Source: Burkholderia sp. BCC0506
Lineage (GTDB): Bacteria; Pseudomonadota; Gammaproteobacteria; Burkholderiales; Burkholderiaceae
DNA: 64,000 bases
Direction of reading: 5' to 3'
Assembly: GCF_902833145.1 (NCBI RefSeq)
Contig: NZ_CADFEN010000001.1
Coordinates: 497,994-561,993 of the forward strand
Part shown: positions 1 through 64,000 of the stretch, one piece after another
How the letters are laid out: every line of letters starts with the position of its first letter
How positions within the stretch are numbered: position 1 is the first letter of the stretch
The notes under the pieces: model-generated
What the model saw: the letters and a program-made list of their open reading frames with translations, nothing else
What the model was told of the DNA's origin: nothing
Databases searched by the model: none
Made by a program: the position numbers and the translations under genes

Positions 1-526
1 CTTTTGAATGCTCTTTCGGCGGAGGCTGGCTTGATTCAACGCGAGCTGATACTACGGTGCTAATCCCGTTATTCTCGTCCGATACATATAGCAAGACAAA
101 TGGTTTAACCGTCACCGAGTCAGAAATAACGGATGCATCGTCGGCCGTCAACTTGACCATCGGCCACGCCGCACGGGCCTCCGTCAACGCATCAATCGTG
201 TACAGACTAGAGAGGGTGGCGGACTTCCCCATTAAATCTGTAATGCGATCGGTATTGGCAGCGTTCGCCAAAACCCCGAGCGGACCCAATAGCAATCCAG
301 CCGCCATACTACCCCCGGTGGTCTGTTGAAAAAACATCGACCGACCAGGAACTTCGTATGCGCGTGGTGCAACATTGGCCCTTGATGGACGCTCAGCGCT
401 TAGTTTGATAGTTGAGCCCGACAATTGTGCTGGAATTTGTGCAGGCTTGACAGCTTGCAGGTTTCCGCAAGCACCCACGATGCACGATCCAAAGATCACA
501 GCAATAGATTTAAGTATTTTTTTCAT
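1..526 (-). CDS. putative lipoprotein, 3' end outside window
   Basis: This gene reads leftward off the window edge, so about 175 N-terminal residues are visible and no stop is reached. The start ATG is at 526. The N-terminus is a lipoprotein signal: a basic MKK start, a hydrophobic stretch and a lipobox ending VGAC, with the acylated cysteine at residue 20. After it comes a Ser/Ala/Pro-rich exported segment with a glycine-rich hydrophobic patch near residues 65-80. I do not recognise the family. Base composition is clearly less GC-rich than in the rest of the window, which suggests recent acquisition or a weakly conserved surface protein. No strong Shine-Dalgarno is visible. Confidence 0.6.
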   Translation of the reverse strand, partial: MKKILKSIAVIFGSCIVGACGNLQAVKPAQIPAQLSGSTIKLSAERPSRANVAPRAYEVPGRSMFFQQTTGGSMAAGLLLGPLGVLANAANTDRITDLMGKSATLSSLYTIDALTEARAAWPMVKLTADDASVISDSVTVKPFVLLYVSDENNGISTVVSARVESSQPPPKEHSK

Positions 527-1191
527 GTTTGTTGGAAAGTAATTTCGTGCAATGCCGCCGGGTGAATAGATGGCAGCAATAATTGCTGCTCCTGCATATG
601 CCCGTCAAGCCATTTCTGCGCTCACTTCCAACAAAAATCTACGCACTTCAATTTCATTTCCGTTGTAGTCGGAATGAATCGAGGCCGGCGCTGATGGCGA
701 CCAGCGTCTCGTCGCAATTCGCATGCTACGATCCGCCGTCGTCATAGAGTATATCGGTTGGATTCGCGGCTAATGTGTCCAACTGTGTCAACAATGGAAT
801 GCTAGGAACTGTTGAGATGGGCGTTCTGTGCTGTTAACGTGCGTTGCCTAGTGCAGGCTTCGAACGCGCGTGCGTGCTGATGCCCGTGACTGCAATGCAG
901 CGCGCAAATGTCTCCTCTCGGTGAGACAGCAGAATAGCGCCCATGCTGACTGAGTGACTCATATGGCTCGGGTGCGGCCGTGCACGTCGGGCAGCGGTCG
1001 GCCAGAAGCGGCCTTTCGTGCTTCGCCACCCAGCGTCTGCTTGTCATCCCGAATCAGCCACTCGGACGCACAATTGGGAGCGCGTGGAGCAAGATCGTTG
1101 TCACAGAAGGGTTCTTCCGGTGGGCGAATTTTGTCCGGCCTAGAATCTCTTTGATCCATGTACGGGCAGGACAAAGCCAACGAAGCGCCAA
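527..1191. other. gene-poor, lower-GC stretch
   Basis: About 665 bases lie between the lipoprotein start and the phosphoesterase. Several short frames cross it on both strands (81 codons or fewer), but none has a convincing ribosome-binding site or family resemblance. Composition is nearer 50-55% GC. Apart from the palindrome at 573-589 I see no tRNA, insertion-sequence end or clear promoter. Confidence 0.5.
573..589. promoter_or_regulatory. perfect palindrome upstream of lipoprotein gene
   Basis: Two 8-bp arms, GCAGCAAT and ATTGCTGC, flank a single A. The site lies about 50 bp upstream of the leftward lipoprotein gene, where an operator for a dimeric regulator could sit. No regulator of matching family is adjacent, so the role is inferred from symmetry and position only. 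Confidence 0.3.
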
Positions 1192-1992
1192 GTGACGGTC
1201 ATTGCACAACTTTCGGATATTCATGTCCGGCCTCACGGCGCCCTGTATCAAGACGCAGTGGATTCAAATGTAATGTTTTCGGCAGCCGTCGATTCGCTGA
1301 ACCGCATTCGACCCGAACCAGACCTGGTTGTCATTTCCGGCGACCTGACGGACGAGGGCACCGAAGACGAGTATCGAAAGCTTCGCGAGTTGCTTGTCGC
1401 GTTGAGGCGACCGTTCGTGGTTCTGCCGGGTAATCACGACGACCGTGGCAATCTGCGAGCCGCGTTCCCGGATCACACGTGGCTTCCGAACGAGGGGGCA
1501 CTCTCGTTCGCGCTAGACGTGGGCGAACTACGCCTCGTGGCGTTGGACACCTCCGTTCCTGGACTACATCACGGTGAACTGGACGCCGAAACCTTGGCAT
1601 GGCTCGACACTGAACTTGCCGAGCATCGCAGTCGGACCGTGGTTATCGTCATGCATCATCCACCGTTCATGACCGGCGTTCCTTATCTGGACATCTACGG
1701 GTTGCGAAATGCGAATGCATTTGCCATGGTTCTTGCGCGGCATAGCAACGTCGATCGCATTCTCGCTGGGCACGTCCACCGGTCGATGCAGACGCGTCTT
1801 GGGAGCGTTCCGGTATTCACCTGCCCGAGCACGACCACTCAGATTGCGCTGCAAGTGGAAGCGGACGCGCAGCCCGCTTCTTTTCTCGAACCACCTGCAT
1901 ACATGCTGCATCGCTGGACAGATCGAGGTCAGTCAGCGGTCTCCCACTTGTGTTACGTGGGGCATTTCGAAGGCCCGTTCCCCTTCGCGTAA
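1192..1992 (+). CDS. GpdQ/CpdA-like metallophosphoesterase
   Basis: A 266-residue calcineurin-type phosphoesterase, predicted to be a cytoplasmic dinuclear-metal phosphodiesterase. The metal-binding blocks appear in order: SDIH near residue 8, GDLTDEG near 50, GNHDD near 80, MHHPP near 155 and GHVH near 193. Length and the C-terminal region resemble the GpdQ glycerophosphodiesterase and CpdA cyclic-nucleotide phosphodiesterase group; the sequence alone does not decide the substrate. Translation starts at GTG 1192, because SDIH lies only a few residues in and no closer start exists; the upstream Shine-Dalgarno is weak. The gene stands alone. About 240 bases without a gene follow it. Confidence 0.85.
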   Translation: MTVIAQLSDIHVRPHGALYQDAVDSNVMFSAAVDSLNRIRPEPDLVVISGDLTDEGTEDEYRKLRELLVALRRPFVVLPGNHDDRGNLRAAFPDHTWLPNEGALSFALDVGELRLVALDTSVPGLHHGELDAETLAWLDTELAEHRSRTVVIVMHHPPFMTGVPYLDIYGLRNANAFAMVLARHSNVDRILAGHVHRSMQTRLGSVPVFTCPSTTTQIALQVEADAQPASFLEPPAYMLHRWTDRGQSAVSHLCYVGHFEGPFPFA

Positions 1993-2231
1993 ACGCTCCC
2001 GTCAAGTACACAGCGGCCGATGACGTACGAGGCATTGGCACTCTATAGACACGTGACCGCTTGTTACCTCAAGGCAGACATCTCAACTTTCGACGTCAAG
2101 ATCCGCAGCGGGTCGGCTACAACCCACCGCATCGGGTTGAATCCGCAGCCAACACCGGACATTGGATCGGCGGGACTGAATCGGCGACAATTTGTTGAAA
2201 CCAAGTGAAACATCGACACAGGGGGGCGCTG

Positions 2232-2807
2232 GTGGCCATCAATGGAAGCGAAACGGAAGGCGCGTTTCCCACGCTGACAACTTCCCGGCTGTCACTGCGG
2301 GAGCTTTTGCCCAGCGACGCACCGTCGCTGTTCGCGGTGCATGGCGACGCTGAGGGTATGCGCTGGTTCGGTACCGATCCGATGACCGATATAGCAGAGG
2401 CCGACAAGTTGATTCAGGTATTTGCCAACTGGCGGCGCAGTGGCTCTGGCGTCCGTTGGGCCATCGAGAGACTTTCGGACGGCCTGTTACTTGGTACGTG
2501 CGGCCTCTTCCGATGGAATCGAAACTGGCGAAGCTGCGCCGTTGGCTATGAGCTGGCGACGTTTGCGCGTGGCAACGGATACATGAACGAAGCGCTTTCT
2601 GCCGCGATCGATTACGGTTTCGACATGATGCAGATAAACCGCATCGAAGCCCAGGTTCACCCTCGGAACGCATCGTCTATACAAGTGCTGGAGACGCTGG
2701 GCTTCGTTCGTGAAGGCTATCAGCGTCAAGCCGGGTACTGGCGTGGTACCTATCACGATCTCCTGCAGTTTTCGTTGTTACGTTCCGATTGTGGACGTCG
2801 CGGCTAA
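2232..2807 (+). CDS. GNAT acetyltransferase, RimJ/RimL type
   Basis: A 191-residue acetyl-CoA-dependent N-acetyltransferase of the RimJ/RimL branch. It opens with the typical TxRLxLRxL strand. The acetyl-CoA region reads ARGNGYMNEALSAAIDYGF, followed by NRIEAQVHPRNASSIQVLE and LGFVREGY, the Asn/Ser pair and C-terminal strand of this family. Members act on ribosomal-protein N-termini or small amines; the substrate here is unknown. GTG 2232 is chosen because an AGGGGGG Shine-Dalgarno lies 6-7 bases upstream; an in-frame GTG at 2205 is possible but lacks one. The gene is monocistronic, and the minus-strand neighbour converges on it. Confidence 0.85.
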   Translation: MAINGSETEGAFPTLTTSRLSLRELLPSDAPSLFAVHGDAEGMRWFGTDPMTDIAEADKLIQVFANWRRSGSGVRWAIERLSDGLLLGTCGLFRWNRNWRSCAVGYELATFARGNGYMNEALSAAIDYGFDMMQINRIEAQVHPRNASSIQVLETLGFVREGYQRQAGYWRGTYHDLLQFSLLRSDCGRRG

Positions 2808-2957
2808 CGGGCGGGTCAACGCCCTTGGCTGCGAAATAATCCCTGTTTTCACCACTACGATCGCCTGCGCGAGCTCATGCTTTGTACAACGCATGACCGT
2901 GACCGTCAGCACGGCGACGGCGACTTGTAGTGTGACACCTTCGTTTCGATCGACGGC

Positions 2958-3551
2958 TCACGACACGCTGCGCCGCATCCGCCGCACCTGCAGCCAAATG
3001 GCGGATATCAGGAAATAAAGCGCGCCTACTCCCGCGTAGCCCGCGATCTTGACGATCGCGGGCGGCATCGGCGCGTGGCTCTGGATAATGAAGAACAACC
3101 CGGCCAGCGCCGATTGCGCGCCGCTCAGGATCATCACCCACTGCGCGCCGGCATGCTTCCAGCGACGCACGGCGGTGCCGAGCTGCATCGCGCCGGAGAG
3201 AATCGCCCAGACGGAGAGAATCGCCCAGACGCCGAACACCGTGAGCACCGCGTGCATGCCCGCATTCAACGCCGGTAATACCGCCAGTGTCATGATGGCA
3301 CTGATCGCGACGTTGACTGCCTGCGTGCGGTTTGCCGCCATCCCGCCGCTGCGCGAAAGGTCGACGAAATTGGCGAGCGCATCCCAGGCCGGATAAACGA
3401 CCAGCAGGACCGCCGCGCCGGCCGCGCTGTGCCGGCCGACGGAAAACGCCAGCGCGACCCAGATCAACGAGAATATCGCCCGGGAAAAATAGTACCGTTT
3501 CAGCCATTGTTCGTCGGCAGCAGCGCGGAAATCGGGGTAGCGGTCAACCAT
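2958..3551 (-). CDS. HdeD/DUF308-like inner-membrane protein
   Basis: A 197-residue protein with about six hydrophobic segments (roughly residues 25-42, 45-62, 80-98, 103-125, 135-155 and 165-185), resembling the HdeD/DUF308 family of small membrane proteins linked to acid stress in enterics. Start ATG 3551 has AAGGAG five to six bases upstream; the GTG two codons earlier overlaps that site and is unlikely. The fourth hydrophobic segment contains the doubled sequence WAILSVWAILS, caused by an exact 18-bp tandem duplication (3194-3229). It lengthens the segment by six residues without breaking the frame. Function is inferred from topology only. Confidence 0.7.
   Translation of the reverse strand: MVDRYPDFRAAADEQWLKRYYFSRAIFSLIWVALAFSVGRHSAAGAAVLLVVYPAWDALANFVDLSRSGGMAANRTQAVNVAISAIMTLAVLPALNAGMHAVLTVFGVWAILSVWAILSGAMQLGTAVRRWKHAGAQWVMILSGAQSALAGLFFIIQSHAPMPPAIVKIAGYAGVGALYFLISAIWLQVRRMRRSVS
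3194..3229. repeat. 18-bp perfect tandem duplication inside a gene
   Basis: The unit cggagagaatcgcccaga occurs twice head to tail (3194-3211 and 3212-3229) with no mismatch. It is in frame within the HdeD-like gene and adds six residues to a membrane segment. Replication slippage is the simplest origin. Confidence 0.95.
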
Positions 3552-3841
3552 TTGCACTCCTTTCTACATTGAATCGTCGTTCCGGTCGGCGCGCGCGGTG
3601 TCCGCCGTGCGGATACTGATGCGGTGCCAGCCGGATCTCCAGTGCGCCGAGTATCGCAATCGCGCGCGCCTGCCGCTATCGGTCAGATGTCCGATGGCGA
3701 CGTCCGCCGGCTGCGTGCACCGATGCGGACGAACATCGCGCCCGGCCGGCCGCGGCGAGCCCCGATGCGCAGGCTCATGCACGGCGCGACGCGGTCGCGT
3801 ATGATCGTTTTCCCATCTTCGCGAATGCCTTCCCCCGCCCG

Positions 3842-5317
3842 ATGTCCGACGCCGAAGCCCGTCACGTCCCGCTGCGCATAGTCGACGCCGTACGTGCGCT
3901 GGCCTTCATCGGCGACCTCAGCATGGGCCAGCCGACCGATCACTCGCCGCGCACCGGCTGGCTGGCGTCGCGGCTCGCGCACGCGGCACGCTTCGACGCA
4001 TCGGTATGCGACACGGCTCGCGAGGTGGCGCTACTGCGCTGGTCGGGCTGCACGGCGAACGCGGCGGGTTTCGCGCAGGTATTCGGCGACGATGTCGCGA
4101 TCCGCGCCGCGATGCTCGAGAACCGGCCCGGCATGGCCGAAGCGATCGGCGGCGCGGGCGTCGCGATGATCCCGCTCGCGCAAATCCATTGCGAAGTCTC
4201 GGGCGAGGTGGCGCGAATACTGGGTCTCTCCAACGCGACGGAAACCGCGCTGCGGCATATTTTCGAAAGCTGGGACGGCAACGGGCTGCCCGCACGGCTC
4301 GCGCGGGAACAGGTGCCGGCCGCCGTGTCGATCGTCGCGCTTGCGGGCGACCTCGACGTGTTCAGCCGCACGTACGGCATCGAGCGCGCCCTCGAACTGA
4401 TCCGGCAACGCGCGGGGGCACGTTACCCGACCGTGCTCGTCGAGACGGCTACGCGTGACGCACCGCGCTGGCTGGCGGCGCTCGAACAGATGGCGCCCAC
4501 CGACCTCGACGCCGCATTGGCCACGCCGGACATGCAGGGCGCGACGTCCGCCGAATTGATCGCGGACGTCATCGACCTGAAACTGCCGTGGATGACGGGT
4601 TTTTCGCGTTCGGTCGCCGCGACGGCGGCCGCCTGTTACGGCCGTCTCTCGCCGGACGAGGCCGCGCGCGAACGCGTGTACCGCGCCGGGCTGATTCATG
4701 GTATCGGCAGGGCCGCGGTGCCGAACGACGTGTGGAATCTCCCGACGCGGCTGCCTGCGAGCGCCTGGGAAAAGGTGCGGCTCGTGCCGTACTGGACCGA
4801 GCGCGCCGGCAGGCAGACCGGCGCGCTCGGCGAAGCCGCGGTGCTGGCGTCGTATGCGTACGAACGGCAGGACGGTTCGGGCTATTTTCGCGGCGTGCGC
4901 GACGCGGCGCTGACGCTGGAAGCGCGTGTGCTGGCGGCGTCGCTGGCGTGGGTCGCGTTGCGCTCGGTGCGTCCGTGGCGCGCGGCGCTGAGCGAGGCGG
5001 CGGCCGCCGGCCAGTTGCAGGAAGAAGCGGCGTGCGGCCGGCTCTGCGGCGAAGTGGTGGCCGCGCTCGTGACGGGCGGGGCGCCCGCGCTGCGGCGCAC
5101 CGCCACGCGAGCGTCGCCCGCCGGCCCGCGCCTGTCCGCACGGGAAATCGACGTGCTGCGGGCGATCTCCCGCGGCGCGAGCAACAAGCAGGTCGCGCAA
5201 GCGCTCGCGATGAGTCCGAGCACGGTGCGCACCCATGTCGAGAAGGCGTTCCGCAAGCTCGAATGCTCGACACGCGCCGCGGCGACGCTCAAGGCGTCGG
5301 CGCTCGGGTTGCTCTGA
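3842..5317 (+). CDS. LuxR-type regulator with two degenerate HD-GYP-like modules
   Basis: A 491-residue soluble regulator. Residues about 431-491 form a LuxR/FixJ helix-turn-helix (LSAREIDVLRAISRG, then SNKQVAQALAMSPSTVRTHVEKAFRKL). The first 400 residues carry two related HD-GYP-like modules. Module 1 has WSGCTA where the HD pair is expected (near 70) and ESWDGNGLP near 140. Module 2 has LIHGIGR near 283 and YERQDGSGY near 340. In canonical HD-GYP phosphodiesterases these are HDxGK and HHExxDGxGYP, so the catalytic Asp and several metal His are missing. A sensory or ligand-binding role is therefore more likely than cyclic-di-GMP hydrolysis. ATG 3842 has only a weak Shine-Dalgarno. It is a lone gene, convergent with the GabD-like gene. 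Confidence 0.8.
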   Translation: MSDAEARHVPLRIVDAVRALAFIGDLSMGQPTDHSPRTGWLASRLAHAARFDASVCDTAREVALLRWSGCTANAAGFAQVFGDDVAIRAAMLENRPGMAEAIGGAGVAMIPLAQIHCEVSGEVARILGLSNATETALRHIFESWDGNGLPARLAREQVPAAVSIVALAGDLDVFSRTYGIERALELIRQRAGARYPTVLVETATRDAPRWLAALEQMAPTDLDAALATPDMQGATSAELIADVIDLKLPWMTGFSRSVAATAAACYGRLSPDEAARERVYRAGLIHGIGRAAVPNDVWNLPTRLPASAWEKVRLVPYWTERAGRQTGALGEAAVLASYAYERQDGSGYFRGVRDAALTLEARVLAASLAWVALRSVRPWRAALSEAAAAGQLQEEAACGRLCGEVVAALVTGGAPALRRTATRASPAGPRLSAREIDVLRAISRGASNKQVAQALAMSPSTVRTHVEKAFRKLECSTRAAATLKASALGLL

Positions 5318-5379
5318 CGCGATCCGCGACGCGGAGTCGTTTTCGTGTGTGCGCGGACGGGCGGCCCGGCGTCACCCGA

Positions 5380-6852
5380 TCAATCGAGCCCGCCCTGGCA
5401 CAGATACTTGATCGACAGGTAATCGTCGAGCCCGTAGCGCGAGCCTTCGCGCCCATAGCCCGATTCCTTGACCCCGCCGAACGGCGCGGCCTCGCTCGCG
5501 AGCGCGCCTTCGTTGATGCCGACGATGCCCGTTTCGAGCCGCGCCGACACGCGTGCGATGCGCCGCACGTCCTGCGTGTAGAAATACGCGGCGAGCCCGA
5601 ACGGCGTGTCGTTCGCGGCATTGACCGCTTCGTCCTCGGACTCGAAGCGAAACAGCGCGGCGACCGGGCCGAAGGTTTCCTCGCAGGTCAGTTGCATGTC
5701 GGCGGAGGCGTCGGCGAGCACCGTCGGCGCGTAATAGTTCGCGCCGAGCTCGGTCAGGCGCTTGCCGCCCGTCAGCACGCGCGCGCCGCGCTCCACCGCA
5801 TCGCCGACGTGGCGCGCGATCTTGTCGACCGCGCGCGCGTTGATCATCGGGCCGATCTGCGCGGCCGGGTCGGTGGCCGGCGCGACCTTCAGCGCGGCGA
5901 CGCGCGCGGCGAGCTTCTGCGCGAACGCATCGTAAACACCGGCCTGCACGTATACGCGGTTCGGCGATACGCACGTCTGCCCGCCGTTGCGGAACTTGGC
6001 GGCCATCAGCCCATCGACCGCGGCATCGAGTTCCGCATCGTCGAACACGATGAACGGCGCATTGCCGCCCAACTCCAGCGACAGCTTCTTCAGGGTCGCC
6101 GCCGATTCGCGCGCGAGCAGCTTGCCGACGGCCGTCGAGCCGGTGAACGTGATCTTGCGCACGCGGGCGTCGGCGAGCCAGTCGGCCGCGGCGTCGATGC
6201 CACGCTCGCGCGACGCCGTGATCAGGTTCAGCACGCCGGCCGGCACGCCGGCTTCTTGCGCGAGAAACGCGAGCGCGAGCGCGGTCAGCGGCGTGTCCTC
6301 GGCCGGCTTCGCGACCACCGTGCAGCCGGCCGCGAGCGCGGGCGCGATCTTGCGCGCGATCATCGCGAGCGGGAAATTCCACGGCGTGATCGCGGCGACG
6401 ACGCCGATCGGCTCCTTCACCGCGCTCAGCCGCTTGCCGCGCTGCTGCTGCGGGATCAGGTCGCCGTACGTGCGCGTCGCTTCCTCCGCGAACCACAGCA
6501 CGTACGACGCGCCGTAGGCGACTTCGCCGCGCGCTTCGGCGAGCGGCTTGCCCTGTTCGCGCGACATCAGTTTCGCGAGATCGTCGGTGTGCGCGACGAT
6601 CGCCGTATGCCAGGCACGCAGGATCGCGGCGCGGTCGCGCGCGGGCGTCGCGCGCCATGCGGGCAGCGCGCGGGCTGCCGCGTCGGTCGCCGCGCGTGCA
6701 TCGGCGGCGCCGCTGTCGGGTGCGTGGGCAACGGTCTCGAGCGTGGCGGGATCGGTGACGGCGAAGCGGCGGCCGTCGAGCGCGTCGCGCCAGGCGCCGT
6801 CGATCAGGTTGGCGGTGCGAACGAGTTCGGTTCGGGACAGCGTAAGCGGCAT
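5380..6852 (-). CDS. gabD: NAD(P)-dependent succinate-semialdehyde dehydrogenase, GabD-like
   Basis: A 490-residue aldehyde dehydrogenase that closely follows the E. coli GabD pattern: ITPWNFPLAMIARK for cofactor and active-site entry, FTGSTAVGK for NAD(P) binding, the general-base Glu in LELGGNAPFIVFDDA, the catalytic Cys in NGGQTCV, and a C-terminus GREGSRYGLDDYLSIKY. It should oxidise succinate semialdehyde, or a close homologue, to succinate. ATG 6852 follows AAGGAA; a longer frame to 6912 has no ribosome site. It lies 109 bases downstream of an Lrp-type regulator and in line with an omega-transaminase, the usual GabT/GabD logic for GABA or another omega-amino acid. Semialdehyde chain length cannot be fixed from sequence. 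Confidence 0.85.
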   Translation of the reverse strand: MPLTLSRTELVRTANLIDGAWRDALDGRRFAVTDPATLETVAHAPDSGAADARAATDAAARALPAWRATPARDRAAILRAWHTAIVAHTDDLAKLMSREQGKPLAEARGEVAYGASYVLWFAEEATRTYGDLIPQQQRGKRLSAVKEPIGVVAAITPWNFPLAMIARKIAPALAAGCTVVAKPAEDTPLTALALAFLAQEAGVPAGVLNLITASRERGIDAAADWLADARVRKITFTGSTAVGKLLARESAATLKKLSLELGGNAPFIVFDDAELDAAVDGLMAAKFRNGGQTCVSPNRVYVQAGVYDAFAQKLAARVAALKVAPATDPAAQIGPMINARAVDKIARHVGDAVERGARVLTGGKRLTELGANYYAPTVLADASADMQLTCEETFGPVAALFRFESEDEAVNAANDTPFGLAAYFYTQDVRRIARVSARLETGIVGINEGALASEAAPFGGVKESGYGREGSRYGLDDYLSIKYLCQGGLD

Positions 6853-6961
6853 GACAGTTCCTTGAATGAAGCGGTTCGGCGATGAACGCGGCACGGCGCG
6901 GGCGCGACGCACCCCGCGCGGACAGCGGGCTGCCGCGTTCCGGGGTGACGCACGCCGCGTG

Positions 6962-7453
6962 TCAGTGACGTTCGCCGAACAGCGATTCGAGCGGGTAGTG
7001 CCGTTTGACGAACGGCGACTTGATGATCACGTAACTGAAATACTTCTCGATGCCGATGTTCTGCTCGAGCAGCCCTTCGACGATCGTCTGGTAATGGCTC
7101 ACGCTGCGCGTGATGAACTTCAGCAGATAGTCGTAGCCGCCGCTCGCGAGATGGCATTCGACGATCTCGTCGACGTTGCGGATCGCCGCGACGAAGCGGT
7201 CGAAATCCTCGCGGCGGTGGTCGGCCAGCGTGACCTCGGTAAACACGACCTGCACGTCGCCGAGTTTCTCGAGCTGGATGTGCGCGCCGTAGCCGCCGAT
7301 GTAGCCGGCCTTCTCCAGCCGCTTCACGCGGATCAGGCACGGGCTGGGCGACAGCCCGACCGCATCGGCCAGCTCGACGTTGGTCATGCGGCCGCGTTTC
7401 TGCAACTGGGAGAGGATGCGCAGGTCGATGCGATCCAGCTTGCTGTCCGTCAT
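6962..7453 (-). CDS. Lrp/AsnC-family transcriptional regulator
   Basis: A 163-residue feast/famine regulator. The N-terminal helix-turn-helix (LDRIDLRILSQLQKRGR, then VELADAVGLSPSPCLIRVKRLEKAGYI) precedes a RAM/AsnC effector domain from about residue 65. In that domain VVFTEVTL and the HLASGGYDYLLKF strand mark the dimer and ligand-binding sheet. Such proteins form octamers that respond to amino acids and often control the adjacent catabolic gene. It sits between the aminotransferase and the GabD-like dehydrogenase on the same strand, so local control of those genes is the best inference. ATG 7453 is used; TTG 7471 and GTG 7459 are alternatives, and none has an obvious Shine-Dalgarno. Confidence 0.85.
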   Translation of the reverse strand: MTDSKLDRIDLRILSQLQKRGRMTNVELADAVGLSPSPCLIRVKRLEKAGYIGGYGAHIQLEKLGDVQVVFTEVTLADHRREDFDRFVAAIRNVDEIVECHLASGGYDYLLKFITRSVSHYQTIVEGLLEQNIGIEKYFSYVIIKSPFVKRHYPLESLFGERH

Positions 7454-7538
7454 GTTCACGTGAGAGGGCAAAAATGGAATGTCCGGTTACTTTAGAGTCG
7501 AACGATGGCCGCCACAAGCCCGGCTTTCCCTTGGCCGG

Positions 7539-8939
7539 TCAGGCCGGCAGCGCGTGCGCGGCATCGAGCGCGCGCCGCACGCCCGCATCGGCCAGCACGT
7601 CGTCGAGCGTCTTGCGCACGCGTTCGAACATCAGGTCGAACTCGCCCGCGGTGAAGCTCAGCGCCGGCGCGAAACCGAGCACGCCGTCGCCGAACGCGCG
7701 GAACACCACGCCGTTCGCGTACGCGGCGGCGGCGATCTTGTCCGGTACGTTCAGCGCCGCGTCGAAGCGCGTCTTGCGCGCCTTGTCGGCCACCAGTTCG
7801 AGCGCGCCGAGCAGGCCGACCGAGCGTGCGTCGCCGACGAGCGGATGCGCGCGCAGCGCGTCGAGCCCGGCGGCGAAGCGCGGCGCCATCGCCTGACCGT
7901 TCGCGAGCAGCCCGCCTTCGTGATAGAGCTTCAGCACCTCGAGGCCGATCGCCGCGCTCACCGGATGCGCGGAATACGTATAGCCGTGCCCGACCACGGG
8001 CGAATCGGCACGATCGCCCGCGATCCCTTCGTAGATTTCGTCGGACATCAGCACCGCGCCCATCGGCGCGTAGCCGGCCGTCAGCCCCTTCGCGACGGTC
8101 ATCAGGTCCGGATCGACCCGTTCGGCCTCGCACGCGAACAGCGGGCCCGTGCGGCCGAAACCGGTGATCACCTCGTCGGCGACGAACAGGATGCCGAGGC
8201 GCCGGCACGCGTCGCGCATCGCCTTCAGCCAGCCGGCCGGCGGCACGATCACGCCGCCGGAACCCTGCACGGGCTCGCAGAAGAATGCGGCGACGTTGTC
8301 CGCGCCCAGTTCGGCGACCTTCGCTTCGAGCGCGGCGACCGACGCGGCGATCAGCGCCTGCGGATCGTCGCCGAGCGGATGGCGGTACGGGTAGGGCGAC
8401 GGGATATGGTGCTGGTCCGCGCGCGGCACATCGAAATGACGGTGGAACGCCGGCAGCGCGGTGAGCCCGGCGCCGAACGACGACGAGCCGTGATAACCGC
8501 GCTCCAGCGCGATCATCTGCTTTTTCGCCGGGCGGCCGGTCGCGTTGAAATAGTGCGTGATGAAACGCACCGCGGAATCGACCGCGTCCGAGCCGCCGAG
8601 CGTGAAGTACACGCGGTTCAGCGACGGTGGCGCGAGCGCCGCGAGCCGTTCGGCCAGCTCGATCGCGGGCTGCGAGCCGAAATGGAAATAGCCGGTCGCA
8701 TACGGCAGCTTCGCCATCTGGTCGGCGGCGGCTTTCACGATGCTGTCGCGGCCGTAGCCGACATTCACGCACCACAGGCCCGAGAACGCGTCGAGCAGCG
8801 TGTGGCCCGCGGCGTCGCGCAGGAACACGCCGTCCGCGGATTCGAGCACGGTGACGCCGCGCGCCTCGTGCGCACGGTAATTGACGACGGGGTGGATCAG
8901 GTGTTGACGATCGGCTTCGATCAGCGCGGCTTGGTTCAT
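7539..8939 (-). CDS. class III (omega) aminotransferase
   Basis: A 466-residue PLP enzyme of the class III transaminase family. Visible blocks are AFSGLWCVNVGYGR (substrate entry), GGSDAVDSAVRF (phosphate binding), ALERGYHGSS, EPVQGSGGVIVPP, DEVITGFGRTG (PLP-ring Asp), and the Schiff-base lysine in VAKGLTAGYAPMG. The pattern fits omega-amino acid:pyruvate, putrescine or polyamine aminotransferases (SpuC-like) rather than acetylornithine enzymes. It would convert a terminal amine into a semialdehyde for the GabD-like enzyme downstream. An Lrp regulator follows after 85 bases. The 160-bp upstream region carries, on the plus strand, the octamer TTTGCACG also seen before the transporter and oxidoreductase genes of the neighbouring cluster. 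Confidence 0.85.
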   Translation of the reverse strand: MNQAALIEADRQHLIHPVVNYRAHEARGVTVLESADGVFLRDAAGHTLLDAFSGLWCVNVGYGRDSIVKAAADQMAKLPYATGYFHFGSQPAIELAERLAALAPPSLNRVYFTLGGSDAVDSAVRFITHYFNATGRPAKKQMIALERGYHGSSSFGAGLTALPAFHRHFDVPRADQHHIPSPYPYRHPLGDDPQALIAASVAALEAKVAELGADNVAAFFCEPVQGSGGVIVPPAGWLKAMRDACRRLGILFVADEVITGFGRTGPLFACEAERVDPDLMTVAKGLTAGYAPMGAVLMSDEIYEGIAGDRADSPVVGHGYTYSAHPVSAAIGLEVLKLYHEGGLLANGQAMAPRFAAGLDALRAHPLVGDARSVGLLGALELVADKARKTRFDAALNVPDKIAAAAYANGVVFRAFGDGVLGFAPALSFTAGEFDLMFERVRKTLDDVLADAGVRRALDAAHALPA

Positions 8940-9099
8940 GGGAAGGCAGGACTCTCGTCAGGTGTCAGCGGTGAGTTCATGCTAACGGGCGAGAAATCCG
9001 CATGCGTCTTCAATTTGCGGCCCGAAACGTATGCGCGCGGCGTTTGCACGGGGCGCTTCGGCATTTTCTGCTGCGCGCCCGGCGGGCCGGGCGCGCACG

Positions 9100-10026
9100 T
9101 CAGTAGCCGCGCGCGCGATCGACGACGCCGATCATCGGCTGGCCCGCGCGATGGCGCGCGAGGTTCGCGAGCACCGCATCGACCGCGGTGTCCGGCCGCG
9201 TCGCGCTCGCGATGTGCGGCGTGATGCGAATGCGCGGGTGCGTCCAGAACGGATGGCCGGCCGGCAGCGGTTCCGGGTCCGTCACGTCGAGGATCGCGCT
9301 GTCGAGGCGGCCGCTCGCGAGCGCCGCGAGCAGCGCCGCCGAATCCAGTTGCGGGCCGCGCCCGACCTGCACGAGCGACGCGCCGGTCGGCAGCGCATCG
9401 AACACGCGCGTGCCGAGCAGGCCGCGCGTGCTGTCGGTGAGCGGCAGCAGGCAGATCAGGATGTCGGTGCGGGCGAGAAATGCGTCGAGCGCCGCGTCGC
9501 CCGCGTAGCAGTCGACCCCGTCGAGCGTGCGCGGCGTGCGGCTCCAGCCGGCGCACGGGAAACCGAAGCGCCGCAGCGTGTCGAGCACGGCCTGGCCGAG
9601 CGTGCCGAGCCCGAGCACGCCGACGCGCCGCGACGCGGCCGCGCGCACGGGATGCTCGCGCCACACCTGGTCGCGCTGCTGCGCCGCATAGTCGAACAGG
9701 TCGCGATGGATCGTCAGCACGGCCTGCGTCACGTATTCGACCATTCCTTCGACGATGCCCGGCTCGATCATCCGCACGACGGGAATGTGCGCTGGCACGC
9801 GCGACAGGTCGAACTGGTCGATGCCGGCGCCGACCGAGAACACGACTTCGAGATTCGGCAGCAACGCGACCGGATCGTCGGGCGGCTGCCATGCGGCGAG
9901 ATAGCGGACGGCCTCGGCGTCGCCGAGGTCCGGCCAGATCCGGAACGGCAGATCGGGCGCCTGTTGCGCGAAGCGCGCCGCCCATTGCGCGCCGCGCACC
10001 GGGTCGGCCTTGTAGAGAAAGCTCAT
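9100..10026 (-). CDS. ghrA: GhrA-type glyoxylate/hydroxypyruvate reductase
   Basis: A 308-residue D-2-hydroxyacid dehydrogenase. The Rossmann motif GVLGLGTLG lies near residue 137. The catalytic Arg is in QVGRGPQLD, the acidic relay in DVTDPEPLP and the general acid His in RITPHIAS. It ends in VDRARGY, the same C-terminus as E. coli GhrA, which supports the GhrA subgroup. The enzyme reduces glyoxylate and hydroxypyruvate with NADPH in the cytoplasm. It lies 12 bases downstream of the two-domain GNAT gene and is probably co-transcribed with it; the next gene downstream, the aminotransferase, is 160 bases away and may have its own promoter. Confidence 0.85.
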   Translation of the reverse strand: MSFLYKADPVRGAQWAARFAQQAPDLPFRIWPDLGDAEAVRYLAAWQPPDDPVALLPNLEVVFSVGAGIDQFDLSRVPAHIPVVRMIEPGIVEGMVEYVTQAVLTIHRDLFDYAAQQRDQVWREHPVRAAASRRVGVLGLGTLGQAVLDTLRRFGFPCAGWSRTPRTLDGVDCYAGDAALDAFLARTDILICLLPLTDSTRGLLGTRVFDALPTGASLVQVGRGPQLDSAALLAALASGRLDSAILDVTDPEPLPAGHPFWTHPRIRITPHIASATRPDTAVDAVLANLARHRAGQPMIGVVDRARGY

Positions 10027-10038
10027 CGTGCGCCCCGA

Positions 10039-10899
10039 TCAACCGAGCGCCTGGTTCACGATCGCGAACGCGCGCAGCGCCGGGTCGCGTTCGGGTGCCG
10101 TGCCGCGGGCCATCGCGACGACGGTGTCGACGCGCGGCAGCCCGAGCCCTTGCAGCCAGTCGGACAGCCCGCTGTCGCCCGGCATGTCGAGCCGCACGAA
10201 CATGCCCTCGTGCAGCGCGAGCCAGTGGCTGATCAGCGCCTGCGCGCGCAGCGCATCCGGCGCGACCACCGGGCCGATCACGTGGCCGCGGCCGAAGCGG
10301 CGGAACAGCGCGAAGCCGAGCAGTTCGCCGTCGCGATCGAGCGCGATCCCGTTCGCGACGTCGAGCAGCGCATCGATCACCGCGCCGCGTTCGTAGCCGG
10401 CCGCGCGCGACGCGAGCGCGGCGAGGCGCGGCCCGTCGTTGTTGCCGAGCGGGCGCAGGCGCTCGCCGGGCGGCAGCGAGATCAGCGGCGGCTGGAACGC
10501 GGCGCCCTGGTGCTGGTCGATCGTACCGATCGCGTCGAATCCGAACTTCGCGTACAGCGGCTGGCCGGCCGGCGTCGCATGCAGAAAAATGGTCCGCGCG
10601 CCGAGGCTGTCGACCACGCGGGTCATCAGCTCGCGCCCGATGCCGCAGCCCTGGCGTTCGGGAGACACGATGACCATGCCGAGCGAGGCGTGCGATTCGC
10701 CGAAGCGCCAGCCGAACGCGGTACCGACGACGCCGGTTTCGTCCTCGGCGACGAAGCCGCTGCCGAGCTGGAACACGAAACGCCAGTCGTCGAGCCGGTG
10801 CGGCCACTTGACGGCCTCCGACAGGCGATGGGCGGCGATCAGGTCGGTTTCGGCGAACGGACGATAGGTGAGCGTGCGGGAAGGATTGAGGTCGGACAC
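10039..10899 (-). CDS. two-domain GNAT acetyltransferase
   Basis: A 286-residue protein with an N-terminal GNAT fold (acetyl-CoA loop near SPERQGCGIGRELM, strand AGQPLYAKFGF) and a second domain of about 130 residues containing FRRFGRGHVIGPVVAP and ending in FAIVNQALG. The C-terminal half looks like the Acetyltransf_18-type domain that follows GNAT in many proteobacterial proteins. GTG 10899 is chosen because GGAG lies about seven bases upstream; the open frame extends to 11238 but only through unlikely coding sequence. It precedes ghrA in the same operon. A truncated copy of its second domain occurs at 26690-26980. Substrate unknown. Confidence 0.8.
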   Translation of the reverse strand: MSDLNPSRTLTYRPFAETDLIAAHRLSEAVKWPHRLDDWRFVFQLGSGFVAEDETGVVGTAFGWRFGESHASLGMVIVSPERQGCGIGRELMTRVVDSLGARTIFLHATPAGQPLYAKFGFDAIGTIDQHQGAAFQPPLISLPPGERLRPLGNNDGPRLAALASRAAGYERGAVIDALLDVANGIALDRDGELLGFALFRRFGRGHVIGPVVAPDALRAQALISHWLALHEGMFVRLDMPGDSGLSDWLQGLGLPRVDTVVAMARGTAPERDPALRAFAIVNQALG

Positions 10900-11209
10900 G
10901 CCGGACTCCGGATGGGTGGAAATGACCCGTTCACTCTGCCAGCGCGGTGGCGGCGCGGATAGGACGATTCGCCTGTTTTCCGGCGCCGGCGGGCGAGCCC
11001 GCTGCGGGTGGCGCGGCGCCGACCGGCCGGCCCGGCTGCGCGACACGCGATCGCGCCGCAGATCGTGCTGCATGCGCCGCGCAACACGCGGCGATTGTGC
11101 GTTTTGAGTGGCGCCGAACGACGCGCACAGGATTTTTTGCCCTGATTCAATTTCGTACAACCCAGCCCGCCCCGGCGCTCCCGGGGCTTCACACCGACAG
11201 GACCTCACC

Positions 11210-11878
11210 ATGATCCAGTTTGAACCGAAGTACATCACCTTCGACTGCTACGGCACGCTGACCCATTTCCGGATGGCCGAGACGGCGCGCGAAATCTATG
11301 CGGACCGGCTGACGCCGGCGGCGATGGAGGCATTCGTGCGCGCGTTCGCCGCCTATCGGCTCGACGAGGTGCTCGGCGCATGGAAGCCGTACCGCGACGT
11401 GGTCGTCAACGCCGTCCGCCGCACCTGCGCGCGGATCGGCGTGAAGTTCGACGAAGCCGAGGCCGAACGCTTCTATCTGGCGGTGCCGACGTGGGGCCCG
11501 CACCCGGACGTGCCGGCCGGGCTGTCGCGGCTGGCGTCGAAGTACAAGCTCGTGATCCTGTCGAACGCGATGGACGAGCAGATCATGAGCAACGTCGACA
11601 AGCTCGGCGCACCGTTCCATGCGGTGTTCACCGCGCAGCAGGCGCAGTCGTACAAGCCGCGCATGCAGGGCTTCGAATACATGTTCGACAAGCTCGGCTG
11701 CAAGCCGGAGGACGTGCTGCACGTGTCGTCGAGCCTGCGCTACGACCTGATGACGGCCGACGATCTCGGGATCAAGCACAAGGCGTTCGTGAACCGCGGC
11801 CACGAGCCGGGCACGCCGTTCTACAACTATTACGAAGTGTCGGACATCGGCCAGCTCGCGACGCAGCTCGGGCTGTAA
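11210..11878 (+). CDS. type II haloacid dehalogenase (HAD superfamily)
   Basis: A 222-residue HAD hydrolase of the (S)-2-haloacid dehalogenase branch. The nucleophile Asp lies in FDCYGTLT (residues 9-16), motif II is ILSNAMDE, the motif III lysine is in YKPRMQGFEYMF, and VSSSLRYDLMTADDLG is the acidic motif IV region. The family hydrolyses 2-haloalkanoates; some members are phosphatases, so the substrate stays open. ATG 11210 is preceded by AGGA. A GC-rich hairpin (CCCCGG and CCGGGG) lies in the presumed leader about 25 bases upstream. The gene is monocistronic and read away from the GNAT gene. Confidence 0.8.
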   Translation: MIQFEPKYITFDCYGTLTHFRMAETAREIYADRLTPAAMEAFVRAFAAYRLDEVLGAWKPYRDVVVNAVRRTCARIGVKFDEAEAERFYLAVPTWGPHPDVPAGLSRLASKYKLVILSNAMDEQIMSNVDKLGAPFHAVFTAQQAQSYKPRMQGFEYMFDKLGCKPEDVLHVSSSLRYDLMTADDLGIKHKAFVNRGHEPGTPFYNYYEVSDIGQLATQLGL

Positions 11879-11995
11879 GCCCGCTGCGCCGGCCGATTCA
11901 TCGATCGTCGCGACGGGGGCGGCCGCGATGCCGCCGGGGCCCGTCGCGCGTTCGATCAGCGCACGAAACGAGGGTAATTACCGATATTGAATCGT

Positions 11996-12022
11996 TCAAG
12001 GCCCGGCCGCCCGGGCCGATAT
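11996..12022 (+). promoter_or_regulatory. sigma-28 (FliA)-like promoter before chemoreceptor
   Basis: TCAA at 11996-11999 is separated by exactly 15 bases from GCCGATAT at 12015-12022. The FliA consensus is TAAA, 15 bases, GCCGATAA. Its place 35 bases before a chemoreceptor start codon fits class-3 flagellar control. The match is by eye. Confidence 0.6.
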
Positions 12023-12056
12023 CTGTACCGAACGGTTAATATTGCGAGGCCCCCGC

Positions 12057-13595
12057 ATGAAGTTGTCCACGAAACTGCTGATGCTCGTCGTCGCGGCGCT
12101 GCTCGGTATCGTATTGCTCGCCGCGTTGTCGCTGCACACGCTGCGCGACGCGCTGATCGACAGCCGCCGCGAAGAGATCGTGATTCTGCTGACCAAGGCC
12201 GAGCATCTGGTCGATTCGTATCGCGCGATGCAGACGAACGGCACGCTCACGCAGGAGCAGGCGCAGCAGCAGGCCAAGGCCGCGCTGGCGGCGCTCAACG
12301 CGAATTCGAAGAGCTACTTCTGGGTCACGACGTCCGACGGCGTCAACCTCGTGCACCCGAACGCGAAGTTCATCGGCACGCGCGCGAAAGGCAACCGCAC
12401 GACCGGCGGCCTGACCGACAGCGAGGCGTATCGCGCGGGGATGGCGCAGGCGCATTTCGCGCTCGTCGACGTGCTGATCAAGCGCAGCCCCGACGCTGAC
12501 CTGGAGCCGAAGCTCCAGGGCGTGGTCGCGATTCCGGACTGGGACTGGTGGATCGGCACGGGATTCTTCTACGACGACATCAATGCGGCGTTTACCCGGC
12601 TCGCGATGGTGCTGGGCGCCGTCACGCTCGTCATCGCCGCGGCGCTCGCGGCGATTGCGTGGGGAGTGCTGCGCAGCGTCAGGCGCACGCTCGGCGGGGA
12701 GCCGGCGCATGCGACGCAGATCGCCGCCCGCATCGCCGCCGGCGAACTGGACGTGCAGTTCGATACCGCGCACGCCGCGCCGGGCAGCCTGCTCGTCGCG
12801 CTGGGCGACATGAAGGCGCGGCTGACCGAAACCATCGCCGAGATCCAGGCCACGACCCACTCGATCGCCACCGGCACCGGCGAGATCGCGCAAGGCAACC
12901 TGGACCTGTCGCAGCGCACGGAGCAGCAGGCCGCGTCGCTGCAGGAAACGGCCGCCAGCATGGAGCAGATCACGTCCACGGTCAAACAGAACGCCGACAA
13001 CGCGCGCCAGGCGAATGCGCTCGTGAACCAGGCGAAGGATGCGACCGAACTCGGCGGCGCCGCCGTGCAGGCGGTCGTCGAGACGATGCGGCAGATTTCG
13101 GACGGATCGGTGCGGATCGCCGACATCACCGTCGTCATCGAAAGCATCGCATTCCAGACCAACATTCTCGCGCTCAACGCCGCGGTGGAAGCCGCGCGGG
13201 CCGGCGAGGAGGGGCGCGGGTTCGCCGTCGTCGCGTCGGAGGTGCGCTCGCTCGCGCAACGCAGCGCCGCGGCCGCGAAGGACATCAAGGGGTTGATCGA
13301 CGCGTCGGTCGAGCGGGCCGGCAGCGGCAGCCGGCTCGTCGAGACGGCCGGTGAGCGCATGACGGAGATCGTCCGGTCGATCGACCGGGTGGCCGACATC
13401 ATGGGCGAGATTTCGGCGGCATCGGCCGAGCAAAGCACCGGCATCGAACAGATCGGGCTGGCGGTCGCGCAGATGGACGAAGTCACCCAGCAGAACGCCG
13501 CGCTCGTCGAGCAGGCAGCCGCCGCCGCATCGTCGCTGGACGAACAGGCGGCGCGCCTGCGGGCCGCCGTATCGGTGTTCCGGCTCGCAGCGTGA
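12057..13595 (+). CDS. methyl-accepting chemotaxis protein, single-Cache type
   Basis: A 512-residue chemoreceptor. Residues 1-25 form the first membrane segment. Residues about 30-185 form a periplasmic single-Cache (sCache_2-like) sensor, with [21 protein letters not shown] and [15 protein letters not shown] second membrane segment lies at about 187-210. A short HAMP-like linker then leads to the cytoplasmic signalling coiled coil, whose hairpin tip contains [21 protein letters not shown] and [16 protein letters not shown]. There is no C-terminal CheR-docking pentapeptide; the protein ends FRLAA. The single-Cache domain of this subtype often binds small carboxylates. ATG 12057 follows GAGG. 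The sigma-28-like promoter upstream ties it to motility. Confidence 0.9.
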
Positions 13596-13927
13596 CGGCT
13601 TCGTGCCGTCCGCAGGCAGCCGGCGCATCGTCGCGCCGCCTTCGCGCCGCGTCGGCGCACGCCCGGCGTGCGCGTCGGCATGCCGGTGACGCACGGCGCC
13701 CCCATTCCTGACAACTCAACTGCACGACTTGCGTGCGCCCGCTTTCCGGGCAGTTCCGTCATCTTCCTGTTTGTCTCGCCAAGCCGCTCCGATCGAGCGG
13801 CATTCCTCTGAGCTTTCATCCGCGACGTGCGGTCGCGACCGCCACCGCTGACACTTGCGCGTGCGGCAATCTGCCGCAACGTGCCGCTCGCTTCAGCCCT
13901 CGCCGGCATGCGCACCCGCATTCGACA

Positions 13928-13946
13928 CAAACGTGCGGTTTGCACG
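13928..13946 (+). promoter_or_regulatory. 19-bp candidate operator, copy 1
   Basis: CAAACGTGCGGTTTGCACG. It matches the element at 19836-19854 at 15 of 19 positions in the same orientation, and contains the symmetric pair CAAAC and GTTTG. It lies about 360 bases before the solute-binding protein gene. A regulator-binding role is inferred. Confidence 0.4.
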
Positions 13947-14114
13947 AGCCAAACGCGCGCCGGATGCCGAACGGGCAATTTTGTCGGCGCAATCTGCGGC
14001 GGCTGCGGCTTTACGATTTCCTGCATCGACACGGGTTCGGCAGCCGCCGCGACACGCCGCCGCGCGAACGGCGATGCGTGCGCGCCCGCAGCAATTCATG
14101 CTGCGCGGGCGGCC

Positions 14115-14185
14115 CAAAACGGTCGATTCGTATCGTGCGGGCGCCTCGAATCGGGACAACCGGCATTTTGGCGATGCTTAAATGA
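14115..14185 (+). promoter_or_regulatory. promoter block shared with 19836-19906
   Basis: The block begins with CAAAACGG and ends with TTAAATGA exactly 71 bases later. The same two ends with the same spacing occur upstream of the FAD oxidoreductase at 19957. TTAAAT (14178-14183) could serve as a -10 element. No good -35 is visible, as expected for an activator-dependent promoter. Confidence 0.4.
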
Positions 14186-14291
14186 ATTGCATGCGTACGA
14201 CGTCGCGCCCGCCACCAGCAAGCGGGCGCGGCGCGATTGAACAACCACGCTGGACCCTTGGACCCACTTCCCACAGTCAGGAGCAGTTCGG

Positions 14292-15875
14292 ATGAGCGAC
14301 GATATCGACAAAGACGGCAAGGGCGGCTTCACGCGCCGCGACATGATGAAGGTCATGGCGGCGGGCGGCATGATGGCCGCCGGTGCCGGCGGACTGCTGA
14401 TGACCCCCGACTCGGCGTTCGCCGCACCCGCGCCGAAGCGCGGCGGCAAGATCCGGGTCGCGAACGAATCCGGCTCGACCGCCGATACGCTCGACCCGGC
14501 CAAGGGCTCGACGGGCGCGGACTACACGCGCTTCTTCATGTTCTACAGCGGCCTCACGCAGCTCGATGCGAGCCTCACGCCGCAGATGAACCTCGCCGAG
14601 TCGCTGCAGACGACCGATGCGAAGACCTGGATCATCAAGCTGCGCAAGGGCGTCACGTTCCACGACGGCAAGCCGGTCGGCCCGGCCGACGTGGTGTATT
14701 CGCTGATGCGCCACAAGAACCCGGCCACCGCGTCGAAGGTCAAGCCGCTTGCCGAACAGTTCGCGGATGCGAAGGCGACCGGCCCCGACGAAGTCACGTT
14801 GACGCTCGCGAGCGCGAACGCGGATCTGCCCGTCATCCTCGCGACGCCGCAGCTCGTGATCGTCAAGGACGGCACGACCGACTTCAGCACCGGTATCGGC
14901 TGCGGCCCGTACAAGCTGAAGTCGTTCAAGCCGGGCGTGTCGACCGTCGGCGTGCGCAACGACAGCTACTTCAAGCCGGGCCGGCCGTATCTCGACGAGA
15001 TCGAGCTGATCGGCATCAGCGACAGCGCCGCGCGCCTGAACGCGCTGCTGTCGGGCGACGTGCACCTGATCAACGCGATCGACCCGCGCTCGACGCAGCG
15101 GGTTTCGTCGACGCCGGGCTACGCGCTGAAGGAAACCAAGTCGGGCCTCTATACCGACCTGATCATGCGCAGCGACAACCCGATCGTCGCGAATCCCGAT
15201 TTCGTCGAAGGGATGAAGTACCTGTTCGATCGCGAGCAGATCCGCTCGGCGGTGTTCCGCGGCTACTCGGTGATCGGCAGCGACCAGCCGATTCCGCCGG
15301 GGCATCGCTACTTCAACGCGTCGCTGCCGCAGCGGCCGCACGATCCGGACAAGGCGAAATTCCTGCTCCAGAAGGCGGGCGCGCTCGGCGCCACGCTGCC
15401 GCCGATCTACGCGACGTCCGACGCGAACGGGTCGATCGAAATGGCCGTGCTGCTGCAGCAGGCCGGCCAGAAGATCGGGCTGAACCTGCAGGTCAACCGC
15501 GCGTCGCCCGACGGCTACTGGTCGAACCACTGGATGAAGCACCCGCTCACGTTCGGCAACATCAACCCGCGCTCAAGCGCCGACGTGCTGTTCACGCAGT
15601 TCTTCAAGTCGGATGCGCCGTGGAACGAATCGGGCTGGAAGAACGCGAAGTTCGACCAGCTGCTGCTCGCCGCGCGCTCGGAAACCGACGACGCGAAGCG
15701 CAAGCAGATGTACGGCGACATGCAGGTGATCGTGTCGCAGCAGGGCCGGCTCGGCATTCCGGCGTTCATCAGCTTCCTCGACGGGTACGACAAGCGGCTC
15801 GCGGGCCTCGGTTCGATCCCGACCGGCGGGATGATGGGCTTCATGTTCGCCGAGAACGTGTGGTGGAACGCATGA
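14292..15875 (+). CDS. ABC transporter solute-binding protein, SBP_bac_5 family
   Basis: A 527-residue periplasmic binding protein of the oligopeptide/dipeptide class. The N-terminus FTRRDMMKVMAAGGMMAAGA is a Tat signal with the twin arginine at residues 15-16 and likely cleavage after AFA near residue 46. KRGGKIRVANESGSTADTLDPA starts the mature lobe, and LRKGVTFHDGKPVGPADVVYS is the family hallmark. Members bind peptides, but also nickel, opines, polyamine conjugates and glycosides, so the ligand is open. AGGAG precedes ATG 14292. It leads an operon with two permeases and a double ATPase. Context (amine oxidases, amidohydrolase) suggests an amine- or amide-containing ligand. Confidence 0.9.
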   Translation: MSDDIDKDGKGGFTRRDMMKVMAAGGMMAAGAGGLLMTPDSAFAAPAPKRGGKIRVANESGSTADTLDPAKGSTGADYTRFFMFYSGLTQLDASLTPQMNLAESLQTTDAKTWIIKLRKGVTFHDGKPVGPADVVYSLMRHKNPATASKVKPLAEQFADAKATGPDEVTLTLASANADLPVILATPQLVIVKDGTTDFSTGIGCGPYKLKSFKPGVSTVGVRNDSYFKPGRPYLDEIELIGISDSAARLNALLSGDVHLINAIDPRSTQRVSSTPGYALKETKSGLYTDLIMRSDNPIVANPDFVEGMKYLFDREQIRSAVFRGYSVIGSDQPIPPGHRYFNASLPQRPHDPDKAKFLLQKAGALGATLPPIYATSDANGSIEMAVLLQQAGQKIGLNLQVNRASPDGYWSNHWMKHPLTFGNINPRSSADVLFTQFFKSDAPWNESGWKNAKFDQLLLAARSETDDAKRKQMYGDMQVIVSQQGRLGIPAFISFLDGYDKRLAGLGSIPTGGMMGFMFAENVWWNA

Positions 15876-15954
15876 CGTCGTGGCTGGCCGCCGTCGCGCG
15901 GCCGGTGCGGGCCACCGCGCCGGCCACGCGCGGCCTTTTCGGGAGTGCCGCTCC

Positions 15955-16908
15955 ATGAACCGGATTCTCATCGGGCTGATCGGCCGGCGCATCGCGGTCA
16001 CCGCGCTGACGCTGCTGATCGTGTCCGCGATCATCTTCACGATCACGAACCTGCTGCCGGGCGACGCCGCGCAGGCCGCGCTCGGCCAGTCGGCGACACC
16101 GGAGACGGTCGCCGCGCTGCGCCAGCAGTTCGGTCTCGACATGCCGGCGCACGTACGGTACGTGCACTGGCTCGGCGGTCTGTTGCACGGCGATTTCGGC
16201 CGGTCGCTGTCCGGCGACATGCCGGTGTCGGAGCTGATCGGCGGGCGCCTGCCGAAGTCGCTCGCGCTGGCGGCGATCACGACCGCCGTGTCGGTGCCGA
16301 TCGCGCTGCTGCTCGGGATCGTCGCGGCGGTCAAGCGCGAGTCGGTGATCGACCGCGCGATCAGCCTCGGCACGCTGTCGCTCGTCGCGACGCCGGAATT
16401 CCTGATCGCGACGGTCGCCGTGCTCGTGTTCGCGGTGAAGCTGCGCTGGCTGTCCGCGCTGTCGTACGGCGGCCCGATCGACAGCCTGCACGACTTCCTG
16501 CGTGCATATGCGATGCCGGTGCTGACGCTCTGCGCGGTCGTGATCGCGCAGATGGCGCGCATGACGCGCGCCGCGGTGATCGAGCAGTTGAGCGCGTCGT
16601 ACGTCGAGATGGCCACGTTGAAGGGCGCGAGCCCCGCGCGCGTCGTGCTGCGCCATGCGCTGCCGAACGCGATCGGCCCGATCGCCAATGCGATCGCGTT
16701 GAGTCTGTCGTATCTGCTCGGCGGCGTGATCGTCGTCGAGACGATCTTCAACTATCCGGGCCTCGCGAGCCTGATGGTCGACGCCGTCAGCAACCGCGAC
16801 TTCCCGCTGGTCCAGGCGTGCACGCTGATCTTCTGCGTCGCTTACCTGACGCTCGTGCTGTTCGCCGACCTGTGCTCGATCGTGTCGAACCCGCGACTGC
16901 GCACCTGA
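15955..16908 (+). CDS. ABC transporter permease, DppB type
   Basis: A 317-residue inner-membrane permease with about six membrane segments. GDFGRSLSGDMPVSELIGGRLPKSL is the typical DppB/OppB periplasmic loop. The cytoplasmic EAA loop appears as YVEMATLKGASPARVVLRHALPN, which docks on the ATPase. ATG 15955 follows GGGAG; a longer frame from 15880 overlaps no ribosome site. It is second in the operon, 79 bases after the binding protein. Confidence 0.9.
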   Translation: MNRILIGLIGRRIAVTALTLLIVSAIIFTITNLLPGDAAQAALGQSATPETVAALRQQFGLDMPAHVRYVHWLGGLLHGDFGRSLSGDMPVSELIGGRLPKSLALAAITTAVSVPIALLLGIVAAVKRESVIDRAISLGTLSLVATPEFLIATVAVLVFAVKLRWLSALSYGGPIDSLHDFLRAYAMPVLTLCAVVIAQMARMTRAAVIEQLSASYVEMATLKGASPARVVLRHALPNAIGPIANAIALSLSYLLGGVIVVETIFNYPGLASLMVDAVSNRDFPLVQACTLIFCVAYLTLVLFADLCSIVSNPRLRT

Positions 16909-16938
16909 GTGTTTCGTCTTCCTTCCGAGATGCCGCCC

Positions 16939-17895
16939 ATGCAACCGATCGAACCCGTACAACGCAGCAGCGCGCTGCCGCCCTCCGGCGATCCGCCCCT
17001 GGGGCGGGGCAGCGTGCCGCCTGCCGCGCCTGCCCCCGACCGGCCGCGCCAGCGTCGCGCCGCGCGCCTCGCCTTGACGGCCGGCGGCCGCGTCGGCCTG
17101 TCGATGGTCGGCCTGATGCTGTTCGTCGCCGTGTTCGCGCCGCTGATCGCGCCGCATGACGTCGGCGCGATCGTCACGCCCGACGTGTTCGCGCCGTTCA
17201 GCGCGAAGCTGCCGTTCGGCTCCGACTTCCTCGGCCGCGACATGCTGAGCCGGATCCTGTACGGCACGCGGCTCACCGTGCTGCTCGCGCTGGCCGCGGT
17301 GCTGCTCGCCGCGCTGACCGGCACGACGCTCGGGCTGCTCGCGACCGTGTCGGGCCGCGCGGTCGACGAGACGATGAGCCGGTTTCTCGACGCGCTCACG
17401 TCGATTCCGTCGAAGATGTTCGCGCTGATGTTCGTCGCCGCGTTCGGCTCGTCGTTGCCGCTGCTGGTCCTCACCGCCGCGGTCAGCTACATGCCGGGCT
17501 CGTACCGGATCGCGCGCGCGCTCGCCGTCAACATCAGCACGCTCGAATTCGTGCAGGTGGCCCGCGCGCGCGGCGAGAGCGCGCTGTACATCGCGTGCGT
17601 CGAGATGTTGCCGAACATGATCCATCCGATGCTGGCCGACACCGGGCTGCGCTTCACGTTCGTCGTGCTGCTGCTGAGCGGCCTGAGCTTTCTCGGGCTC
17701 GGCGTGCAGCCGCCGTATGCGGACCTCGGCTCGCTCGTGCGCGAGAACATCGCGAGCCTCGGCGACGGGTCGGCCGTCGCGATCATGCCCGCGGTCGCGA
17801 TCGCGATCCTGACGGTGGGCGTCAACCTGTTGATCGACGGTCTGCCGCATCGCGGCCGCCGCAAGGGTGCGGCCGGCGCCGCAGGAGGCCACTGA
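16939..17895 (+). CDS. ABC transporter permease, DppC type
   Basis: A 318-residue partner permease. After a Pro/Arg-rich cytoplasmic N-terminus comes the DppC hallmark SDFLGRDMLSRILYGTR, then about six membrane segments and the EAA loop FVQVARARGESALYIACVEMLPN. ATG 16939 is preferred; ATG 16930 and GTG 16909, which directly abuts the upstream stop, are alternatives. Its stop overlaps the ATPase start by one base (TGATG), indicating translational coupling. Confidence 0.88.
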   Translation: MQPIEPVQRSSALPPSGDPPLGRGSVPPAAPAPDRPRQRRAARLALTAGGRVGLSMVGLMLFVAVFAPLIAPHDVGAIVTPDVFAPFSAKLPFGSDFLGRDMLSRILYGTRLTVLLALAAVLLAALTGTTLGLLATVSGRAVDETMSRFLDALTSIPSKMFALMFVAAFGSSLPLLVLTAAVSYMPGSYRIARALAVNISTLEFVQVARARGESALYIACVEMLPNMIHPMLADTGLRFTFVVLLLSGLSFLGLGVQPPYADLGSLVRENIASLGDGSAVAIMPAVAIAILTVGVNLLIDGLPHRGRRKGAAGAAGGH

Positions 17896-19763
17896 TGCGA
17901 CACGAATCGAACCCGCTCGTCGAGGTGCGCGGGCTGCGCGTGGTCGGCGGCCGGCCGGGCGGCGACGAAACGACGATCGTCCACGGCGTCGACTTCGACA
18001 TCGGACGCGGCGAGGTGCTCGCGCTGATCGGCGAATCGGGCTCCGGCAAGACGACGATCGCGCTGTCGCTGATGGGCCATGCGCGCGCCGGATGCCGGAT
18101 CGCCGGCGGCTCGGTGAAGCTCGACGGCACCGACGTGTGCACGCTTTCCGCCGCGGCACTGACCGCGCTGCGCGGCCGCAAGGTCGCGTATATCGCGCAG
18201 AGCGCCGCCGCCGCGTTCAACCCGTCGCGCACGATTCTCGACCAGGTCATCGAGAGCGCGCTGATCCACAAGACGATGACCAAGCGCGACGCGCAGGCGA
18301 AGGCGATCGAGCTGTTTCGCGCGCTCGCGCTGCCGGAGCCGGAGACGATCGGCAAGCGCTATCCGCACCAGGTCTCGGGCGGGCAGTTGCAGCGGCTGAT
18401 GGCCGCGATGGCACTGATTACCGATCCGGAGCTGGTGATCCTCGACGAGCCGACCACCGCGCTCGACGTGACCACGCAGATCGACGTGCTGCAGGCGTTC
18501 AAGAGCGTGATCCGACGGTACGGAATGAGTGCGGTGTACGTGTCGCACGACCTGGCCGTGGTCGCGCAGATGGCCGACCGGATCGTCGTGCTGAGCGACG
18601 GCGTGATCCGCGAGGCGGGCGCGACCGAACAGATCCTGCATGCGCCGGCGCACCCGTACACGCAGAGCCTGATCGCGGCGGTCACGCCGAACGATGCCGA
18701 ACGCGACGCGCACGCGCAACGACCGGCCGCGCCCGCGCCGCTGCTCGACGTGCGCGGCGCGATCGCGGGCTATGGCGGCCGCGCCGCGAACGGCTGGCCG
18801 GCAAAGGTGATCCTGCATGAAGTCGACCTGCGTATCGGGCGCGGGCAGACGGTCGGCGTGATCGGCGAATCGGGCTCCGGCAAGACGACGCTCGCGAAGG
18901 TGATCGCGGGCCTCGTGCCGGCAACCGGCGGCCAGATCCTGCTCGACGGCGAGCCGCTCGCGCGCGATATCGGCAAGCGCACGAAGGAGCAGCATCGCCG
19001 CGTGCAGATCGTGTTCCAGAACGCGGATACCGCGCTCAATCCGGTGCATACCGTCGAGCGCACGCTCGCGCGACCGCTCGCGTTCTATCACGGAATCAAG
19101 GGCGCGCGTGCGCGCCAGCGCGTCGCCGAGCTGCTCGAACTCGTGCGGCTGCCGCCGGCGGTGGCCTCGCGGCGTACCGGCGAGCTGTCGGGCGGGCAGA
19201 AGCAGCGCGTGAACCTCGCGCGTGCGCTCGCGGCCGAGCCCGACCTGATCCTGTGCGACGAGGTGACCTCGGCGCTCGACACCGTCGTCGGCGCCGCGAT
19301 CATCGAACTGCTGCGCGACTTGCAGGCGAAGCTCGGTGTGTCGTACGTGTTCATCACGCACGACATCGCGAAGGTGCGCGCGATCAGCGACGACATCGTC
19401 GTGCTGTATGCGGGGCGCCGCGTGGAGACGGGTAGCCGCGACGCGCTGTGCGCGCCGCCTTATCACCCGTATTCGCATCTGCTCGTGTCGTCCGCGCCGG
19501 AGCTGCGTGCGGGCTGGCTCGACGATGCGGCCGAGCGTTGCCACCGGCCGCTGGTGCCGATCGGCGCGCGCGAGAACGAGGCCGAGCTGTGTCCGTTCCT
19601 GTCGCGCTGCGCGATGCGCGTGGACGGCGTGTGCAACCGGACGGCCCCGTCGCTGCGCACGCTCGGCAACGGTGCGCAGGTACTGTGCCATCGCAGCGAG
19701 GAGGATCTCGCGCGCTTCCAGGCGGAGCCCGTGTCGGCCGGCGTCGCGCCGGTGCAGTTGTAA
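17895..19763 (+). CDS. double-NBD ABC transporter ATPase (DppD-DppF fusion)
   Basis: A 622-residue ATPase with two complete nucleotide-binding domains in one chain. The first has Walker A GESGSGKTT near residue 45, signature VSGGQLQRL and Walker B LVILDEPTTALD. The second has Walker A GESGSGKTT near 323, signature LSGGQKQRV and Walker B LILCDEVTSALD. The C-terminus carries the Cys-rich oligopeptide-transporter tail (LCPFLSRCAMRVDGVC), often linked to an iron-sulfur cluster. AGGAGG precedes the ATG, which overlaps the previous stop. It powers the two permeases encoded upstream. Confidence 0.92.
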   Translation: MRHESNPLVEVRGLRVVGGRPGGDETTIVHGVDFDIGRGEVLALIGESGSGKTTIALSLMGHARAGCRIAGGSVKLDGTDVCTLSAAALTALRGRKVAYIAQSAAAAFNPSRTILDQVIESALIHKTMTKRDAQAKAIELFRALALPEPETIGKRYPHQVSGGQLQRLMAAMALITDPELVILDEPTTALDVTTQIDVLQAFKSVIRRYGMSAVYVSHDLAVVAQMADRIVVLSDGVIREAGATEQILHAPAHPYTQSLIAAVTPNDAERDAHAQRPAAPAPLLDVRGAIAGYGGRAANGWPAKVILHEVDLRIGRGQTVGVIGESGSGKTTLAKVIAGLVPATGGQILLDGEPLARDIGKRTKEQHRRVQIVFQNADTALNPVHTVERTLARPLAFYHGIKGARARQRVAELLELVRLPPAVASRRTGELSGGQKQRVNLARALAAEPDLILCDEVTSALDTVVGAAIIELLRDLQAKLGVSYVFITHDIAKVRAISDDIVVLYAGRRVETGSRDALCAPPYHPYSHLLVSSAPELRAGWLDDAAERCHRPLVPIGARENEAELCPFLSRCAMRVDGVCNRTAPSLRTLGNGAQVLCHRSEEDLARFQAEPVSAGVAPVQL

Positions 19764-19835
19764 TGCGAGGCGCGCGAGCCGTTCATCGCGTGGCGCGGTG
19801 GACGGCCCGCCGCATAGTGTGCTGCGGCGGTCGCG

Positions 19836-19906
19836 CAAAACGGCGATTTGCACGCGTGCCGTGCGCGAATACGCGGCAACTGCGGTTTTTGACGGTGATT
19901 AAATGA
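19836..19906 (+). promoter_or_regulatory. candidate promoter/operator for FAD oxidoreductase
   Basis: CAAAACGGCGATTTGCACG (19836-19854) matches 13928-13946 at 15 of 19 positions. The 71-base block that starts here and ends in TTAAATGA matches the ends and spacing of the block at 14115-14185. TTAAAT at 19899-19904 is a plausible -10. If so, the ATG at 19903 lies inside the promoter and the true start is 19957. Confidence 0.45.
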
Positions 19907-19956
19907 TTCCCATTGAACGGTCGACGATCGTTGCCGGCATGCAAGAGAAGGACTCG

Positions 19957-21234
19957 ATGAAACTGGAATCGTACTGGCTGGATACCCGCCCCGCGTTTCG
20001 CGCCGGTCATGAAGGCCCTGTCGAAGGGCGCGCCGACGTGGTCGTGATCGGCGGCGGTTTCACCGGCTTGTCGGCGGCGCTCGCGCTCGCGCGGCGCGGC
20101 GTCTCGGTGGTCGTGCTCGAAGCCGCGCAGGTCGCGGGCGAAGCGTCGGGCCGCAACGGCGGCCAGTGCAATACCGGTGTCGCGCAGGACTTCGCGTCGC
20201 TGGCCGCACGCATCGGCGCCACGCAGGCGAAACATTTCTATCGTACGTACGAAAGCGCGGTGAAAAGCGTCGAGGCGATCGTGACCGAACACGCGATCGA
20301 TTGCGACTTCCGGCGCGCGGGCAAGCTGAAGCTCGCCGCGAAACCGCAGCACTTCGCGGGGCTCGCGAAGACGTTCGACGCGTTGCGGCGCGATGTCGAT
20401 CCGGACATCGAACTGATCGAGCCGTCGCGGATCCGCGACGAAATCGCGTCCGACGGTTTTTACGGCGGGCTCCTGCAGCGCAACGGCGCGCAGATGCACA
20501 TGGGCAAGTTCGGCGTCGGCCTCGCGCAGGCGGCCGTGCGTGCGGGCGCACGCGTGTACGAGCACGCGGCCGTCACGCAGCTCGAGCGGCTCGACGGCGA
20601 GCGCCACACGGTCACGTGCACACGCGGCACCATCGTCGCCGACCGCGTGCTGGTGGCGACCGGCGCATCGCAGCACGGGCCGTTCGCGTGGTTCCGGCGG
20701 CGCATCGCGCCGGTCGGCAGCTTCATCGTCGTGACCGAGCCGCTGCCGGACGCGCAGTTGAACCGGCGGTTTCCGCATCGCCGCGCGTACGTGACGTCGC
20801 GCCAGATCGGCAACTACTTCCGCGTGACGCCCGACAACCGGCTGCTGTTCGGCGGCCGCGCGCGTTTCGCGATGTCGAGCCCGCGCTCCGATGCGAAGAG
20901 CGGCGACATCCTGCGCGCCGGCATGGCCGGCTATTTTCCCGAGCTGGCCGGCGTGCGGCTCGACTACTGCTGGGGCGGGCTGGTGGACATCACCGCCGAC
21001 CGGCTGCCGCGCGCGGGCCAGCACGACGGGCTCTATTACTCGATGGGCTACAGCGGCCACGGCGTGCAGATGTCGGTGCACATGGGCCGCGTGATGGCCG
21101 ACGTGCTGTACGGGGCGGCCGCGTCGAACCCGTGGCGCGAGCTCGACTGGCCCGCGATACCCGGCCATTTCGGGCATGCGTGGTTCCTGCCGTTCGTCGG
21201 CGCGTATTACCGGGTGCAGGATTTCCTGCATTGA
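19957..21234 (+). CDS. FAD-dependent amine oxidoreductase, PuuB/OrdL-like
   Basis: A 425-residue DAO-fold flavoenzyme. VVVIGGGFTGLSAALALARRG is the dinucleotide-binding motif near residue 30, with EASGRNGGQCNTG beside the flavin. DNRLLFGGRARF and the C-terminal YSMGYSGHGVQMSVHMG are typical of gamma-glutamylputrescine oxidase and related secondary-amine oxidases. It should oxidise a C-N bond to an imine and release an aldehyde after hydrolysis. AAGGA precedes ATG 19957; an upstream ATG at 19903 falls in the presumed -10. It is the first enzyme gene after the transporter, with a separate control region and a 23-base gap to the AraC gene. Confidence 0.87.
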   Translation: MKLESYWLDTRPAFRAGHEGPVEGRADVVVIGGGFTGLSAALALARRGVSVVVLEAAQVAGEASGRNGGQCNTGVAQDFASLAARIGATQAKHFYRTYESAVKSVEAIVTEHAIDCDFRRAGKLKLAAKPQHFAGLAKTFDALRRDVDPDIELIEPSRIRDEIASDGFYGGLLQRNGAQMHMGKFGVGLAQAAVRAGARVYEHAAVTQLERLDGERHTVTCTRGTIVADRVLVATGASQHGPFAWFRRRIAPVGSFIVVTEPLPDAQLNRRFPHRRAYVTSRQIGNYFRVTPDNRLLFGGRARFAMSSPRSDAKSGDILRAGMAGYFPELAGVRLDYCWGGLVDITADRLPRAGQHDGLYYSMGYSGHGVQMSVHMGRVMADVLYGAAASNPWRELDWPAIPGHFGHAWFLPFVGAYYRVQDFLH

Positions 21235-21257
21235 AGCGAGCGCCGGGAGACTTCGAC

Positions 21258-21689
21258 ATGACAGTGCAATTCGTGGGCTCGCCGCGTGTCGCGCGGCCCG
21301 TCTCGGCGGCGATCGGCGACGTGCTGCGCACGATCGACGCGTCGTTCGCGCAGCCGCTGAACCTCGACACGCTCGCGGCGGTGGCCGGGTTGAGCGTGTC
21401 GCGTTTCACCGCGCGCTTTCGCAGCGAAACCGGACTGTCGCCGCACCGGTATCTGTGCCTCGTGCGGGTGCGGCGGGCGCAGGACCTGTTGCGCGCCGGT
21501 CTCGCGCCGTCGATCGTCGCGACCGACGTCGGCTTTTTCGACCAGAGCCATCTGTGCCGGCATTTCCGGCGCGTGCTCGGGATCACGCCGCGCGACTACG
21601 TGGTCGCCCGAACCGGCGGTGCGCCGGTGCGGACGTCATCGACGCGCGTGCGCGCCGAATGTCGCGATGCATCGTGTCACGCGGCGTGA
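21258..21689 (+). CDS. minimal AraC-type regulator (DNA-binding domain only)
   Basis: A 143-residue protein made almost wholly of the two-helix-turn-helix AraC domain: LDTLAAVAGLSVSRFTARF then RAQDLLRAGLAPSIVATDVGFFDQSHLCRHFRRVLGITPRDY. There is no N-terminal cupin-like sensor domain as in AraC itself; SoxS and MarA show that such minimal forms can be functional. It follows the FAD oxidoreductase by 23 bases with GGGAG before ATG 21258. As the only regulator inside the catabolic cluster it is the best candidate for binding the shared elements at 13.9 and 19.8 kb. Confidence 0.85.
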   Translation: MTVQFVGSPRVARPVSAAIGDVLRTIDASFAQPLNLDTLAAVAGLSVSRFTARFRSETGLSPHRYLCLVRVRRAQDLLRAGLAPSIVATDVGFFDQSHLCRHFRRVLGITPRDYVVARTGGAPVRTSSTRVRAECRDASCHAA

Positions 21690-21807
21690 GCGCTGCACGG
21701 ACGGCATGCCGGACGGGAATTTTTTCGCAGGAGCGCCGGCGCACGGCGATTTCCGATTTCGCGCGGCGGCTCTCGAGCAGACCGCCACGCAGTGCACAGG
21801 AGCAGAA

Positions 21808-22542
21808 ATGACCGCAGTTTTCGTGTTGCACCGGGCCGACGGCGCACCGTCTTCCACCGCATTCCGCCAGCAGGCGTTCGGCGCGAGCGATCCCTTCGCG
21901 GCGCATCGCGAGATCGCGTGGGCGGGCCCCGATGCAATGGCCGCCGGCCGTATCGGCTTCGCGGGCGAGCTGGACGTGGCGAGCTTTCCGCACATCGAAA
22001 CCCTCGTTGTCGTCGAAGGCGAGCTGACGCTCGAAGCAGCCGGCGCCGCACCGCTGGTGCTCGGCCCGCGACAAGGCGCCGTCATCGGCCGCGGCACCGC
22101 GCTGCGCATCGCCGCGCAAGCGCCGGTGCTGCTGACGTTCTGCGCGGCGGCGTGCGAGACACCGACGAAGCAAGGCCTCTTCGCGCTGCGCGCCGACGCG
22201 GACTTCAAACCGTCCGCCACGCTGCCGGCCGACGTACTGCTCGGCCCCGCGCCGCAATGCCGCAGCGACAACGTGTTCGCCGACGACGCGGCCGGGTACT
22301 GCGCGGGCACGTGGGATTCGACACCGTATCACCGGATCGTCCGGCCGCATCGCGCCAACGAGTTCATGTTCCTGCTGGACGGCGGCGTACGGTTCGCGGC
22401 GCCCGACGGCAGCGTGCTGTCGCTCGGCGCCGGCGATGCGCTGTTCGTGCCGCGCGGCGCATCGATCGGGTGGGAAAGCAGCGAACGCGTCGCGAAGTTC
22501 TACGTGATGCAGAACGTCAAACCTACCACCGAACGAGACTGA
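21808..22542 (+). CDS. bicupin protein
   Basis: A 244-residue protein with two cupin barrels. The first contains VVVEGELTLEAAG and a glycine-rich turn near residues 70-90. The second contains the metal-type motif HRANEFMFLLDGGVRF and LSLGAGDALFVPRGASIGW. The second barrel keeps His, Glu and Asp-type positions, the first fewer, so one metal or ligand site is likely. Bicupins linked to amine catabolism can be dioxygenases, isomerases or ligand sensors; none can be chosen here. AGGAG precedes ATG 21808. The next FAD oxidoreductase starts two bases after its stop. Confidence 0.8.
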   Translation: MTAVFVLHRADGAPSSTAFRQQAFGASDPFAAHREIAWAGPDAMAAGRIGFAGELDVASFPHIETLVVVEGELTLEAAGAAPLVLGPRQGAVIGRGTALRIAAQAPVLLTFCAAACETPTKQGLFALRADADFKPSATLPADVLLGPAPQCRSDNVFADDAAGYCAGTWDSTPYHRIVRPHRANEFMFLLDGGVRFAAPDGSVLSLGAGDALFVPRGASIGWESSERVAKFYVMQNVKPTTERD

Positions 22543-22544
22543 GC

Positions 22545-23870
22545 ATGTCCCCTCCGCTGCGTCATATCGAAACCTTGCCCACGCCGCCGGCCGCGGCCGA
22601 CGTCGTCGTGATCGGCGGCGGCATCATCGGCGCCTTCACCGCGTACTACCTGGCGCGGCGCGGGATGTCGGTCGCGCTCGTCGAGAAGGGGCGCATCGGC
22701 GCCGAACAGTCGAGCCGCAACTGGGGCTGGTGCCGGCAGCAGAACCGCGATGCGCGCGAGTTGCCGATGGCGACCAAGAGCATCGATCTGTGGGAACGAT
22801 TCGCCGCCGAATCGGGAGAAGACACGGGCTTTCATCGCTGCGGGCTGCTGTACCTGAGCAATGACGACGCCGAACTGTCCCGCTGGGCGAGCTGGGGCGA
22901 ATTCGCGAAGACCGCGGGCGTGACCACGTACATGCTCGACAGCAAGCAGGCCGCCGAGCGCGGACGGGCGACCGGGCGGCAGTGGAAGGGCGGCGTGTTC
23001 TCGCCGACCGACGGCACGGCCGATCCAGGAAAGGCCGCGCCGGCCGTGGCCGCCGCGCTGATCAAGCTGGGCGGCAGCGTCCACCAGCACTGCGCGGCGC
23101 GCGGCATCGAGCTCGAGGGCGGCCGGGTCGCCGGCGTCGTCACCGAGGCCGGCGTCATCAAGACGAGGACGGTCGTGATGGCCGGCGGCGCATGGGCGTC
23201 GTCGTTCTGCCGGCAGCTCGGCATCCGGTTTCCGCAGGCGTCGATCCGGCAGTCGATCCTGAGCGTATCGCCGGTCGAGCATCCGCTGCCGGATGCGATG
23301 TACATGTCCGGCGTGTCCGTGACGCGCCGCAGCGACGGACGCTACGCGTTGGCGATCAGCGGCCGCGCACGCGTGGACCTGACGCCGCAGTTCCTGCGCT
23401 TCGCGCCGCAATTCGTGCCGATGTTCGCGAAGCGCTGGCGCAACCTGCTGCCGGGCGGCCTCGAAGGCGTGCGCGGCGGTCATGAAACGTTGAAGCGCTG
23501 GCGCCTCGATGCGCCGACGCCGATGGAAGCCGTGCGCATTCTCGATCCGAAGCCCGACATGCCGACGGTCGCCGAGACGTACCGCCGCGTGGCCGAACTG
23601 TTGCCCGAGCTTCGCGAAGCGAAGATCACGCACGCATGGGCCGGCTTCGTCGACAGCACGCCGGACGGCGTGCCGGGCATCGGCGAAGTGCCGGGCGTGC
23701 CGGGGCTGATCCTCGCGGCGGGCTTTTCGGGGCACGGCTTCGGGATCGGGCCGGGCGCCGGGCACCTGATCGCCGATCTCGCGTCCGGTGCGCAACCGTT
23801 CGTGGACCCGACGCCGTACCGGCCCGGCCGGTTCAGCGAGTCCGCATGGGGCAAGGTCGCGGATTTCTAG
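22545..23870 (+). CDS. FAD-dependent oxidoreductase, DadA/OrdL family
   Basis: A 441-residue flavoenzyme. VVVIGGGIIGAFTAYYLARRG lies near residue 20 and EQSSRNWGWCRQQNRDARELP beside the flavin. The C-terminal half has WAGFVDSTPDGVPGIGEVPGVPG and GFSGHGFGIGPGAGHLIADL, typical of DAO-type amino-acid or amine dehydrogenases. It is distinct from the oxidoreductase at 19957, so the cluster encodes two enzymes for successive or alternative C-N oxidations. It is tightly coupled to the bicupin gene, with two intervening bases; 95 bases separate it from the aldehyde dehydrogenase. Confidence 0.87.
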   Translation: MSPPLRHIETLPTPPAAADVVVIGGGIIGAFTAYYLARRGMSVALVEKGRIGAEQSSRNWGWCRQQNRDARELPMATKSIDLWERFAAESGEDTGFHRCGLLYLSNDDAELSRWASWGEFAKTAGVTTYMLDSKQAAERGRATGRQWKGGVFSPTDGTADPGKAAPAVAAALIKLGGSVHQHCAARGIELEGGRVAGVVTEAGVIKTRTVVMAGGAWASSFCRQLGIRFPQASIRQSILSVSPVEHPLPDAMYMSGVSVTRRSDGRYALAISGRARVDLTPQFLRFAPQFVPMFAKRWRNLLPGGLEGVRGGHETLKRWRLDAPTPMEAVRILDPKPDMPTVAETYRRVAELLPELREAKITHAWAGFVDSTPDGVPGIGEVPGVPGLILAAGFSGHGFGIGPGAGHLIADLASGAQPFVDPTPYRPGRFSESAWGKVADF

Positions 23871-23965
23871 CGGGCGGCTGCGTCGCCGCGCTCCGCCGCG
23901 GCTTCGGCCCATCGTGGCTTTCGCCGTGCGTCGGCGCACGGTATCGACTCAAGGAAATTCCTGCC

Positions 23966-25435
23966 ATGCATTCCCCCGTCAATTCGCCGGTTGGTCGTCT
24001 GATGCAAGCCGGCCGGCTGGATCGCTTCTTCATCGACGGCGACTGGGTGTTGCCCGACGACGGCGAGCGGTTCGCCGTCGTCAGCCCGTCCACCGAAGCC
24101 ACGCTGTGCGAGATTCCGCTCGGCAGCGCACGCGACGCGGACCGCGCGGTGCAGGCCGCGCGCAACGCATTCGAGCGCTGGTCCGCGACGTCACCGCAGG
24201 AACGCGCCGCGCTGCTCGACCGCATCCATGCGTTGATGCGGGAACGCGCCGAGTTGTTCGCCACGGCACTCGCGCTGGAGATGGGTGCGCCGCTCGGCTA
24301 TGCACGCGACGCGCACGTGCCGCTCGCGGCCGAACATATCCGCGTCGCGCGCGACAACCTCGCGAGCTACCCGTTCGTCGAGCGGCGCGGGACGACCGCG
24401 GTTGCCCGCGAGCCGATCGGCGTGTGCGCGCTGATCACGCCGTGGAACTGGCCGATCTACCAGATCACCGCGAAGGTCGGGCCGGCGCTTGCCGCAGGCT
24501 GTACGGTCGTGCTGAAGCCGAGCGAGCTGTCGCCGCTCAGCGCGCTGCTGTTCGCGGAGGTGGTTGCCGACGCGGGCGTCCCTGCCGGCGTATTCAACCT
24601 CGTGAGCGGCAGCGGCGAAACGGTGGGCGCGGCGCTTTCGTCGCATCCGGCGGTCGACATGGTGTCGATCACCGGGTCGACGCGCGCCGGCGTGCTGGTC
24701 GCGCAGGCGGCGGCGCCGACCGTCAAGCGCGTCGCGCAGGAGCTGGGCGGCAAGTCGCCGAATATCGTGTTGCCGGATGCGGACCTGGCGCGCGCGATTC
24801 CGCCCGGTGTAGCCGCCGCGTTCCGCAACATGGGGCAATCGTGCAGCGCGCCGACCCGCATGATCGTGCCGCGCGCCATGCTCGGCGCGGTCGAGGAACT
24901 GGCCGTCGCGGCGGTGCAAACGCTCGTGGTCGGCGATCCGTTCGACGACGCAACCACGCACGGGCCGCTCGCCAATCGTGCGCAGTTCGGGCGGGTCGCG
25001 CAGATGATCGACGTGGGCATCGACGAACGCGCGAAGCTGATCGCCGGCGGCCCCGGCCGGCCCGCGGGGCTCGACAAGGGCTTCTACGCGCGGCCGACGA
25101 TCTTCTCCGAGGTGCATACCGACATGGCGATCGCGCAGCAGGAGATCTTCGGCCCGGTGCTCGCGATCCTGCCGTACGACACCGTGGAAGAAGCCGTCGC
25201 CATCGCGAACGACACGGTCTACGGGCTCGGCGCGCACGTGCAGGGCACCGACATGGCGCGCGTGCGCGCGGTGGCCGCCCGCATCCGCTCGGGCCAGGTA
25301 CACCTGAACTACCCGGCGTGGGATCCCCAGGCACCGTTCGGCGGATACAAGCAGTCGGGCAACGGCCGCGAGTACGGGATCGAAGGGATGGAGGAGTATA
25401 TGGAGGTCAAGTCCATCCTGGGCTTTTATGATTGA
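23966..25435 (+). CDS. NAD(P)-dependent aldehyde dehydrogenase
   Basis: A 489-residue ALDH-superfamily enzyme. ALITPWNWPIYQITAKVGPA and GSTRAGVLVAQAA form the cofactor region, the general-base Glu is in ELGGKSPNIVLPDADL, and the nucleophile Cys is in NMGQSCSAPTRM near residue 293. It probably oxidises the aldehyde produced by the flavoenzymes upstream; substrate class is not evident from motifs. AAGGA lies about ten bases before ATG 23966; ATG 24002 is an alternative start. Its last eight bases overlap the longest reading of the amidohydrolase gene. Confidence 0.88.
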   Translation: MHSPVNSPVGRLMQAGRLDRFFIDGDWVLPDDGERFAVVSPSTEATLCEIPLGSARDADRAVQAARNAFERWSATSPQERAALLDRIHALMRERAELFATALALEMGAPLGYARDAHVPLAAEHIRVARDNLASYPFVERRGTTAVAREPIGVCALITPWNWPIYQITAKVGPALAAGCTVVLKPSELSPLSALLFAEVVADAGVPAGVFNLVSGSGETVGAALSSHPAVDMVSITGSTRAGVLVAQAAAPTVKRVAQELGGKSPNIVLPDADLARAIPPGVAAAFRNMGQSCSAPTRMIVPRAMLGAVEELAVAAVQTLVVGDPFDDATTHGPLANRAQFGRVAQMIDVGIDERAKLIAGGPGRPAGLDKGFYARPTIFSEVHTDMAIAQQEIFGPVLAILPYDTVEEAVAIANDTVYGLGAHVQGTDMARVRAVAARIRSGQVHLNYPAWDPQAPFGGYKQSGNGREYGIEGMEEYMEVKSILGFYD

Positions 25436-26690
25436 TGGGGCTGCCGCGCGACGCGCGCCGGCAGTACAGTTGGACGCCCGCTACATTCCGAAGGTACCGA
25501 GATTGGAAAACGCCATCATCCCCGACCAGGCGCTGAATGCGCATCACGCGCACTGGGCGAAGCTGCGCCGCGACCTGCATGCGCATCCCGAGTTGCGATT
25601 CGAGGAACACCGGACGGCCGACGTCGTCGCCCGCGAGCTGGAGGCGCTCGGCTACGCGGTGTCGCGCGGGCTCGGCGGCACGGGCGTGGTGGCGAGCCTG
25701 CCCGGCGCGGACCCGGGCCGCGGCATCGTGCTGCGCGCCGATCTGGACGCATTGCCGATCCACGAAGCCAACGACTTCGCGCATGCATCGTGCACGCACG
25801 GGATCATGCACGCATGCGGCCATGACGGCCATACCGTGATGTTGCTCGGCGCCGCGCGCGTGCTGAAGGAGATGCCGCAATTGCCCGGTACCGTGCATTT
25901 CGTGTTCCAGCCGGGCGAGGAGGGCGGCGCGGGCGCGCGCCGGATGATCGACGACGGGCTGTTCGAGCAATATCCGACGGAAGCGGTATTCGGCATGCAC
26001 AACTGGCCCGGGTTGCCGGCCGGGCATTTCGGGTTGCGCACGGGCCCGATCATGGCCGCGGGCTCGCGCTTCAGGATCACGGTCACGGGCAAGGGCGCGC
26101 ACGCGGCGCAGCCGCATCTGGGCATCGACCCGGTGCCGCTCGCGTGCTCGATGGTGCTGCAGTGTCAGACCATCGCCGCGCGGCACAAGGACCCGGTGGA
26201 TCCGGCGGTCATCTCCGTGTGCATGTTCCATGCGGGCACGACGGACAACGTGATTCCCGACACGGCCGAGTTGCGCGGCACGATCCGCACGCTGTCGTCG
26301 GCGTTGCAGCAGAAGCTGCAGCGCGACGTGCGGCTCGCGTGCGAAGGGCTCGCGGCGGCCTACGGCGCGCAGGTCGACGTGGAGTTTTTCCAGTACTACC
26401 CGGCGACGGTCAACACGCCGGCCGAGACGGCGCTGTGCGAGGCGGTGATTCGCGACACGTTCGGCGACGCCCGCATCGACCGCGACGTGCCGCCGAACAT
26501 GACGTCGGAAGACTTCGGCTTCATGCTCGAGGAGCGGCCGGGCGCGTACGTGCTGATCGGCAATGCGCAGGACGGCGCGAGCGCCCCGGCGCTGCATCAT
26601 CCGAAATACGACTTCAACGACGACATCATTCCGGCCGGCGTCCGGTACTGGGTCGCGCTGGCCCAGCGTTACTTCACGCGATCGCCGTGA
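25428..26690 (+). CDS. M20D amidohydrolase (hippurate/IAA-amino acid hydrolase type)
   Basis: A 420-residue metallo-amidohydrolase if ATG 25428 is used. A TTG at 25503 with GAAGG upstream would give 395 residues, closer to the usual start of this family. Metal-binding and catalytic elements are RRDLHAHPELRFEEH, LRADLDALPIHE, HACGHDGH, PGEEGGAGARRMI, MHNWPGLP and TSEDFGFML. The family removes acyl groups from N-acyl amino acids or amines. In this cluster it could free the amine that the flavoenzymes oxidise, or deacylate the product. Its stop overlaps the ATG of the following GNAT remnant (TGATG). Confidence 0.88.
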   Translation: MIDGAAARRAPAVQLDARYIPKVPRLENAIIPDQALNAHHAHWAKLRRDLHAHPELRFEEHRTADVVARELEALGYAVSRGLGGTGVVASLPGADPGRGIVLRADLDALPIHEANDFAHASCTHGIMHACGHDGHTVMLLGAARVLKEMPQLPGTVHFVFQPGEEGGAGARRMIDDGLFEQYPTEAVFGMHNWPGLPAGHFGLRTGPIMAAGSRFRITVTGKGAHAAQPHLGIDPVPLACSMVLQCQTIAARHKDPVDPAVISVCMFHAGTTDNVIPDTAELRGTIRTLSSALQQKLQRDVRLACEGLAAAYGAQVDVEFFQYYPATVNTPAETALCEAVIRDTFGDARIDRDVPPNMTSEDFGFMLEERPGAYVLIGNAQDGASAPALHHPKYDFNDDIIPAGVRYWVALAQRYFTRSP

Positions 26691-26980
26691 TGCGGCGCTT
26701 CGGCCGCGGTGACGTGATCGGCCCGGTGGTCGCGCCGCGTTCGAGCGACGATGCGCGGGCGAAGGCGTTGATCGGCTATTGGCTGACCCGACGCGACGGG
26801 GAATTCGTGCGTATCGACGTGCCTTCCGGGTCCAGTCTGCCGGCGTGGCTGGGCGAGCAGGGGTTGAAACAGGTGGACACCTGCTCGAAGATGGTTCGCA
26901 ACGCGCCGGCCGCGGCACACGAGGGCGCGGCCGACCCGCTAGTCGGACTGTACGGGCTGGTCAGTCAGGCCATGTTGTAG
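26690..26980 (+). pseudogene. C-terminal remnant of a two-domain GNAT gene
   Basis: A 96-codon frame starts at an ATG overlapping the amidohydrolase stop. Its sequence aligns end to end with the last ~95 residues of the GNAT at 10039-10899: RRFGRG-VIGPVVAP, then ALI-YWL-R-GEFVRIDVP against ALISHWLALHEGMFVRLDMP, and SQAML against NQALG. The whole acetyl-CoA-binding domain is missing and nothing upstream encodes it, so this is a deletion remnant or a coupled domain-only protein. The frame is intact and an ATG is present, so translation is possible. Catalytic acetyl transfer is not expected. Confidence 0.7.
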
Positions 26981-27061
26981 ACCGCGGCGGCCGCCGATTC
27001 GACCGCCCGGCGGCCGCCTGAACCGCCGCGCCGCGCAGCCCATGAACGCGGCGCATCGCGC

Positions 27062-27925
27062 TCAACGCACGAGCGCGGCCGCGAAGTCGCGATACGTCCG
27101 CAGCGGGCGGCCGAGGATCGCGGTCAGCCGCTCGACGTCGCCGGCCTCCGGCACCATGCCGTCGCTCACGTAGCGTTCGGCCATCAGCCGCATTTCGTAG
27201 GCCATCCACTTCGGCATGAACTGCGCCAGATTGCGTTCGAACGGCGCCGGATCGTCGCCGCCGTAGGCAACCGGGCGGCCGAGCGTCTCCGACCAGATCG
27301 ACGCCAGTTGCGGGCCGGTCAGCGTGTCGGGCCCGACCAGGTTGATCGTTTCGAGCGGCAGCTTGCCGGGTGCGTCGTGGCGGCGAATCAGCTCGATCGC
27401 CGCGACTTCCGCGATATCGCGCACGTCGACCATCGCGACGCCCTTGCCGCCGATCGGCATCGGGTAGACGCCGTGCCCGACGATCGCGTCCTTGACCATC
27501 GCTTCGTTGTCCATGAAATACGCGGGCCGCAGGATCGTCGCGCTGAAGCCCATCCGTTCGATCATCCGCTCGGCGCCGGATTTCACCGCGAAGTGCGGCA
27601 CGTTCACGAAGCGGTCGGCGTGCAGGACGGACAGGTAGACGACGCGCTCGATCCCCGTTTCGCGGGCGACGTTCAGCGCGATCAGCGCCTGCGTGAATTC
27701 GTCGCCCGCCACGCCGTTGAGCAGAAACAGCGTGCGCACGCCGGAGCAGGCTGCCCGCAGTGCGTCGACGTCGAGCATGTCGCCCTGCACGACGGTCACG
27801 GCCGGCGGGAAATCGACCTTGGCCGGATCGCGCGCCAGCACGCGCACGTCGGCGCCGCGATCGACGAGTTGACGGACGACCTGGCGGCCTACGCGGCCGG
27901 TGGCGCCGGTAACGAGAAGGGTCAT
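27062..27925 (-). CDS. NmrA-type NAD(P)H-binding reductase (atypical SDR)
   Basis: A 287-residue protein with the dinucleotide motif LVTGATGRVGRQVVRQL at the N-terminus, GDMLDVDALRAA, and a C-terminal lid of the NmrA/YtfG kind; the SDR YxxxK pair is absent. Such proteins are NADPH-dependent quinone reductases or redox-sensing co-regulators. ATG 27925 has AGGAG eight bases upstream; the GTG three codons earlier abuts that site and is unlikely. It is transcribed divergently from a LysR regulator, which probably controls it. Confidence 0.8.
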   Translation of the reverse strand: MTLLVTGATGRVGRQVVRQLVDRGADVRVLARDPAKVDFPPAVTVVQGDMLDVDALRAACSGVRTLFLLNGVAGDEFTQALIALNVARETGIERVVYLSVLHADRFVNVPHFAVKSGAERMIERMGFSATILRPAYFMDNEAMVKDAIVGHGVYPMPIGGKGVAMVDVRDIAEVAAIELIRRHDAPGKLPLETINLVGPDTLTGPQLASIWSETLGRPVAYGGDDPAPFERNLAQFMPKWMAYEMRLMAERYVSDGMVPEAGDVERLTAILGRPLRTYRDFAAALVR

Positions 27926-27982
27926 GATGTTCACTCCTGAGGTAACGATGGGGTTGACTGCCCACGTAAGTTAGGTGATCCA

Positions 27983-28002
27983 CACATGGTCCGGAAGATG
28001 TG
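27983..28002. promoter_or_regulatory. inverted repeat between NmrA-type gene and LysR
   Basis: CACAT (27983-27987) and ATGTG (27998-28002) are perfect inverted arms separated by ten bases, in the 110-bp divergent gap. Arm length and spacing suit a LysR-type recognition site. The assignment rests on position and symmetry. Confidence 0.35.
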
Positions 28003-28035
28003 ATAAATAGACGTACCGTCTCGCTGGTGGAACAC

Positions 28036-28935
28036 ATGGACTTGCTCGCGCTTGCCGATTTCAATCTTGTCGCCCGCCATGGCAGCTTCGGGGAGGCCGC
28101 GCGGGTCGCGGATCGCCCGAAGGCGACGCTGTCGCGCCGCGTCGCGGAACTGGAGAACAGCCTGTCGCTGCGTCTGTTCGAGCGCGGCTCGCGCGGGGTG
28201 AAACTCACGCAGGAAGGGCGCGCGCTCTACGAGCGCACGGGCGCGCTGCTCGCGGAGCTGGCCGACAGCGCGTCGGCGATTGCAGCGGGGAGCGAGCGGC
28301 CGCGCGGCCGGCTGCGCATCAGCGCGCCGATGCTGTTTTCCCAGTTCGCGATGGGGAAGCTGGTGGCGACGTTCGCGCTGCGATACCCGGACGTCCGGCT
28401 GGAGGTGACGACGGAAGACCGGCCCGTCGACATGATCGAGGAAGGGTACGACCTCGTGATCCGCGTGAACCCGGACCGTGACGAGAGCCTGATCGGGCGC
28501 GTGATCCTGCACGACCGGCTGGTCGTCGTCGCGCCGCCCGGGCTCGCGCGGCCGAGCGGCGATGCACCCGCGCCGGCCGTGGTGCGCGGCGCGAACGACA
28601 CGCGCACGGCATGGGAGGTCACGGGCCCGGCCGGAACGGCACGCATGCCGGTCGAGCCCGTGGCACGGCTGTCGTCGCTCGTCATGGTGCGCGACACGGT
28701 TCGCCTCGACCTGGGCGCCGCGTGCCTGCCCGTATCGCTCGTGAGCCGCGACCTGGCCGCCGGCACGCTCGTCAGTTGGGGCGACGTGCCGGGCTCCGAT
28801 ATCGCCCTGTGGGCGCTGTATCCGTCCAGGCGATTATTGAGCGCGCGCGTTTCCGCGTTTCTCGATCACCTGAAGGATGCGTTCCCGTCCGGAAAGCCGG
28901 AAGAACTGGCCGCGTATATCGAACCGGGGCCGTGA
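28036..28935 (+). CDS. LysR-family transcriptional regulator
   Basis: A 299-residue LysR regulator: winged helix-turn-helix in residues 1-60 (FNLVARHGSFGEAARVADRPKATLSRRVAELE), then an effector-binding fold from about residue 90. The HTH reads RVADRPKATLSRRV rather than the common LxxSQPALSRxI, as in the CrgA/DmlR-like branch. ATG 28036 with GGTGGA upstream is preferred over GTG 28000, which would place the start inside the inverted repeat. It probably regulates the divergent NmrA-type reductase. Confidence 0.87.
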   Translation: MDLLALADFNLVARHGSFGEAARVADRPKATLSRRVAELENSLSLRLFERGSRGVKLTQEGRALYERTGALLAELADSASAIAAGSERPRGRLRISAPMLFSQFAMGKLVATFALRYPDVRLEVTTEDRPVDMIEEGYDLVIRVNPDRDESLIGRVILHDRLVVVAPPGLARPSGDAPAPAVVRGANDTRTAWEVTGPAGTARMPVEPVARLSSLVMVRDTVRLDLGAACLPVSLVSRDLAAGTLVSWGDVPGSDIALWALYPSRRLLSARVSAFLDHLKDAFPSGKPEELAAYIEPGP

Positions 28936-29044
28936 ACCGGCCGCGGTGCGGCAGCGCACGCGATCACCGCGAGAACCGGAACGGAATGCGGTGGCGAGCG
29001 GCCGGCGCGCATGCCGTTGCCCACACCGATTCGAACCGAGGTTT

Positions 29045-30565
29045 TCACGCCGGCTGCGCGGCCGGCTCCGTCTGCGCGCGGCACACGCGGTTCCGGCCTT
29101 CGCGCTTCGCGCGGTAGAGCGCCATGTCCGCCTGATGCGTCAGCGCATGCACCGAAGCATGCCGCGCGCGCCGGCCGGTCGCGCAGCCGATGCTGACGGT
29201 GAACGGCGGCACGGTTTCCGCAAACCCGTCGAGCCGGTTGCGTTCGACTTCGCGACGAATCGCGTCGGCGACCCGAGCGGCCCCGTTTTCATCGGTATCC
29301 GGCAACACCGCGACGAATTCCTCGCCGCCGTAGCGCGCGGCGAGGTCGCCGCGCCGCCGCGTATGCGCGCGGATGCATTCGGCGAGAAAGCGCAGCGCGG
29401 TGTCGCCCCGCGCGTGCCCGTGCCGGTCGTTGTACGCCTTGAAGTGATCGGCATCGATGAAGAGCACCGACAGGCTGCCGCCGCTGCCGCGCTGCAGCCG
29501 CTCCCATTCGTCGGCCAGCGCGGTATCGAGCGCGCGACGATTGCGCAGTCCGGTCAACGGATCGGTACGCGTGAGATCGGTCAGCAGCGTCTGCTTGCGG
29601 AAGTTGTCGCGCAACGCAAAGGCCAGCAGCCACACCACCGCGCAGAACAATGCGCAGATCACGGATGCCGACACGCCGACCGCCCACGACAGGCGCCGGA
29701 TGCCGGCCAGCACGTCGCTTTCGGCCGGCGCGACGACCGCGATCAGCGGGGTGCCCGGAATCCGCTGGTACGTATACAGCCGCACGATGCCGTCGATGCT
29801 CGAACGCGCGGGATAGAAGCCCGAGTCGCTGTTCACCATCCGCGAGAAGGATTTCGAGCGACGCAGCAGGTTCATCTGGCCGTCGTTCAGCGACGGGTTT
29901 CTCGCGAGGATCGTGCCGTCCGCGCGCATGATCGCGCTGACCCCGTTCGGCCCGACGTCGAGGCGGGACAGGAGCTGCTCGAAGTAAGCGAGATCGATGG
30001 CGACCACCGCGATCCCGTCGAACGTATGATCCGGACGCTCGATGCGCCGCGACAGCGCGATGGATTCCTTGCCGCTGCGCGAGCGTGCGCGATAGGGCTG
30101 GGACACGTAGAGCCCGACGTTGTCCGCATCGCGGTGGACCGTGAAGTAGTCGCGATCGCTGAAGTCCCAGCGATGGGTCGCGCTGCAGCATCCGTCGATC
30201 AGCCGGCCGTGCCGGTCGGTCACGCCCATGCCGGTCACGTACTGCGCCGCGGTGCGCTCGAACAGCAGGTCGTGCCGCAACCCGGCATCCATGCGCTGCA
30301 CGGCCGGCTTGCCGAGATCGATGGCCAGCGCGACCAGCGCGTTGTTCGACGTTTCGACCGTCCTCGCGATCTGGTTCGCCAGCACGGCCGCGACGTTGCG
30401 CGACGTTTCATGCGCGTGCTCGACGACTTCGCTGCGCGCGGCCGACAGCGTCACCGCGCTGATCGCGAGCGCCGCGAGCGACATCAGCGTGCCCAACGCG
30501 CCGACGACGAACGGATTGCGTCCGGCCCAGTCGGCGATTTTCTCGATCGAAGTGAATGCGGGCAT
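29045..30565 (-). CDS. membrane-bound diguanylate cyclase with periplasmic Cache sensor
   Basis: A 506-residue protein. The first membrane segment is at about residues 17-40, a periplasmic double-Cache-like sensor spans about 45-285 (WDFSDRDYFTVHRDADNVGLYVSQPY), the second membrane segment lies near 290-312, and a GGDEF domain runs from about 335. The active site reads RYGGEEFVAVLPDTD, an accepted GGEEF variant. Eight residues earlier RRGD gives the RxxD inhibitory site, so product feedback is expected. It makes cyclic-di-GMP. ATG 30565 (MPAFTS) is used; an extension to 30616 lacks a ribosome site. It is a single gene. Confidence 0.9.
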   Translation of the reverse strand: MPAFTSIEKIADWAGRNPFVVGALGTLMSLAALAISAVTLSAARSEVVEHAHETSRNVAAVLANQIARTVETSNNALVALAIDLGKPAVQRMDAGLRHDLLFERTAAQYVTGMGVTDRHGRLIDGCCSATHRWDFSDRDYFTVHRDADNVGLYVSQPYRARSRSGKESIALSRRIERPDHTFDGIAVVAIDLAYFEQLLSRLDVGPNGVSAIMRADGTILARNPSLNDGQMNLLRRSKSFSRMVNSDSGFYPARSSIDGIVRLYTYQRIPGTPLIAVVAPAESDVLAGIRRLSWAVGVSASVICALFCAVVWLLAFALRDNFRKQTLLTDLTRTDPLTGLRNRRALDTALADEWERLQRGSGGSLSVLFIDADHFKAYNDRHGHARGDTALRFLAECIRAHTRRRGDLAARYGGEEFVAVLPDTDENGAARVADAIRREVERNRLDGFAETVPPFTVSIGCATGRRARHASVHALTHQADMALYRAKREGRNRVCRAQTEPAAQPA

Positions 30566-30866
30566 GCGCGCGCTCGTTCTGCGGTGCCGGATGCAATTGC
30601 GCCGGCGCGAGTCCAAAACCGGGTTAACGGCACGGTTAACGAAAAATCGAGGCCGGCATGGCGCGGCGACGCAAACGTGTGCGGCCGGCGACGCGATACG
30701 CCCGATTGCCGTCCGGACCCGCGCCGATCGCGTGGATTGATAACCTTATTGCATCAATCGTTCCGAAAATCGCACTTATCGTTTGCTCGATACCGCGCCA
30801 ACATGCCGGAAAACGACAATCGACCATCCCCTCCCGCGTATTCTAGGATTTTCAGGAGACACCCCG

Positions 30867-32162
30867 ATGCACCCCTCGTCCAGCCTTCCGGCCGAACGTT
30901 CGAAGGCCGCCGCGATCTTTCGCGTCACGGCCGGCAATTTTCTCGAGCAGTTCGACTTCTTCCTGTTCGGCTTCTACGCCACGCAGATCGCCAACGTCTT
31001 CTTCCCCGCGCAAAGCGAATTCGCATCGCTGATGATGACCTTCGCCGTGTTCGGCGCCGGCTTCCTGATGCGCCCGCTGGGCGCCATCGTGCTGGGCGCG
31101 TACATCGACGAGGTCGGCCGCCGCAAGGGCCTGATCGTCACGCTGTCCATCATGGCGAGCGGCACCATCCTGATCGCGTTCGTACCGGGCTATGCGACGA
31201 TCGGGCTGCTGGCGCCCGTGCTCGTGCTGATCGGCCGGCTGCTGCAGGGCTTCTCCGCGGGCGCCGAACTCGGCGGCGTGTCGGTCTATCTCGCCGAGCT
31301 GGCGACGCCCGGCCGCAAGGGCTTCTTCACGAGCTGGCAATCGGCGAGCCAGCAGGTGGCGATCGTCATCGCGGCGGCCCTGGGCTTCGCGCTCAACCAG
31401 TGGCTGAGCGCGTCGCAGATCGCCGTGTGGGGATGGCGCGTGCCGTTCTTCGTCGGCTGCATGATCGTGCCGTTCATCTTCCTGCTGCGCCGCAACCTGG
31501 AGGAAACGCAGGAATTCAAGGCGCGCAAGCATCGCCCGGGCATGAAGGAAGTGTTCGGTACGCTGGCCCAGAACTGGGGTGTCGTGATCGCCGGCATGAT
31601 GCTGGTCGCGATGACCACCACGAGCTTCTACCTGATCACCGTCTACGCGCCGACCTTCGGCAAGACCGTGCTGCACCTGAGCACCGCCGACAGCCTGCTC
31701 GTGACGCTCTGCGTCGGCGTGTCGAACTTCGTGTGGCTGCCGATCGGCGGGGCGTTGTCCGACCGGATCGGCCGCCGGCCGCTGCTGGTCGGCATGACGA
31801 TGCTCACCGTCGTGACCGCCTACCCGGCGCTGTCGTTCCTCGCTCACGCGCCGTCGTTCGTCAACATGCTGCTCGTCCTGCTGTGGCTCTCGTTCATGTA
31901 CGGCATCTATAACGGCGCGATGGTCGTCGCGCTCACGGAAGTGATGCCGGTGCAGGTGCGCGTCGCGGGCTTCTCGCTCGCCTACAGCCTCGCGACGGCC
32001 GTGTTCGGCGGCTTCACGCCGGCCATCTCGACCGGGCTCATTCACATGACGCACGACAAGGCCGCGCCGGGCTACTGGATGAGCTTCGCCGCGGTGTGCG
32101 CGCTGCTTGCGACGTTCGCGCTCTATCGTCGCCGCGCGGCGACGTTGACGCCCGCGCATTGA
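30867..32162 (+). CDS. MFS citrate/tricarboxylate:proton symporter
   Basis: A 431-residue, 12-segment major-facilitator carrier of the metabolite:H+ symporter branch. [21 protein letters not shown] opens segment 1, [17 protein letters not shown] is the segment 2-3 loop, and [11 protein letters not shown] is the repeat in the second half. The pattern is that of CitA/TcuC citrate and tricarballylate carriers. CAGGAGAC lies seven bases before ATG 30867. A periplasmic binding protein gene follows after 43 bases, and a DctA gene converges on the pair, so this is a carboxylate-uptake locus. Confidence 0.85.
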
Positions 32163-32205
32163 CGTCCGGCTCCTCCGGAACGTTCACCCACCTCCACGAA
32201 TTCGC

Positions 32206-33003
32206 ATGACCACGACCATGATGAGAAATCTGTTCCTGAAATGCTGCGCGACCGCGCTCGTCGCCACCGCGGCGGTGGCGGCCAACGTGCAGGCCGCCGA
32301 ACTGCACGTGATGAGCTCGGGCGGTTTCACCGCCGCCTACAAGGTGCTCGGCCCCCGGTTCGCGTCGACCACGGGCAATACGCTCGCGACCGCGCTCGGC
32401 CCGTCGATGGGCAAGTCGCCCGAAGCGATTCCGAACCGGCTCGCGCGCGGCGAGCCCGCCGACGCCGTGATCATGGTCGGTTACGCACTCGACGATCTGA
32501 TCAAGCAAGGCAAGGTGATCCCCGGGTCCCGCGTCGAACTGGCCGACTCGCGCATCGGCATGGTCGTGCGCGACGGCGCGGCAAAGCCCGACATCAGCAC
32601 TGCCGAAGGCCTCAAGCAGGTGCTGCTGCATGCGAAGTCGATCGCCTATTCGGACAGCGCGAGCGGCGTGTACATCGAACGCGAGCTGTTCAAGAAGCTC
32701 GGCATCGAGGAGCAGGTGAAGCCGAAGGCGAAGATGGTCCCGCGGATTCCGGTGGCATCGGTCGTCGCGAACGGCGACTACGAAATCGGCTTCCAGCAGG
32801 TGAGCGAGTTGCTGCCCGTCAAGGGGGCGACCTTCGTCGGCAAGATTCCCGAATCGCTGCAGTCCGTCACGCGCTTCGCCGCCGGCATCCCGGTCGGCGC
32901 GCAGCATCCGCAGGAGGCGAAGGCGCTGCTCGACTATCTTGCGTCGCCCGACGTGCAGGCCGACGTGAAATCGACCGGCCTGGATTCCGTTTCCGCTCAT
33001 TGA
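32206..33003 (+). CDS. orphan ModA-like periplasmic binding protein
   Basis: A 265-residue exported protein. The signal peptide ends at NVQA-AELHV near residue 31, and the mature domain has the ModA/SBP_bac_11 pattern (LHVMSSGGFTAAYKVLGPRFA, then DAVIMVGYALDDLIKQG, then AYSDSASGVYIERELFKKLGI). No permease or ATPase gene is nearby. It follows the citrate-type carrier and is probably co-transcribed, so it may bind an organic acid or act as a periplasmic sensor. ATG 32206 has no clear Shine-Dalgarno; ATG 32218 or 32221, 12-15 bases downstream, is an alternative. Confidence 0.8.
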   Translation: MTTTMMRNLFLKCCATALVATAAVAANVQAAELHVMSSGGFTAAYKVLGPRFASTTGNTLATALGPSMGKSPEAIPNRLARGEPADAVIMVGYALDDLIKQGKVIPGSRVELADSRIGMVVRDGAAKPDISTAEGLKQVLLHAKSIAYSDSASGVYIERELFKKLGIEEQVKPKAKMVPRIPVASVVANGDYEIGFQQVSELLPVKGATFVGKIPESLQSVTRFAAGIPVGAQHPQEAKALLDYLASPDVQADVKSTGLDSVSAH

Positions 33004-33011
33004 GCGCGATC

Positions 33012-33045
33012 GACGGGAAGGCTCGTATCAGGCCGCCTTCCCGTC
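33012..33045. terminator. bidirectional hairpin between convergent genes
   Basis: Two perfect 11-bp arms, GACGGGAAGGC (33012-33022) and GCCTTCCCGTC (33035-33045), enclose a 12-base loop. It starts nine bases after the binding-protein stop and contains the stop codon of the convergent dctA gene. There is no strong T-tract, so Rho-independent efficiency is uncertain; mRNA 3'-end protection is an alternative role. Confidence 0.6.
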
Positions 33046-34362
33046 ACCGTTACCGCCGCCGTCTGCCGCGGCACCGTCTTCATCGGCCCCGTTCGGGGCG
33101 GCCGGCCCGGCCACCGCGAGCCGCTGCGCAAGACGCGTACGATCGCACGCGCCCTCCCACGACGACACGAAGATCACCGCGCACGCATTGCTGATCACGC
33201 TGGTCAGCGCGCGCGCCTCCGACATGAAGCGATCGATGCCGACCAGCAGCGCGACCCCGGCGACGGGCAGGTCGGGCATCACGGCGAGCGTCGCCACCAG
33301 CGCGACGAGCCCGCTGCCGGACACGCCGGCCGCCCCCTTCGACGTGAGCAGCATGATCGCGAGCATCGTCGCGATTTGCGGCGCGGACAGCGGCACGTCG
33401 CACGCCTGCGCGATGAACAGGGCCGCGAGCGTCAGGTAGATCGCGGTACCGTCCAGATTGAACGAATAGCCGGCCGGCAGCACGAGCCCCACGACGCCCT
33501 TGTCGCAGCCGAGCGCTTCCAGCTTGACGATCAGGCGCGGCAGGACCGGCTCCGTGGACGACGTCGCGAGGACGATGAGCAACTCTTCGCGCAGGTAGCG
33601 CAACAGTCGCCACAGCGCGAAGCCGTGCAGGCGCGCGAGCGGAGCGAGCACCAGCGCGACGAACAGCACGCAGGCCACGTAGAAGGACACCATCAGCTTC
33701 GCCAGCGAGCCGACCGAGCCGATGCCGAAGCGGCCCACCGTGAACGCCATCGCGCCGAACGCGCCGAGCGGCGCGAGCCGCATGATCATCGCGAGCACGC
33801 GAAAGACGACCTGGGCGATGCCGTCGATCAACGCAAGCACGGGGCGGCCCGCGCGCGGATGCGCATTCAGCGAGAAGCCGAACAACAGCGACAGCAGCAA
33901 CACCGGCAGCACCTCGCCTCTCGCGAATGCGCCGAGCATCGTGTCCGGAATCACGCCGAGCGCGAACGCCACGAGGCTGCGTGGCTCCGCATGCTGCGCA
34001 TACGGCGCCAGGATGCGTGCATCCAGGTGACGGACGTCGATGTGCATGCCGGCGCCCGGTTGCAGCGCGTAGGCGGCGACGAGCCCGAACGCGAGCGCGG
34101 CGGCCGTCAACAGATAGAAGAGGGCGAGCGCGCGCACGATCGTGCGGCCGATGGCCCGCCCGTCCGACAACGACGTGATGCCCGACACGATCGTGCAAAA
34201 GACGATCGGCGCGATGGTCATCTTCACGAGCCCGACGAACGCGTCGCTGAGCGGCTTGAGCATCGCGCCCGCCGCCGGCCACACGTGACCGATGCCGATG
34301 CCGAGCATCATCGCGAGCAGGACCTGCACGTACAGCGATTTGAGCAGCCGGGTCCCCCTCAC
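33028..34362 (-). CDS. dctA: C4-dicarboxylate:cation symporter DctA
   Basis: A 444-residue carrier of the DAACS family. Hallmarks are TIAPIVFCTIVSGI, the serine-rich hairpin with ATSSTEPVLPRL, GYSFNLDGTAIYLTLAALF, and ISNACAVIFVSSWEGACD near the C-terminus. It imports succinate, fumarate and malate with protons or sodium. GTG 34362 is the only start that keeps the first membrane segment, with AAGGAAG about nine bases upstream. A LysR gene lies 34 bases upstream on the same strand and probably forms an operon with it. Confidence 0.88.
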   Translation of the reverse strand: MRGTRLLKSLYVQVLLAMMLGIGIGHVWPAAGAMLKPLSDAFVGLVKMTIAPIVFCTIVSGITSLSDGRAIGRTIVRALALFYLLTAAALAFGLVAAYALQPGAGMHIDVRHLDARILAPYAQHAEPRSLVAFALGVIPDTMLGAFARGEVLPVLLLSLLFGFSLNAHPRAGRPVLALIDGIAQVVFRVLAMIMRLAPLGAFGAMAFTVGRFGIGSVGSLAKLMVSFYVACVLFVALVLAPLARLHGFALWRLLRYLREELLIVLATSSTEPVLPRLIVKLEALGCDKGVVGLVLPAGYSFNLDGTAIYLTLAALFIAQACDVPLSAPQIATMLAIMLLTSKGAAGVSGSGLVALVATLAVMPDLPVAGVALLVGIDRFMSEARALTSVISNACAVIFVSSWEGACDRTRLAQRLAVAGPAAPNGADEDGAAADGGGNGDGKAA

Positions 34363-34396
34363 GATGCGGTCTTCCTTCGTTTCCGTTGCGTCGTCG

Positions 34397-35317
34397 TCAT
34401 GCCGATGCGCCGCCGTCGGCGCTGCCGCGCTTCGCGTCGACGATCATCCGGTGAAACGCCTCGGCGGCCGGCGTCAGCGAGCGCCCGCGCCGCTTGACGA
34501 TGCCCACGCGCCGTTTCACGGCCGGTTCGACGAGCGGCACGCTCGTGAGGACAGGGTGGTCATGGCCCGGCATCGCCATCGACGGCACCGCGGCGACGCC
34601 GAGCCCCGCCTCGATCAGCCCGAGCAGGGTCGTGACGTGGCGCGCCTCGCAGACGCTCGGCGTACGCGGCGCGACGGCGGCCAGGGCCTGGTCGAGCAGC
34701 AGGCGGTTGCCGGAAGTCTTGTCCACCGATACGTAATCGTGCTCGTAGAGTTCGTTCCAGGTCACGCGCTTCTTGCGTGCGAGCGGGTGGTCGCGGCGAC
34801 AGGCGGCGACGAACCGTTCCTGCAGCAGCACCTTGAACTCGATCTCCGCCTCCTGGCTGCCGATGAAGCTCACGCCGAAATCCGCCTCGCCGCTGATGAC
34901 GGCGCCCAGCACCTCGTTGGCGCCGGCATCGAGCAGTTTCACGCGGATGCGCGGAAAGCGCTGATGATAGCGGGCGATGATCGGCGGCAGGAAGTAGTAG
35001 GCGACCGACGGCACGCAGGCGATCGTCACATGGCCCAGGCGGCTCGACGACACGTCGCGGATGCCGAGCAGCGCGGCGTCGAGATCGTCGAGCAGTTGTT
35101 CGGCGCTCTGCGCGAACACGCGGCCGACGGTGGTGAGCGCGACGCGGCGCGTGGTGCGCTCGAAGAGCCGCACGCCGAGCGCGTCCTCGAGCTTGTCGAT
35201 CCGGCGGCTCAACGCAGGCTGGGACAGGCTGACCGCATCGGCGGCCTTCCGGAAACTGCCCGTTTCCACGACCGCGCGAAACGCCTGCAAGTCCGTCAAA
35301 TCGAAATTGATGCCCAC
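34397..35317 (-). CDS. LysR-family transcriptional regulator upstream of dctA
   Basis: A 306-residue regulator. Residues 5-65 form the winged helix (LQAFRAVVETGSFRKAADAVSLSQPALSRRIDKLE), followed by a CysB-like effector domain. GTG 35317 has GGAG about eight bases upstream; the frame stays open to 36553 but that extension overlaps the divergent regulator. The ATG at 35350 is a second choice. With a 34-base gap to dctA it is likely to be co-transcribed and may control carboxylate uptake. Confidence 0.85.
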   Translation of the reverse strand: MGINFDLTDLQAFRAVVETGSFRKAADAVSLSQPALSRRIDKLEDALGVRLFERTTRRVALTTVGRVFAQSAEQLLDDLDAALLGIRDVSSSRLGHVTIACVPSVAYYFLPPIIARYHQRFPRIRVKLLDAGANEVLGAVISGEADFGVSFIGSQEAEIEFKVLLQERFVAACRRDHPLARKKRVTWNELYEHDYVSVDKTSGNRLLLDQALAAVAPRTPSVCEARHVTTLLGLIEAGLGVAAVPSMAMPGHDHPVLTSVPLVEPAVKRRVGIVKRRGRSLTPAAEAFHRMIVDAKRGSADGGASA

Positions 35318-35578
35318 CGGTCCGTCTCCGCCATTCAGGATGCGCAGCATTTTGCATGATTCCGGCCGCGTCAGGCGTGTTGCGTCGTCCATGCGGCAGG
35401 GATGGCGTAGCGCGGTGTGCGGCCCGACTGGCCAGAATCCCGCCGGTCGCGCACCGCGAATCGATCGTTCCGACGCCGCTTCCTGATGTACCGTATCGCT
35501 TTTGGGCGAGCAATGTTCCGGCGCCGGCGCGTGGCGTCGGCCAGCCGGGCGAGCCCGCTCTCTCCAACGGATTCCAGC

Positions 35579-36478
35579 ATGCGCATTCCGCCGCTCAAGG
35601 CCATCATCGCGTTCGAAAGCGTCGCCCGGACCAAAAGCGTGAACCGCGCGGCGGAAGAGCTCGGCCTGACCGCGTCCGCCGTCAGTCATCAGCTCAGCAA
35701 CCTCGAATCGCAGATCGGCCAGCCGCTGTTTCAGCGCTCGGGGCGCGGCCTCGTGCTCACGCCGACCGGCGAACGCTACCTGGCCGACGTCACCGGCTCG
35801 CTGGCCGACCTGAGCCGCGCGACCGAGCGCGCGTCGAGCCGCACCGAAGTCGATATCCTGCGCGTGCATTCGAGCCCGAGCTTCGGGCTGATGTGGCTGC
35901 TGCCGCGGCTGTCGTCGTTTCAGGAAGCGAACGGCGATATCCAGTTGAATCTCGCATGCTCTTACGAAAACGTGTCGTTCTCGAACGGCTTCTACGATAT
36001 CGACGTCCGGCACGGCTACGGCAACTGGGACAACCTCGAGGTCCGGACCGTGCGCGGCGAGTTCATCGCGCCGCTCGCGTCGCCGCGCTATCTCGAACGG
36101 CATCCGGTGAACGCGCCGGAAGACCTGCTCGCGCACCGGCTGATCTATTCCGAAACGCCGCTGGTCCAGTGGAAGCAGTGGTTCGGCCGCACCGGCGTGC
36201 CGCTCGCGGCCCAGAAGACCTTCGATTTTTCGTTCGACCGTTCGTACATGTCGCTCGAAACCGCGGCGCTGGGCCTCGGCATCGCGCTCGAAAGCCTGAT
36301 GCTCGCGTCGGTGAAGATCCGCGAAGGGCTGCTGGTGCCGGTGTTCGGTGACGCCCATGCGGTCGAAGTCGGCGCGCATCATCTCGTTTACCCGCGGCGG
36401 AACGCGGAGCTGCCGCGCGTGAAGCGCTTCCTGGCGTGGATCGAGCGGGAGGTCGCAGCGCACGCGCGAGCGGCTTGA
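35579..36478 (+). CDS. GcvA-like LysR-family regulator
   Basis: A 299-residue LysR protein of the GcvA/AmpR group: PPLKAIIAFESVARTKSVNRAAEELGLTASAVSHQLSNLE is the DNA-binding region, and the effector domain contains IDVRHGYGNWDNLEV and PRYLERHP, common in that group. It is divergent from the LysR at 35317 (262-bp gap) and lies 156 bases before the SDR/MFS/transketolase operon on the same strand, which it may activate. A short inverted pair CTCA (36549-36552) and TGAG (36561-36564) lies in that gap as a possible site. Confidence 0.85.
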   Translation: MRIPPLKAIIAFESVARTKSVNRAAEELGLTASAVSHQLSNLESQIGQPLFQRSGRGLVLTPTGERYLADVTGSLADLSRATERASSRTEVDILRVHSSPSFGLMWLLPRLSSFQEANGDIQLNLACSYENVSFSNGFYDIDVRHGYGNWDNLEVRTVRGEFIAPLASPRYLERHPVNAPEDLLAHRLIYSETPLVQWKQWFGRTGVPLAAQKTFDFSFDRSYMSLETAALGLGIALESLMLASVKIREGLLVPVFGDAHAVEVGAHHLVYPRRNAELPRVKRFLAWIEREVAAHARAA

Positions 36479-36634
36479 ACGCGCGGTCCGGCGACGCGCC
36501 CGCGATATTGCGCTGCAGCACCGGCCGCGCGCCGTCATCTGAAATTTTCTCAACTATGGCTGAGCGTTTCCGCGTTGATGCGGGTGTCCGGTAAGCCGAC
36601 ACTCCGGACAACACATCAACACAGGAGACAAGCG

Positions 36635-37384
36635 ATGTTGCTCGACAACAGGACCATCATCGTGACCGGCGCCGCGTCGCCGCGCGGCATCGGCAAGGCC
36701 ACGGCCCGCGCGCTGGCCGCGCAGGGCGCACGCGTGGCGATCCTCGACCTTCGCCGCGAAGACGCGGAGGCCGCCGCTGCCGAGCTCGGCGGCGGCCATC
36801 TCGGCCTCGCGTGCGACGTGACCGACCGCGACGCGTGCGCGGCGGCCGCCCGCGCGACGCTGGAGCACTTCGGCCGCATCGACGGCCTCGTCAACAACGC
36901 CGGCATCACGCAGCCCGTGCGCACGCTGGATATCTCGGCGCGCGACTTCGATGCGATCGTCGACGTGAACCTGCGCGGCACGCTGTACATGTCGCAAGCG
37001 GTGCTGCCCGCGATGAAAGAGCAGCGCGGCGGCAGCATCGTCTGCATGTCGTCGGTGTCCGCTCAACGCGGCGGCGGCATTTTCGGCGGGCCGCACTACA
37101 GCGCCGCCAAGGCCGGCGTGCTCGGCCTCGCGAAGGCGATGGCGCGCGAATTCGGCGCCGACCGCATCCGCGTCAATTCGATTACGCCCGGCCTGATCCA
37201 GACCGACATCACCGGCGACAAGCTGACGCCCGACATGCGCGAGGACATCATCAAGGGCATTCCGCTCGGCCGGCTCGGCGAAGCCGCTGATGTCGCCCAT
37301 GCGTGCCTGTTCCTGCTGAGCGACCTGTCGAGCTACCTGACGGGTATCACGCTCGACGTCAATGGCGGGATGCTGATTCACTGA
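36635..37384 (+). CDS. short-chain dehydrogenase/reductase of sugar operon
   Basis: A 249-residue classical SDR. The cofactor motif is TGAASPRGIGKATA, the structural motif NNAG, and the catalytic Ser and YxxxK pair lie in SSVSAQRGGG and HYSAAKAG. It oxidises or reduces a secondary alcohol of a polyol, sugar or sugar acid. AGGAGAC precedes ATG 36635. It heads an operon with an anion:cation MFS carrier and a split transketolase, so its substrate is probably a compound taken up by that carrier. Confidence 0.87.
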   Translation: MLLDNRTIIVTGAASPRGIGKATARALAAQGARVAILDLRREDAEAAAAELGGGHLGLACDVTDRDACAAAARATLEHFGRIDGLVNNAGITQPVRTLDISARDFDAIVDVNLRGTLYMSQAVLPAMKEQRGGSIVCMSSVSAQRGGGIFGGPHYSAAKAGVLGLAKAMAREFGADRIRVNSITPGLIQTDITGDKLTPDMREDIIKGIPLGRLGEAADVAHACLFLLSDLSSYLTGITLDVNGGMLIH

Positions 37385-37458
37385 GAACGGCGCCGCCCGA
37401 TACGCGGCGCAGACCATCATGCACCCGGGACAACCCGGGGCCATGGCAGGAGACAAAG

Positions 37459-38784
37459 ATGAGAGCAAAGTACCCCGCACCGCCCGTCGAGGGCGAGATG
37501 CTGCAACGGGACGACGCGCAGACGTTCGAAGCGGCCACCTACGCGAAGGTCGCGCGGCGGCTGATCCCGTTCCTGATGTTGTGCTACCTCGGCGCGTATC
37601 TCGACCGCGTCAACGTCGGCTTCGCGAAACTGCAGATGCTCAACGACCTGCGTTTCAGCGAGACGGTCTACGGGATGGGCGCGGGCATCTTCTTCCTCGG
37701 CTATTTCCTGTTCGAGGTGCCGAGCAACCTGATCCTGCATCGCGTCGGCGCGCGCCGCTGGCTCGCACGCATCATGCTGACGTGGGCGGTGATCTCGGCG
37801 AGCTTCGTGTTCGTCAAGTCGCCCACCGCGTTCTACGTGCTGCGGTTTGCGCTCGGCGTCGCCGAAGCCGGCTTCGCGCCGGGCGTGATCCTGTACCTCA
37901 CGTACTGGTTCCCGTCGGCGCGGCGCGCGAAGGCGCTGTCGCTGTTCTTCATGGCGATTCCGCTCGCCGGGATCATCGGCGGCCCGCTGTCGGGCGCGAT
38001 CATGCATTCGCTGCACGGCGCGATGTCGATGGCCGGCTGGAAGTGGCTGTTCCTGCTCGAGGCGCTGCCTTCGTTCGTGCTGGGCTTCGCCATCCTGCTG
38101 TATCTGGACGACGGCATCGCCGGCGCGAAGTGGCTGACCGACGCCGAAAAAGCCTTGCTCGCGCGCAACGTGTCGGCCGATGCCGCACACACCACCGCCC
38201 ACCTGTCGATTCGGACGTTCGTCGCGGATCGCCGGCTGTGGCTGATGGCGGCGATCTACTTCTGCGTGGTGCTCGGGCAGTACGGCCTCACGTTCTGGCT
38301 GCCGACGATCATCCGCAAGGCCGGCGTGGCCGATCCGCTGTGGGTCGGCCTGTTCACCGCGATTCCGTATGCGTGTGCGATCGTCGCGCTGCCGCTGATC
38401 GGCATCAGCGCCGATCGTCGCCGCGAGCGCCGCTTCCATCTCGCGGTGCCGATGCTGGTCGCGGCGGCAGGCTTCGCCACGTTGCCGATGCTCGGCAGCG
38501 TCGCCGCGTCGATCGTGTGCCTGAGCATCGCGTCCGCCGGCATCCTCGCGTCGTCGTCGCAGTTCTGGTCGCTGCCGACCGCGTTGCTGGGCGGGATGTC
38601 GGCGGCGGCGGGCATCGCCGCGGTCAACTGCTTCGCGAACCTGGCGGGCTTCTTCTCGCCGGCGATCGTCGGCTGGCTGAACGACCTGACCGGAAAATCG
38701 ACAGCCGGCCTCGTGTTCATCTCCGTCGCGATCACGGCCGGTGCGCTGCTGGTGTTCCTCGTGCCCCGATCCGTGAACCGCTGA
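37459..38784 (+). CDS. MFS transporter, anion:cation symporter (ACS) family
   Basis: A 441-residue carrier with 12 predicted membrane segments. LGAYLDRVNVGFAKLQM after segment 1 and FVFVKSPTAFYVLRFALGVAEAGFAPGV around segment 4 are signatures of the ACS family, which includes tartrate, glucarate, galactonate and phthalate carriers. CAGGAGAC precedes ATG 37459. Its place between an SDR and a split transketolase points to a sugar acid or polyol-derived acid as substrate. Confidence 0.87.
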   Translation: MRAKYPAPPVEGEMLQRDDAQTFEAATYAKVARRLIPFLMLCYLGAYLDRVNVGFAKLQMLNDLRFSETVYGMGAGIFFLGYFLFEVPSNLILHRVGARRWLARIMLTWAVISASFVFVKSPTAFYVLRFALGVAEAGFAPGVILYLTYWFPSARRAKALSLFFMAIPLAGIIGGPLSGAIMHSLHGAMSMAGWKWLFLLEALPSFVLGFAILLYLDDGIAGAKWLTDAEKALLARNVSADAAHTTAHLSIRTFVADRRLWLMAAIYFCVVLGQYGLTFWLPTIIRKAGVADPLWVGLFTAIPYACAIVALPLIGISADRRRERRFHLAVPMLVAAAGFATLPMLGSVAASIVCLSIASAGILASSSQFWSLPTALLGGMSAAAGIAAVNCFANLAGFFSPAIVGWLNDLTGKSTAGLVFISVAITAGALLVFLVPRSVNR

Positions 38785-38833
38785 CAACCGCCGATTCATT
38801 TGCATTCCTTCCGACCCGATACTGGAGTGATCG

Positions 38834-39679
38834 ATGGCTACCGAAACCATCCATGAAGCGGTCACGCTCGCCGAGCGCGCGTACCGCATCCGAAGAAACG
38901 CCGTGCTGATGGGCGAAGTGCAGGGGCAGGGCTATGTCGGCCAGGCGCTCGACATCGCCGACGTGCTGGCCGTCGCGTATTTCGGCGCGATGCGCTATCG
39001 CGCCGACGACCCCGACTGGGAAGGGCGCGACCGCTTCCTGCTGTCGAACGGGCACTACGCGATCGCGCTGTACGCGGCGCTGTTCGAAGCCGGCATCCTG
39101 CCGGCCGCGGAACTCGACACCTATGGCAGCGACGACAGCCGCTTGCCGATGTCCGGCATGGCGAGCTACACGCCCGGCATGGAAATGTCCGGCGGCTCGC
39201 TCGGGCAGGGGCTGACGATCGCGGTCGGCCGGTGTCTCGGCCTGAAGCGCAAGGGCTCGGATGCGTTCGTCTATACGCTGTTCTCGGACGGCGAGCTCGA
39301 CGAAGGCGCGATCTGGGAAGGGCTGATGTCGGCTGCGCACTGGAAGCTCGACAACCTGATCGCGATCGTCGACGTGAACAACCAGCAGGCCGACGGCCCG
39401 TCGACGCAGGTCATGGCGTTCGAGCCGCTGGTCGACAAGCTCGCGGCGTTCGGCTGGTACGTGCAACGTGTGGACGGCAACGACATCGACGCGGTAAAGC
39501 GTGCGTTCGACCATGCGCGCCGGCATGACGCCCCGCAGCCGCGGATCATCGTCTGCGACACGAAGATGGGGTGCGGCGTGCCGTTCCTCGAAGCACGCGA
39601 GAAAAGCCATTTCATCCGGGTCGATGCGCACGAGTGGCAACTCGCGCTCGACGCACTCGAAGCAGGGAGACACGCATGA
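38834..39679 (+). CDS. split transketolase, N-terminal (TPP-binding) subunit
   Basis: A 281-residue protein equal to the first third of a transketolase. The ThDP region reads FSDGELDEGAIWEGLMSAAHWKLDNLIAIVDVNNQ, where the usual GDG is SDG. Other departures: GHxGG near the N-terminus is GYVGQ, and the GHP segment reads MSGM, so two active-site histidines of canonical transketolase are absent, while NGHYAIALYAAL and GGSLGQGL remain. GGAG precedes ATG 38834. Its stop overlaps the start of the C-terminal subunit (ATGA). The pair should transfer a two-carbon unit, but with a substrate range unlike that of TktA. Confidence 0.87.
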   Translation: MATETIHEAVTLAERAYRIRRNAVLMGEVQGQGYVGQALDIADVLAVAYFGAMRYRADDPDWEGRDRFLLSNGHYAIALYAALFEAGILPAAELDTYGSDDSRLPMSGMASYTPGMEMSGGSLGQGLTIAVGRCLGLKRKGSDAFVYTLFSDGELDEGAIWEGLMSAAHWKLDNLIAIVDVNNQQADGPSTQVMAFEPLVDKLAAFGWYVQRVDGNDIDAVKRAFDHARRHDAPQPRIIVCDTKMGCGVPFLEAREKSHFIRVDAHEWQLALDALEAGRHA

Positions 39680-40674
39680 GCACCGTCGACAACAAGCCCC
39701 GCCTGAAGACCTCGGCGATGATCGCGTCCATCGCGGCGGAAGGGCAGGCGACCCGCGCCGCGCCGTTCGGCCATGCGTTGACCGAACTCGCGCGCACGAA
39801 CGGCAACGTGATCGGGATGACGGCCGATCTCGGCAAGTACACTGACCTGCACATCTTCGCGAAGGCATTTCCCGAGCGTTACTACCAGATGGGCATGGCC
39901 GAGCAACTACTGATGGGGGCCGCCGCCGGATTCGCGCACGAAGGCGCGCAGCCGTTCGTCACGACCTATGCGGTATTTGCCACGCGCCGGGCGTACGACT
40001 TCATTCATCAGGCGATCGCCGAGGACAATCTCGACGTGAAGCTGATTTGCGCGTTGCCGGGGCTCACGACCGGCTACGGGCCGAGCCATCAGGCGGCCGA
40101 GGATCTCGCGCTGATGCGCGCGATGCCGAACATGACCGTGATCGATCCGTGCGACGCGCTGGACATCGAACAGATGGTGCCGGCCATCGCCGCCCACAAG
40201 GGGCCGGTGTATGCACGTCTGCTGCGTGGCAACGTGCCGGCCGTGCTCGACGAATACGATTACCGTTTCGAGCTCGGCAAGGCCAAGCTGCTGCGCGACG
40301 GCAACGACGTGCTGCTGATCTCGTCCGGGATCATGACGATGCGTGCGCTCGAGGTGGCGAAGGCGCTCGAAGCCGATCGCGTCGATGTCGCCGTGCTGCA
40401 CGTGCCGACGATCAAGCCGCTCGATACGGCGACGATCGTCCGCGAGGCCGCGCGGAAGGGGCGCATGGTCATCGTCGCGGAGAACCACACCGTGATCGGC
40501 GGACTCGGCGAAGCGGTCGCGACTGCGTTGCTCGGCGCCGGCGTGACGGTGCCGTTCCGGCAGATTGCGCTGCCGGATGCGTATCTCGCCGCGGGCGCGC
40601 TACCGACGCTGCACGAGCGGTACGGGATCTCGGCTGGCGCGATGCGAGCCAATATCAGGTCGTGGCTCGGATGA
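39676..40674 (+). CDS. split transketolase, C-terminal (Pyr plus C) subunit
   Basis: A 332-residue partner carrying the pyrimidine-binding and C-terminal domains. The Glu that activates ThDP is in GMAEQLLMGAAAGFA; VTTYAVFATRRAYDFI and GLTTGYGPSHQAAEDLALMRA follow, and the C-domain begins near residue 200 (LLRDGNDVLLISSG). The gene overlaps its partner by four bases, so stoichiometric translation is likely. Split transketolases of this type serve specialised pathways, for example apulose-phosphate or sulfosugar breakdown; no kinase or sulfonate gene is present here to choose one. Confidence 0.88.
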   Translation: MSTVDNKPRLKTSAMIASIAAEGQATRAAPFGHALTELARTNGNVIGMTADLGKYTDLHIFAKAFPERYYQMGMAEQLLMGAAAGFAHEGAQPFVTTYAVFATRRAYDFIHQAIAEDNLDVKLICALPGLTTGYGPSHQAAEDLALMRAMPNMTVIDPCDALDIEQMVPAIAAHKGPVYARLLRGNVPAVLDEYDYRFELGKAKLLRDGNDVLLISSGIMTMRALEVAKALEADRVDVAVLHVPTIKPLDTATIVREAARKGRMVIVAENHTVIGGLGEAVATALLGAGVTVPFRQIALPDAYLAAGALPTLHERYGISAGAMRANIRSWLG

Positions 40675-40781
40675 TCGGCTGGCCGTCCGATACCCGCGTG
40701 TCGACCTGCGAGGAAGCCATGTCGGTCCGCGGTGCGAGGCGGCCGGGCCGTCGCCGGCATCACGCTCGACGGACGGCGCAA

Positions 40782-41072
40782 TCAGCGACGTGCGCGCCGT
40801 TCGCGATCCGGATCGCCGCTCGCCCCCGCTCGATATCGTCTGACATACCGGTCCGACACGACGGACCGTCGCTGAATCCATGCGAGCGCGAGTTCGAGCG
40901 CCTGGTCGCCTGCTTCGCGGGTATCGGCGAAGTCGCCGTCGACGCCGAGCGTCCGGGTTTCACCGTCGCGATCCGTGAGGATCGCCGTCGCCGAATAGCG
41001 GCCCGTCTCCGTGTCGGTCACCACGGCCCGAACCGCATATCCGCCATGTTCGATCGTCCTGTTGGTCTGCAT
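40782..41072 (-). CDS. conserved-looking small protein downstream of hsp20 genes
   Basis: A 96-residue protein of unknown function. ATG 41072 has an excellent AGGAGG site six bases upstream, which supports real coding. The sequence is a short beta-rich domain (YAVRAVVTDTETGRYSATAI, LTDRDGETRTLGVDGDF) followed by a helix with an ALAWIQRR segment and a basic tail. It lacks a signal peptide or membrane segment. It lies 142 bases after the second hsp20 gene on the same strand and may belong to the same heat-shock transcript. Confidence 0.65.
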   Translation of the reverse strand: MQTNRTIEHGGYAVRAVVTDTETGRYSATAILTDRDGETRTLGVDGDFADTREAGDQALELALAWIQRRSVVSDRYVRRYRAGASGDPDRERRARR

Positions 41073-41214
41073 CGGATGCCTCCTGGAGGGAAATGCGACG
41101 GGTGCGACGGGTGAGACGACGTGCCGGCGCCGCCGCGCAAGCGGGGCGCCAGCACGTCCTGCCGCGACTGTCGCGGATTGCGCCGGTTCGATGAAACGCG
41201 ACCGGCGCCTGCAC

Positions 41215-41640
41215 TTATCCGGCCGTCACCTGGATCCGCCGCGGCTTCGCTTCTTCGCGTCGCGGGATGCTCAGCTTCAACACGCCGTCGCGCAGTTGCG
41301 CGTCGATCCGCGACACGTCGAAATCCGGGCTGAGCGTGAAGGCGCGCGAGAAGTGCGGATGCTGCACTTCGCCGTGCTGCAGACGCAGCCCCGACGGCGT
41401 CGGAATGACGGCTTCCGCTTCGATGGCAAGGCTGCCGTCGTGCACGCGGACGTCGAGCTTTTCGCGCGGCACGCCCGGCAGGTCCGCGTACAACGTGATG
41501 CCGTGCGCATCCTCGACGATGTCGACGGCCGGCGCGATCCGCGTGCGCGGCGTGTCGCGCTGAGCCGCCTCACGGTTCGTCACGGCCGTCTGCGTATCGG
41601 CCGGATGGGTCGTCAGTTCAGTCGTGTTCGTGTCGTTCAT
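41215..41640 (-). CDS. Hsp20-family small heat-shock protein, second copy
   Basis: A 141-residue ATP-independent holdase. A polar Thr-rich N-terminal arm of about 40 residues precedes the alpha-crystallin domain (APAVDIVEDAHGITLYADLPGV to RIDAQLRDGVLKLSIPR), with the strand-8 motif DGVLKLS and a short C-terminal extension EAKPRRIQV. ATG 41640 follows GGAGG by five bases. A 5-bp hairpin (41650-41667 region) abuts the ribosome site. It is 36 bases after the first hsp20 gene; the pair probably form mixed oligomers, as class A/B Hsp20 pairs do. Confidence 0.9.
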   Translation of the reverse strand: MNDTNTTELTTHPADTQTAVTNREAAQRDTPRTRIAPAVDIVEDAHGITLYADLPGVPREKLDVRVHDGSLAIEAEAVIPTPSGLRLQHGEVQHPHFSRAFTLSPDFDVSRIDAQLRDGVLKLSIPRREEAKPRRIQVTAG

Positions 41641-41676
41641 GATGTCCTCCGTCATGCGTTCGTGACGTTGTGCTGT

Positions 41677-42120
41677 TTACTGGACGGTGATCGCCCGCGG
41701 CTTCGATGCTTCCGACTTGCCGACGCTGATCGTCAGGCAGCCGTTCGCATATCGGGCGTCGATCTTGTCCGGGTCCGCATGCTGCGGGAGTTCGACCACG
41801 CGGCGGAACGCGCCCATGAACCGCTCGTTCGCGTAGATCCGCCGCTCGTCGTCGGTCGTGCCGTCGTCCGGGGGCGTGCGCTCGCCGCTGATCGTCAGCA
41901 GCCGGCGATCGACCGAGATATCGATCTTCGCGGGGTCGAGACCCGGCGCGAACGCGACGATCTCGATCGTGTCGTCGGTACTGCCGATATTGACCGGGGG
42001 AAACGCACCGGGCCGCGGCGCGCGCAGACTGGCCGGGAAGCCCGTGAACATGCTGGCCATCTGCCGTTGCAGGCGGTCGAATTCCGCCAGCAGATCGGAG
42101 GGGAAGAAGATATCGCTCAT
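41677..42120 (-). CDS. Hsp20-family small heat-shock protein, first copy
   Basis: A 147-residue small heat-shock protein. The N-terminal arm has FDRLQRQMASMFTGFPASLR; the alpha-crystallin domain runs from PPVNIGSTDDTIEIVAFAPGL to ARYANGCLTISVGK, with NGCLTIS as the conserved G-x-L strand; the tail is SKPRAITVQ. It holds unfolding proteins during heat stress. The AGGAG site before ATG 42120 is completely paired in a predicted 12-bp hairpin, and a sigma-32-like promoter lies about 130 bases upstream. It is the first gene of the hsp20 unit. Confidence 0.92.
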   Translation of the reverse strand: MSDIFFPSDLLAEFDRLQRQMASMFTGFPASLRAPRPGAFPPVNIGSTDDTIEIVAFAPGLDPAKIDISVDRRLLTISGERTPPDDGTTDDERRIYANERFMGAFRRVVELPQHADPDKIDARYANGCLTISVGKSEASKPRAITVQ

Positions 42121-42157
42121 GACTCGCTCCTCTTGTACCCCCTGCGAGGAACGAACC
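42121..42157 (-). ncRNA. candidate RNA thermometer hairpin in hsp20 leader
   Basis: In the leftward transcript the arm GGUUCGUUCCUC (42157-42146) can pair over its full 12 positions with GAGGAGCGAGUC (42132-42121): nine Watson-Crick and three G-U pairs, with a 13-base loop. The second arm contains the ribosome-binding site and ends right at the AUG. Full burial of the site with several weak pairs is the layout of fourU/ROSE-type thermometers known in hsp20 leaders. Folding was done by hand. Confidence 0.6.
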
Positions 42158-42253
42158 GGACCACGCGCTCCAGTTCGTCCGTCCGCGAGAGGGTCGCTGA
42201 CTAACAAATCGAAACACGCAGCGCGTCAACCGCGACTGCCTTGAGCGATACCT

Positions 42254-42282
42254 AAAATAGGATACGTCGACTGAATTTCAAG
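42254..42282 (-). promoter_or_regulatory. sigma-32-like heat-shock promoter
   Basis: Read on the minus strand, CTTGAAA (42282-42276) and CCTATTTT (42261-42254) are 14 bases apart. The RpoH consensus is CTTGAAA, 11-16 bases, CCCCATnT. It lies about 130 bases upstream of the first hsp20 start and would give a leader of about 125 bases ending in the hairpin at 42121-42157. Confidence 0.65.
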
Positions 42283-42371
42283 AGGGGGCGCCGTCCCGGC
42301 AGCACCGCGGTCGACCTCCGCGGCGATCGCAATCAGCGCTCGAACGAGCGTCGCCGGGTCGCACCCCAAAC

Positions 42372-43439
42372 CTACACATCGAAAGGTTGACGGAGCACCG
42401 CCGACTCGACGGGAGCGGCCGCCTGGACATACCAGTCCAGCGTCTTCACGATCCCCGTTTCGAAGCGCTCCGCCGGCCGCCATTGCAGTTCGCGGGCGAG
42501 CTTCCCCGCATCGATCGCATACCGCCGGTCGTGACCGGCGCGATCGGTGACGAACCGCACGAGGCGCGCATGCGGTGCGTGTTCGGGCCGTCGCTCGTCG
42601 AGCAGCGTGCAGATCAGCGTGACGATGTCGACATTGCGCCATTCGTTGCAACCGCCGACGGTGTACGTCTCGCCGACCGTCCCGCGCCGGATGACCGCGT
42701 CGATCGCGCGGCAATGGTCGTCGACGTACAGCCAGTCGCGCACGTTCGCGCCGTCGCCGTAGACGGGAATGTCGGTGCCGTCGATGCAATGACGGATCAC
42801 GGTCGGAATGAACTTCTCGGCGTGCTGGCGCGGCCCGTAATTGTTCGAGCAGTTCGTCGTGGTGACGGGCAATCCATACGTATGGAAATACGCCCGCACG
42901 AGATGGTCCGAGCTCGCCTTGGTGGCCGAGTACGGAGAATTCGGCGCATAAGGCGTCGTTTCGGAAAACGGGGGATCGTCGGGGCCCAGCGAACCGTACA
43001 CCTCGTCGGTGCCGATATGGTGAAAGCGGCGGCGCGCGTGGGCGTCGGCCCGGCCGAGCTTTTGATCGTCGAACCAAAGCTGGCGGCACGCATCGAGCAG
43101 CGTCCAGGTGCCGAGCACGTTCGTGCGGACGAATTCGCCGGGGCCGTCGATCGAGCGGTCGACGTGGCTTTCGGCCGCGAAGTGGACGACGGTGTCGATC
43201 GCGTGGTCGCGCAGCAGCGACTCGACGAGCGGTCGGTCGCAGATGTCGCCGAGGACGAACCGATGACGATCGGCGCCCGGCAGGTCGTCGCCGAGATTGT
43301 CGAGGCTGCCCGCATAGGTCAGCAGATCCAGCGTGACGACGCTGACCTGCGGATCGCTGGCGAGCAGATGACGCACGAAATTGGCGCCGATGAAGCCGGC
43401 GCCGCCCGTGACCAGCACGTGTTTCGGTCGATAGTTCAT
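42372..43439 (-). CDS. rmlB: dTDP-glucose 4,6-dehydratase
   Basis: A 355-residue extended SDR. VTGGAGFIGANFVRHL binds NAD; FAAESHVDRSIDGP, IGTDEVYGSLG (catalytic Thr-Asp-Glu) and YSATKASSDHLVRAY (YxxxK) are RmlB hallmarks, with NNYGPRQHAEKFIP in the substrate region. It converts dTDP-glucose to dTDP-4-keto-6-deoxyglucose, step two of dTDP-L-rhamnose synthesis. Its start overlaps the rmlD stop by four bases, making it the last gene of an rmlA-C-D-B unit. The heat-shock promoter of the hsp20 genes follows about 90 bases downstream. Confidence 0.93.
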   Translation of the reverse strand: MNYRPKHVLVTGGAGFIGANFVRHLLASDPQVSVVTLDLLTYAGSLDNLGDDLPGADRHRFVLGDICDRPLVESLLRDHAIDTVVHFAAESHVDRSIDGPGEFVRTNVLGTWTLLDACRQLWFDDQKLGRADAHARRRFHHIGTDEVYGSLGPDDPPFSETTPYAPNSPYSATKASSDHLVRAYFHTYGLPVTTTNCSNNYGPRQHAEKFIPTVIRHCIDGTDIPVYGDGANVRDWLYVDDHCRAIDAVIRRGTVGETYTVGGCNEWRNVDIVTLICTLLDERRPEHAPHARLVRFVTDRAGHDRRYAIDAGKLARELQWRPAERFETGIVKTLDWYVQAAAPVESAVLRQPFDV

Positions 43440-44320
43440 GAGGTTCGCTTCCAGGTGGCAAACACGTCGGTGAGGCCCGCGAGCCACGATGGCGATTCGA
43501 TGCCGAAGTGTTCTCGCAGGAGGCTGCAGTCGAGCGCGGAATTCGCCGGCCTCGGTGCAGGCAGCGGATACGCGTCGGTCCGGATCGGCCGCACGAACGG
43601 CACACGGTCGATGAGGCCCGTGCGCCGCGCCTCGGCGAAGATCGTCTCCGCGAAGCCGTGCCAGGTGGTCACCGGCGTGCCGCACAGGTGATAGGTGCCC
43701 CAGCGCAGCGCTTCACCGGCCCGGTATCGCGCCGCGATCGTCAGCAGGGCATCGGCGATCGCACCGGCATGCGTCGGGCCGCCGTACTGATCGGCGACGA
43801 CGCCGACCACCTCGCGCTCGCGGCCGACGCGCAGCATGGTGCGCACGAAATTGCCGCCGTGCGCGCCGAACACCCAGGCGACACGCAGCATCAGATGACG
43901 GCCGGGCAGGCGCTCGCGCACCGCTTCCTCGCCCGCGAGCTTGCTGCGGCCGTACGCGCCGAGCGGCGCGACGGCGGCGGTTTCCACATACGGGCCGGGC
44001 ATGCGGCCGTCGAACACATAGTCGGTCGACAGGTGAATCAACGGAATGCCGAGCGCGGCGCAGGCGTCGGCCAGCACGGCCGGCCCGTCGCGGTTCGCCC
44101 GCCACGCGGCGTCGGGCTCGGTTTCCGCACGGTCGACGGCGGTCCATCCCGCGGCATTGATCACGAGCGCGGCCCGGTGCGCGTCCAGCGCGCGGCGCAC
44201 CGCGTCCGCATCGGCGATGTCGAGCGCGGCGCGCGACAGCCCGACGAGCGGCTGCCCGCTCACGCGCAGCACCAGCTCGCGGCCGACCTGGCCGAGTGCG
44301 CCGGTCACGACGATCGTCAT
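43436..44320 (-). CDS. rmlD: dTDP-4-dehydrorhamnose reductase
   Basis: A 294-residue NAD(P)H-dependent reductase. VVTGALGQVGREL is the cofactor motif; NAAGWTAVDRAE, LSTDYVFDG and YGRSKLAGEEAV (catalytic YxxxK) follow in order, with LMLRVAWVFG next. It reduces dTDP-4-keto-L-rhamnose to dTDP-L-rhamnose, the last step. ATG 44320 overlaps the rmlC stop and its own stop overlaps rmlB, so the four genes are translationally coupled. Confidence 0.93.
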   Translation of the reverse strand: MTIVVTGALGQVGRELVLRVSGQPLVGLSRAALDIADADAVRRALDAHRAALVINAAGWTAVDRAETEPDAAWRANRDGPAVLADACAALGIPLIHLSTDYVFDGRMPGPYVETAAVAPLGAYGRSKLAGEEAVRERLPGRHLMLRVAWVFGAHGGNFVRTMLRVGREREVVGVVADQYGGPTHAGAIADALLTIAARYRAGEALRWGTYHLCGTPVTTWHGFAETIFAEARRTGLIDRVPFVRPIRTDAYPLPAPRPANSALDCSLLREHFGIESPSWLAGLTDVFATWKRTS

Positions 44321-44898
44321 CGCGCACGCCCGTACGCCGGCAGCGTCGCCGGCGCGCCGGCGGCCAGTTCGGCGAGCGGCGGCTGTCGCCGGTCCTTGTC
44401 CGACAACTGGTACGGCGCGCCGGCTTCCGGCCAGTCGATGCCGATCGCCGGATCGTCCCAGCGCACGCCCGCGTCCGAATCGGGATCGTAGTACTGCGTG
44501 CACTTGTACGCGAAGTCGGCCTCGTCGGACAACACGCAAAAGCCATGGGCGAAACCGGGCGGTATCCACAGCATCCGGTGCGACACGTCGTCGAGCAGCG
44601 CGCCGAACCAGCGGCCGAAGGACGGCGAGCCGCGCCGGATGTCGACGGCCACGTCGTAGACCGTGCCGCGCGCCGCGTGGACGAGCTTGCCCTGCGGGTT
44701 CACCCGCTGGTAGTGCAGCCCGCGCAGCACGCCGCGCCGCGAGCGCGACTGGTTGTCCTGGACGAAGGTGGCGTCGACGCCCGCGTCGCGCAGCCAGCTT
44801 TCCCGAAAGCTTTCGACGAAAAAGCCGCGCGCATCGCCGAACACGCCGGGCTCGATCACCAGCACGCCCGGCAGCGGCGTTTCGATCACCCGTGTCAT
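44317..44898 (-). CDS. rmlC: dTDP-4-dehydrorhamnose 3,5-epimerase
   Basis: A 193-residue cupin-fold epimerase. [34 protein letters not shown] (substrate- and phosphate-binding Arg, catalytic His), [18 protein letters not shown], and [29 protein letters not shown] (second His and catalytic Tyr) are all present. It inverts C3 and C5 of dTDP-4-keto-6-deoxyglucose. It overlaps rmlA upstream and rmlD downstream by four bases each. Confidence 0.93.
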
Positions 44899-45821
44899 GC
44901 CGCGACCTCCTTGCTCAGCAGGTCGAGCAGATAGCGGCCGTAACCGCTTTTCGCGAGCTTGTGGGCGAGCGTTTCGAGCTGCTCCGCATCGATCCAGCCG
45001 AGCCGGTACGCGATTTCCTCGGGACACGCGATCTGCAGGCCCTGGCGCGCCTGCATCACCTGGATGAAATTGGCCGCGTCGAGCAGCGATTCGTGCGTGC
45101 CGGTGTCGAGCCAGGCGTAGCCGCGCCCGAGTATCTCGACGTTCAGCGCGCCGCGCCCGAGTATCTCGACGTTCAGCGCGCCGCGCGCGAGATACGCGAG
45201 GTTCAGGTCGGTAATTTCCAGTTCGCCGCGCGCGGACGGCCGCACGGCCTTCGCCAGTTCGACGACGTCGTTGTCGTAGAAATAGAGGCCGGTGACCGCA
45301 TAGTTCGACTTCGGCTCGCGCGGCTTCTCCTCGAGATCGATCGCGCGGCCATCCGCGTCGAACGACACGACGCCGTAGCGCTCCGGATCGCGCACGTAGT
45401 AGCCGAACACGGTCGCGCCGGCGGTCCGTGCGGCGGCCTGTTGCAGCAGCGACGACAGCGCGGGCCCGTGATAGATGTTGTCGCCGAGCACGAGCGCCGC
45501 CGCGTCGCGACCGATGAACGGCGCGCCGATCACGAACGCCTGGGCCAGGCCGTCGGGGCTCGGCTGCGCCGCATACGAAAAGTTCATGCCCCACTGGCTG
45601 CCGTCGCCGAGCAGTTGCCGGAACGCGTCGAGATCGCGCGGCGTCGAGATGATCAGCACGTCGCGGATGCCCGACAGCATGATCGTGCTGAGCGGGTAAT
45701 AGATCATCGGTTTGTCGTACACCGGCATCAACTGCTTCGATACCGAATGCGTGAGCGGATGAAGCCGGGTGCCCGAGCCGCCCGCCAGAATCAGTCCTTT
45801 ACGGCCAATCGCTGTTTGCAT
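44895..45821 (-). CDS. rmlA: glucose-1-phosphate thymidylyltransferase with internal duplication
   Basis: A 308-residue nucleotidyltransferase. [16 protein letters not shown] is the nucleotide motif; [26 protein letters not shown] and [17 protein letters not shown] follow the RmlA pattern. Near residues 214-234, just before [13 protein letters not shown], the segment [10 protein letters not shown] occurs twice because of an exact 30-bp tandem duplication (45121-45180). Family members are usually about 290-298 residues, so the extra ten explain the length. The duplicated strand lies close to the active-site edge; activity may be altered. GAGG precedes ATG 45821. It is first in the rmlACDB unit, 90 bases after an MFS gene. 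Confidence 0.9.
45121..45180. repeat. 30-bp perfect tandem duplication inside rmlA
   Basis: 45121-45150 and 45151-45180 are identical, and the first six bases after the second copy continue the match. It is in frame and adds ten residues. Slippage or unequal exchange at the short flanking homology is the likely cause; an assembly artefact is possible. Confidence 0.95.
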
Positions 45822-45911
45822 GAGGTCCCTCGCTGCCAGAGGAAAAAATGCGTGCGTGATACGCGAAATAGATCGAGTGCTTCGATTGCCGGCGATACCC
45901 GCGCGGCCCCA

Positions 45912-47309
45912 CTACGGCTGCTCGGCGCCGCCGGCGTGAATCGCACGAAATACGATCGCGAAACCGAGCGCGTACAGCGCGGCGATCACCGCGAAGCCCG
46001 CGGCCGTCGCGCGGTCCGGATCGTCGATTACGTGCAGGATCACCGAGGCGATCGCGATGCCGACGAGCGAACCGATCTGCCGGCTCGCGTTCAGCGACGC
46101 GGCGGCGAGGTTCGCGTCGGCCGCATCGGCCGACTGCATCACGACGAGGTTCATCGCCGGAATGGCCTGGCCGGCGCCGAAGTTCGCGAGGCCGACCGCG
46201 ACGGCCAGCACCGGATACGGCATCGCCGCGACGCCGACGAGCGCCACGCTGCCGAGCGCGGCAAGCGCGAGCCCGGTGAGCAGCGTGCGGCGCGCGCCGA
46301 GCCGGGCGCTGACTTTCGCGGACGCGAGATTGCCGATGCCGAACATCGCCATCAGCGGAAACAGTTCGAATCCGGCGACGAGGGCGCTCGCGCCGCGGAC
46401 GTTCTGCAGATAGAGGCTCAATAAAAAGATCTCGGCGAGAATGCCGAAGTTGATCGCGAGGCCCAGCGTGCTGCCCGCGACGAAGCGCCGGTTCGCGAGC
46501 AGCGCCGGCGACAGGATGCGCGAGTTCGCGTAGCGCTCGCGCAGTACGAATGCCGCGGTGGCGGCCAACGTCGCCGCCACGCCGGCGACGATCGACGGCG
46601 AGCGCCAGCCGGCGCCGGGCCCTTCGATCAGCGTGAAGCTCAGCGCGGCGAGCGCGAGCGCGCCGAACAGATGGCCGAGCGCATTCAACGGGCCGGGATG
46701 ACGCGGCGCCCGCGCGATATGCCGGTACGTGAGCCACAGGCCCGCCGCACCGACCGGCAGATTCACCCAGAAGATGCCGCGCCAGCCGATCGCGTCGACC
46801 AGCACACCGCCGACGCACGGCCCGAGCGCCATCGCGGCCGACACCAGCGCGCCCCAGATGCCGATCATCCGCGTGCGCATCGGGCCCGGTGGAAACGCGA
46901 GCGTGAGCAGGCTCAGCGAACTCGGCATGAAGAGCGCCGCGCCGACACCCTGCGCGAGGCGCGCGGCGACCAGTGCGCCGCTGGACTGCGCGGCCGCGCA
47001 CAGCACCGACGCGCCGACGAACAGCGCGAGCCCGGCGACGTAGACGGCTTTCGACCCGTAGCGGTTCGCGAGCGCGCCGCCGAGCAGCAGCAGTGCGGCG
47101 AAGCTGAGCGTGTACGCATCGACGACCCACACCAGCGCGGTCAGCGACATCGACAGGCTGGTTTCCATGGCCTTCAGCGCGACGTTGACGATCGTCACGT
47201 CGAGCATGGCCATCACGAAGCCGCACGCGAGCGCGACCATCACGAGCACGGGGCGCGCCGCGGCGGATGCGTACGCGCCGGCGGCCGGCGTGGCGCTCCC
47301 GCCGCTCAT
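45912..47309 (-). CDS. MFS transporter, DHA2-type exporter
   Basis: A 465-residue major-facilitator protein. MLDVTIVNVALKAM in segment 1 and VVDAYTLSFAALLLLGGALANRYGSKAVYV around segments 2-3 are DHA2 (EmrB-like) signatures; RLAQGVGAALFMPSSLSL and ALGPCVGGVL (motif C, antiporter type) support drug/metabolite:H+ antiport. It overlaps the livF-type gene by four bases, so an exporter is the last gene of a branched-chain-type uptake operon. It may export a product or excess of the imported compound. Confidence 0.85.
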   Translation of the reverse strand: MSGGSATPAAGAYASAAARPVLVMVALACGFVMAMLDVTIVNVALKAMETSLSMSLTALVWVVDAYTLSFAALLLLGGALANRYGSKAVYVAGLALFVGASVLCAAAQSSGALVAARLAQGVGAALFMPSSLSLLTLAFPPGPMRTRMIGIWGALVSAAMALGPCVGGVLVDAIGWRGIFWVNLPVGAAGLWLTYRHIARAPRHPGPLNALGHLFGALALAALSFTLIEGPGAGWRSPSIVAGVAATLAATAAFVLRERYANSRILSPALLANRRFVAGSTLGLAINFGILAEIFLLSLYLQNVRGASALVAGFELFPLMAMFGIGNLASAKVSARLGARRTLLTGLALAALGSVALVGVAAMPYPVLAVAVGLANFGAGQAIPAMNLVVMQSADAADANLAAASLNASRQIGSLVGIAIASVILHVIDDPDRATAAGFAVIAALYALGFAIVFRAIHAGGAEQP

Positions 47310-48025
47310 GCGGCCCGCCCGCCGAGGTACAGGCGCCGCATCTCGTCGCTGTCGAGCAACTCGGCCGCGGGCCCGTCGAGCGCGACGCGCCCCATCGTCA
47401 GCACGATGCCGCGATCGGCGATGCGCAGCGCCTCGATCGCGTTCTGCTCGACCATCAGCACGCCGATGTGCTCGGTGTCGCGCATCCGGACGATCGCGTC
47501 GAACACCTCGTCGACCATCTTCGGCGACAGGCCCGCCGACGGCTCGTCGAGCAGCAGCAGCACCGGGCGCGGCATCAGCGCGCGGGCGAGCGACACGATT
47601 TGCCGCTCGCCGCCGGACAACGCGCCCGCAAGCGACCGGTAGCGGCGCCGGAGGACCGGATACTGCTCGCACAGCTCCTCGATGCGCGCCTCGCGCGGAA
47701 ACGCCGACATCGACTGGCCGCCGAGCATCAGGTTGTCCCGCACGGTCAGCGACGCGAACACGTTGTCGGTCTGCGGCACGAAGCCGATGCCGTACTCGCG
47801 GATCTTGCGGTGGACCGGCACGCGCGCGACGTCGGTGCCCTGGATCGTCACGCTGCCGGCGCGCGGCAGCACGAAGCCCGCGATCGCCTTCAGCAGCGTC
47901 GATTTTCCGCAGCCGTTCGGACCGAGGATCGTCACGATGTCGATGGCGCCGACCGCGAGCGACACGCCATGCAGGATGTCGACTTCCGGCGTGTAGCCGG
48001 CGACGAGTTCGCGCACGTCGATCAT
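47306..48025 (-). CDS. branched-chain-type ABC transporter ATPase, LivF-like
   Basis: A 239-residue ATPase: Walker A GPNGCGKST near residue 35, signature ALSGGERQI near 138 and Walker B LLLLDEPSAG. Length and the FVPQTDNVFASLTVRDNL Q-loop fit LivF. It pairs with the LivG-like subunit encoded upstream, which its start overlaps by four bases. Confidence 0.9.
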   Translation of the reverse strand: MIDVRELVAGYTPEVDILHGVSLAVGAIDIVTILGPNGCGKSTLLKAIAGFVLPRAGSVTIQGTDVARVPVHRKIREYGIGFVPQTDNVFASLTVRDNLMLGGQSMSAFPREARIEELCEQYPVLRRRYRSLAGALSGGERQIVSLARALMPRPVLLLLDEPSAGLSPKMVDEVFDAIVRMRDTEHIGVLMVEQNAIEALRIADRGIVLTMGRVALDGPAAELLDSDEMRRLYLGGRAA

Positions 48026-48807
48026 GACGCCTCCAGCGGGCGAGGGGCGGCATGGGCTCGCCCGAGATATGCGTCCAGTACGCGACGGTTACGCTCCAGC
48101 TCGGCCGGGCGGCAGTTCGCGATCGTCACGCCGCGATCCAGTACGACGCAGCGGTCGCATAGCTCGCGGATGAAATGCATGTCGTGCTCGATGACGACCA
48201 GCGTGACGCCCTGTTTGCGAATCCGTCGCAGCGCGTCGATCAGCTCGCCGCGCAGGTTCGGGTGCACGCCGGCCGTCGGTTCGTCGAGCAACAGCAGTTT
48301 GGGCTCGGTCATCATCGCGCAGGCGATGCCCAGCAGCTTTTTCTGGCCGCCGGAGATCGACGCGGCGGCCAGGTGCGCGACGCCGGACAGTTTCAGCTCG
48401 TCCAGCAGCGCGGCGGCGCGCGCACGGGTATCGGCATCGAGCGCGCGCGTCGCACGGCCGCGCCAGAGTGCGGCGGCGATTCCGTGCCGGGCGGACGACG
48501 CCGCCATCGCGAGTTCGAGCACCGACATGCGCGCGGGCATCGACGGCAACTGGAACGTGCGGCGCACCCCGAGCCGTGCGATCCGGTGCGCGGAGAGCGC
48601 GTCGATCCGCCGACCGTCGAAGCGGATGGCGCCCGCCGCGAGCGGCGCGAAGCCGGTGATCGCGTTGAGCGCGGTGCTCTTGCCGGAGCCGTTCGGGCCG
48701 AGCAGCCCGACGATCTCGCCGCCGTCGACCGACAGCGTGACGCCGGACAGGACGACGTTCTCGCCGTAGCGGATCGTCACGCCGTCGAGATCGAGCAGCG
48801 CGCTCAT
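48022..48807 (-). CDS. branched-chain-type ABC transporter ATPase, LivG-like
   Basis: A 261-residue ATPase with Walker A GPNGSGKST, Walker B LLLLDEPTAG, signature SISGGQKKL and the His-loop VVIEHDMHFI. The longer insert around QLPSMPARMSVLELAMAA and the extended C-terminus distinguish LivG from LivF. It overlaps both neighbours by four bases. Confidence 0.9.
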   Translation of the reverse strand: MSALLDLDGVTIRYGENVVLSGVTLSVDGGEIVGLLGPNGSGKSTALNAITGFAPLAAGAIRFDGRRIDALSAHRIARLGVRRTFQLPSMPARMSVLELAMAASSARHGIAAALWRGRATRALDADTRARAAALLDELKLSGVAHLAAASISGGQKKLLGIACAMMTEPKLLLLDEPTAGVHPNLRGELIDALRRIRKQGVTLVVIEHDMHFIRELCDRCVVLDRGVTIANCRPAELERNRRVLDAYLGRAHAAPRPLEAS

Positions 48808-49691
48808 GGCCGCACCTCCAGGCGCTCCGGCACGAGCCCGTGCGGGCGCCAGATCACGCACGCGAGCAGCATCAGGCCGACGAGACCCAGCCGCACCGCG
48901 CCGGTCAGGTCGCTGCCGACGTCGAGCCAGTCCTTGAGAAACGGCGCCAGCGCGTAGACGGCCTGCACGATCAGCGTGCCGACCAGCACGCCCATGTGGC
49001 TGCCGAGGCCGCCGACCATCACGACGGTCCAGAGCGCGAAAGTCTCCGACGCGATCATCGCGTCCGGCCCGACGTAACCGATGTACCACGCGGCAAGCGC
49101 CCCGGCGAGCGCGGCCGGAAGCGCCCCCGCGATACAGGCACGCGTCTTCAGCGCGAGCGGATCGTAGCCGAAGCAGACCGCGAGCGCGGGTTCCTCGCGC
49201 ATCACCTTCAGCGCGCGGCCGAAGCGGCTTGCGGTCAGGCGCCGGTACGTCGCGTAAGTGAGCGCGAGGCAGCCGGCCGTGACCGCGAGGAACGCGAGAT
49301 CGGCCCACGGCGCCCGCAGCCCCGGGAACAGCGGCGCGATGCCGCCGATGCCTTGCGCGCCGCCGGTGAGCCAGCTTTCGTTGAGCGCGATCGTGCGCAG
49401 GATCTCGGCGATCGCGAGCGTCGCGATCCCCCAGTAGTCGGCGGCGAGCTGCCGACCGAGCCGCGCGACGACGAGCGCCAGCGCACCCGCCGCGGCCAAG
49501 GCGAGCGCCAGCGCCGACAACAACGGCCAGCCCAGCTGCGACGCGATGCCGGCCGCGTACGCGCCGAGCCCGCTGAACGCAATGAAGCCGAAATTGACGA
49601 GCCCCGCATAGCCGGCCTGCAGGTTCAGGCCGAGCGCCATCGTCGCGTACAGGCAGCCGATGGTCAGCAGATGGATGACGAAGCTAGACAC
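48804..49691 (-). CDS. branched-chain-type ABC transporter permease, LivM-like
   Basis: A 295-residue permease with about eight to ten membrane segments. GLNLQAGYAGLVNFGFIAFSGLGAY is the LivM opening and GRALKVMREEPALAVCFGYD the cytoplasmic coupling loop. GTG 49691 is used; it overlaps the 3' end of the LivH-like gene by eight bases, and no ATG lies close by. Confidence 0.88.
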   Translation of the reverse strand: MSSFVIHLLTIGCLYATMALGLNLQAGYAGLVNFGFIAFSGLGAYAAGIASQLGWPLLSALALALAAAGALALVVARLGRQLAADYWGIATLAIAEILRTIALNESWLTGGAQGIGGIAPLFPGLRAPWADLAFLAVTAGCLALTYATYRRLTASRFGRALKVMREEPALAVCFGYDPLALKTRACIAGALPAALAGALAAWYIGYVGPDAMIASETFALWTVVMVGGLGSHMGVLVGTLIVQAVYALAPFLKDWLDVGSDLTGAVRLGLVGLMLLACVIWRPHGLVPERLEVRP

Positions 49692-50577
49692 GCCGCACCT
49701 CCCGATCGAAGATGCCGTAGGGCCGGAAGATCAGCGCGACGAGCAGGATTGCGAACGACACCGCGCCGACGTACTCGACCGGAAAGAACTGCATCGGCCG
49801 ATCGACGAGCCCGCCGAAATCGACGTTCAACGCGACGGTCTCGGCGAGGGCGATCAGCAGCGCGCCGGCCGCCGCGCCGAGCGGATTGCCGAGGCCGCCC
49901 AGGATCGCCGCGGAAAACACCGGAATCAGCAGCCCGTAGCCGAGATTCACGTGCACGCTCTCGGTGGCGCCGAGCATCGTGCCGCCGAGCGCCGCCAGCA
50001 CGCCGCTCGCGAACGTGATCACGTTGGTCACGCGCGTCGCGTCGATGCCGGTCGCGAGCGCCAGCGCGCGATTCGACGCGAGCGCACGCATCGCCCGCCC
50101 GAGGCCGGTGCGGTACAGCAGCGCCGCGAACAGGGCGAGCGCGCCGGCGCCGCAGGCGATCGAACCCAGCTGCGGCACGGACAGCGCGACGCCGGCGATC
50201 GCCATCGGCGGATGCACGTCCTGCGCATACTGCAGCGGCCGCGAACCGGCGACGCCGAGCACCAGCGCGACCGCGAGCATCGAGATCGCGAGCGAGCCGA
50301 TCATCGCCACCGCGCTGCCGGAGCGCAGCAGCCGCGCGAAAACGAACAGGTTCAGCAGCGTCGCGACGGTGCCGATCAGCACGCACGACACGGCCGTCGC
50401 GAGCGCGAACGGCAGCCCCGCGCGCTCCAGCCAGAGCGTCGCGAACGCGCCGAGCATCGCGTACTGGACATGCGCGATGTTGGGAAAGCGGATCAGCGAA
50501 TAGAGCGTCGACAGGCCGACCGACACGAGCAGCAGATCGGCGGTGCGGATCAATACGTCGACAAGGAATGACAGCAT
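49684..50577 (-). CDS. branched-chain-type ABC transporter permease, LivH-like
   Basis: A 297-residue permease with about eight membrane segments. GLGRAMRALASNRALALATGID is the coupling loop and GLGNPLGAAAGALLIALAETVA the conserved late segment of LivH. It lies 36 bases after the binding-protein gene and forms the pore with the LivM-like protein. Confidence 0.88.
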   Translation of the reverse strand: MLSFLVDVLIRTADLLLVSVGLSTLYSLIRFPNIAHVQYAMLGAFATLWLERAGLPFALATAVSCVLIGTVATLLNLFVFARLLRSGSAVAMIGSLAISMLAVALVLGVAGSRPLQYAQDVHPPMAIAGVALSVPQLGSIACGAGALALFAALLYRTGLGRAMRALASNRALALATGIDATRVTNVITFASGVLAALGGTMLGATESVHVNLGYGLLIPVFSAAILGGLGNPLGAAAGALLIALAETVALNVDFGGLVDRPMQFFPVEYVGAVSFAILLVALIFRPYGIFDREVRRV

Positions 50578-50613
50578 GGCGATCTCCTCGGATTCATCCA
50601 GGCGGGCGGTCGT

Positions 50614-51714
50614 TCACTGCTGCGCGACGACCGATTGGCGGTAGATCACCTTCTCGTAGGGCTGGACTTCCCGCTGGCCGTCGGCATCGAACGCGATCGC
50701 GCCGGTCACGCCGGTATACGACTTGCCCAATGCCGCGAGCGCCGTGCGGATCTTGGCGGGATCGGTGGACTGTGCACGGCCGATCGCCGCGGCGGACAAC
50801 AGCGTCGCGTCGTATGCATAGCTGCCGAACGCCGATCGCGGGGCCTCGTTGTACGCGGCCTGATAGGCGCTCGCATACGCTTTCGCGCCCGCGCCGAGCG
50901 CGGCGACCTCGAGGCCGATCTGGCCTTGCGCGATCTGCGCAGGCGTGTCGCTCGTGCACATCGTCAGATAGATGCCGTACCACGGATGCTGGTTGAGCTG
51001 CATCTCGAATGCCTGCCGGTTCAGCGTCGCGGCCTCCTGGCCATAGGCGCTGTACACATACGCATCGGGCTGCGCGCGCGACGCCTGCTCCAGTTCGCGG
51101 CGATAGGTCGACTGCCCTTCGGTATAGAGCACCGTCGACACCACCGTGCCGCCGAGCGCCTCGAAACGCTTCTTGAACTCGCCCGCGATGCCCTGGCCAT
51201 AGCCGTTGTTCGGCGCGATCAGCGCGATGCGGCGCAGCTTGCGGGCATACACGTCCTGAGCGGCGAAGCGCGCGGACAGGTCGTCCAGCCCGATCACGCT
51301 GAACGAGCCCGCGCCGATCTTGCGTACCTGCTGACTCGACGAGCCGATGTTGATGTGCACGTCGCCCTGACGGACCAGGAACTGTCCGACCGGGATCGTC
51401 ACCGACGACGAGAACTCGCCGAGCACGACCGGCACGTGCTCGACGGTCGCGAGCTTGCGCGCGGCGTCGAGCGCGGTATTGGCCGAGCCGCCCGAATCCT
51501 CGATGCGCACGGCGAGTTTCTGGCCCAGCACGCCGCCTTTCGCATTGATCTGCGCGACGGCGAGCTCGATGCCGCGACGCTGGTCTTCGCCGATGGACGC
51601 ACTCGCGCCGGTCAGCGGCAGCACCGCGCCCACGCTGACGTCGGCCTGCACAGTGCCCGAAGCAAGCGTACCGAGCACGATCCAGATACCGAGACTCCAC
51701 TGCCTTGCCTTCAT
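50614..51714 (-). CDS. branched-chain-type periplasmic binding protein, LivK-like
   Basis: A 366-residue Peripla_BP_6 protein. The signal peptide MKARQWSLGIWIVLGTLASGTVQA ends near residue 24. The mature lobe begins DVSVGAVLPLTGASASIGEDQRRGIELAV, and LIAPNNGYGQGIAGEFKKRFEALGG marks the hinge region. The ligand could be a branched-chain or other amino acid, an amide or an aromatic acid; divergent ridA/dadA genes favour an amino acid. GGGAG precedes ATG 51714; an in-frame extension to 51789 is not needed. Confidence 0.88.
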   Translation of the reverse strand: MKARQWSLGIWIVLGTLASGTVQADVSVGAVLPLTGASASIGEDQRRGIELAVAQINAKGGVLGQKLAVRIEDSGGSANTALDAARKLATVEHVPVVLGEFSSSVTIPVGQFLVRQGDVHINIGSSSQQVRKIGAGSFSVIGLDDLSARFAAQDVYARKLRRIALIAPNNGYGQGIAGEFKKRFEALGGTVVSTVLYTEGQSTYRRELEQASRAQPDAYVYSAYGQEAATLNRQAFEMQLNQHPWYGIYLTMCTSDTPAQIAQGQIGLEVAALGAGAKAYASAYQAAYNEAPRSAFGSYAYDATLLSAAAIGRAQSTDPAKIRTALAALGKSYTGVTGAIAFDADGQREVQPYEKVIYRQSVVAQQ

Positions 51715-52032
51715 CTTCGTTCTCCCGTCGCATGGTCGGCCGTCGTGACGACGGCTTGGTTTGATATACAGAAGTGTCGACAGAATCACAGATCAAAAAT
51801 CGTTTGCAAATAAATTTTCGAGTCGCTGTGAAGAATCGCGAAGGCGCCGTGGATTTCACAAAAATTGCCCTTTTTTCATGCATTTATGCACGCCGACAAA
51901 GAGCGTGGATAGCCGTGGTGCAAGCACGCGCCAATGTGGCGCAACGGAGAATATTTCTGAAAAAAGTGTATACAGATGTGAATTGCAGTGCTTAAATTCG
52001 CCCAACTCGACACGACATCGGAGGGCAGTCAG
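51715..52032. promoter_or_regulatory. divergent AT-rich control region with repeated ATACAGAwGTG
   Basis: The 318-bp gap between the leftward transporter operon and the rightward ridA operon is much more AT-rich than its surroundings. ATACAGAAGTG (51765-51775) and ATACAGATGTG (51970-51980) match at ten of eleven positions; the second is part of the palindrome TGTATACA (51967-51974). FCD-type GntR proteins often bind GTATAC-centred sites, and one is encoded at 54549. Confidence 0.45.
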
Positions 52033-52383
52033 ATGGTGGAGATCAAGCGATACGGCGTGGGTGAACGGATGAGCCAACTGGTGGTCGCGGGCGGGCTGGC
52101 ATTCGTCGCCGGGCAGGTGGCGGACGACACGTCGCTCGACGTGGCCGGGCAGACCCGTCAGATCCTCGACAAGATCGACCAACTGCTCGAACGCGCGGGG
52201 CTCGACAAACGCCGGATCGTATCCGCGAGCATCTGGCTGGCCGACTATCGCAGCTTCGCGGAGATGAACCGCGTATGGGATGCGTGGGTGCCGCAGGGCG
52301 ACCCGCCGGCACGCGCATGCGTCGAATCGAAGCTCGCGTTTCCGCAGTACACGGTCGAGATCGCGGCGATTGCCGCAAGCTAG
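52033..52383 (+). CDS. RidA-family enamine/imine deaminase
   Basis: A 116-residue RidA/YjgF protein. The fold begins VEIKRYGVGERMSQLVVAGGLAFVAGQVA, and the C-terminal PPARACVESKLAFPQYTVEIAAIA contains the conserved Arg that anchors the substrate carboxylate and the Glu of the active site. It hydrolyses reactive 2-imino acids released by amino-acid oxidising enzymes, which fits the dadA-type gene 17 bases downstream. GGAGGG precedes ATG 52033; a longer frame from 51988 lacks a ribosome site. Confidence 0.88.
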   Translation: MVEIKRYGVGERMSQLVVAGGLAFVAGQVADDTSLDVAGQTRQILDKIDQLLERAGLDKRRIVSASIWLADYRSFAEMNRVWDAWVPQGDPPARACVESKLAFPQYTVEIAAIAAS

Positions 52384-52400
52384 GGCAGGAGAACCGGACG

Positions 52401-53645
52401 ATGAAGACGATCGTGCTCGGCGGCGGCATCGTCGGCGTGACCACTGCGTATTTCCTCGCGAAGGCGGGCGACGAGGTGACGGTGATCGAACGTCGCGACG
52501 GCGTCGCGCTCGAAACGAGCTTCGCGAACGCCGGGCTGATCGCCCCAGGCCATTCGTATACCTGGGCGTCGCCGCGCGCGCCGAAGATTCTCTTCAAGTC
52601 GCTGTTTGCCGACGGCCAGGCGCTGCGGCTCAAATGGACGCCCGACTGGCGGATGTGGGCCTGGTGCGCGCTGTTCCTGCAGAACTGCACGGCCGAGCGC
52701 TCGCGGCGCAATACGTCGATCAAGGTGCGGCTGTGCCGTTATGCGCAGCAGCGGCTTCAGCAGGCAACGCGCGACGAACTGCTCGAGTACGACCGTACGA
52801 GCGGAGGGCTGCTGTACCTGTATCGCGATCCGGCATCGTTCGAGCGCGGCGTCGCGAACATGCGGATCCTGACCGACAACGGCCTGCCGCTCGACATCCT
52901 GGATGCGCGGGCCACCGTCGAACGCGAGCCCGCGCTGCGCCACGCGGCGGATGCGATCGCGGGCGCGATCCATTGCCCGAGCGACGAGAGCGGCGACGCG
53001 CATCTCTTCACGCGCGCGCTCGCCGAGCGCTGTCGTGCGCTCGGCGTCGAATTCCGCTTCGGCACGTCGATCGACGGCGTGCGCGCAAGCGCCGATGCGA
53101 TCGACTACGTCGAGACGTCGCAGGGCCGCGTCACCGGCGATCGATACGTGCTCGCGCTCGGCGCGTATTCGCCGTTCGTCGCGCGCGCGCTCGGCTACCG
53201 GCTGCCGATCTATCCGGTCAAGGGGTACTCGGTCACGCTGCCGATCGGCGACACGCACGAGCCGCCCGCGCTCGGCGGCGTCGAAGAGAACCAGCTCGTC
53301 GCATGGGCGCGCTTCGGCGACCGGCTGCGGCTCACCGCGACCGCCGAATTCAGCGGCTACGACACCACGCATTCGCCGGGCGATTTCGCGCACATGCTGG
53401 CGACCGCGCGCGCATTGTTTCCGAACGGCGCCGACTACGCGACGCCGTCGTACTGGGCCGGCCTGCGGCCGATGACGCCGGAAGGCACGCCGATCATCGG
53501 TGCATCCCGGCACCGCAACCTGTTTTTCAACACCGGCCACGGCCATATGGGCTGGACCATGTCGTGCGGCACCGCGAAGATCGTGGCGGACCTGATCCAC
53601 GGCAAGCGGCCCGAGATCGACATCACCGGAATGACACTGCAATGA
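52401..53645 (+). CDS. dadA: D-amino-acid dehydrogenase, DadA-type
   Basis: A 414-residue flavoenzyme of the DadA subgroup: TIVLGGGIVGVTTAYFLAKAG, then TSFANAGLIAPGHSYTWASPRAP, the very characteristic DadA N-terminal region, and WAGLRPMTPEGTPIIGASRHRNLFFNTGHGHMGWTMSCG at the C-terminus. It oxidises D-amino acids to imino acids at the membrane, passing electrons to the respiratory chain. CAGGAG precedes ATG 52401. Tight spacing with ridA and overlap with the racemase-family gene indicate one operon for a D-amino acid or similar compound. Confidence 0.88.
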   Translation: MKTIVLGGGIVGVTTAYFLAKAGDEVTVIERRDGVALETSFANAGLIAPGHSYTWASPRAPKILFKSLFADGQALRLKWTPDWRMWAWCALFLQNCTAERSRRNTSIKVRLCRYAQQRLQQATRDELLEYDRTSGGLLYLYRDPASFERGVANMRILTDNGLPLDILDARATVEREPALRHAADAIAGAIHCPSDESGDAHLFTRALAERCRALGVEFRFGTSIDGVRASADAIDYVETSQGRVTGDRYVLALGAYSPFVARALGYRLPIYPVKGYSVTLPIGDTHEPPALGGVEENQLVAWARFGDRLRLTATAEFSGYDTTHSPGDFAHMLATARALFPNGADYATPSYWAGLRPMTPEGTPIIGASRHRNLFFNTGHGHMGWTMSCGTAKIVADLIHGKRPEIDITGMTLQ

Positions 53646-54457
53646 GCGAACTTCTCTCTTCCTCCCAGGCGCTCGAACCCGGCGTCGGCGCCGGCGCGGT
53701 GCACGACGCGTACGCCCGCTTCGATTTCTCGCTCGATGCGGGCATCGCGCGGCGGGCGGCGATCGGCCTCGTCGTGCTCGCGACCGATCACACGATCGAA
53801 TACGAGTGGCGGCGTCTGCTCACCCTCGACGGCGTCGCGTTCTACGAAAGCCGGATCGCGAATTCGGCCGAGATCACCGCCGAGACGCTCGCGCGGATGG
53901 ACGGCGGGATCCGCGCCGCGGTCGAACTGATCCGGCCGGGCGAGCGCCTCGACGTCGTCGCGTTCGGCTGCACGTCGGCCTCGATGGTGCTCGGCGAGGA
54001 GCGCGTATTCGAGCGCATCCGCGAGGCGCGGCCCGGCGTCGCGTGCACCACACCGATTACCGCCGCGCGGATCGCGCTGACGACGCTCGGCGCGCGCGGC
54101 GTCGCGCTGCTGACGCCGTACGAACGCGCGATCAACGATGCGATGGCCGCGTACCTGCGCGCCCGCGGCGTCGATATCGTGCGAGTGGGCTCGTTCGAGC
54201 ACCGCGACGACAACGAGGTCGCCCGGATCGAGCGCGCGTCGATCGAGCACGCGGTATTGACGCTCGCCGCCGATCCGGCCGTCGATGCGGTATTCGTGTC
54301 GTGCACGAGCCTTCGCATCGTCGATGCGCTGGCCGACATCGAAGCGCGGGCGGGCAAACCCGTGCTGTCGAGCAACCATGCGCTCGCGTGGCACGCGTTG
54401 CGGCTCGCGGGTATCGACGATCCCGTGCCGGGCTTCGGCAGCCTGCTGATGCGGTGA
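53642..54457 (+). CDS. Asp/Glu racemase-superfamily protein (maleate isomerase/AMDase-like)
   Basis: A 271-residue two-lobed enzyme. FGCTSASMVLGEE near residue 105 and VFVSCTSLRIVDALADIE near 218 supply the two active-site cysteines of the cysteine-type racemase/isomerase superfamily; PITAARIALTTLGARGVALLTPY is typical of the maleate isomerase, arylmalonate decarboxylase and EutA branch. It could racemise or isomerise the compound oxidised by the DadA-type enzyme. ATG 53642 overlaps the dadA stop by four bases. The exact reaction is unknown. Confidence 0.8.
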   Translation: MSELLSSSQALEPGVGAGAVHDAYARFDFSLDAGIARRAAIGLVVLATDHTIEYEWRRLLTLDGVAFYESRIANSAEITAETLARMDGGIRAAVELIRPGERLDVVAFGCTSASMVLGEERVFERIREARPGVACTTPITAARIALTTLGARGVALLTPYERAINDAMAAYLRARGVDIVRVGSFEHRDDNEVARIERASIEHAVLTLAADPAVDAVFVSCTSLRIVDALADIEARAGKPVLSSNHALAWHALRLAGIDDPVPGFGSLLMR

Positions 54458-54548
54458 TGCGTGGCGTGTTCATGTAAAAAAGCCGCGCGCAGGCGAATGG
54501 CCGATGGATAATGACGCGCGGTGACAACAGGTGGAACCAGGAGACGAG

Positions 54549-55250
54549 ATGTCGACTTCCGTTATGGCTGGCCGGGAGACCGCGGCGCCGACGCGCACGG
54601 GCCTCACGGTCAACGAGATTTACGAGCAGCTGAAGCAGATGGCCGTGCTGTACAAGATTCGTCCGGGCGAGCGGTTCAACGAGCTGGAGCTCGCCGAGCG
54701 CTTCAACGTGAGTCGCACGCCGATTCGCGAGGCGCTGAACCGGCTCGTTGCCGAAAACCTGCTGGTGTTCGTGCCGAACCGCGGTTTCTTCATTCGGGAA
54801 CTGGAGGGGAAGGATGTGTTCGATCTGTTCGAATTGCGCCGCTCGATCGAGACGACCGCGGTGACGCTCGCGTGCGAGCGCGCGTCGGACAACGACATCA
54901 AGGCGCTGCGCCGCTTCTGGAAGCAGGTGATGAAGAATGCCGCGCGGATGTCGTCGGCCGAGCTGGTCGTCAAGGACGAGCAGTTTCACCTGGAGCTCGC
55001 CGCGCTGTCGGGCAATGCCGAGATCGGACGGGTGCTGCAAGGGATCAACGCGCGAATTCATTACGTGCGGTGGGTCGATGTCGATCAGCGGCGCAACGAG
55101 GCGTTTACCGAGCATCTCGAGATTCTCGACGCGCTCGCCGAACGCGATGCCGCGCGTTGCGCGACGCTGACCGACACGCATATCCGCTGGCGGATGGAGG
55201 AGATCACGCGCGTCGTGCAGGCGAGCGTCGTCAAGCTGTACGCAAAATAA
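54549..55250 (+). CDS. GntR-family regulator, FadR/FCD subfamily
   Basis: A 233-residue regulator. Residues about 20-85 form the winged helix (IRPGERFNELELAERFNVSRTPIREALNRL), followed by an all-helical FCD domain with metal-type residues in DEQFHLELAALSGN and TEHLEILDALAERD. GGAG precedes ATG 54549. It ends the ridA operon side and sits before the rhamnosyltransferase and rhamnose genes; either set, or the divergent transporter, could be its target. The FCD domain usually binds a small carboxylate. Confidence 0.87.
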   Translation: MSTSVMAGRETAAPTRTGLTVNEIYEQLKQMAVLYKIRPGERFNELELAERFNVSRTPIREALNRLVAENLLVFVPNRGFFIRELEGKDVFDLFELRRSIETTAVTLACERASDNDIKALRRFWKQVMKNAARMSSAELVVKDEQFHLELAALSGNAEIGRVLQGINARIHYVRWVDVDQRRNEAFTEHLEILDALAERDAARCATLTDTHIRWRMEEITRVVQASVVKLYAK

Positions 55251-55369
55251 CGAAAGGCCGGCGGGCAGGGCAGCGCCGGTCGACGAGACAAGCAGTCGTG
55301 CAAAGGAGGACGAGCCGCCCGGATCGACCGGCGCGGCGCATCGCTACTTGATCGTCACGAGGTGCCGTC

Positions 55370-56254
55370 ATGACACACGGTACGTTGGTCACGCTGTACA
55401 AGCCTTCCGCGGCGCAGATCGAGCATGTGCTGACCTTGCCCGCGAAAAGCCCCGTCGTCGTCGCGGTCGACAATTCGCCCGTCGCCGATCGCGTGCTGTA
55501 TGCGCGGCTCGCGGCAGGCGGCGTCGACGTGATCGCGAATCACAATCGAGGCGGCATCGCCGGGGCGTTCAACGCCGGCGTCGAATTCCTGATCGGCCGA
55601 GGCTGCGACGTCTTCTTCATCTTCGATCAGGATTCGCACGTTCCGGACGACTATTTCGATCGCATGCTGGCCGGCTGCGCGCGGGTGGGCGACAGCCGCT
55701 TCCTGGTCGGCCCGCGGATCTTCAACCGCAATTTTCAGCGCGACCTGCCGTTGTTCACGGTGCGCCGCTGGTCCGCGCAGATCACGCCGATCCACGGCGG
55801 CGCGCACGGCCTGCTGTCGTGCTCGATCATCATCTCGTCGGGCACCGCGATTTCGCTCGACGCGTATCGCGCGCTCGGCCGCTTTCGCGAGGACTTCTTC
55901 ATCGACCACGTCGACGCGGAATACTGCATGCGCGCGCAGGCGCATGGCGTGCCGGTGCGCGTCAACGCCGACGTGTCGCTGCCGCACGAACTCGGCAGCC
56001 CGTCCGCGCAGCAGCACTGGCCGCGCGTCGAGATATTCGATCAGAGCGCGCTGCGCCACTACTATGCGGCGCGCAACTGCATCCTCGTCGCGCGCGACTA
56101 CTGGCGGCGCTATCCGGCCATGCTGCTGATCAATCTCATCACGCTCAAGCACGTCGCGTTCGTGCTGCTGCATGCGCGCAACAAGCGCCTGAAGCTGAAG
56201 GCCATCTATTGCGGCGTGACGGACGGGCTGCGGGGCCGGTACGGCCGCGTGTGA
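55370..56254 (+). CDS. RhlC-like rhamnosyltransferase, GT2 family
   Basis: A 294-residue glycosyltransferase. VVVAVDNSP near residue 30, ANHNRGGIAGAFNAGVE, FIFDQDSHVPDDYFDRM (DxDS-type metal-binding site), ISSGTAISLDAYRALGRFREDFFIDHVDAEYCMRAQA and the C-terminal GVTDGLRGRYGR follow the RhlC/WbbL rhamnosyltransferase pattern. It would move L-rhamnose from dTDP-L-rhamnose to a lipid or glycan. No rhlA or rhlB is adjacent. GAGG precedes ATG 55370. It stands between a GntR gene and an L-rhamnose degradation operon, an unusual neighbourhood; the rmlACDB operon about 10 kb away could supply the donor. Confidence 0.8.
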   Translation: MTHGTLVTLYKPSAAQIEHVLTLPAKSPVVVAVDNSPVADRVLYARLAAGGVDVIANHNRGGIAGAFNAGVEFLIGRGCDVFFIFDQDSHVPDDYFDRMLAGCARVGDSRFLVGPRIFNRNFQRDLPLFTVRRWSAQITPIHGGAHGLLSCSIIISSGTAISLDAYRALGRFREDFFIDHVDAEYCMRAQAHGVPVRVNADVSLPHELGSPSAQQHWPRVEIFDQSALRHYYAARNCILVARDYWRRYPAMLLINLITLKHVAFVLLHARNKRLKLKAIYCGVTDGLRGRYGRV

Positions 56255-56334
56255 CGCGCGCGGTATGGCGCCATATCGAGGCACGAGGATTGCACCACAT
56301 AATTTGGAGTTCTTATCATGAAGAGGAATTCGCG

Positions 56335-57270
56335 ATGACCCAGACCACGCCGATTCACCGCCGCTATACGGGCGCGTTCTCCGTCGCGCCGACGATCTTC
56401 ACCGAAACGGGCGAGATCGACATGCCGGGCCAGAAGCGCTGTGTCGACTTCATCATCGACGCGGGAGCGGACGGCCTTTGCATCCTGGCCAACTACTCGG
56501 AGCAGTTCTCGCTGACCGACGACGAGCGCGAACGGCTCATCGCGGCGATCCTCGAGCACGTGGCGGGGCGCGTACCGGTGATCGTGACGACCACGCACTT
56601 CAATCCGACTATCTGCGCGGCGCGCAGCCGCGCCGCGCAGGCGGCCGGTGCGGCGATGGTGATGGTGATGCCGCCGTACCACGGCGCGACGATCCGCTGC
56701 GGCGAGGCCGCGATCGAACAGTTCTACGCGACGCTCTCCGACGCGATCGCTATTCCGATCATGTACCAGGACGCGCCGATGAGCGGCACGCAGGTATCGG
56801 CCGCGTTTCTGGCGCGCCTCGCGCACACGATTCCGAACCTGCGCTATTTCAAGATCGAGGTACCGCAATCGGCGTCGAAGCTGCGCGAGCTGATCTCGCT
56901 GGGCGGCGACGCGATCGAAGGGCCGTTCGACGGCGAGGAAGCGATCACGCTGCTCGCCGATCTCGATGCGGGCGCGACCGGCAGCATCCTCGGCGGCGGC
57001 TATCCGGACGGGCTGCGGCCGATTCTCGCCGCGTATCTCGCCGGGCAGCGTGACGAGGCGGTCGCACGCTACGAGCGATGGCTGCCGCTGATCAATTACG
57101 AGAACCGTCAGGCCGGCCTGCTCGCGGCGAAGGCGCTGATGAAGGAGGGCGGCGTGATTGCATCGGACGCGCCGCGCCGGCCGCTCGCGCCGCTGCATCC
57201 GGCGACGCGCGCGGGCCTGATCGAAATCGCGCGACGGCTCGACGCGCTGGTGCTGCGCTGGGCACGCTGA
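56335..57270 (+). CDS. DHDPS-family aldolase of rhamnose pathway
   Basis: A 311-residue class I aldolase of the DapA/N-acetylneuraminate lyase superfamily. IIDAGADGLCILANYSEQFSL replaces the GTTGE loop of DapA, so it is not a dihydrodipicolinate synthase. The proton-relay Tyr lies in PIMYQDAP and the Schiff-base Lys in RYFKIEVPQ. With the RhmD gene next, the likely substrate is 2-keto-3-deoxy-L-rhamnonate, giving pyruvate and L-lactaldehyde. A dehydratase role is also known in this fold. AGAGGA precedes ATG 56335; the gap to the next gene is 104 bases. Confidence 0.75.
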   Translation: MTQTTPIHRRYTGAFSVAPTIFTETGEIDMPGQKRCVDFIIDAGADGLCILANYSEQFSLTDDERERLIAAILEHVAGRVPVIVTTTHFNPTICAARSRAAQAAGAAMVMVMPPYHGATIRCGEAAIEQFYATLSDAIAIPIMYQDAPMSGTQVSAAFLARLAHTIPNLRYFKIEVPQSASKLRELISLGGDAIEGPFDGEEAITLLADLDAGATGSILGGGYPDGLRPILAAYLAGQRDEAVARYERWLPLINYENRQAGLLAAKALMKEGGVIASDAPRRPLAPLHPATRAGLIEIARRLDALVLRWAR

Positions 57271-57374
57271 CGCGACGGCCTCGCGGTACGACGTTGAGAT
57301 ATCCGCCGCCACCCGCGCGCACGACGCGTACGAGCGGCCTCCGCACTCGATGACCCAACCAAGGAACCCGAAGA

Positions 57375-58553
57375 ATGAGCATGCCGACGATACGCGCGGT
57401 TCGCGCGCTGACGGTGCGCGGTGGCGGCGCCGACTACCACGATCAGGATGCCGGCCACTGGATCGACGACCACATTGCGACGCCGATGTCGCGCTACCCC
57501 GAATACCGGCAGAGCCGCCAGTCGTTCGGCATCAACGTGCTCGGCACGCTCGTGATCGAAGTCGAGGCCAGCGACGGTACGGTCGGCTTTGCGGTGACGA
57601 CCGGCGGTGAGATCGGCGCGTTCATCGTCGAGCGGCATCTCGCGCGCTTCATCGAAGGGCAGCGCGTGACCGACATCGAGAAGATGTGGGATCAGATGTT
57701 CCACGCGACGCTGTACTACGGGCGCAAGGGTGTCGTGCTCAATGCGATCTCCGGCGTCGATCTCGCGCTGTGGGATCTGCTCGCGAAGGTCCGGCAGGAG
57801 CCCGTGCACCAGTTGCTCGGTGGCAAGGTGCGCGACGAGCTCGAGTTCTACGCGACCGGCGCGCGGCCCGATCTCGCGAAGGAGATGGGCTTCATCGGCG
57901 GCAAGCTGCCGTTGCATCACGGTCCGGCCGAGGGCGAGGCCGGCCTGCGCCGCAATCTCGACGCGCTCGCCGACATGCGTTCGCGTGTCGGCGCCGATTT
58001 CTGGCTGATGCTCGACTGCTGGATGAGCCTCGACGTGCCGTATGCGACGCGGCTCGCGCACGACGCGCACGCGCTCGGCCTGAAATGGATCGAGGAATGC
58101 CTGCCGCCCGACGACTACTGGGGCTATGCGAAGCTGCGCCGCGACGTGCCGCGCGGCATGCTCGTCACGACCGGCGAGCACGAGGCGACCCGCTGGGGCT
58201 TCCGGATGCTGCTGGAGATGGAGTGCTGCGACATCATCCAGCCGGACGTGGGCTGGTGCGGCGGGCTCACCGAGCTGATCCGGATCTCGGCGCTCGCCGA
58301 CGCGCGCGGGGTGCTGGTGATTCCGCACGGGTCGTCGGTCTACAGCTATCACTTCGTCGCGACGCGGCACAACAGCCCGTTCGCCGAATTCCTGATGATG
58401 GCGCCGCAGGCCGATCGTGTCGTGCCGATGTTCGATCCGCTGCTGCTCGACGAGCCGGTGCCGGTCGGCGGGCGGATGAAGGTGCCCGACACCCCCGGCT
58501 TCGGCGTGCGCCTGAATCCGGACGTGCGCATGCAGCGCCCGTATGAACACTGA
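57375..58553 (+). CDS. rhmD: L-rhamnonate dehydratase
   Basis: A 392-residue mandelate-racemase/enolase family enzyme that follows E. coli RhmD almost throughout: [48 protein letters not shown] and [14 protein letters not shown] (metal-ligand acids), [27 protein letters not shown] and [13 protein letters not shown] (catalytic His). It removes water from L-rhamnonate to give 2-keto-3-deoxy-L-rhamnonate; related acids such as L-lyxonate are accepted by some members. It is the firmest family assignment in this operon and anchors the pathway reading. Confidence 0.92.
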
Positions 58554-58646
58554 GCGCGGATACGTACACCCGCATCGCGATGCGGGCCGGCCGGAACGGC
58601 GGCGGCCGCGGCCGACGGTGCGGCGGGAGAAGGAGAGGAGGGCACA

Positions 58647-59435
58647 ATGACGCAGTTGCTCGAAGACAGGATCGTCGTCGTGACGGGCGGGTCGCGCGGA
58701 ATCGGCCGCGCGATCGCGCTGGCGTGTGCGCGGCACGGCGCCGACATCGTCGTCAACTACTGGACGAACCCGCTGCTGCCTGCGCAGGCCGATCACGAGA
58801 TCGACGCGCTCGTCGACGCGATCCGCGCGACGGGCCGCGACGCGCTCGCCGTGCCGGGCGACATCGCGCGGCCCGACACGGCAAGCGCGCTGGTCGCGGC
58901 GGCGGTCGAGCGATTCGGCCGGATCGACGTGCTCGCGAGCAACGCCGGAATCTGCCCGTTCCACGGCTTCCTGGACTTGCCGCCCGACCTGCTGCAACGA
59001 ACGATGGAAGTGAACCTGCACGGCGCGTTCTACGTGACCCAGGCCGCCGCCCGACAAATGGCCGCGCAAGGGCACGGCGGCGCGATCGTCGCGACCAGCT
59101 CGATCAGCGCGCTCGTCGGCGGCGGCATGCAGACGCACTACACGCCGACCAAGGCCGGCGTCCATGCGCTGATGCAGTCGTGCGCGGTCGCGCTCGCGCC
59201 GCATCGGATTCGCTGCAATTCGGTGCTGCCCGGCACGATCCGGACCGAGATCAACGACGACGATCTCGCCGCGCCCGGCAAGACCGAGTACTTCGAGCGC
59301 CGGATCCCGCTCGGCCGCCTCGGCGAGCCGGACGACGTCGCCGACTGCGTCGTGTTTCTCGCGTCCGACATGGCGCGCTACGTGAACGGCGCCGCGCTGC
59401 TCGTCGACGGCGGCCTGTACGTGAACCTGCAGTGA
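58647..59435 (+). CDS. SDR sugar dehydrogenase, probable L-rhamnose 1-dehydrogenase
   Basis: A 262-residue classical SDR: cofactor motif [15 protein letters not shown] in [11 protein letters not shown], catalytic Ser in ATSSISA and HYTPTKAG as the YxxxK pair. VVNYWTN after the second strand suggests NADP use is possible, because no Asp follows the strand. By position between the dehydratase and mutarotase it should oxidise L-rhamnose to the lactone. The ATG at 58647 is preceded by GGAGAGGAGG. It lies 17 bases before rhaM. Confidence 0.82.
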
Positions 59436-59452
59436 AACGACGAGGCATGGCC

Positions 59453-59767
59453 ATGGAAACGATCGCTTTCAGGATGCGCCTGCACCCTGGCAAGCAGGAC
59501 GAATACCGGCGCCGGCACGACGCGATCTGGCCGGAGCTGGCCGACGCGCTTCGCGCGGCGGGCATCTCGGACTACTGGATCTTTCTCGACGACGACACCC
59601 ATCACCTGTTCGCCGTGCTCAAGCGGCCGGCCGATCACCGGATGGCGCAACTCGCCGAAACGGACGTGATGCGGCGCTGGTGGGCGTACATGGCCGACCT
59701 GATGGCGACCGGGCCCGACGGACGTCCGGTCGAGAAATCGCTGGAGCCGATGTTTCATCTGGAATGA
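59453..59767 (+). CDS. rhaM: L-rhamnose mutarotase
   Basis: A 104-residue protein, the same length as E. coli RhaM. The active-site His and Tyr positions are in [21 protein letters not shown] and [17 protein letters not shown], and the [14 protein letters not shown] block with a C-terminal PMFHLE completes the RhaM pattern. It interconverts alpha and beta anomers of L-rhamnose. ATG 59453 has GAGG seven bases upstream; ATG 59447 is too close to that site. Confidence 0.9.
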
Positions 59768-59817
59768 GAACGGTCCCTTCGACGGATCGTCGCGTCGTAT
59801 CGACTCACGGAGCCCCC

Positions 59818-60714
59818 ATGCAGGTTGTCGATCCACATGTTCATTTCTGGGACGCCGACGCGCTGAGCTACGGCTGGCTCGATCGCGCCCGGCCGGCGTT
59901 CTCGGGCGCGGTCGCGGACTTGCCTCGCCGGTACCGGCCCGCGGACTTGCGCGCGGACGCCGGCGCCGATATCGACGTGCTGAAGGTCGTGCATGTCGAG
60001 GCGATCCACGATGCGTGGACGACACCGAGCGAAGTCGACTGGCTGCAGGCGCTTGCCGATGCGCCGGCGAGCGGCGGGATGCCGGACGGCATCGTCGCGG
60101 GCGTCGACCTGTTCGCGCCGGACGCACGCATCCGGCTCGCCGCCGCAGCAGCGCATCCCAACGTGCGCGGCATCCGGCAGGTGCTGAACCGGCATCCGGA
60201 TCCCTGGTACAACTATGTCGACGTCGACTATCTGGCCGAACCGCGCTGGCGGGAAAACTTCGGGATGCTGAGCGAGTTCGGCTTGTCGTTCGACCTGCAG
60301 TTGTACCCTTCGCAGGTCGGTGCCGCGCTCGCCGTCATCGACGCGCACCCCGACACGCCGGTGATCGTCAATCACACCGGCATGTTCGTCGACCGGACCA
60401 GCGTGCACGGCTGGCGCGAATGGCGCGACGGACTGCGCGGGCTCGCACGGCGGGCGAACGTGACGATGAAGCTGTCCGGGCTCGCGATGTTCGACCATCG
60501 CTGGACGGTCGAAAGCTTCCGCCCGTATGTGCTGGAGGCGATCGACGCGTTCGGCGCGGCGCGCTGCATGTTCGCGTCGAATTTCCCGGTCGATCGGCTC
60601 CATGCCGGCTATCCGGCGCTCTGGCACGCTTATGCGGCGATCGTCGCGGGCGCCGGCGACGATGAACGCGATGCGCTTTTCGTTCGCAATGCGCTGCGAA
60701 CTTACCGATTGTGA
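59818..60714 (+). CDS. COG3618-type amidohydrolase, probable sugar lactonase
   Basis: A 298-residue member of the amidohydrolase superfamily (Amidohydro_2). The metal-binding start is DPHVHFWD, the mid-barrel His lies in VNHTG and the late Asp region in MFASNFPVDRL. COG3618 includes L-fucono-1,5-lactonase and L-rhamnono-lactonase from Burkholderia-type sugar operons. Here it would open the lactone made by the SDR to give L-rhamnonate for RhmD. CGGAG precedes ATG 59818. It is the last gene of the operon and converges on the QOR2-like gene. Confidence 0.85.
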   Translation: MQVVDPHVHFWDADALSYGWLDRARPAFSGAVADLPRRYRPADLRADAGADIDVLKVVHVEAIHDAWTTPSEVDWLQALADAPASGGMPDGIVAGVDLFAPDARIRLAAAAAHPNVRGIRQVLNRHPDPWYNYVDVDYLAEPRWRENFGMLSEFGLSFDLQLYPSQVGAALAVIDAHPDTPVIVNHTGMFVDRTSVHGWREWRDGLRGLARRANVTMKLSGLAMFDHRWTVESFRPYVLEAIDAFGAARCMFASNFPVDRLHAGYPALWHAYAAIVAGAGDDERDALFVRNALRTYRL

Positions 60715-60813
60715 GCCGGGCGGCGGGTGTCGTCGCCGCAGCGCCCCGACGGCATCAGCCGTACGCGCACACAGCAGCGGTGCTGGATGATGCCGCCTCG
60801 GGGCCTGTTCGCG

Positions 60814-61668
60814 TCAATCGCGCAATGCGGTTGCGACGAGGTTCGCCAACGGTGTCGTGGGTCGACCGATCAGTCGCGCGAGGGCGCCGCCATCGTCGAA
60901 CAGCGCACCGCGCGAGGCGGCCACGTCGGCATCGGCCAGCAGGCTGGCAAGCTCGGGCGGCAGCCCCGCGCTCGTCAGCGCATCGGCATACGCGTCCGGC
61001 GCAAGATCGTTGTAAACGATGGTTTTTCCGGACTGCCGCGAAACCGCTTCGGCGAGTTGCGCGAGCGTGAACGCATCGTCTGCCGCCAGTTCATACGTTT
61101 TGCCGGCGTGGCCCTCCGTCGCCAGTACCACGGCGGCGGCCGCCGCATAGTCCTTGCGCGCGGCGGAAGAGAAGCGCCCGTCCTTCGCGGCCCCGATGAA
61201 CGCGCCGTGCTCGAGCGCCGCGGGCAGCGCCATCAGATGATTCTCGGTATACCAGCCATTGCGAAGGATGACGGCGGGGAGGCCCGACGCTGCGATGGCT
61301 TCTTCCGTCTGCCGGTGCTCGATCGCGAGTCGGGCGGGCGATGTGTCGGCGTGCAGCATGCTCGTATAGGCGAGCAACGAGACGCCGGCCTCCCGTGCTG
61401 CGTCGATCACCGCGCGATGCAGTGGCAGACGGCCGGTGACTTCCGTCGACGAGATCAGCAGAAGTTTGTCGACACCGACGAACGCGGTGGCGAGCGTTTC
61501 AGGCCGCGTGTAGTCGGCCTCGCGCACCACCACGCCGCGCTCGGCAAGGTCGCGCGCCCTGGCGGGATGCCTGACCGCCGCGACGATCCGCTCGGCCGGA
61601 ACGGTTTCAAGCAATGCGTCGATCACAAGGCGCCCGAGTTGCCCGGATGCTCCCGTTATTGCATACAT
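60814..61668 (-). CDS. QOR2/YtfG-like NAD(P)H:quinone oxidoreductase
   Basis: A 284-residue atypical SDR of the NmrA group: AITGASGQLGRLVIDALL for cofactor binding, AAVRHPARARDLAERGVVVREADY as the second strand, and RNGWYTENHL and GHAGKTYELA matching E. coli QOR2 (YtfG). It reduces quinones with NADPH under electrophile stress. ATG 61668 is aligned with the YtfG start; ATG 61674 is equally possible. It is divergent from an HxlR regulator, the same arrangement as ytfG/ytfH in E. coli. Confidence 0.88.
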   Translation of the reverse strand: MYAITGASGQLGRLVIDALLETVPAERIVAAVRHPARARDLAERGVVVREADYTRPETLATAFVGVDKLLLISSTEVTGRLPLHRAVIDAAREAGVSLLAYTSMLHADTSPARLAIEHRQTEEAIAASGLPAVILRNGWYTENHLMALPAALEHGAFIGAAKDGRFSSAARKDYAAAAAVVLATEGHAGKTYELAADDAFTLAQLAEAVSRQSGKTIVYNDLAPDAYADALTSAGLPPELASLLADADVAASRGALFDDGGALARLIGRPTTPLANLVATALRD

Positions 61669-61715
61669 GTCCATGCTCTCCCAGAGTCGGTAGGTGAGGC
61701 TCCAAGTGTAGAGTC

Positions 61716-61770
61716 GATGGTTTCCGTTGGAAACCATCTATCTATCGGTTACCATCATTTTCAAGTAACC
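61716..61770. promoter_or_regulatory. operator palindromes between QOR2-like gene and HxlR gene
   Basis: GATGGTTTCC (61716-61725) and GGAAACCATC (61729-61738) form a perfect 10-bp-arm palindrome around GTT. A second pair, GGTTAC (61747-61752) and GTAACC (61765-61770), follows. ATGGAAACCA recurs at the HxlR start codon. The 104-bp divergent gap is thus almost filled with symmetric sites, fitting autoregulated repression by the HxlR dimer. Confidence 0.7.
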
Positions 61771-61772
61771 AA

Positions 61773-62144
61773 ATGGAAACCACCCGTGGGGCGACGATGG
61801 GTTTGAGAATGCGAAAGAAGGTGGAGCCGCTTCCCGGCTGTCCGATGTCGAAATGCATGGCGCTGATCGGCGGCCTGTGGACGCCCGAGCTGATCTGGTG
61901 CCTGAGCAACGGCCCGCGCCGGTTTTCGGAGCTGCGGCGCGACAACCCGACCATCACCGCGAAGGTGCTGACCGGCCGGTTGCGCGATCTCGAGGAGCGG
62001 GGTGTGATCCGGCGGAGTGTGCTGCCGACGTCGCCGCCGTCCGTGGAATACGAGCTGACGTCGCTGGGTCAGGAACTGCTGCCGGCGATTACGTCGATCG
62101 TGGAGGTCGGGTCGCGGCTGCTGCTGCGTGACCGGCCGCGCTAG
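61773..62144 (+). CDS. HxlR-family transcriptional regulator
   Basis: A 123-residue winged-helix regulator of the HxlR/DUF24 class. CPMSKCMALIGGLWTPELIWCLSNGPRRFSELRRD is the family opening, and ITAKVLTGRLRDLEERGVIRR the recognition helix and wing. Three cysteines in the first 45 residues could sense electrophiles or quinones, as in QorR and HypR. ATG 61773 is inside the repeated operator half-site; ATG 61797 is an alternative. It probably represses itself and the divergent oxidoreductase. Confidence 0.88.
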   Translation: METTRGATMGLRMRKKVEPLPGCPMSKCMALIGGLWTPELIWCLSNGPRRFSELRRDNPTITAKVLTGRLRDLEERGVIRRSVLPTSPPSVEYELTSLGQELLPAITSIVEVGSRLLLRDRPR

Positions 62145-62347
62145 CCATCCGCAACCAGGCCGAGAACCAGCGCTTCACCGAGATTGGTCGAGGCGATGAC
62201 GGGCGCTGGGGAAACGATTTCACGCGACACGTTGCCCGCCGGGCGAAGCGCACAGCCCACGATCATGGCAAGCGGGTCGCGGCTCGACGGTCCGGCCAGC
62301 AGCCCGCTCGCCGCAATCAAGCCGCCCGATCATGCCGGCGCAACGCT

Positions 62348-62662
62348 TTACGCGTCTTTCAGCCAGGGCATTTCCACCGGCGACACGACCAGTTGCCGGA
62401 ATTCGCGTTTCAGATCGAAGATGAATCCGACCAGGATCATCGAGTCGGCGTAAGGAATCGGAAAGACCTGCGGATTTTCCGGGGTACGCAGCGGGCGCTC
62501 CGGCGTGTCCGCGGTCGCCGCGGCGTTTTCGCGAACGCTTTCCAGGTCGTCTGCCATGGCCGGGCCACCGGCTTTCAGCACGCGGCTACGCAGATCGCTG
62601 AAGGGTTCGATGCGCGCGGCGTCTTCGTGGTACTCGGGCACTTCATAAACGAACCAGGACAT
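62348..62662 (-). CDS. hypothetical protein, 104 residues
   Basis: I do not recognise the family. ATG 62662 follows GGGAGACGACA, a good ribosome site, which supports coding. The sequence begins SWFVYEVPEYHEDAARIEPF, has an Ala/Glu-rich, Pro-rich middle and a C-terminal DLKREFRQLVV helix; there is no signal peptide or membrane segment. It lies between the HxlR gene, which converges on it, and a transketolase read in the same direction. The 200 bases between it and the HxlR stop hold no convincing gene. Confidence 0.6.
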   Translation of the reverse strand: MSWFVYEVPEYHEDAARIEPFSDLRSRVLKAGGPAMADDLESVRENAAATADTPERPLRTPENPQVFPIPYADSMILVGFIFDLKREFRQLVVSPVEMPWLKDA

Positions 62663-62793
62663 TGTCGTCTCCCATGAGAAGGGGCGCTATTCTAACGCCC
62701 CGCGAGGGTCCACCGAAAATCGAGGCCGTTCGCTTCTCCAGCACATCCACGGACCCGGCGAGGTCACCGTATCTCGAGCGGATCGCAGCGATG

Positions 62794-64000
62794 TCACACT
62801 TCGGACAGCACCTGATGCGCCGCGCGAACGACCGCATCGACCGTAATGTCGAACTTGTCGTAGACGTCCTTGATTTTTCCGGACTCGCCGAAGCCGTGCA
62901 TTCCGACGAACCGGCCTGCCGGTCCGATGTAGCGCTCCCATCCCAGTTCGACCGCTGCCTCGACCGCGACTCTCGCCGGCGAGGTGCCCAGCACGGCCCG
63001 TTGGTAATCGCGCGGCTGCTGCTCGAAGAGCAGGCGGCACGGCATCGATACCACGGTCGTCGGCACGCCTTCCTGCTGCAGGATGTCGCGCGCCTGGACG
63101 GCGAGGTCGACCTCCGAACCTGTCGCGATCAGCGTGAGTTGGCGCGGTCCGCCATCCGCCTCCCGCAAGATATAGGCGCCCCGCGCCGACTTGTTTTCGT
63201 TTCCCGGCTCGTTGCGCAGCAGCGGCACCGGCTGGCGCGACAATGCGAGGAGTGCGGCCCTGCGGGGCTGTTCGAGAATCAGCTCCCAGCACTCTGCCGT
63301 TTCGACCGGATCGGCCGGCCGATAGACGGCGAGTTGGGGAATGGCCCGAAGGGCGGCCAGGTGTTCGACGGGTTGATGGGTCGGGCCGTCTTCGCCGAGA
63401 CCGATGGAATCGTGCGTCATCACGAAGATGGATCGCACCCGCATCATCGCGCTCAGCCGGATCGCCGGTCGGCAGTAGTCCGAAAAACAAAGGAAGGTGC
63501 CACCGTACGGAATGAGGCCTCCATGAAGGGCGATGCCGTTCATGGCCGCGGCCATGCCGTGTTCGCGAACGCCGTAGTGGAGGTATGAACCTTTGAACCG
63601 GCCGGGCTCGATCGCGATCTGGTTCTTCGTCCTCGTATTGTTGGACTGCGTCAGATCCGCCGAGCCGCCCAGCAATTCCGGAATCGCGTCGACGAGATGA
63701 TCGAGCACCGCACCGCTGGCCTTGCGGGTGGCCATTGCACTGCCACTGGCAATGAACGCCTGCCGTGCCGCCGCGATTGCTGCCCTCCAGTTATCCGGAA
63801 GCTTTCCGGCATTGCGCCGGTCGAATTCGGTGCGCAGCGCCTGCGGCGCCCGGCGGACACGCTCGTCCCACGCGAGTCTCGTCTTGCGGCCGCGCGCGCC
63901 GATCTCCCGCCATGCTTTCAGCAAGTCATCCGGGATTTCGAACGGCGGCGAATGCCAATCGAGGGCCTGGCGTGCGCCCGCGATTTCATCCTCGCCCGGG
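62794..64000 (-). CDS. tkt: classical transketolase, 5' end outside window
   Basis: About 402 C-terminal residues are visible; the gene enters from the right edge. The visible part starts in the linker (LDWHSPPFEIPDDLLKAW). The pyrimidine domain has the ThDP-activating Glu in GVREHGMAAAMNGIALHGG and TFLCFSDYCRPAIRLSAMM, then THDSIGLGEDGPTHQPVEHLAALRAIP with the catalytic His; the C-domain begins near LIATGSEVDLAVQARDIL. This is the one-chain TktA type, unlike the split enzyme at 38.8 kb. It transfers two-carbon units between sugar phosphates. Downstream lies the hypothetical gene, 131 bases away. Confidence 0.92.
   Translation of the reverse strand, partial: PGEDEIAGARQALDWHSPPFEIPDDLLKAWREIGARGRKTRLAWDERVRRAPQALRTEFDRRNAGKLPDNWRAAIAAARQAFIASGSAMATRKASGAVLDHLVDAIPELLGGSADLTQSNNTRTKNQIAIEPGRFKGSYLHYGVREHGMAAAMNGIALHGGLIPYGGTFLCFSDYCRPAIRLSAMMRVRSIFVMTHDSIGLGEDGPTHQPVEHLAALRAIPQLAVYRPADPVETAECWELILEQPRRAALLALSRQPVPLLRNEPGNENKSARGAYILREADGGPRQLTLIATGSEVDLAVQARDILQQEGVPTTVVSMPCRLLFEQQPRDYQRAVLGTSPARVAVEAAVELGWERYIGPAGRFVGMHGFGESGKIKDVYDKFDITVDAVVRAAHQVLSEV

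Follow-up and report, generated by a model that had tools for sequence, protein, structure and literature searches.

Does the leader of an hsp20 mRNA in Burkholderia sp. BCC0506 hide its own ribosome-binding site until the cell is warmed and, if so, which part of the leader is responsible? The question arises in a 64,000-nucleotide stretch of this genome (the window), where an open reading frame of 147 amino acids on the minus strand (41677..42120; all window features below are on this strand) follows a sequence that can fold over its Shine-Dalgarno (SD) sequence. The reading frame matches PF00011 (E 4e-18), so that the gene is an hsp20 gene, as the original prediction had claimed. A second hsp20 gene of 146 amino acids (41215..41655), which also matches PF00011, lies 21 nt downstream of the first, and the two genes likely share one operon.

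Upstream of the leader, a sigma-32-type promoter is recognised by its sequence at 42254..42282, with a -35 element CTTGAAA (42282-42276), a 14-nt spacer and a -10 element CCTATTTT (42261-42254). The consensus given for such promoters in the available text of PMC3669281 is CTTGAA-N13-18-CNCCATAT. Transcription probably starts near 42249. The presumed 5' end of the mRNA, AUCGCUCA (42242..42249), is the exact complement of UGAGCGAU at the start codon (42119-42112); this pairing, named P0, has a mean index (expected pairs divided by eight) of 0.63 at 37 C over 115 leaders. Since the MSD codons and the edge of the promoter may constrain both strands, P0 is treated here as a remark only.

The hairpin over the Shine-Dalgarno sequence

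The original prediction described a helix of 12 pairs, nine Watson-Crick and three G-U, closed by a 13-base loop, with the whole SD in its second arm and that arm ending at the AUG. Inspection of the minus strand confirmed this description: GGUUCGUUCCUC (42157-42146) stands opposite GAGGAGCGAGUC (42132-42121) across a 13-nt loop, the 12 pairs are uninterrupted, and the 3' arm includes AGGAG (42131-42127) and abuts the AUG (42120-42118). When the leader of the window was dinucleotide-shuffled 1000 times with its SD region left intact, 1% of the shuffles had at least 12 uninterrupted pairs over the SD; such a helix is unusual, yet within chance for one leader.

The isolated hairpin (42119-42160) has a predicted energy of -16.0 kcal/mol at 37 C and would keep the SD shut from 20 to 60 C. 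It is absent from the minimum-energy fold of the 125-nt leader, a structure that is identical at 25, 37 and 50 C. There, a longer upstream hairpin captures its 5' arm, and the SD region is partly paired with GAUUUGUU at 42210-42203. A shorter piece of 72 nt (42119-42190) keeps the innermost 4 or 5 pairs of the hairpin alongside the upstream one. The 125-nt leader as a whole is very stable (-61.2 kcal/mol at 37 C; z -4.96; none of 200 shuffles equally low), and its predicted SD profile is similar at all seven temperatures between 20 and 60 C.

Two kinds of result had been named beforehand as speaking against the hairpin, arms that are not conserved in relatives and a lower-energy fold that opens AGGAG. 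With regard to the arms, the hairpin as described fails, because the six closest relatives of the window retain 8-9 of the 12 pairs and none retains all 12. The lower-energy fold does exist and lacks the hairpin; it leaves the SD open only in part, with about 0.43 unpaired at 37 C. On the evidence of the six relatives we rejected the 12-bp hairpin as a conserved element. The idea of a single long stem must also be given up, since this stem is incomplete in the six closest relatives and missing from the predicted fold of the whole leader, and the structure that is conserved has several helices, two of which exclude each other and lie 5' of the hairpin's first arm and overlap it.

A conserved leader with two exclusive pairings

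The conserved unit is the whole leader of about 130 nt downstream of the sigma-32-type promoter, made up of a hairpin, P1, and four segments named a, b, c and d, of which d is the SD. In the window, P1 (GCAG-CGCG / CGCG-CUGC) occupies 42218..42239. Segment a (GUGUUUCGAUUUGUUAGUC, 42199..42217) can form a wobble-rich helix with segment b (GACGGACGAACUGGAGCGC, 42165..42183) and, when free, can pair with d. Segment b can alternatively pair, through its middle part GGACGAAC, with the core of segment c (GUUCGUU, 42150..42156). We refer to the state with b on a as AB and to the state with c on b as BC; in state AB a longer stretch of c (42157-42146) can pair with segment d (42121..42132), which contains AGGAG. 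The 12-bp hairpin is the window's version of this c:d pairing, and the original prediction had seen one arm of the element.

The Hsp20 protein of the window was matched in 61 of the 65 genomes of the genus that were searched. A total of 88 hsp20 leaders were fetched, 34 of them were kept for holding one motif and layout, and these were used to build a covariance model, R1, of P1 and a:b; the window matches R1 at 42150..42240 with 87.4 bits, its sequence (L005) being among the 34 used to build the model. R1 matches were found in 36 of the 65 genomes of the genus and, at E up to 0.1, in 159 of 398 genomes and 10 of 25 genera of the family. A draw of 300 genomes from the whole order contained five with a match at E up to 0.01; of the two that are not members of the family, G661 matches strongly (E 1.6e-11) and G551 weakly and in part (E 0.007). 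In a draw of 274 genomes from the class only the window's own genome had a match. A pattern search of the DNA of named genomes returned at least 119 stretches; the 80 matches listed belong to Burkholderia, Paraburkholderia, Caballeronia, Cupriavidus, Ralstonia, Mycetohabitans, Robbsia and one Bordetella MAG. The sets of leaders overlap between searches, so that some leaders come from one and the same organism.

Among 192 aligned rows, which include 11 low-scoring rows, truncated loci and repeats of the same genomes, an open reading frame of at least 100 amino acids is in place in 156, and 145 of these 156 look like Hsp20. TTGA(A/G) is present upstream in all 145 hsp20-like rows, followed 10-26 nt later by CTA in 138 of them.

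Other reading frames were also observed behind the element. The window's own genome has a second copy (G000:C23:13566-13656; L123:301-391, L286) before an arginine-rich reading frame of 107 amino acids (MNDPFF...), whose start resembles Hsp20 by eye and for which Pfam gave nothing at E up to 1; similar 107-aa reading frames follow the element in other genomes of the genus (L124, L125, L126 and L158). Weaker copies were detected before reading frames of 56-86 amino acids in Caballeronia, Paraburkholderia and Burkholderia (L102:125-221, L203, L220, L225, L231, L232 and L127). Several of these short products are basic and some start in an MS(D/N)L...LFERLHR-like manner; they may be small proteins induced by heat, or hsp20 remnants. 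The window also carries, after its two hsp20 genes, a 96-aa reading frame (MQTNRTIEHGG..., 40782-41072) whose sole Pfam match lies below the cut-off, and at L128 a 127-aa reading frame behind a remnant of the element has 69% identity to it over 84 positions.

A second class of leaders is present in the genus and comprises 42 of the other 54 leaders fetched (loci between L018 and L092), including the leader of the second hsp20 pair of the window's genome. These leaders keep the GC-rich first hairpin and mostly have a short pair of the GUUUC...GGAGC type in place of a:b; the rest of the element is missing. The pair is exactly GUUUC/GGAGC in 18 of the 42 and UUUUC/GGAGA in one, and several are broken (GUAUC, GGAAA), that of the window's genome included; these counts favour pairing, the best partner having been taken within a short stretch. 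This class may be a shorter relative of the element.

Pairing in the element itself was counted in 99 distinct sequences. P1 is paired in 97.2% of cells and shows changes on both sides in three of its eight pairs. The a:b helix is paired in 94.3% of cells of alignment A4, against 34-49% when the partners are slid by 1-3 columns, a count that is biased because A4 was fitted to a model containing a:b; in alignment A2 (34 sequences, MAFFT), which was made without structure, P1 and a:b are jointly 98.2% paired. Eighteen of the 19 positions of a:b are paired in 87-99 of the 99 sequences, and the remaining one carries G.U in 12 and a mismatch, mostly A.C, in 86. Wobble pairs predominate at seven positions. 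At two positions of the helix (A4 columns 65-83 with 119-137), 66:136 and 76:126, the pair is UG in 99 of 99 sequences and never Watson-Crick; either selection favours a weak helix, or another factor recognises these letters. The b:c helix uses the same b and lies outside the model; it is paired in 93.1% of cells, against 21-47% for slid partners, and 46 of its cells show double changes, including 24 from GC to AU and 14 from CG to UA. The two helices exclude each other through the shared b, and both are retained in the 99 sequences.

Covariation was evaluated in three ways. A ranking of 3272 column pairs in alignment A3 placed a:b at rank 4, P1 at rank 5 and b:c at rank 6, while ranks 1-3 belong to no helix and reflect lineage signal; for this ranking 81 sequences were left of 100 matches, after the 11 lowest (24.2 bits or less), five duplicates and then L127, L128 and L159 had been dropped. 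Against shuffles, the cells paired, the cells with double changes and the scores of both a:b and b:c stand out (0 of 500 each), and the number of pairs with double changes in A4 does not, as 346 of 500 shuffles for a:b and 415 of 500 for b:c were as high. Since lineages dominate such data, we did not rely on covariation by shuffling only and added a count along a tree of 121 different hsp20 genes out of the 145, with 14 pairs tested. Double changes from one pair to another were found in a:b at 68:125 (two) and 57:135 (one), in P1 at 9:42 (one) and in b:c at 128:157 and 130:155 (one each). In addition, a:b position 58:134 shifts once from A.C to G.U, b:c position 129:156 has two double changes that each begin or end outside a standard pair, and b:c position 133:152 has one in which the pair is broken. 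Six of the 14 pairs had no double change, and the uncorrected p values ranged from 0.0037 to 0.16. The pairing is clearly conserved; independent covariation gives modest support, less for b:c than for a:b.

Predicted balance between the two states

Free folding of 115 leaders at 37 C (3 of the 118 were left out because the SD or motif was not located) gave a:b as the prevailing helix in 58 and b:c in 52, the probabilities of the two correlating at -0.94. When each state was forced in 114 leaders (4 of 118 left out), the median difference dG(BC-AB) was +0.63 kcal/mol at 37 C, and 74 of the 114 leaders were within 3 kcal/mol. The mean unpaired fraction of the SD at this temperature is predicted to be 0.21 in AB and 0.33 in BC, a small gain, and the SD is more open in BC than in AB in 86 of 114 leaders at 37 C and in 99 of 114 at 45 C. 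The share of the SD that is paired with the stretch between c and the SD falls from 0.77 in AB to 0.15 in BC at 37 C; in BC, pairing with a and with the loop that follows a accounts for another 0.32. From 20 to 45 C, the predicted balance moves toward BC in 83 of the 114 leaders, by a small mean of -1.3 kcal/mol over these 25 C, and changes sign toward BC in 16 leaders and toward AB in three.

The window itself is not balanced. Its leader favours BC by 5.4-5.8 kcal/mol from 20 to 45 C with a shift of only -0.4 kcal/mol, so that folding kinetics, a protein or tertiary contacts would be needed to reach AB there; in two relatives, L007 and L009, AB and BC are almost equal in predicted energy. Folding of growing prefixes of the window leader gave a:b first (probability 0.95-1.00), which was then replaced by b:c once c appeared.

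In a random draw of 45 of the 118 leaders, 31 fold below all 20 of their own shuffles, and opening the SD is not significantly more costly than in shuffled sequences (4.68 vs 4.40 kcal/mol, p 0.40). The E. coli ibpA leader also fails this SD-opening test (2.48 kcal/mol for the real leader, 4.54 for the mean of shuffles); because ibpA carries a known ROSE thermometer, the test is uninformative for thermometers.

It is very likely that these hsp20 mRNAs carry a conserved structured leader RNA, and the leader probably controls translation by temperature. What the computation provides is a set of conserved helices, near-equal predicted energies, an SD that is more hidden in AB and a direction for the predicted temperature shift. 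Our preferred reading, which we hold with somewhat less than even confidence, is that the leader is a cis-acting element of sigma-32-type hsp20 mRNAs in the Burkholderiaceae in which translation start would be set by two exclusive folds and switched on by heat. In state AB, the long wobble-rich a:b helix would leave c free for d, in the window as the 12-bp hairpin, and translation would be reduced. In state BC, c would displace the upper half of a from b; by doing so it would be lost as a partner to d, which would become freer or, in some leaders, come to lie partly on a. Warming would favour BC, and hsp20 mRNA would be better read in the heat. Formation of these folds in the cell, their exchange under heat and the response of translation are inferred.

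The geometry of the leader allows a more specific and doubtful version of this reading. The lower half of b is separated from c by 8 nt in 115 of 116 leaders (with the end of the match to the model standing for c, and 2 of 118 dropped), and the a:b loop, the distance from c to the SD and P1 all vary among the same 116. As a free duplex at 37 C the lower a:b helix has a predicted energy of -5.7 kcal/mol (7 pairs) or -10.1 kcal/mol (9 pairs). The lower a:b and b:c can coexist solely as an H-type pseudoknot in which b is one continuous strand, and the fixed 8-nt link is compatible with this and equally with a protein site. The leaders would then form a beta-proteobacterial family of bistable heat-on thermoswitches of small heat shock protein (sHSP) genes, whose ON state would be a pseudoknot with the lower a:b kept and c on the upper half, heat moving the branch point by strand displacement and freeing the SD. 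This version leans on the 8-nt link and on the nearly invariant lower a:b.

Known thermometers and alternative readings

The element of the window has no match in Rfam, and no match was found at the gathering score for 13 element loci and four other hsp20 leaders. The ROSE elements in Rfam include RF00435 and RF01832. No ROSE model matched the window region or eight relative loci, even with E values up to 10 allowed; the positive control, E. coli ibpA, was found as RF01832 ROSE_2 with 100.4 bits. The ROSE motif is U(U/C)GCU, which pairs imperfectly with the SD and has a bulged G, as given in the available text of PMC11342760. Before the SD, this motif is present in 23 of 118 leaders and NGCUG in 35 more, and 60, that of the window included, have neither. 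Membership in ROSE was rejected, as there is no curated Rfam match at the loci tried and U(U/C)GCU is missing in the window and in 95 of the 118 leaders.

The claim that the element is distinct from ROSE stands in so far as it lies apart from the curated ROSE models; the layout of a single stem, offered as the difference, is not supported. Also supported are the pairing of an anti-SD with the SD, for one conformer, the structured hsp20 leader with its sigma-32-type promoter and the lack of an Rfam match at the loci tried; the 12-bp stem is not the conserved unit. In state AB the element may act in the manner of a ROSE thermometer, although by the tests made it is not a member. It shares with ROSE and ROSE-like elements the sHSP gene, the sigma-32-type promoter and a leader of about 100 nt or more. 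A row of hairpins that ends in one holding the SD, as in ROSE, is predicted for state AB, which is not the state favoured in the window. The element differs from ROSE in having two conserved exclusive helices. It is found in the Burkholderiaceae, whereas the available text of PMC3669281, PMC10474464 and PMC4166951 places ROSE elements of sHSP genes in alpha- and gamma-proteobacteria; ROSE-like candidates before ABC transporter genes are described also in beta-proteobacteria in the accessible part of PMC11342760.

Other known systems resemble the element in part. Two exclusive folds alter access to the ribosome site with temperature in cspA mRNA and lambda cIII (according to the available text of PMC4166951), and the element, compared with them by description only, is likewise predicted to have two mutually exclusive folds that differ in SD access; unlike cspA, which is cold-induced, and cIII, which is lowered in heat, it is predicted to be switched on by heat and stands before hsp20. 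Viewed as a two-state thermoswitch, it has exclusive conserved folds of similar energy and different SD access by prediction and conservation, the window itself being unbalanced. The Synechocystis hsp17 thermometer is also an sHSP leader with the SD within a hairpin, one short hairpin of 46 nt in the available text of PMC4166951, while the element has about 130 nt and would exchange partners. A fourU thermometer places four consecutive U opposite the SD. In the window, the anti-SD is UUCCUC and there is no run of four U between b and d. A literature search, with subscription journals mostly outside its coverage, returned no publication on the hsp20 leader element among the matches listed.

The similarity to ROSE raises the alternative, in our view unlikely, that the leader is an ordinary ROSE-like zipper, a row of hairpins as in AB (P1, a:b and c:d) of which heat melts the last, SD-bearing one, with b:c incidental. 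The order of hairpins in AB, the U(U/C)GCU or NGCUG motifs in some of the leaders, and the sHSP gene with its sigma-32-type promoter, as in the ROSE-like elements of Pseudomonas (PMC3669281, available text), all agree with this, but b:c is a conserved helix in which both strands have changed, about half of the leaders have neither motif, and the window region and eight relatives gave no ROSE match at E up to 10, while E. coli ibpA was detected. A binding protein is an improbable answer: the nearly invariant GUGUUUCG...UGGAGCGCG would be bound, for instance by Hsp20 itself in feedback repression, and temperature would act through titration of the protein. By analogy with E. coli IbpA, which represses its own mRNA via the 5' UTR (PMC10474464, available text), the leader of an sHSP mRNA would be a possible target of its own product; in that text the autoregulation is demonstrated in gamma-proteobacteria, and the case of the element is in the Burkholderiaceae. 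The invariant UG pairs of a:b, which exceed what pairing requires, and the constant 8-nt link would suit a binding site, but part of the conservation is already accounted for by the alternative pairing.

A further reading is a structured leader without temperature sensing. Such a leader would serve mRNA stability or act as a constant brake on translation, with heat control wholly at the promoter; the sigma-32-type -35 upstream of every hsp20-like row, an SD opening energy not above that of shuffles and the small predicted effect of temperature fit it, yet we judge it quite improbable because two exclusive conserved helices are hard to account for in this way. Finally, the 12-bp hairpin alone might be a simple thermometer in the strain of the window. 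Its 12 pairs over the whole SD, rare in shuffles, its stability in isolation and the persistence of its innermost pairs in the 72-nt piece favour this, but folding of the full leader predicts other pairs in its place, the SD is paired with the stretch between c and the SD at 0.00 in the free fold of the window at 37 C, the six closest relatives do not retain it, and in isolation it is still closed at 60 C; we consider it very improbable.

In the available text of PMC3669281, PMC10474464 and PMC4166951, sHSP thermometers are named for alpha- and gamma-proteobacteria and for cyanobacteria, not for beta-proteobacteria, and a conserved leader of the Burkholderiaceae, which has no Rfam match at the loci tried, would fill this gap. 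If the exclusive helices are real, exchange of partners between AB and BC would make the hsp20 leader a heat-on switch that goes beyond mere melting.
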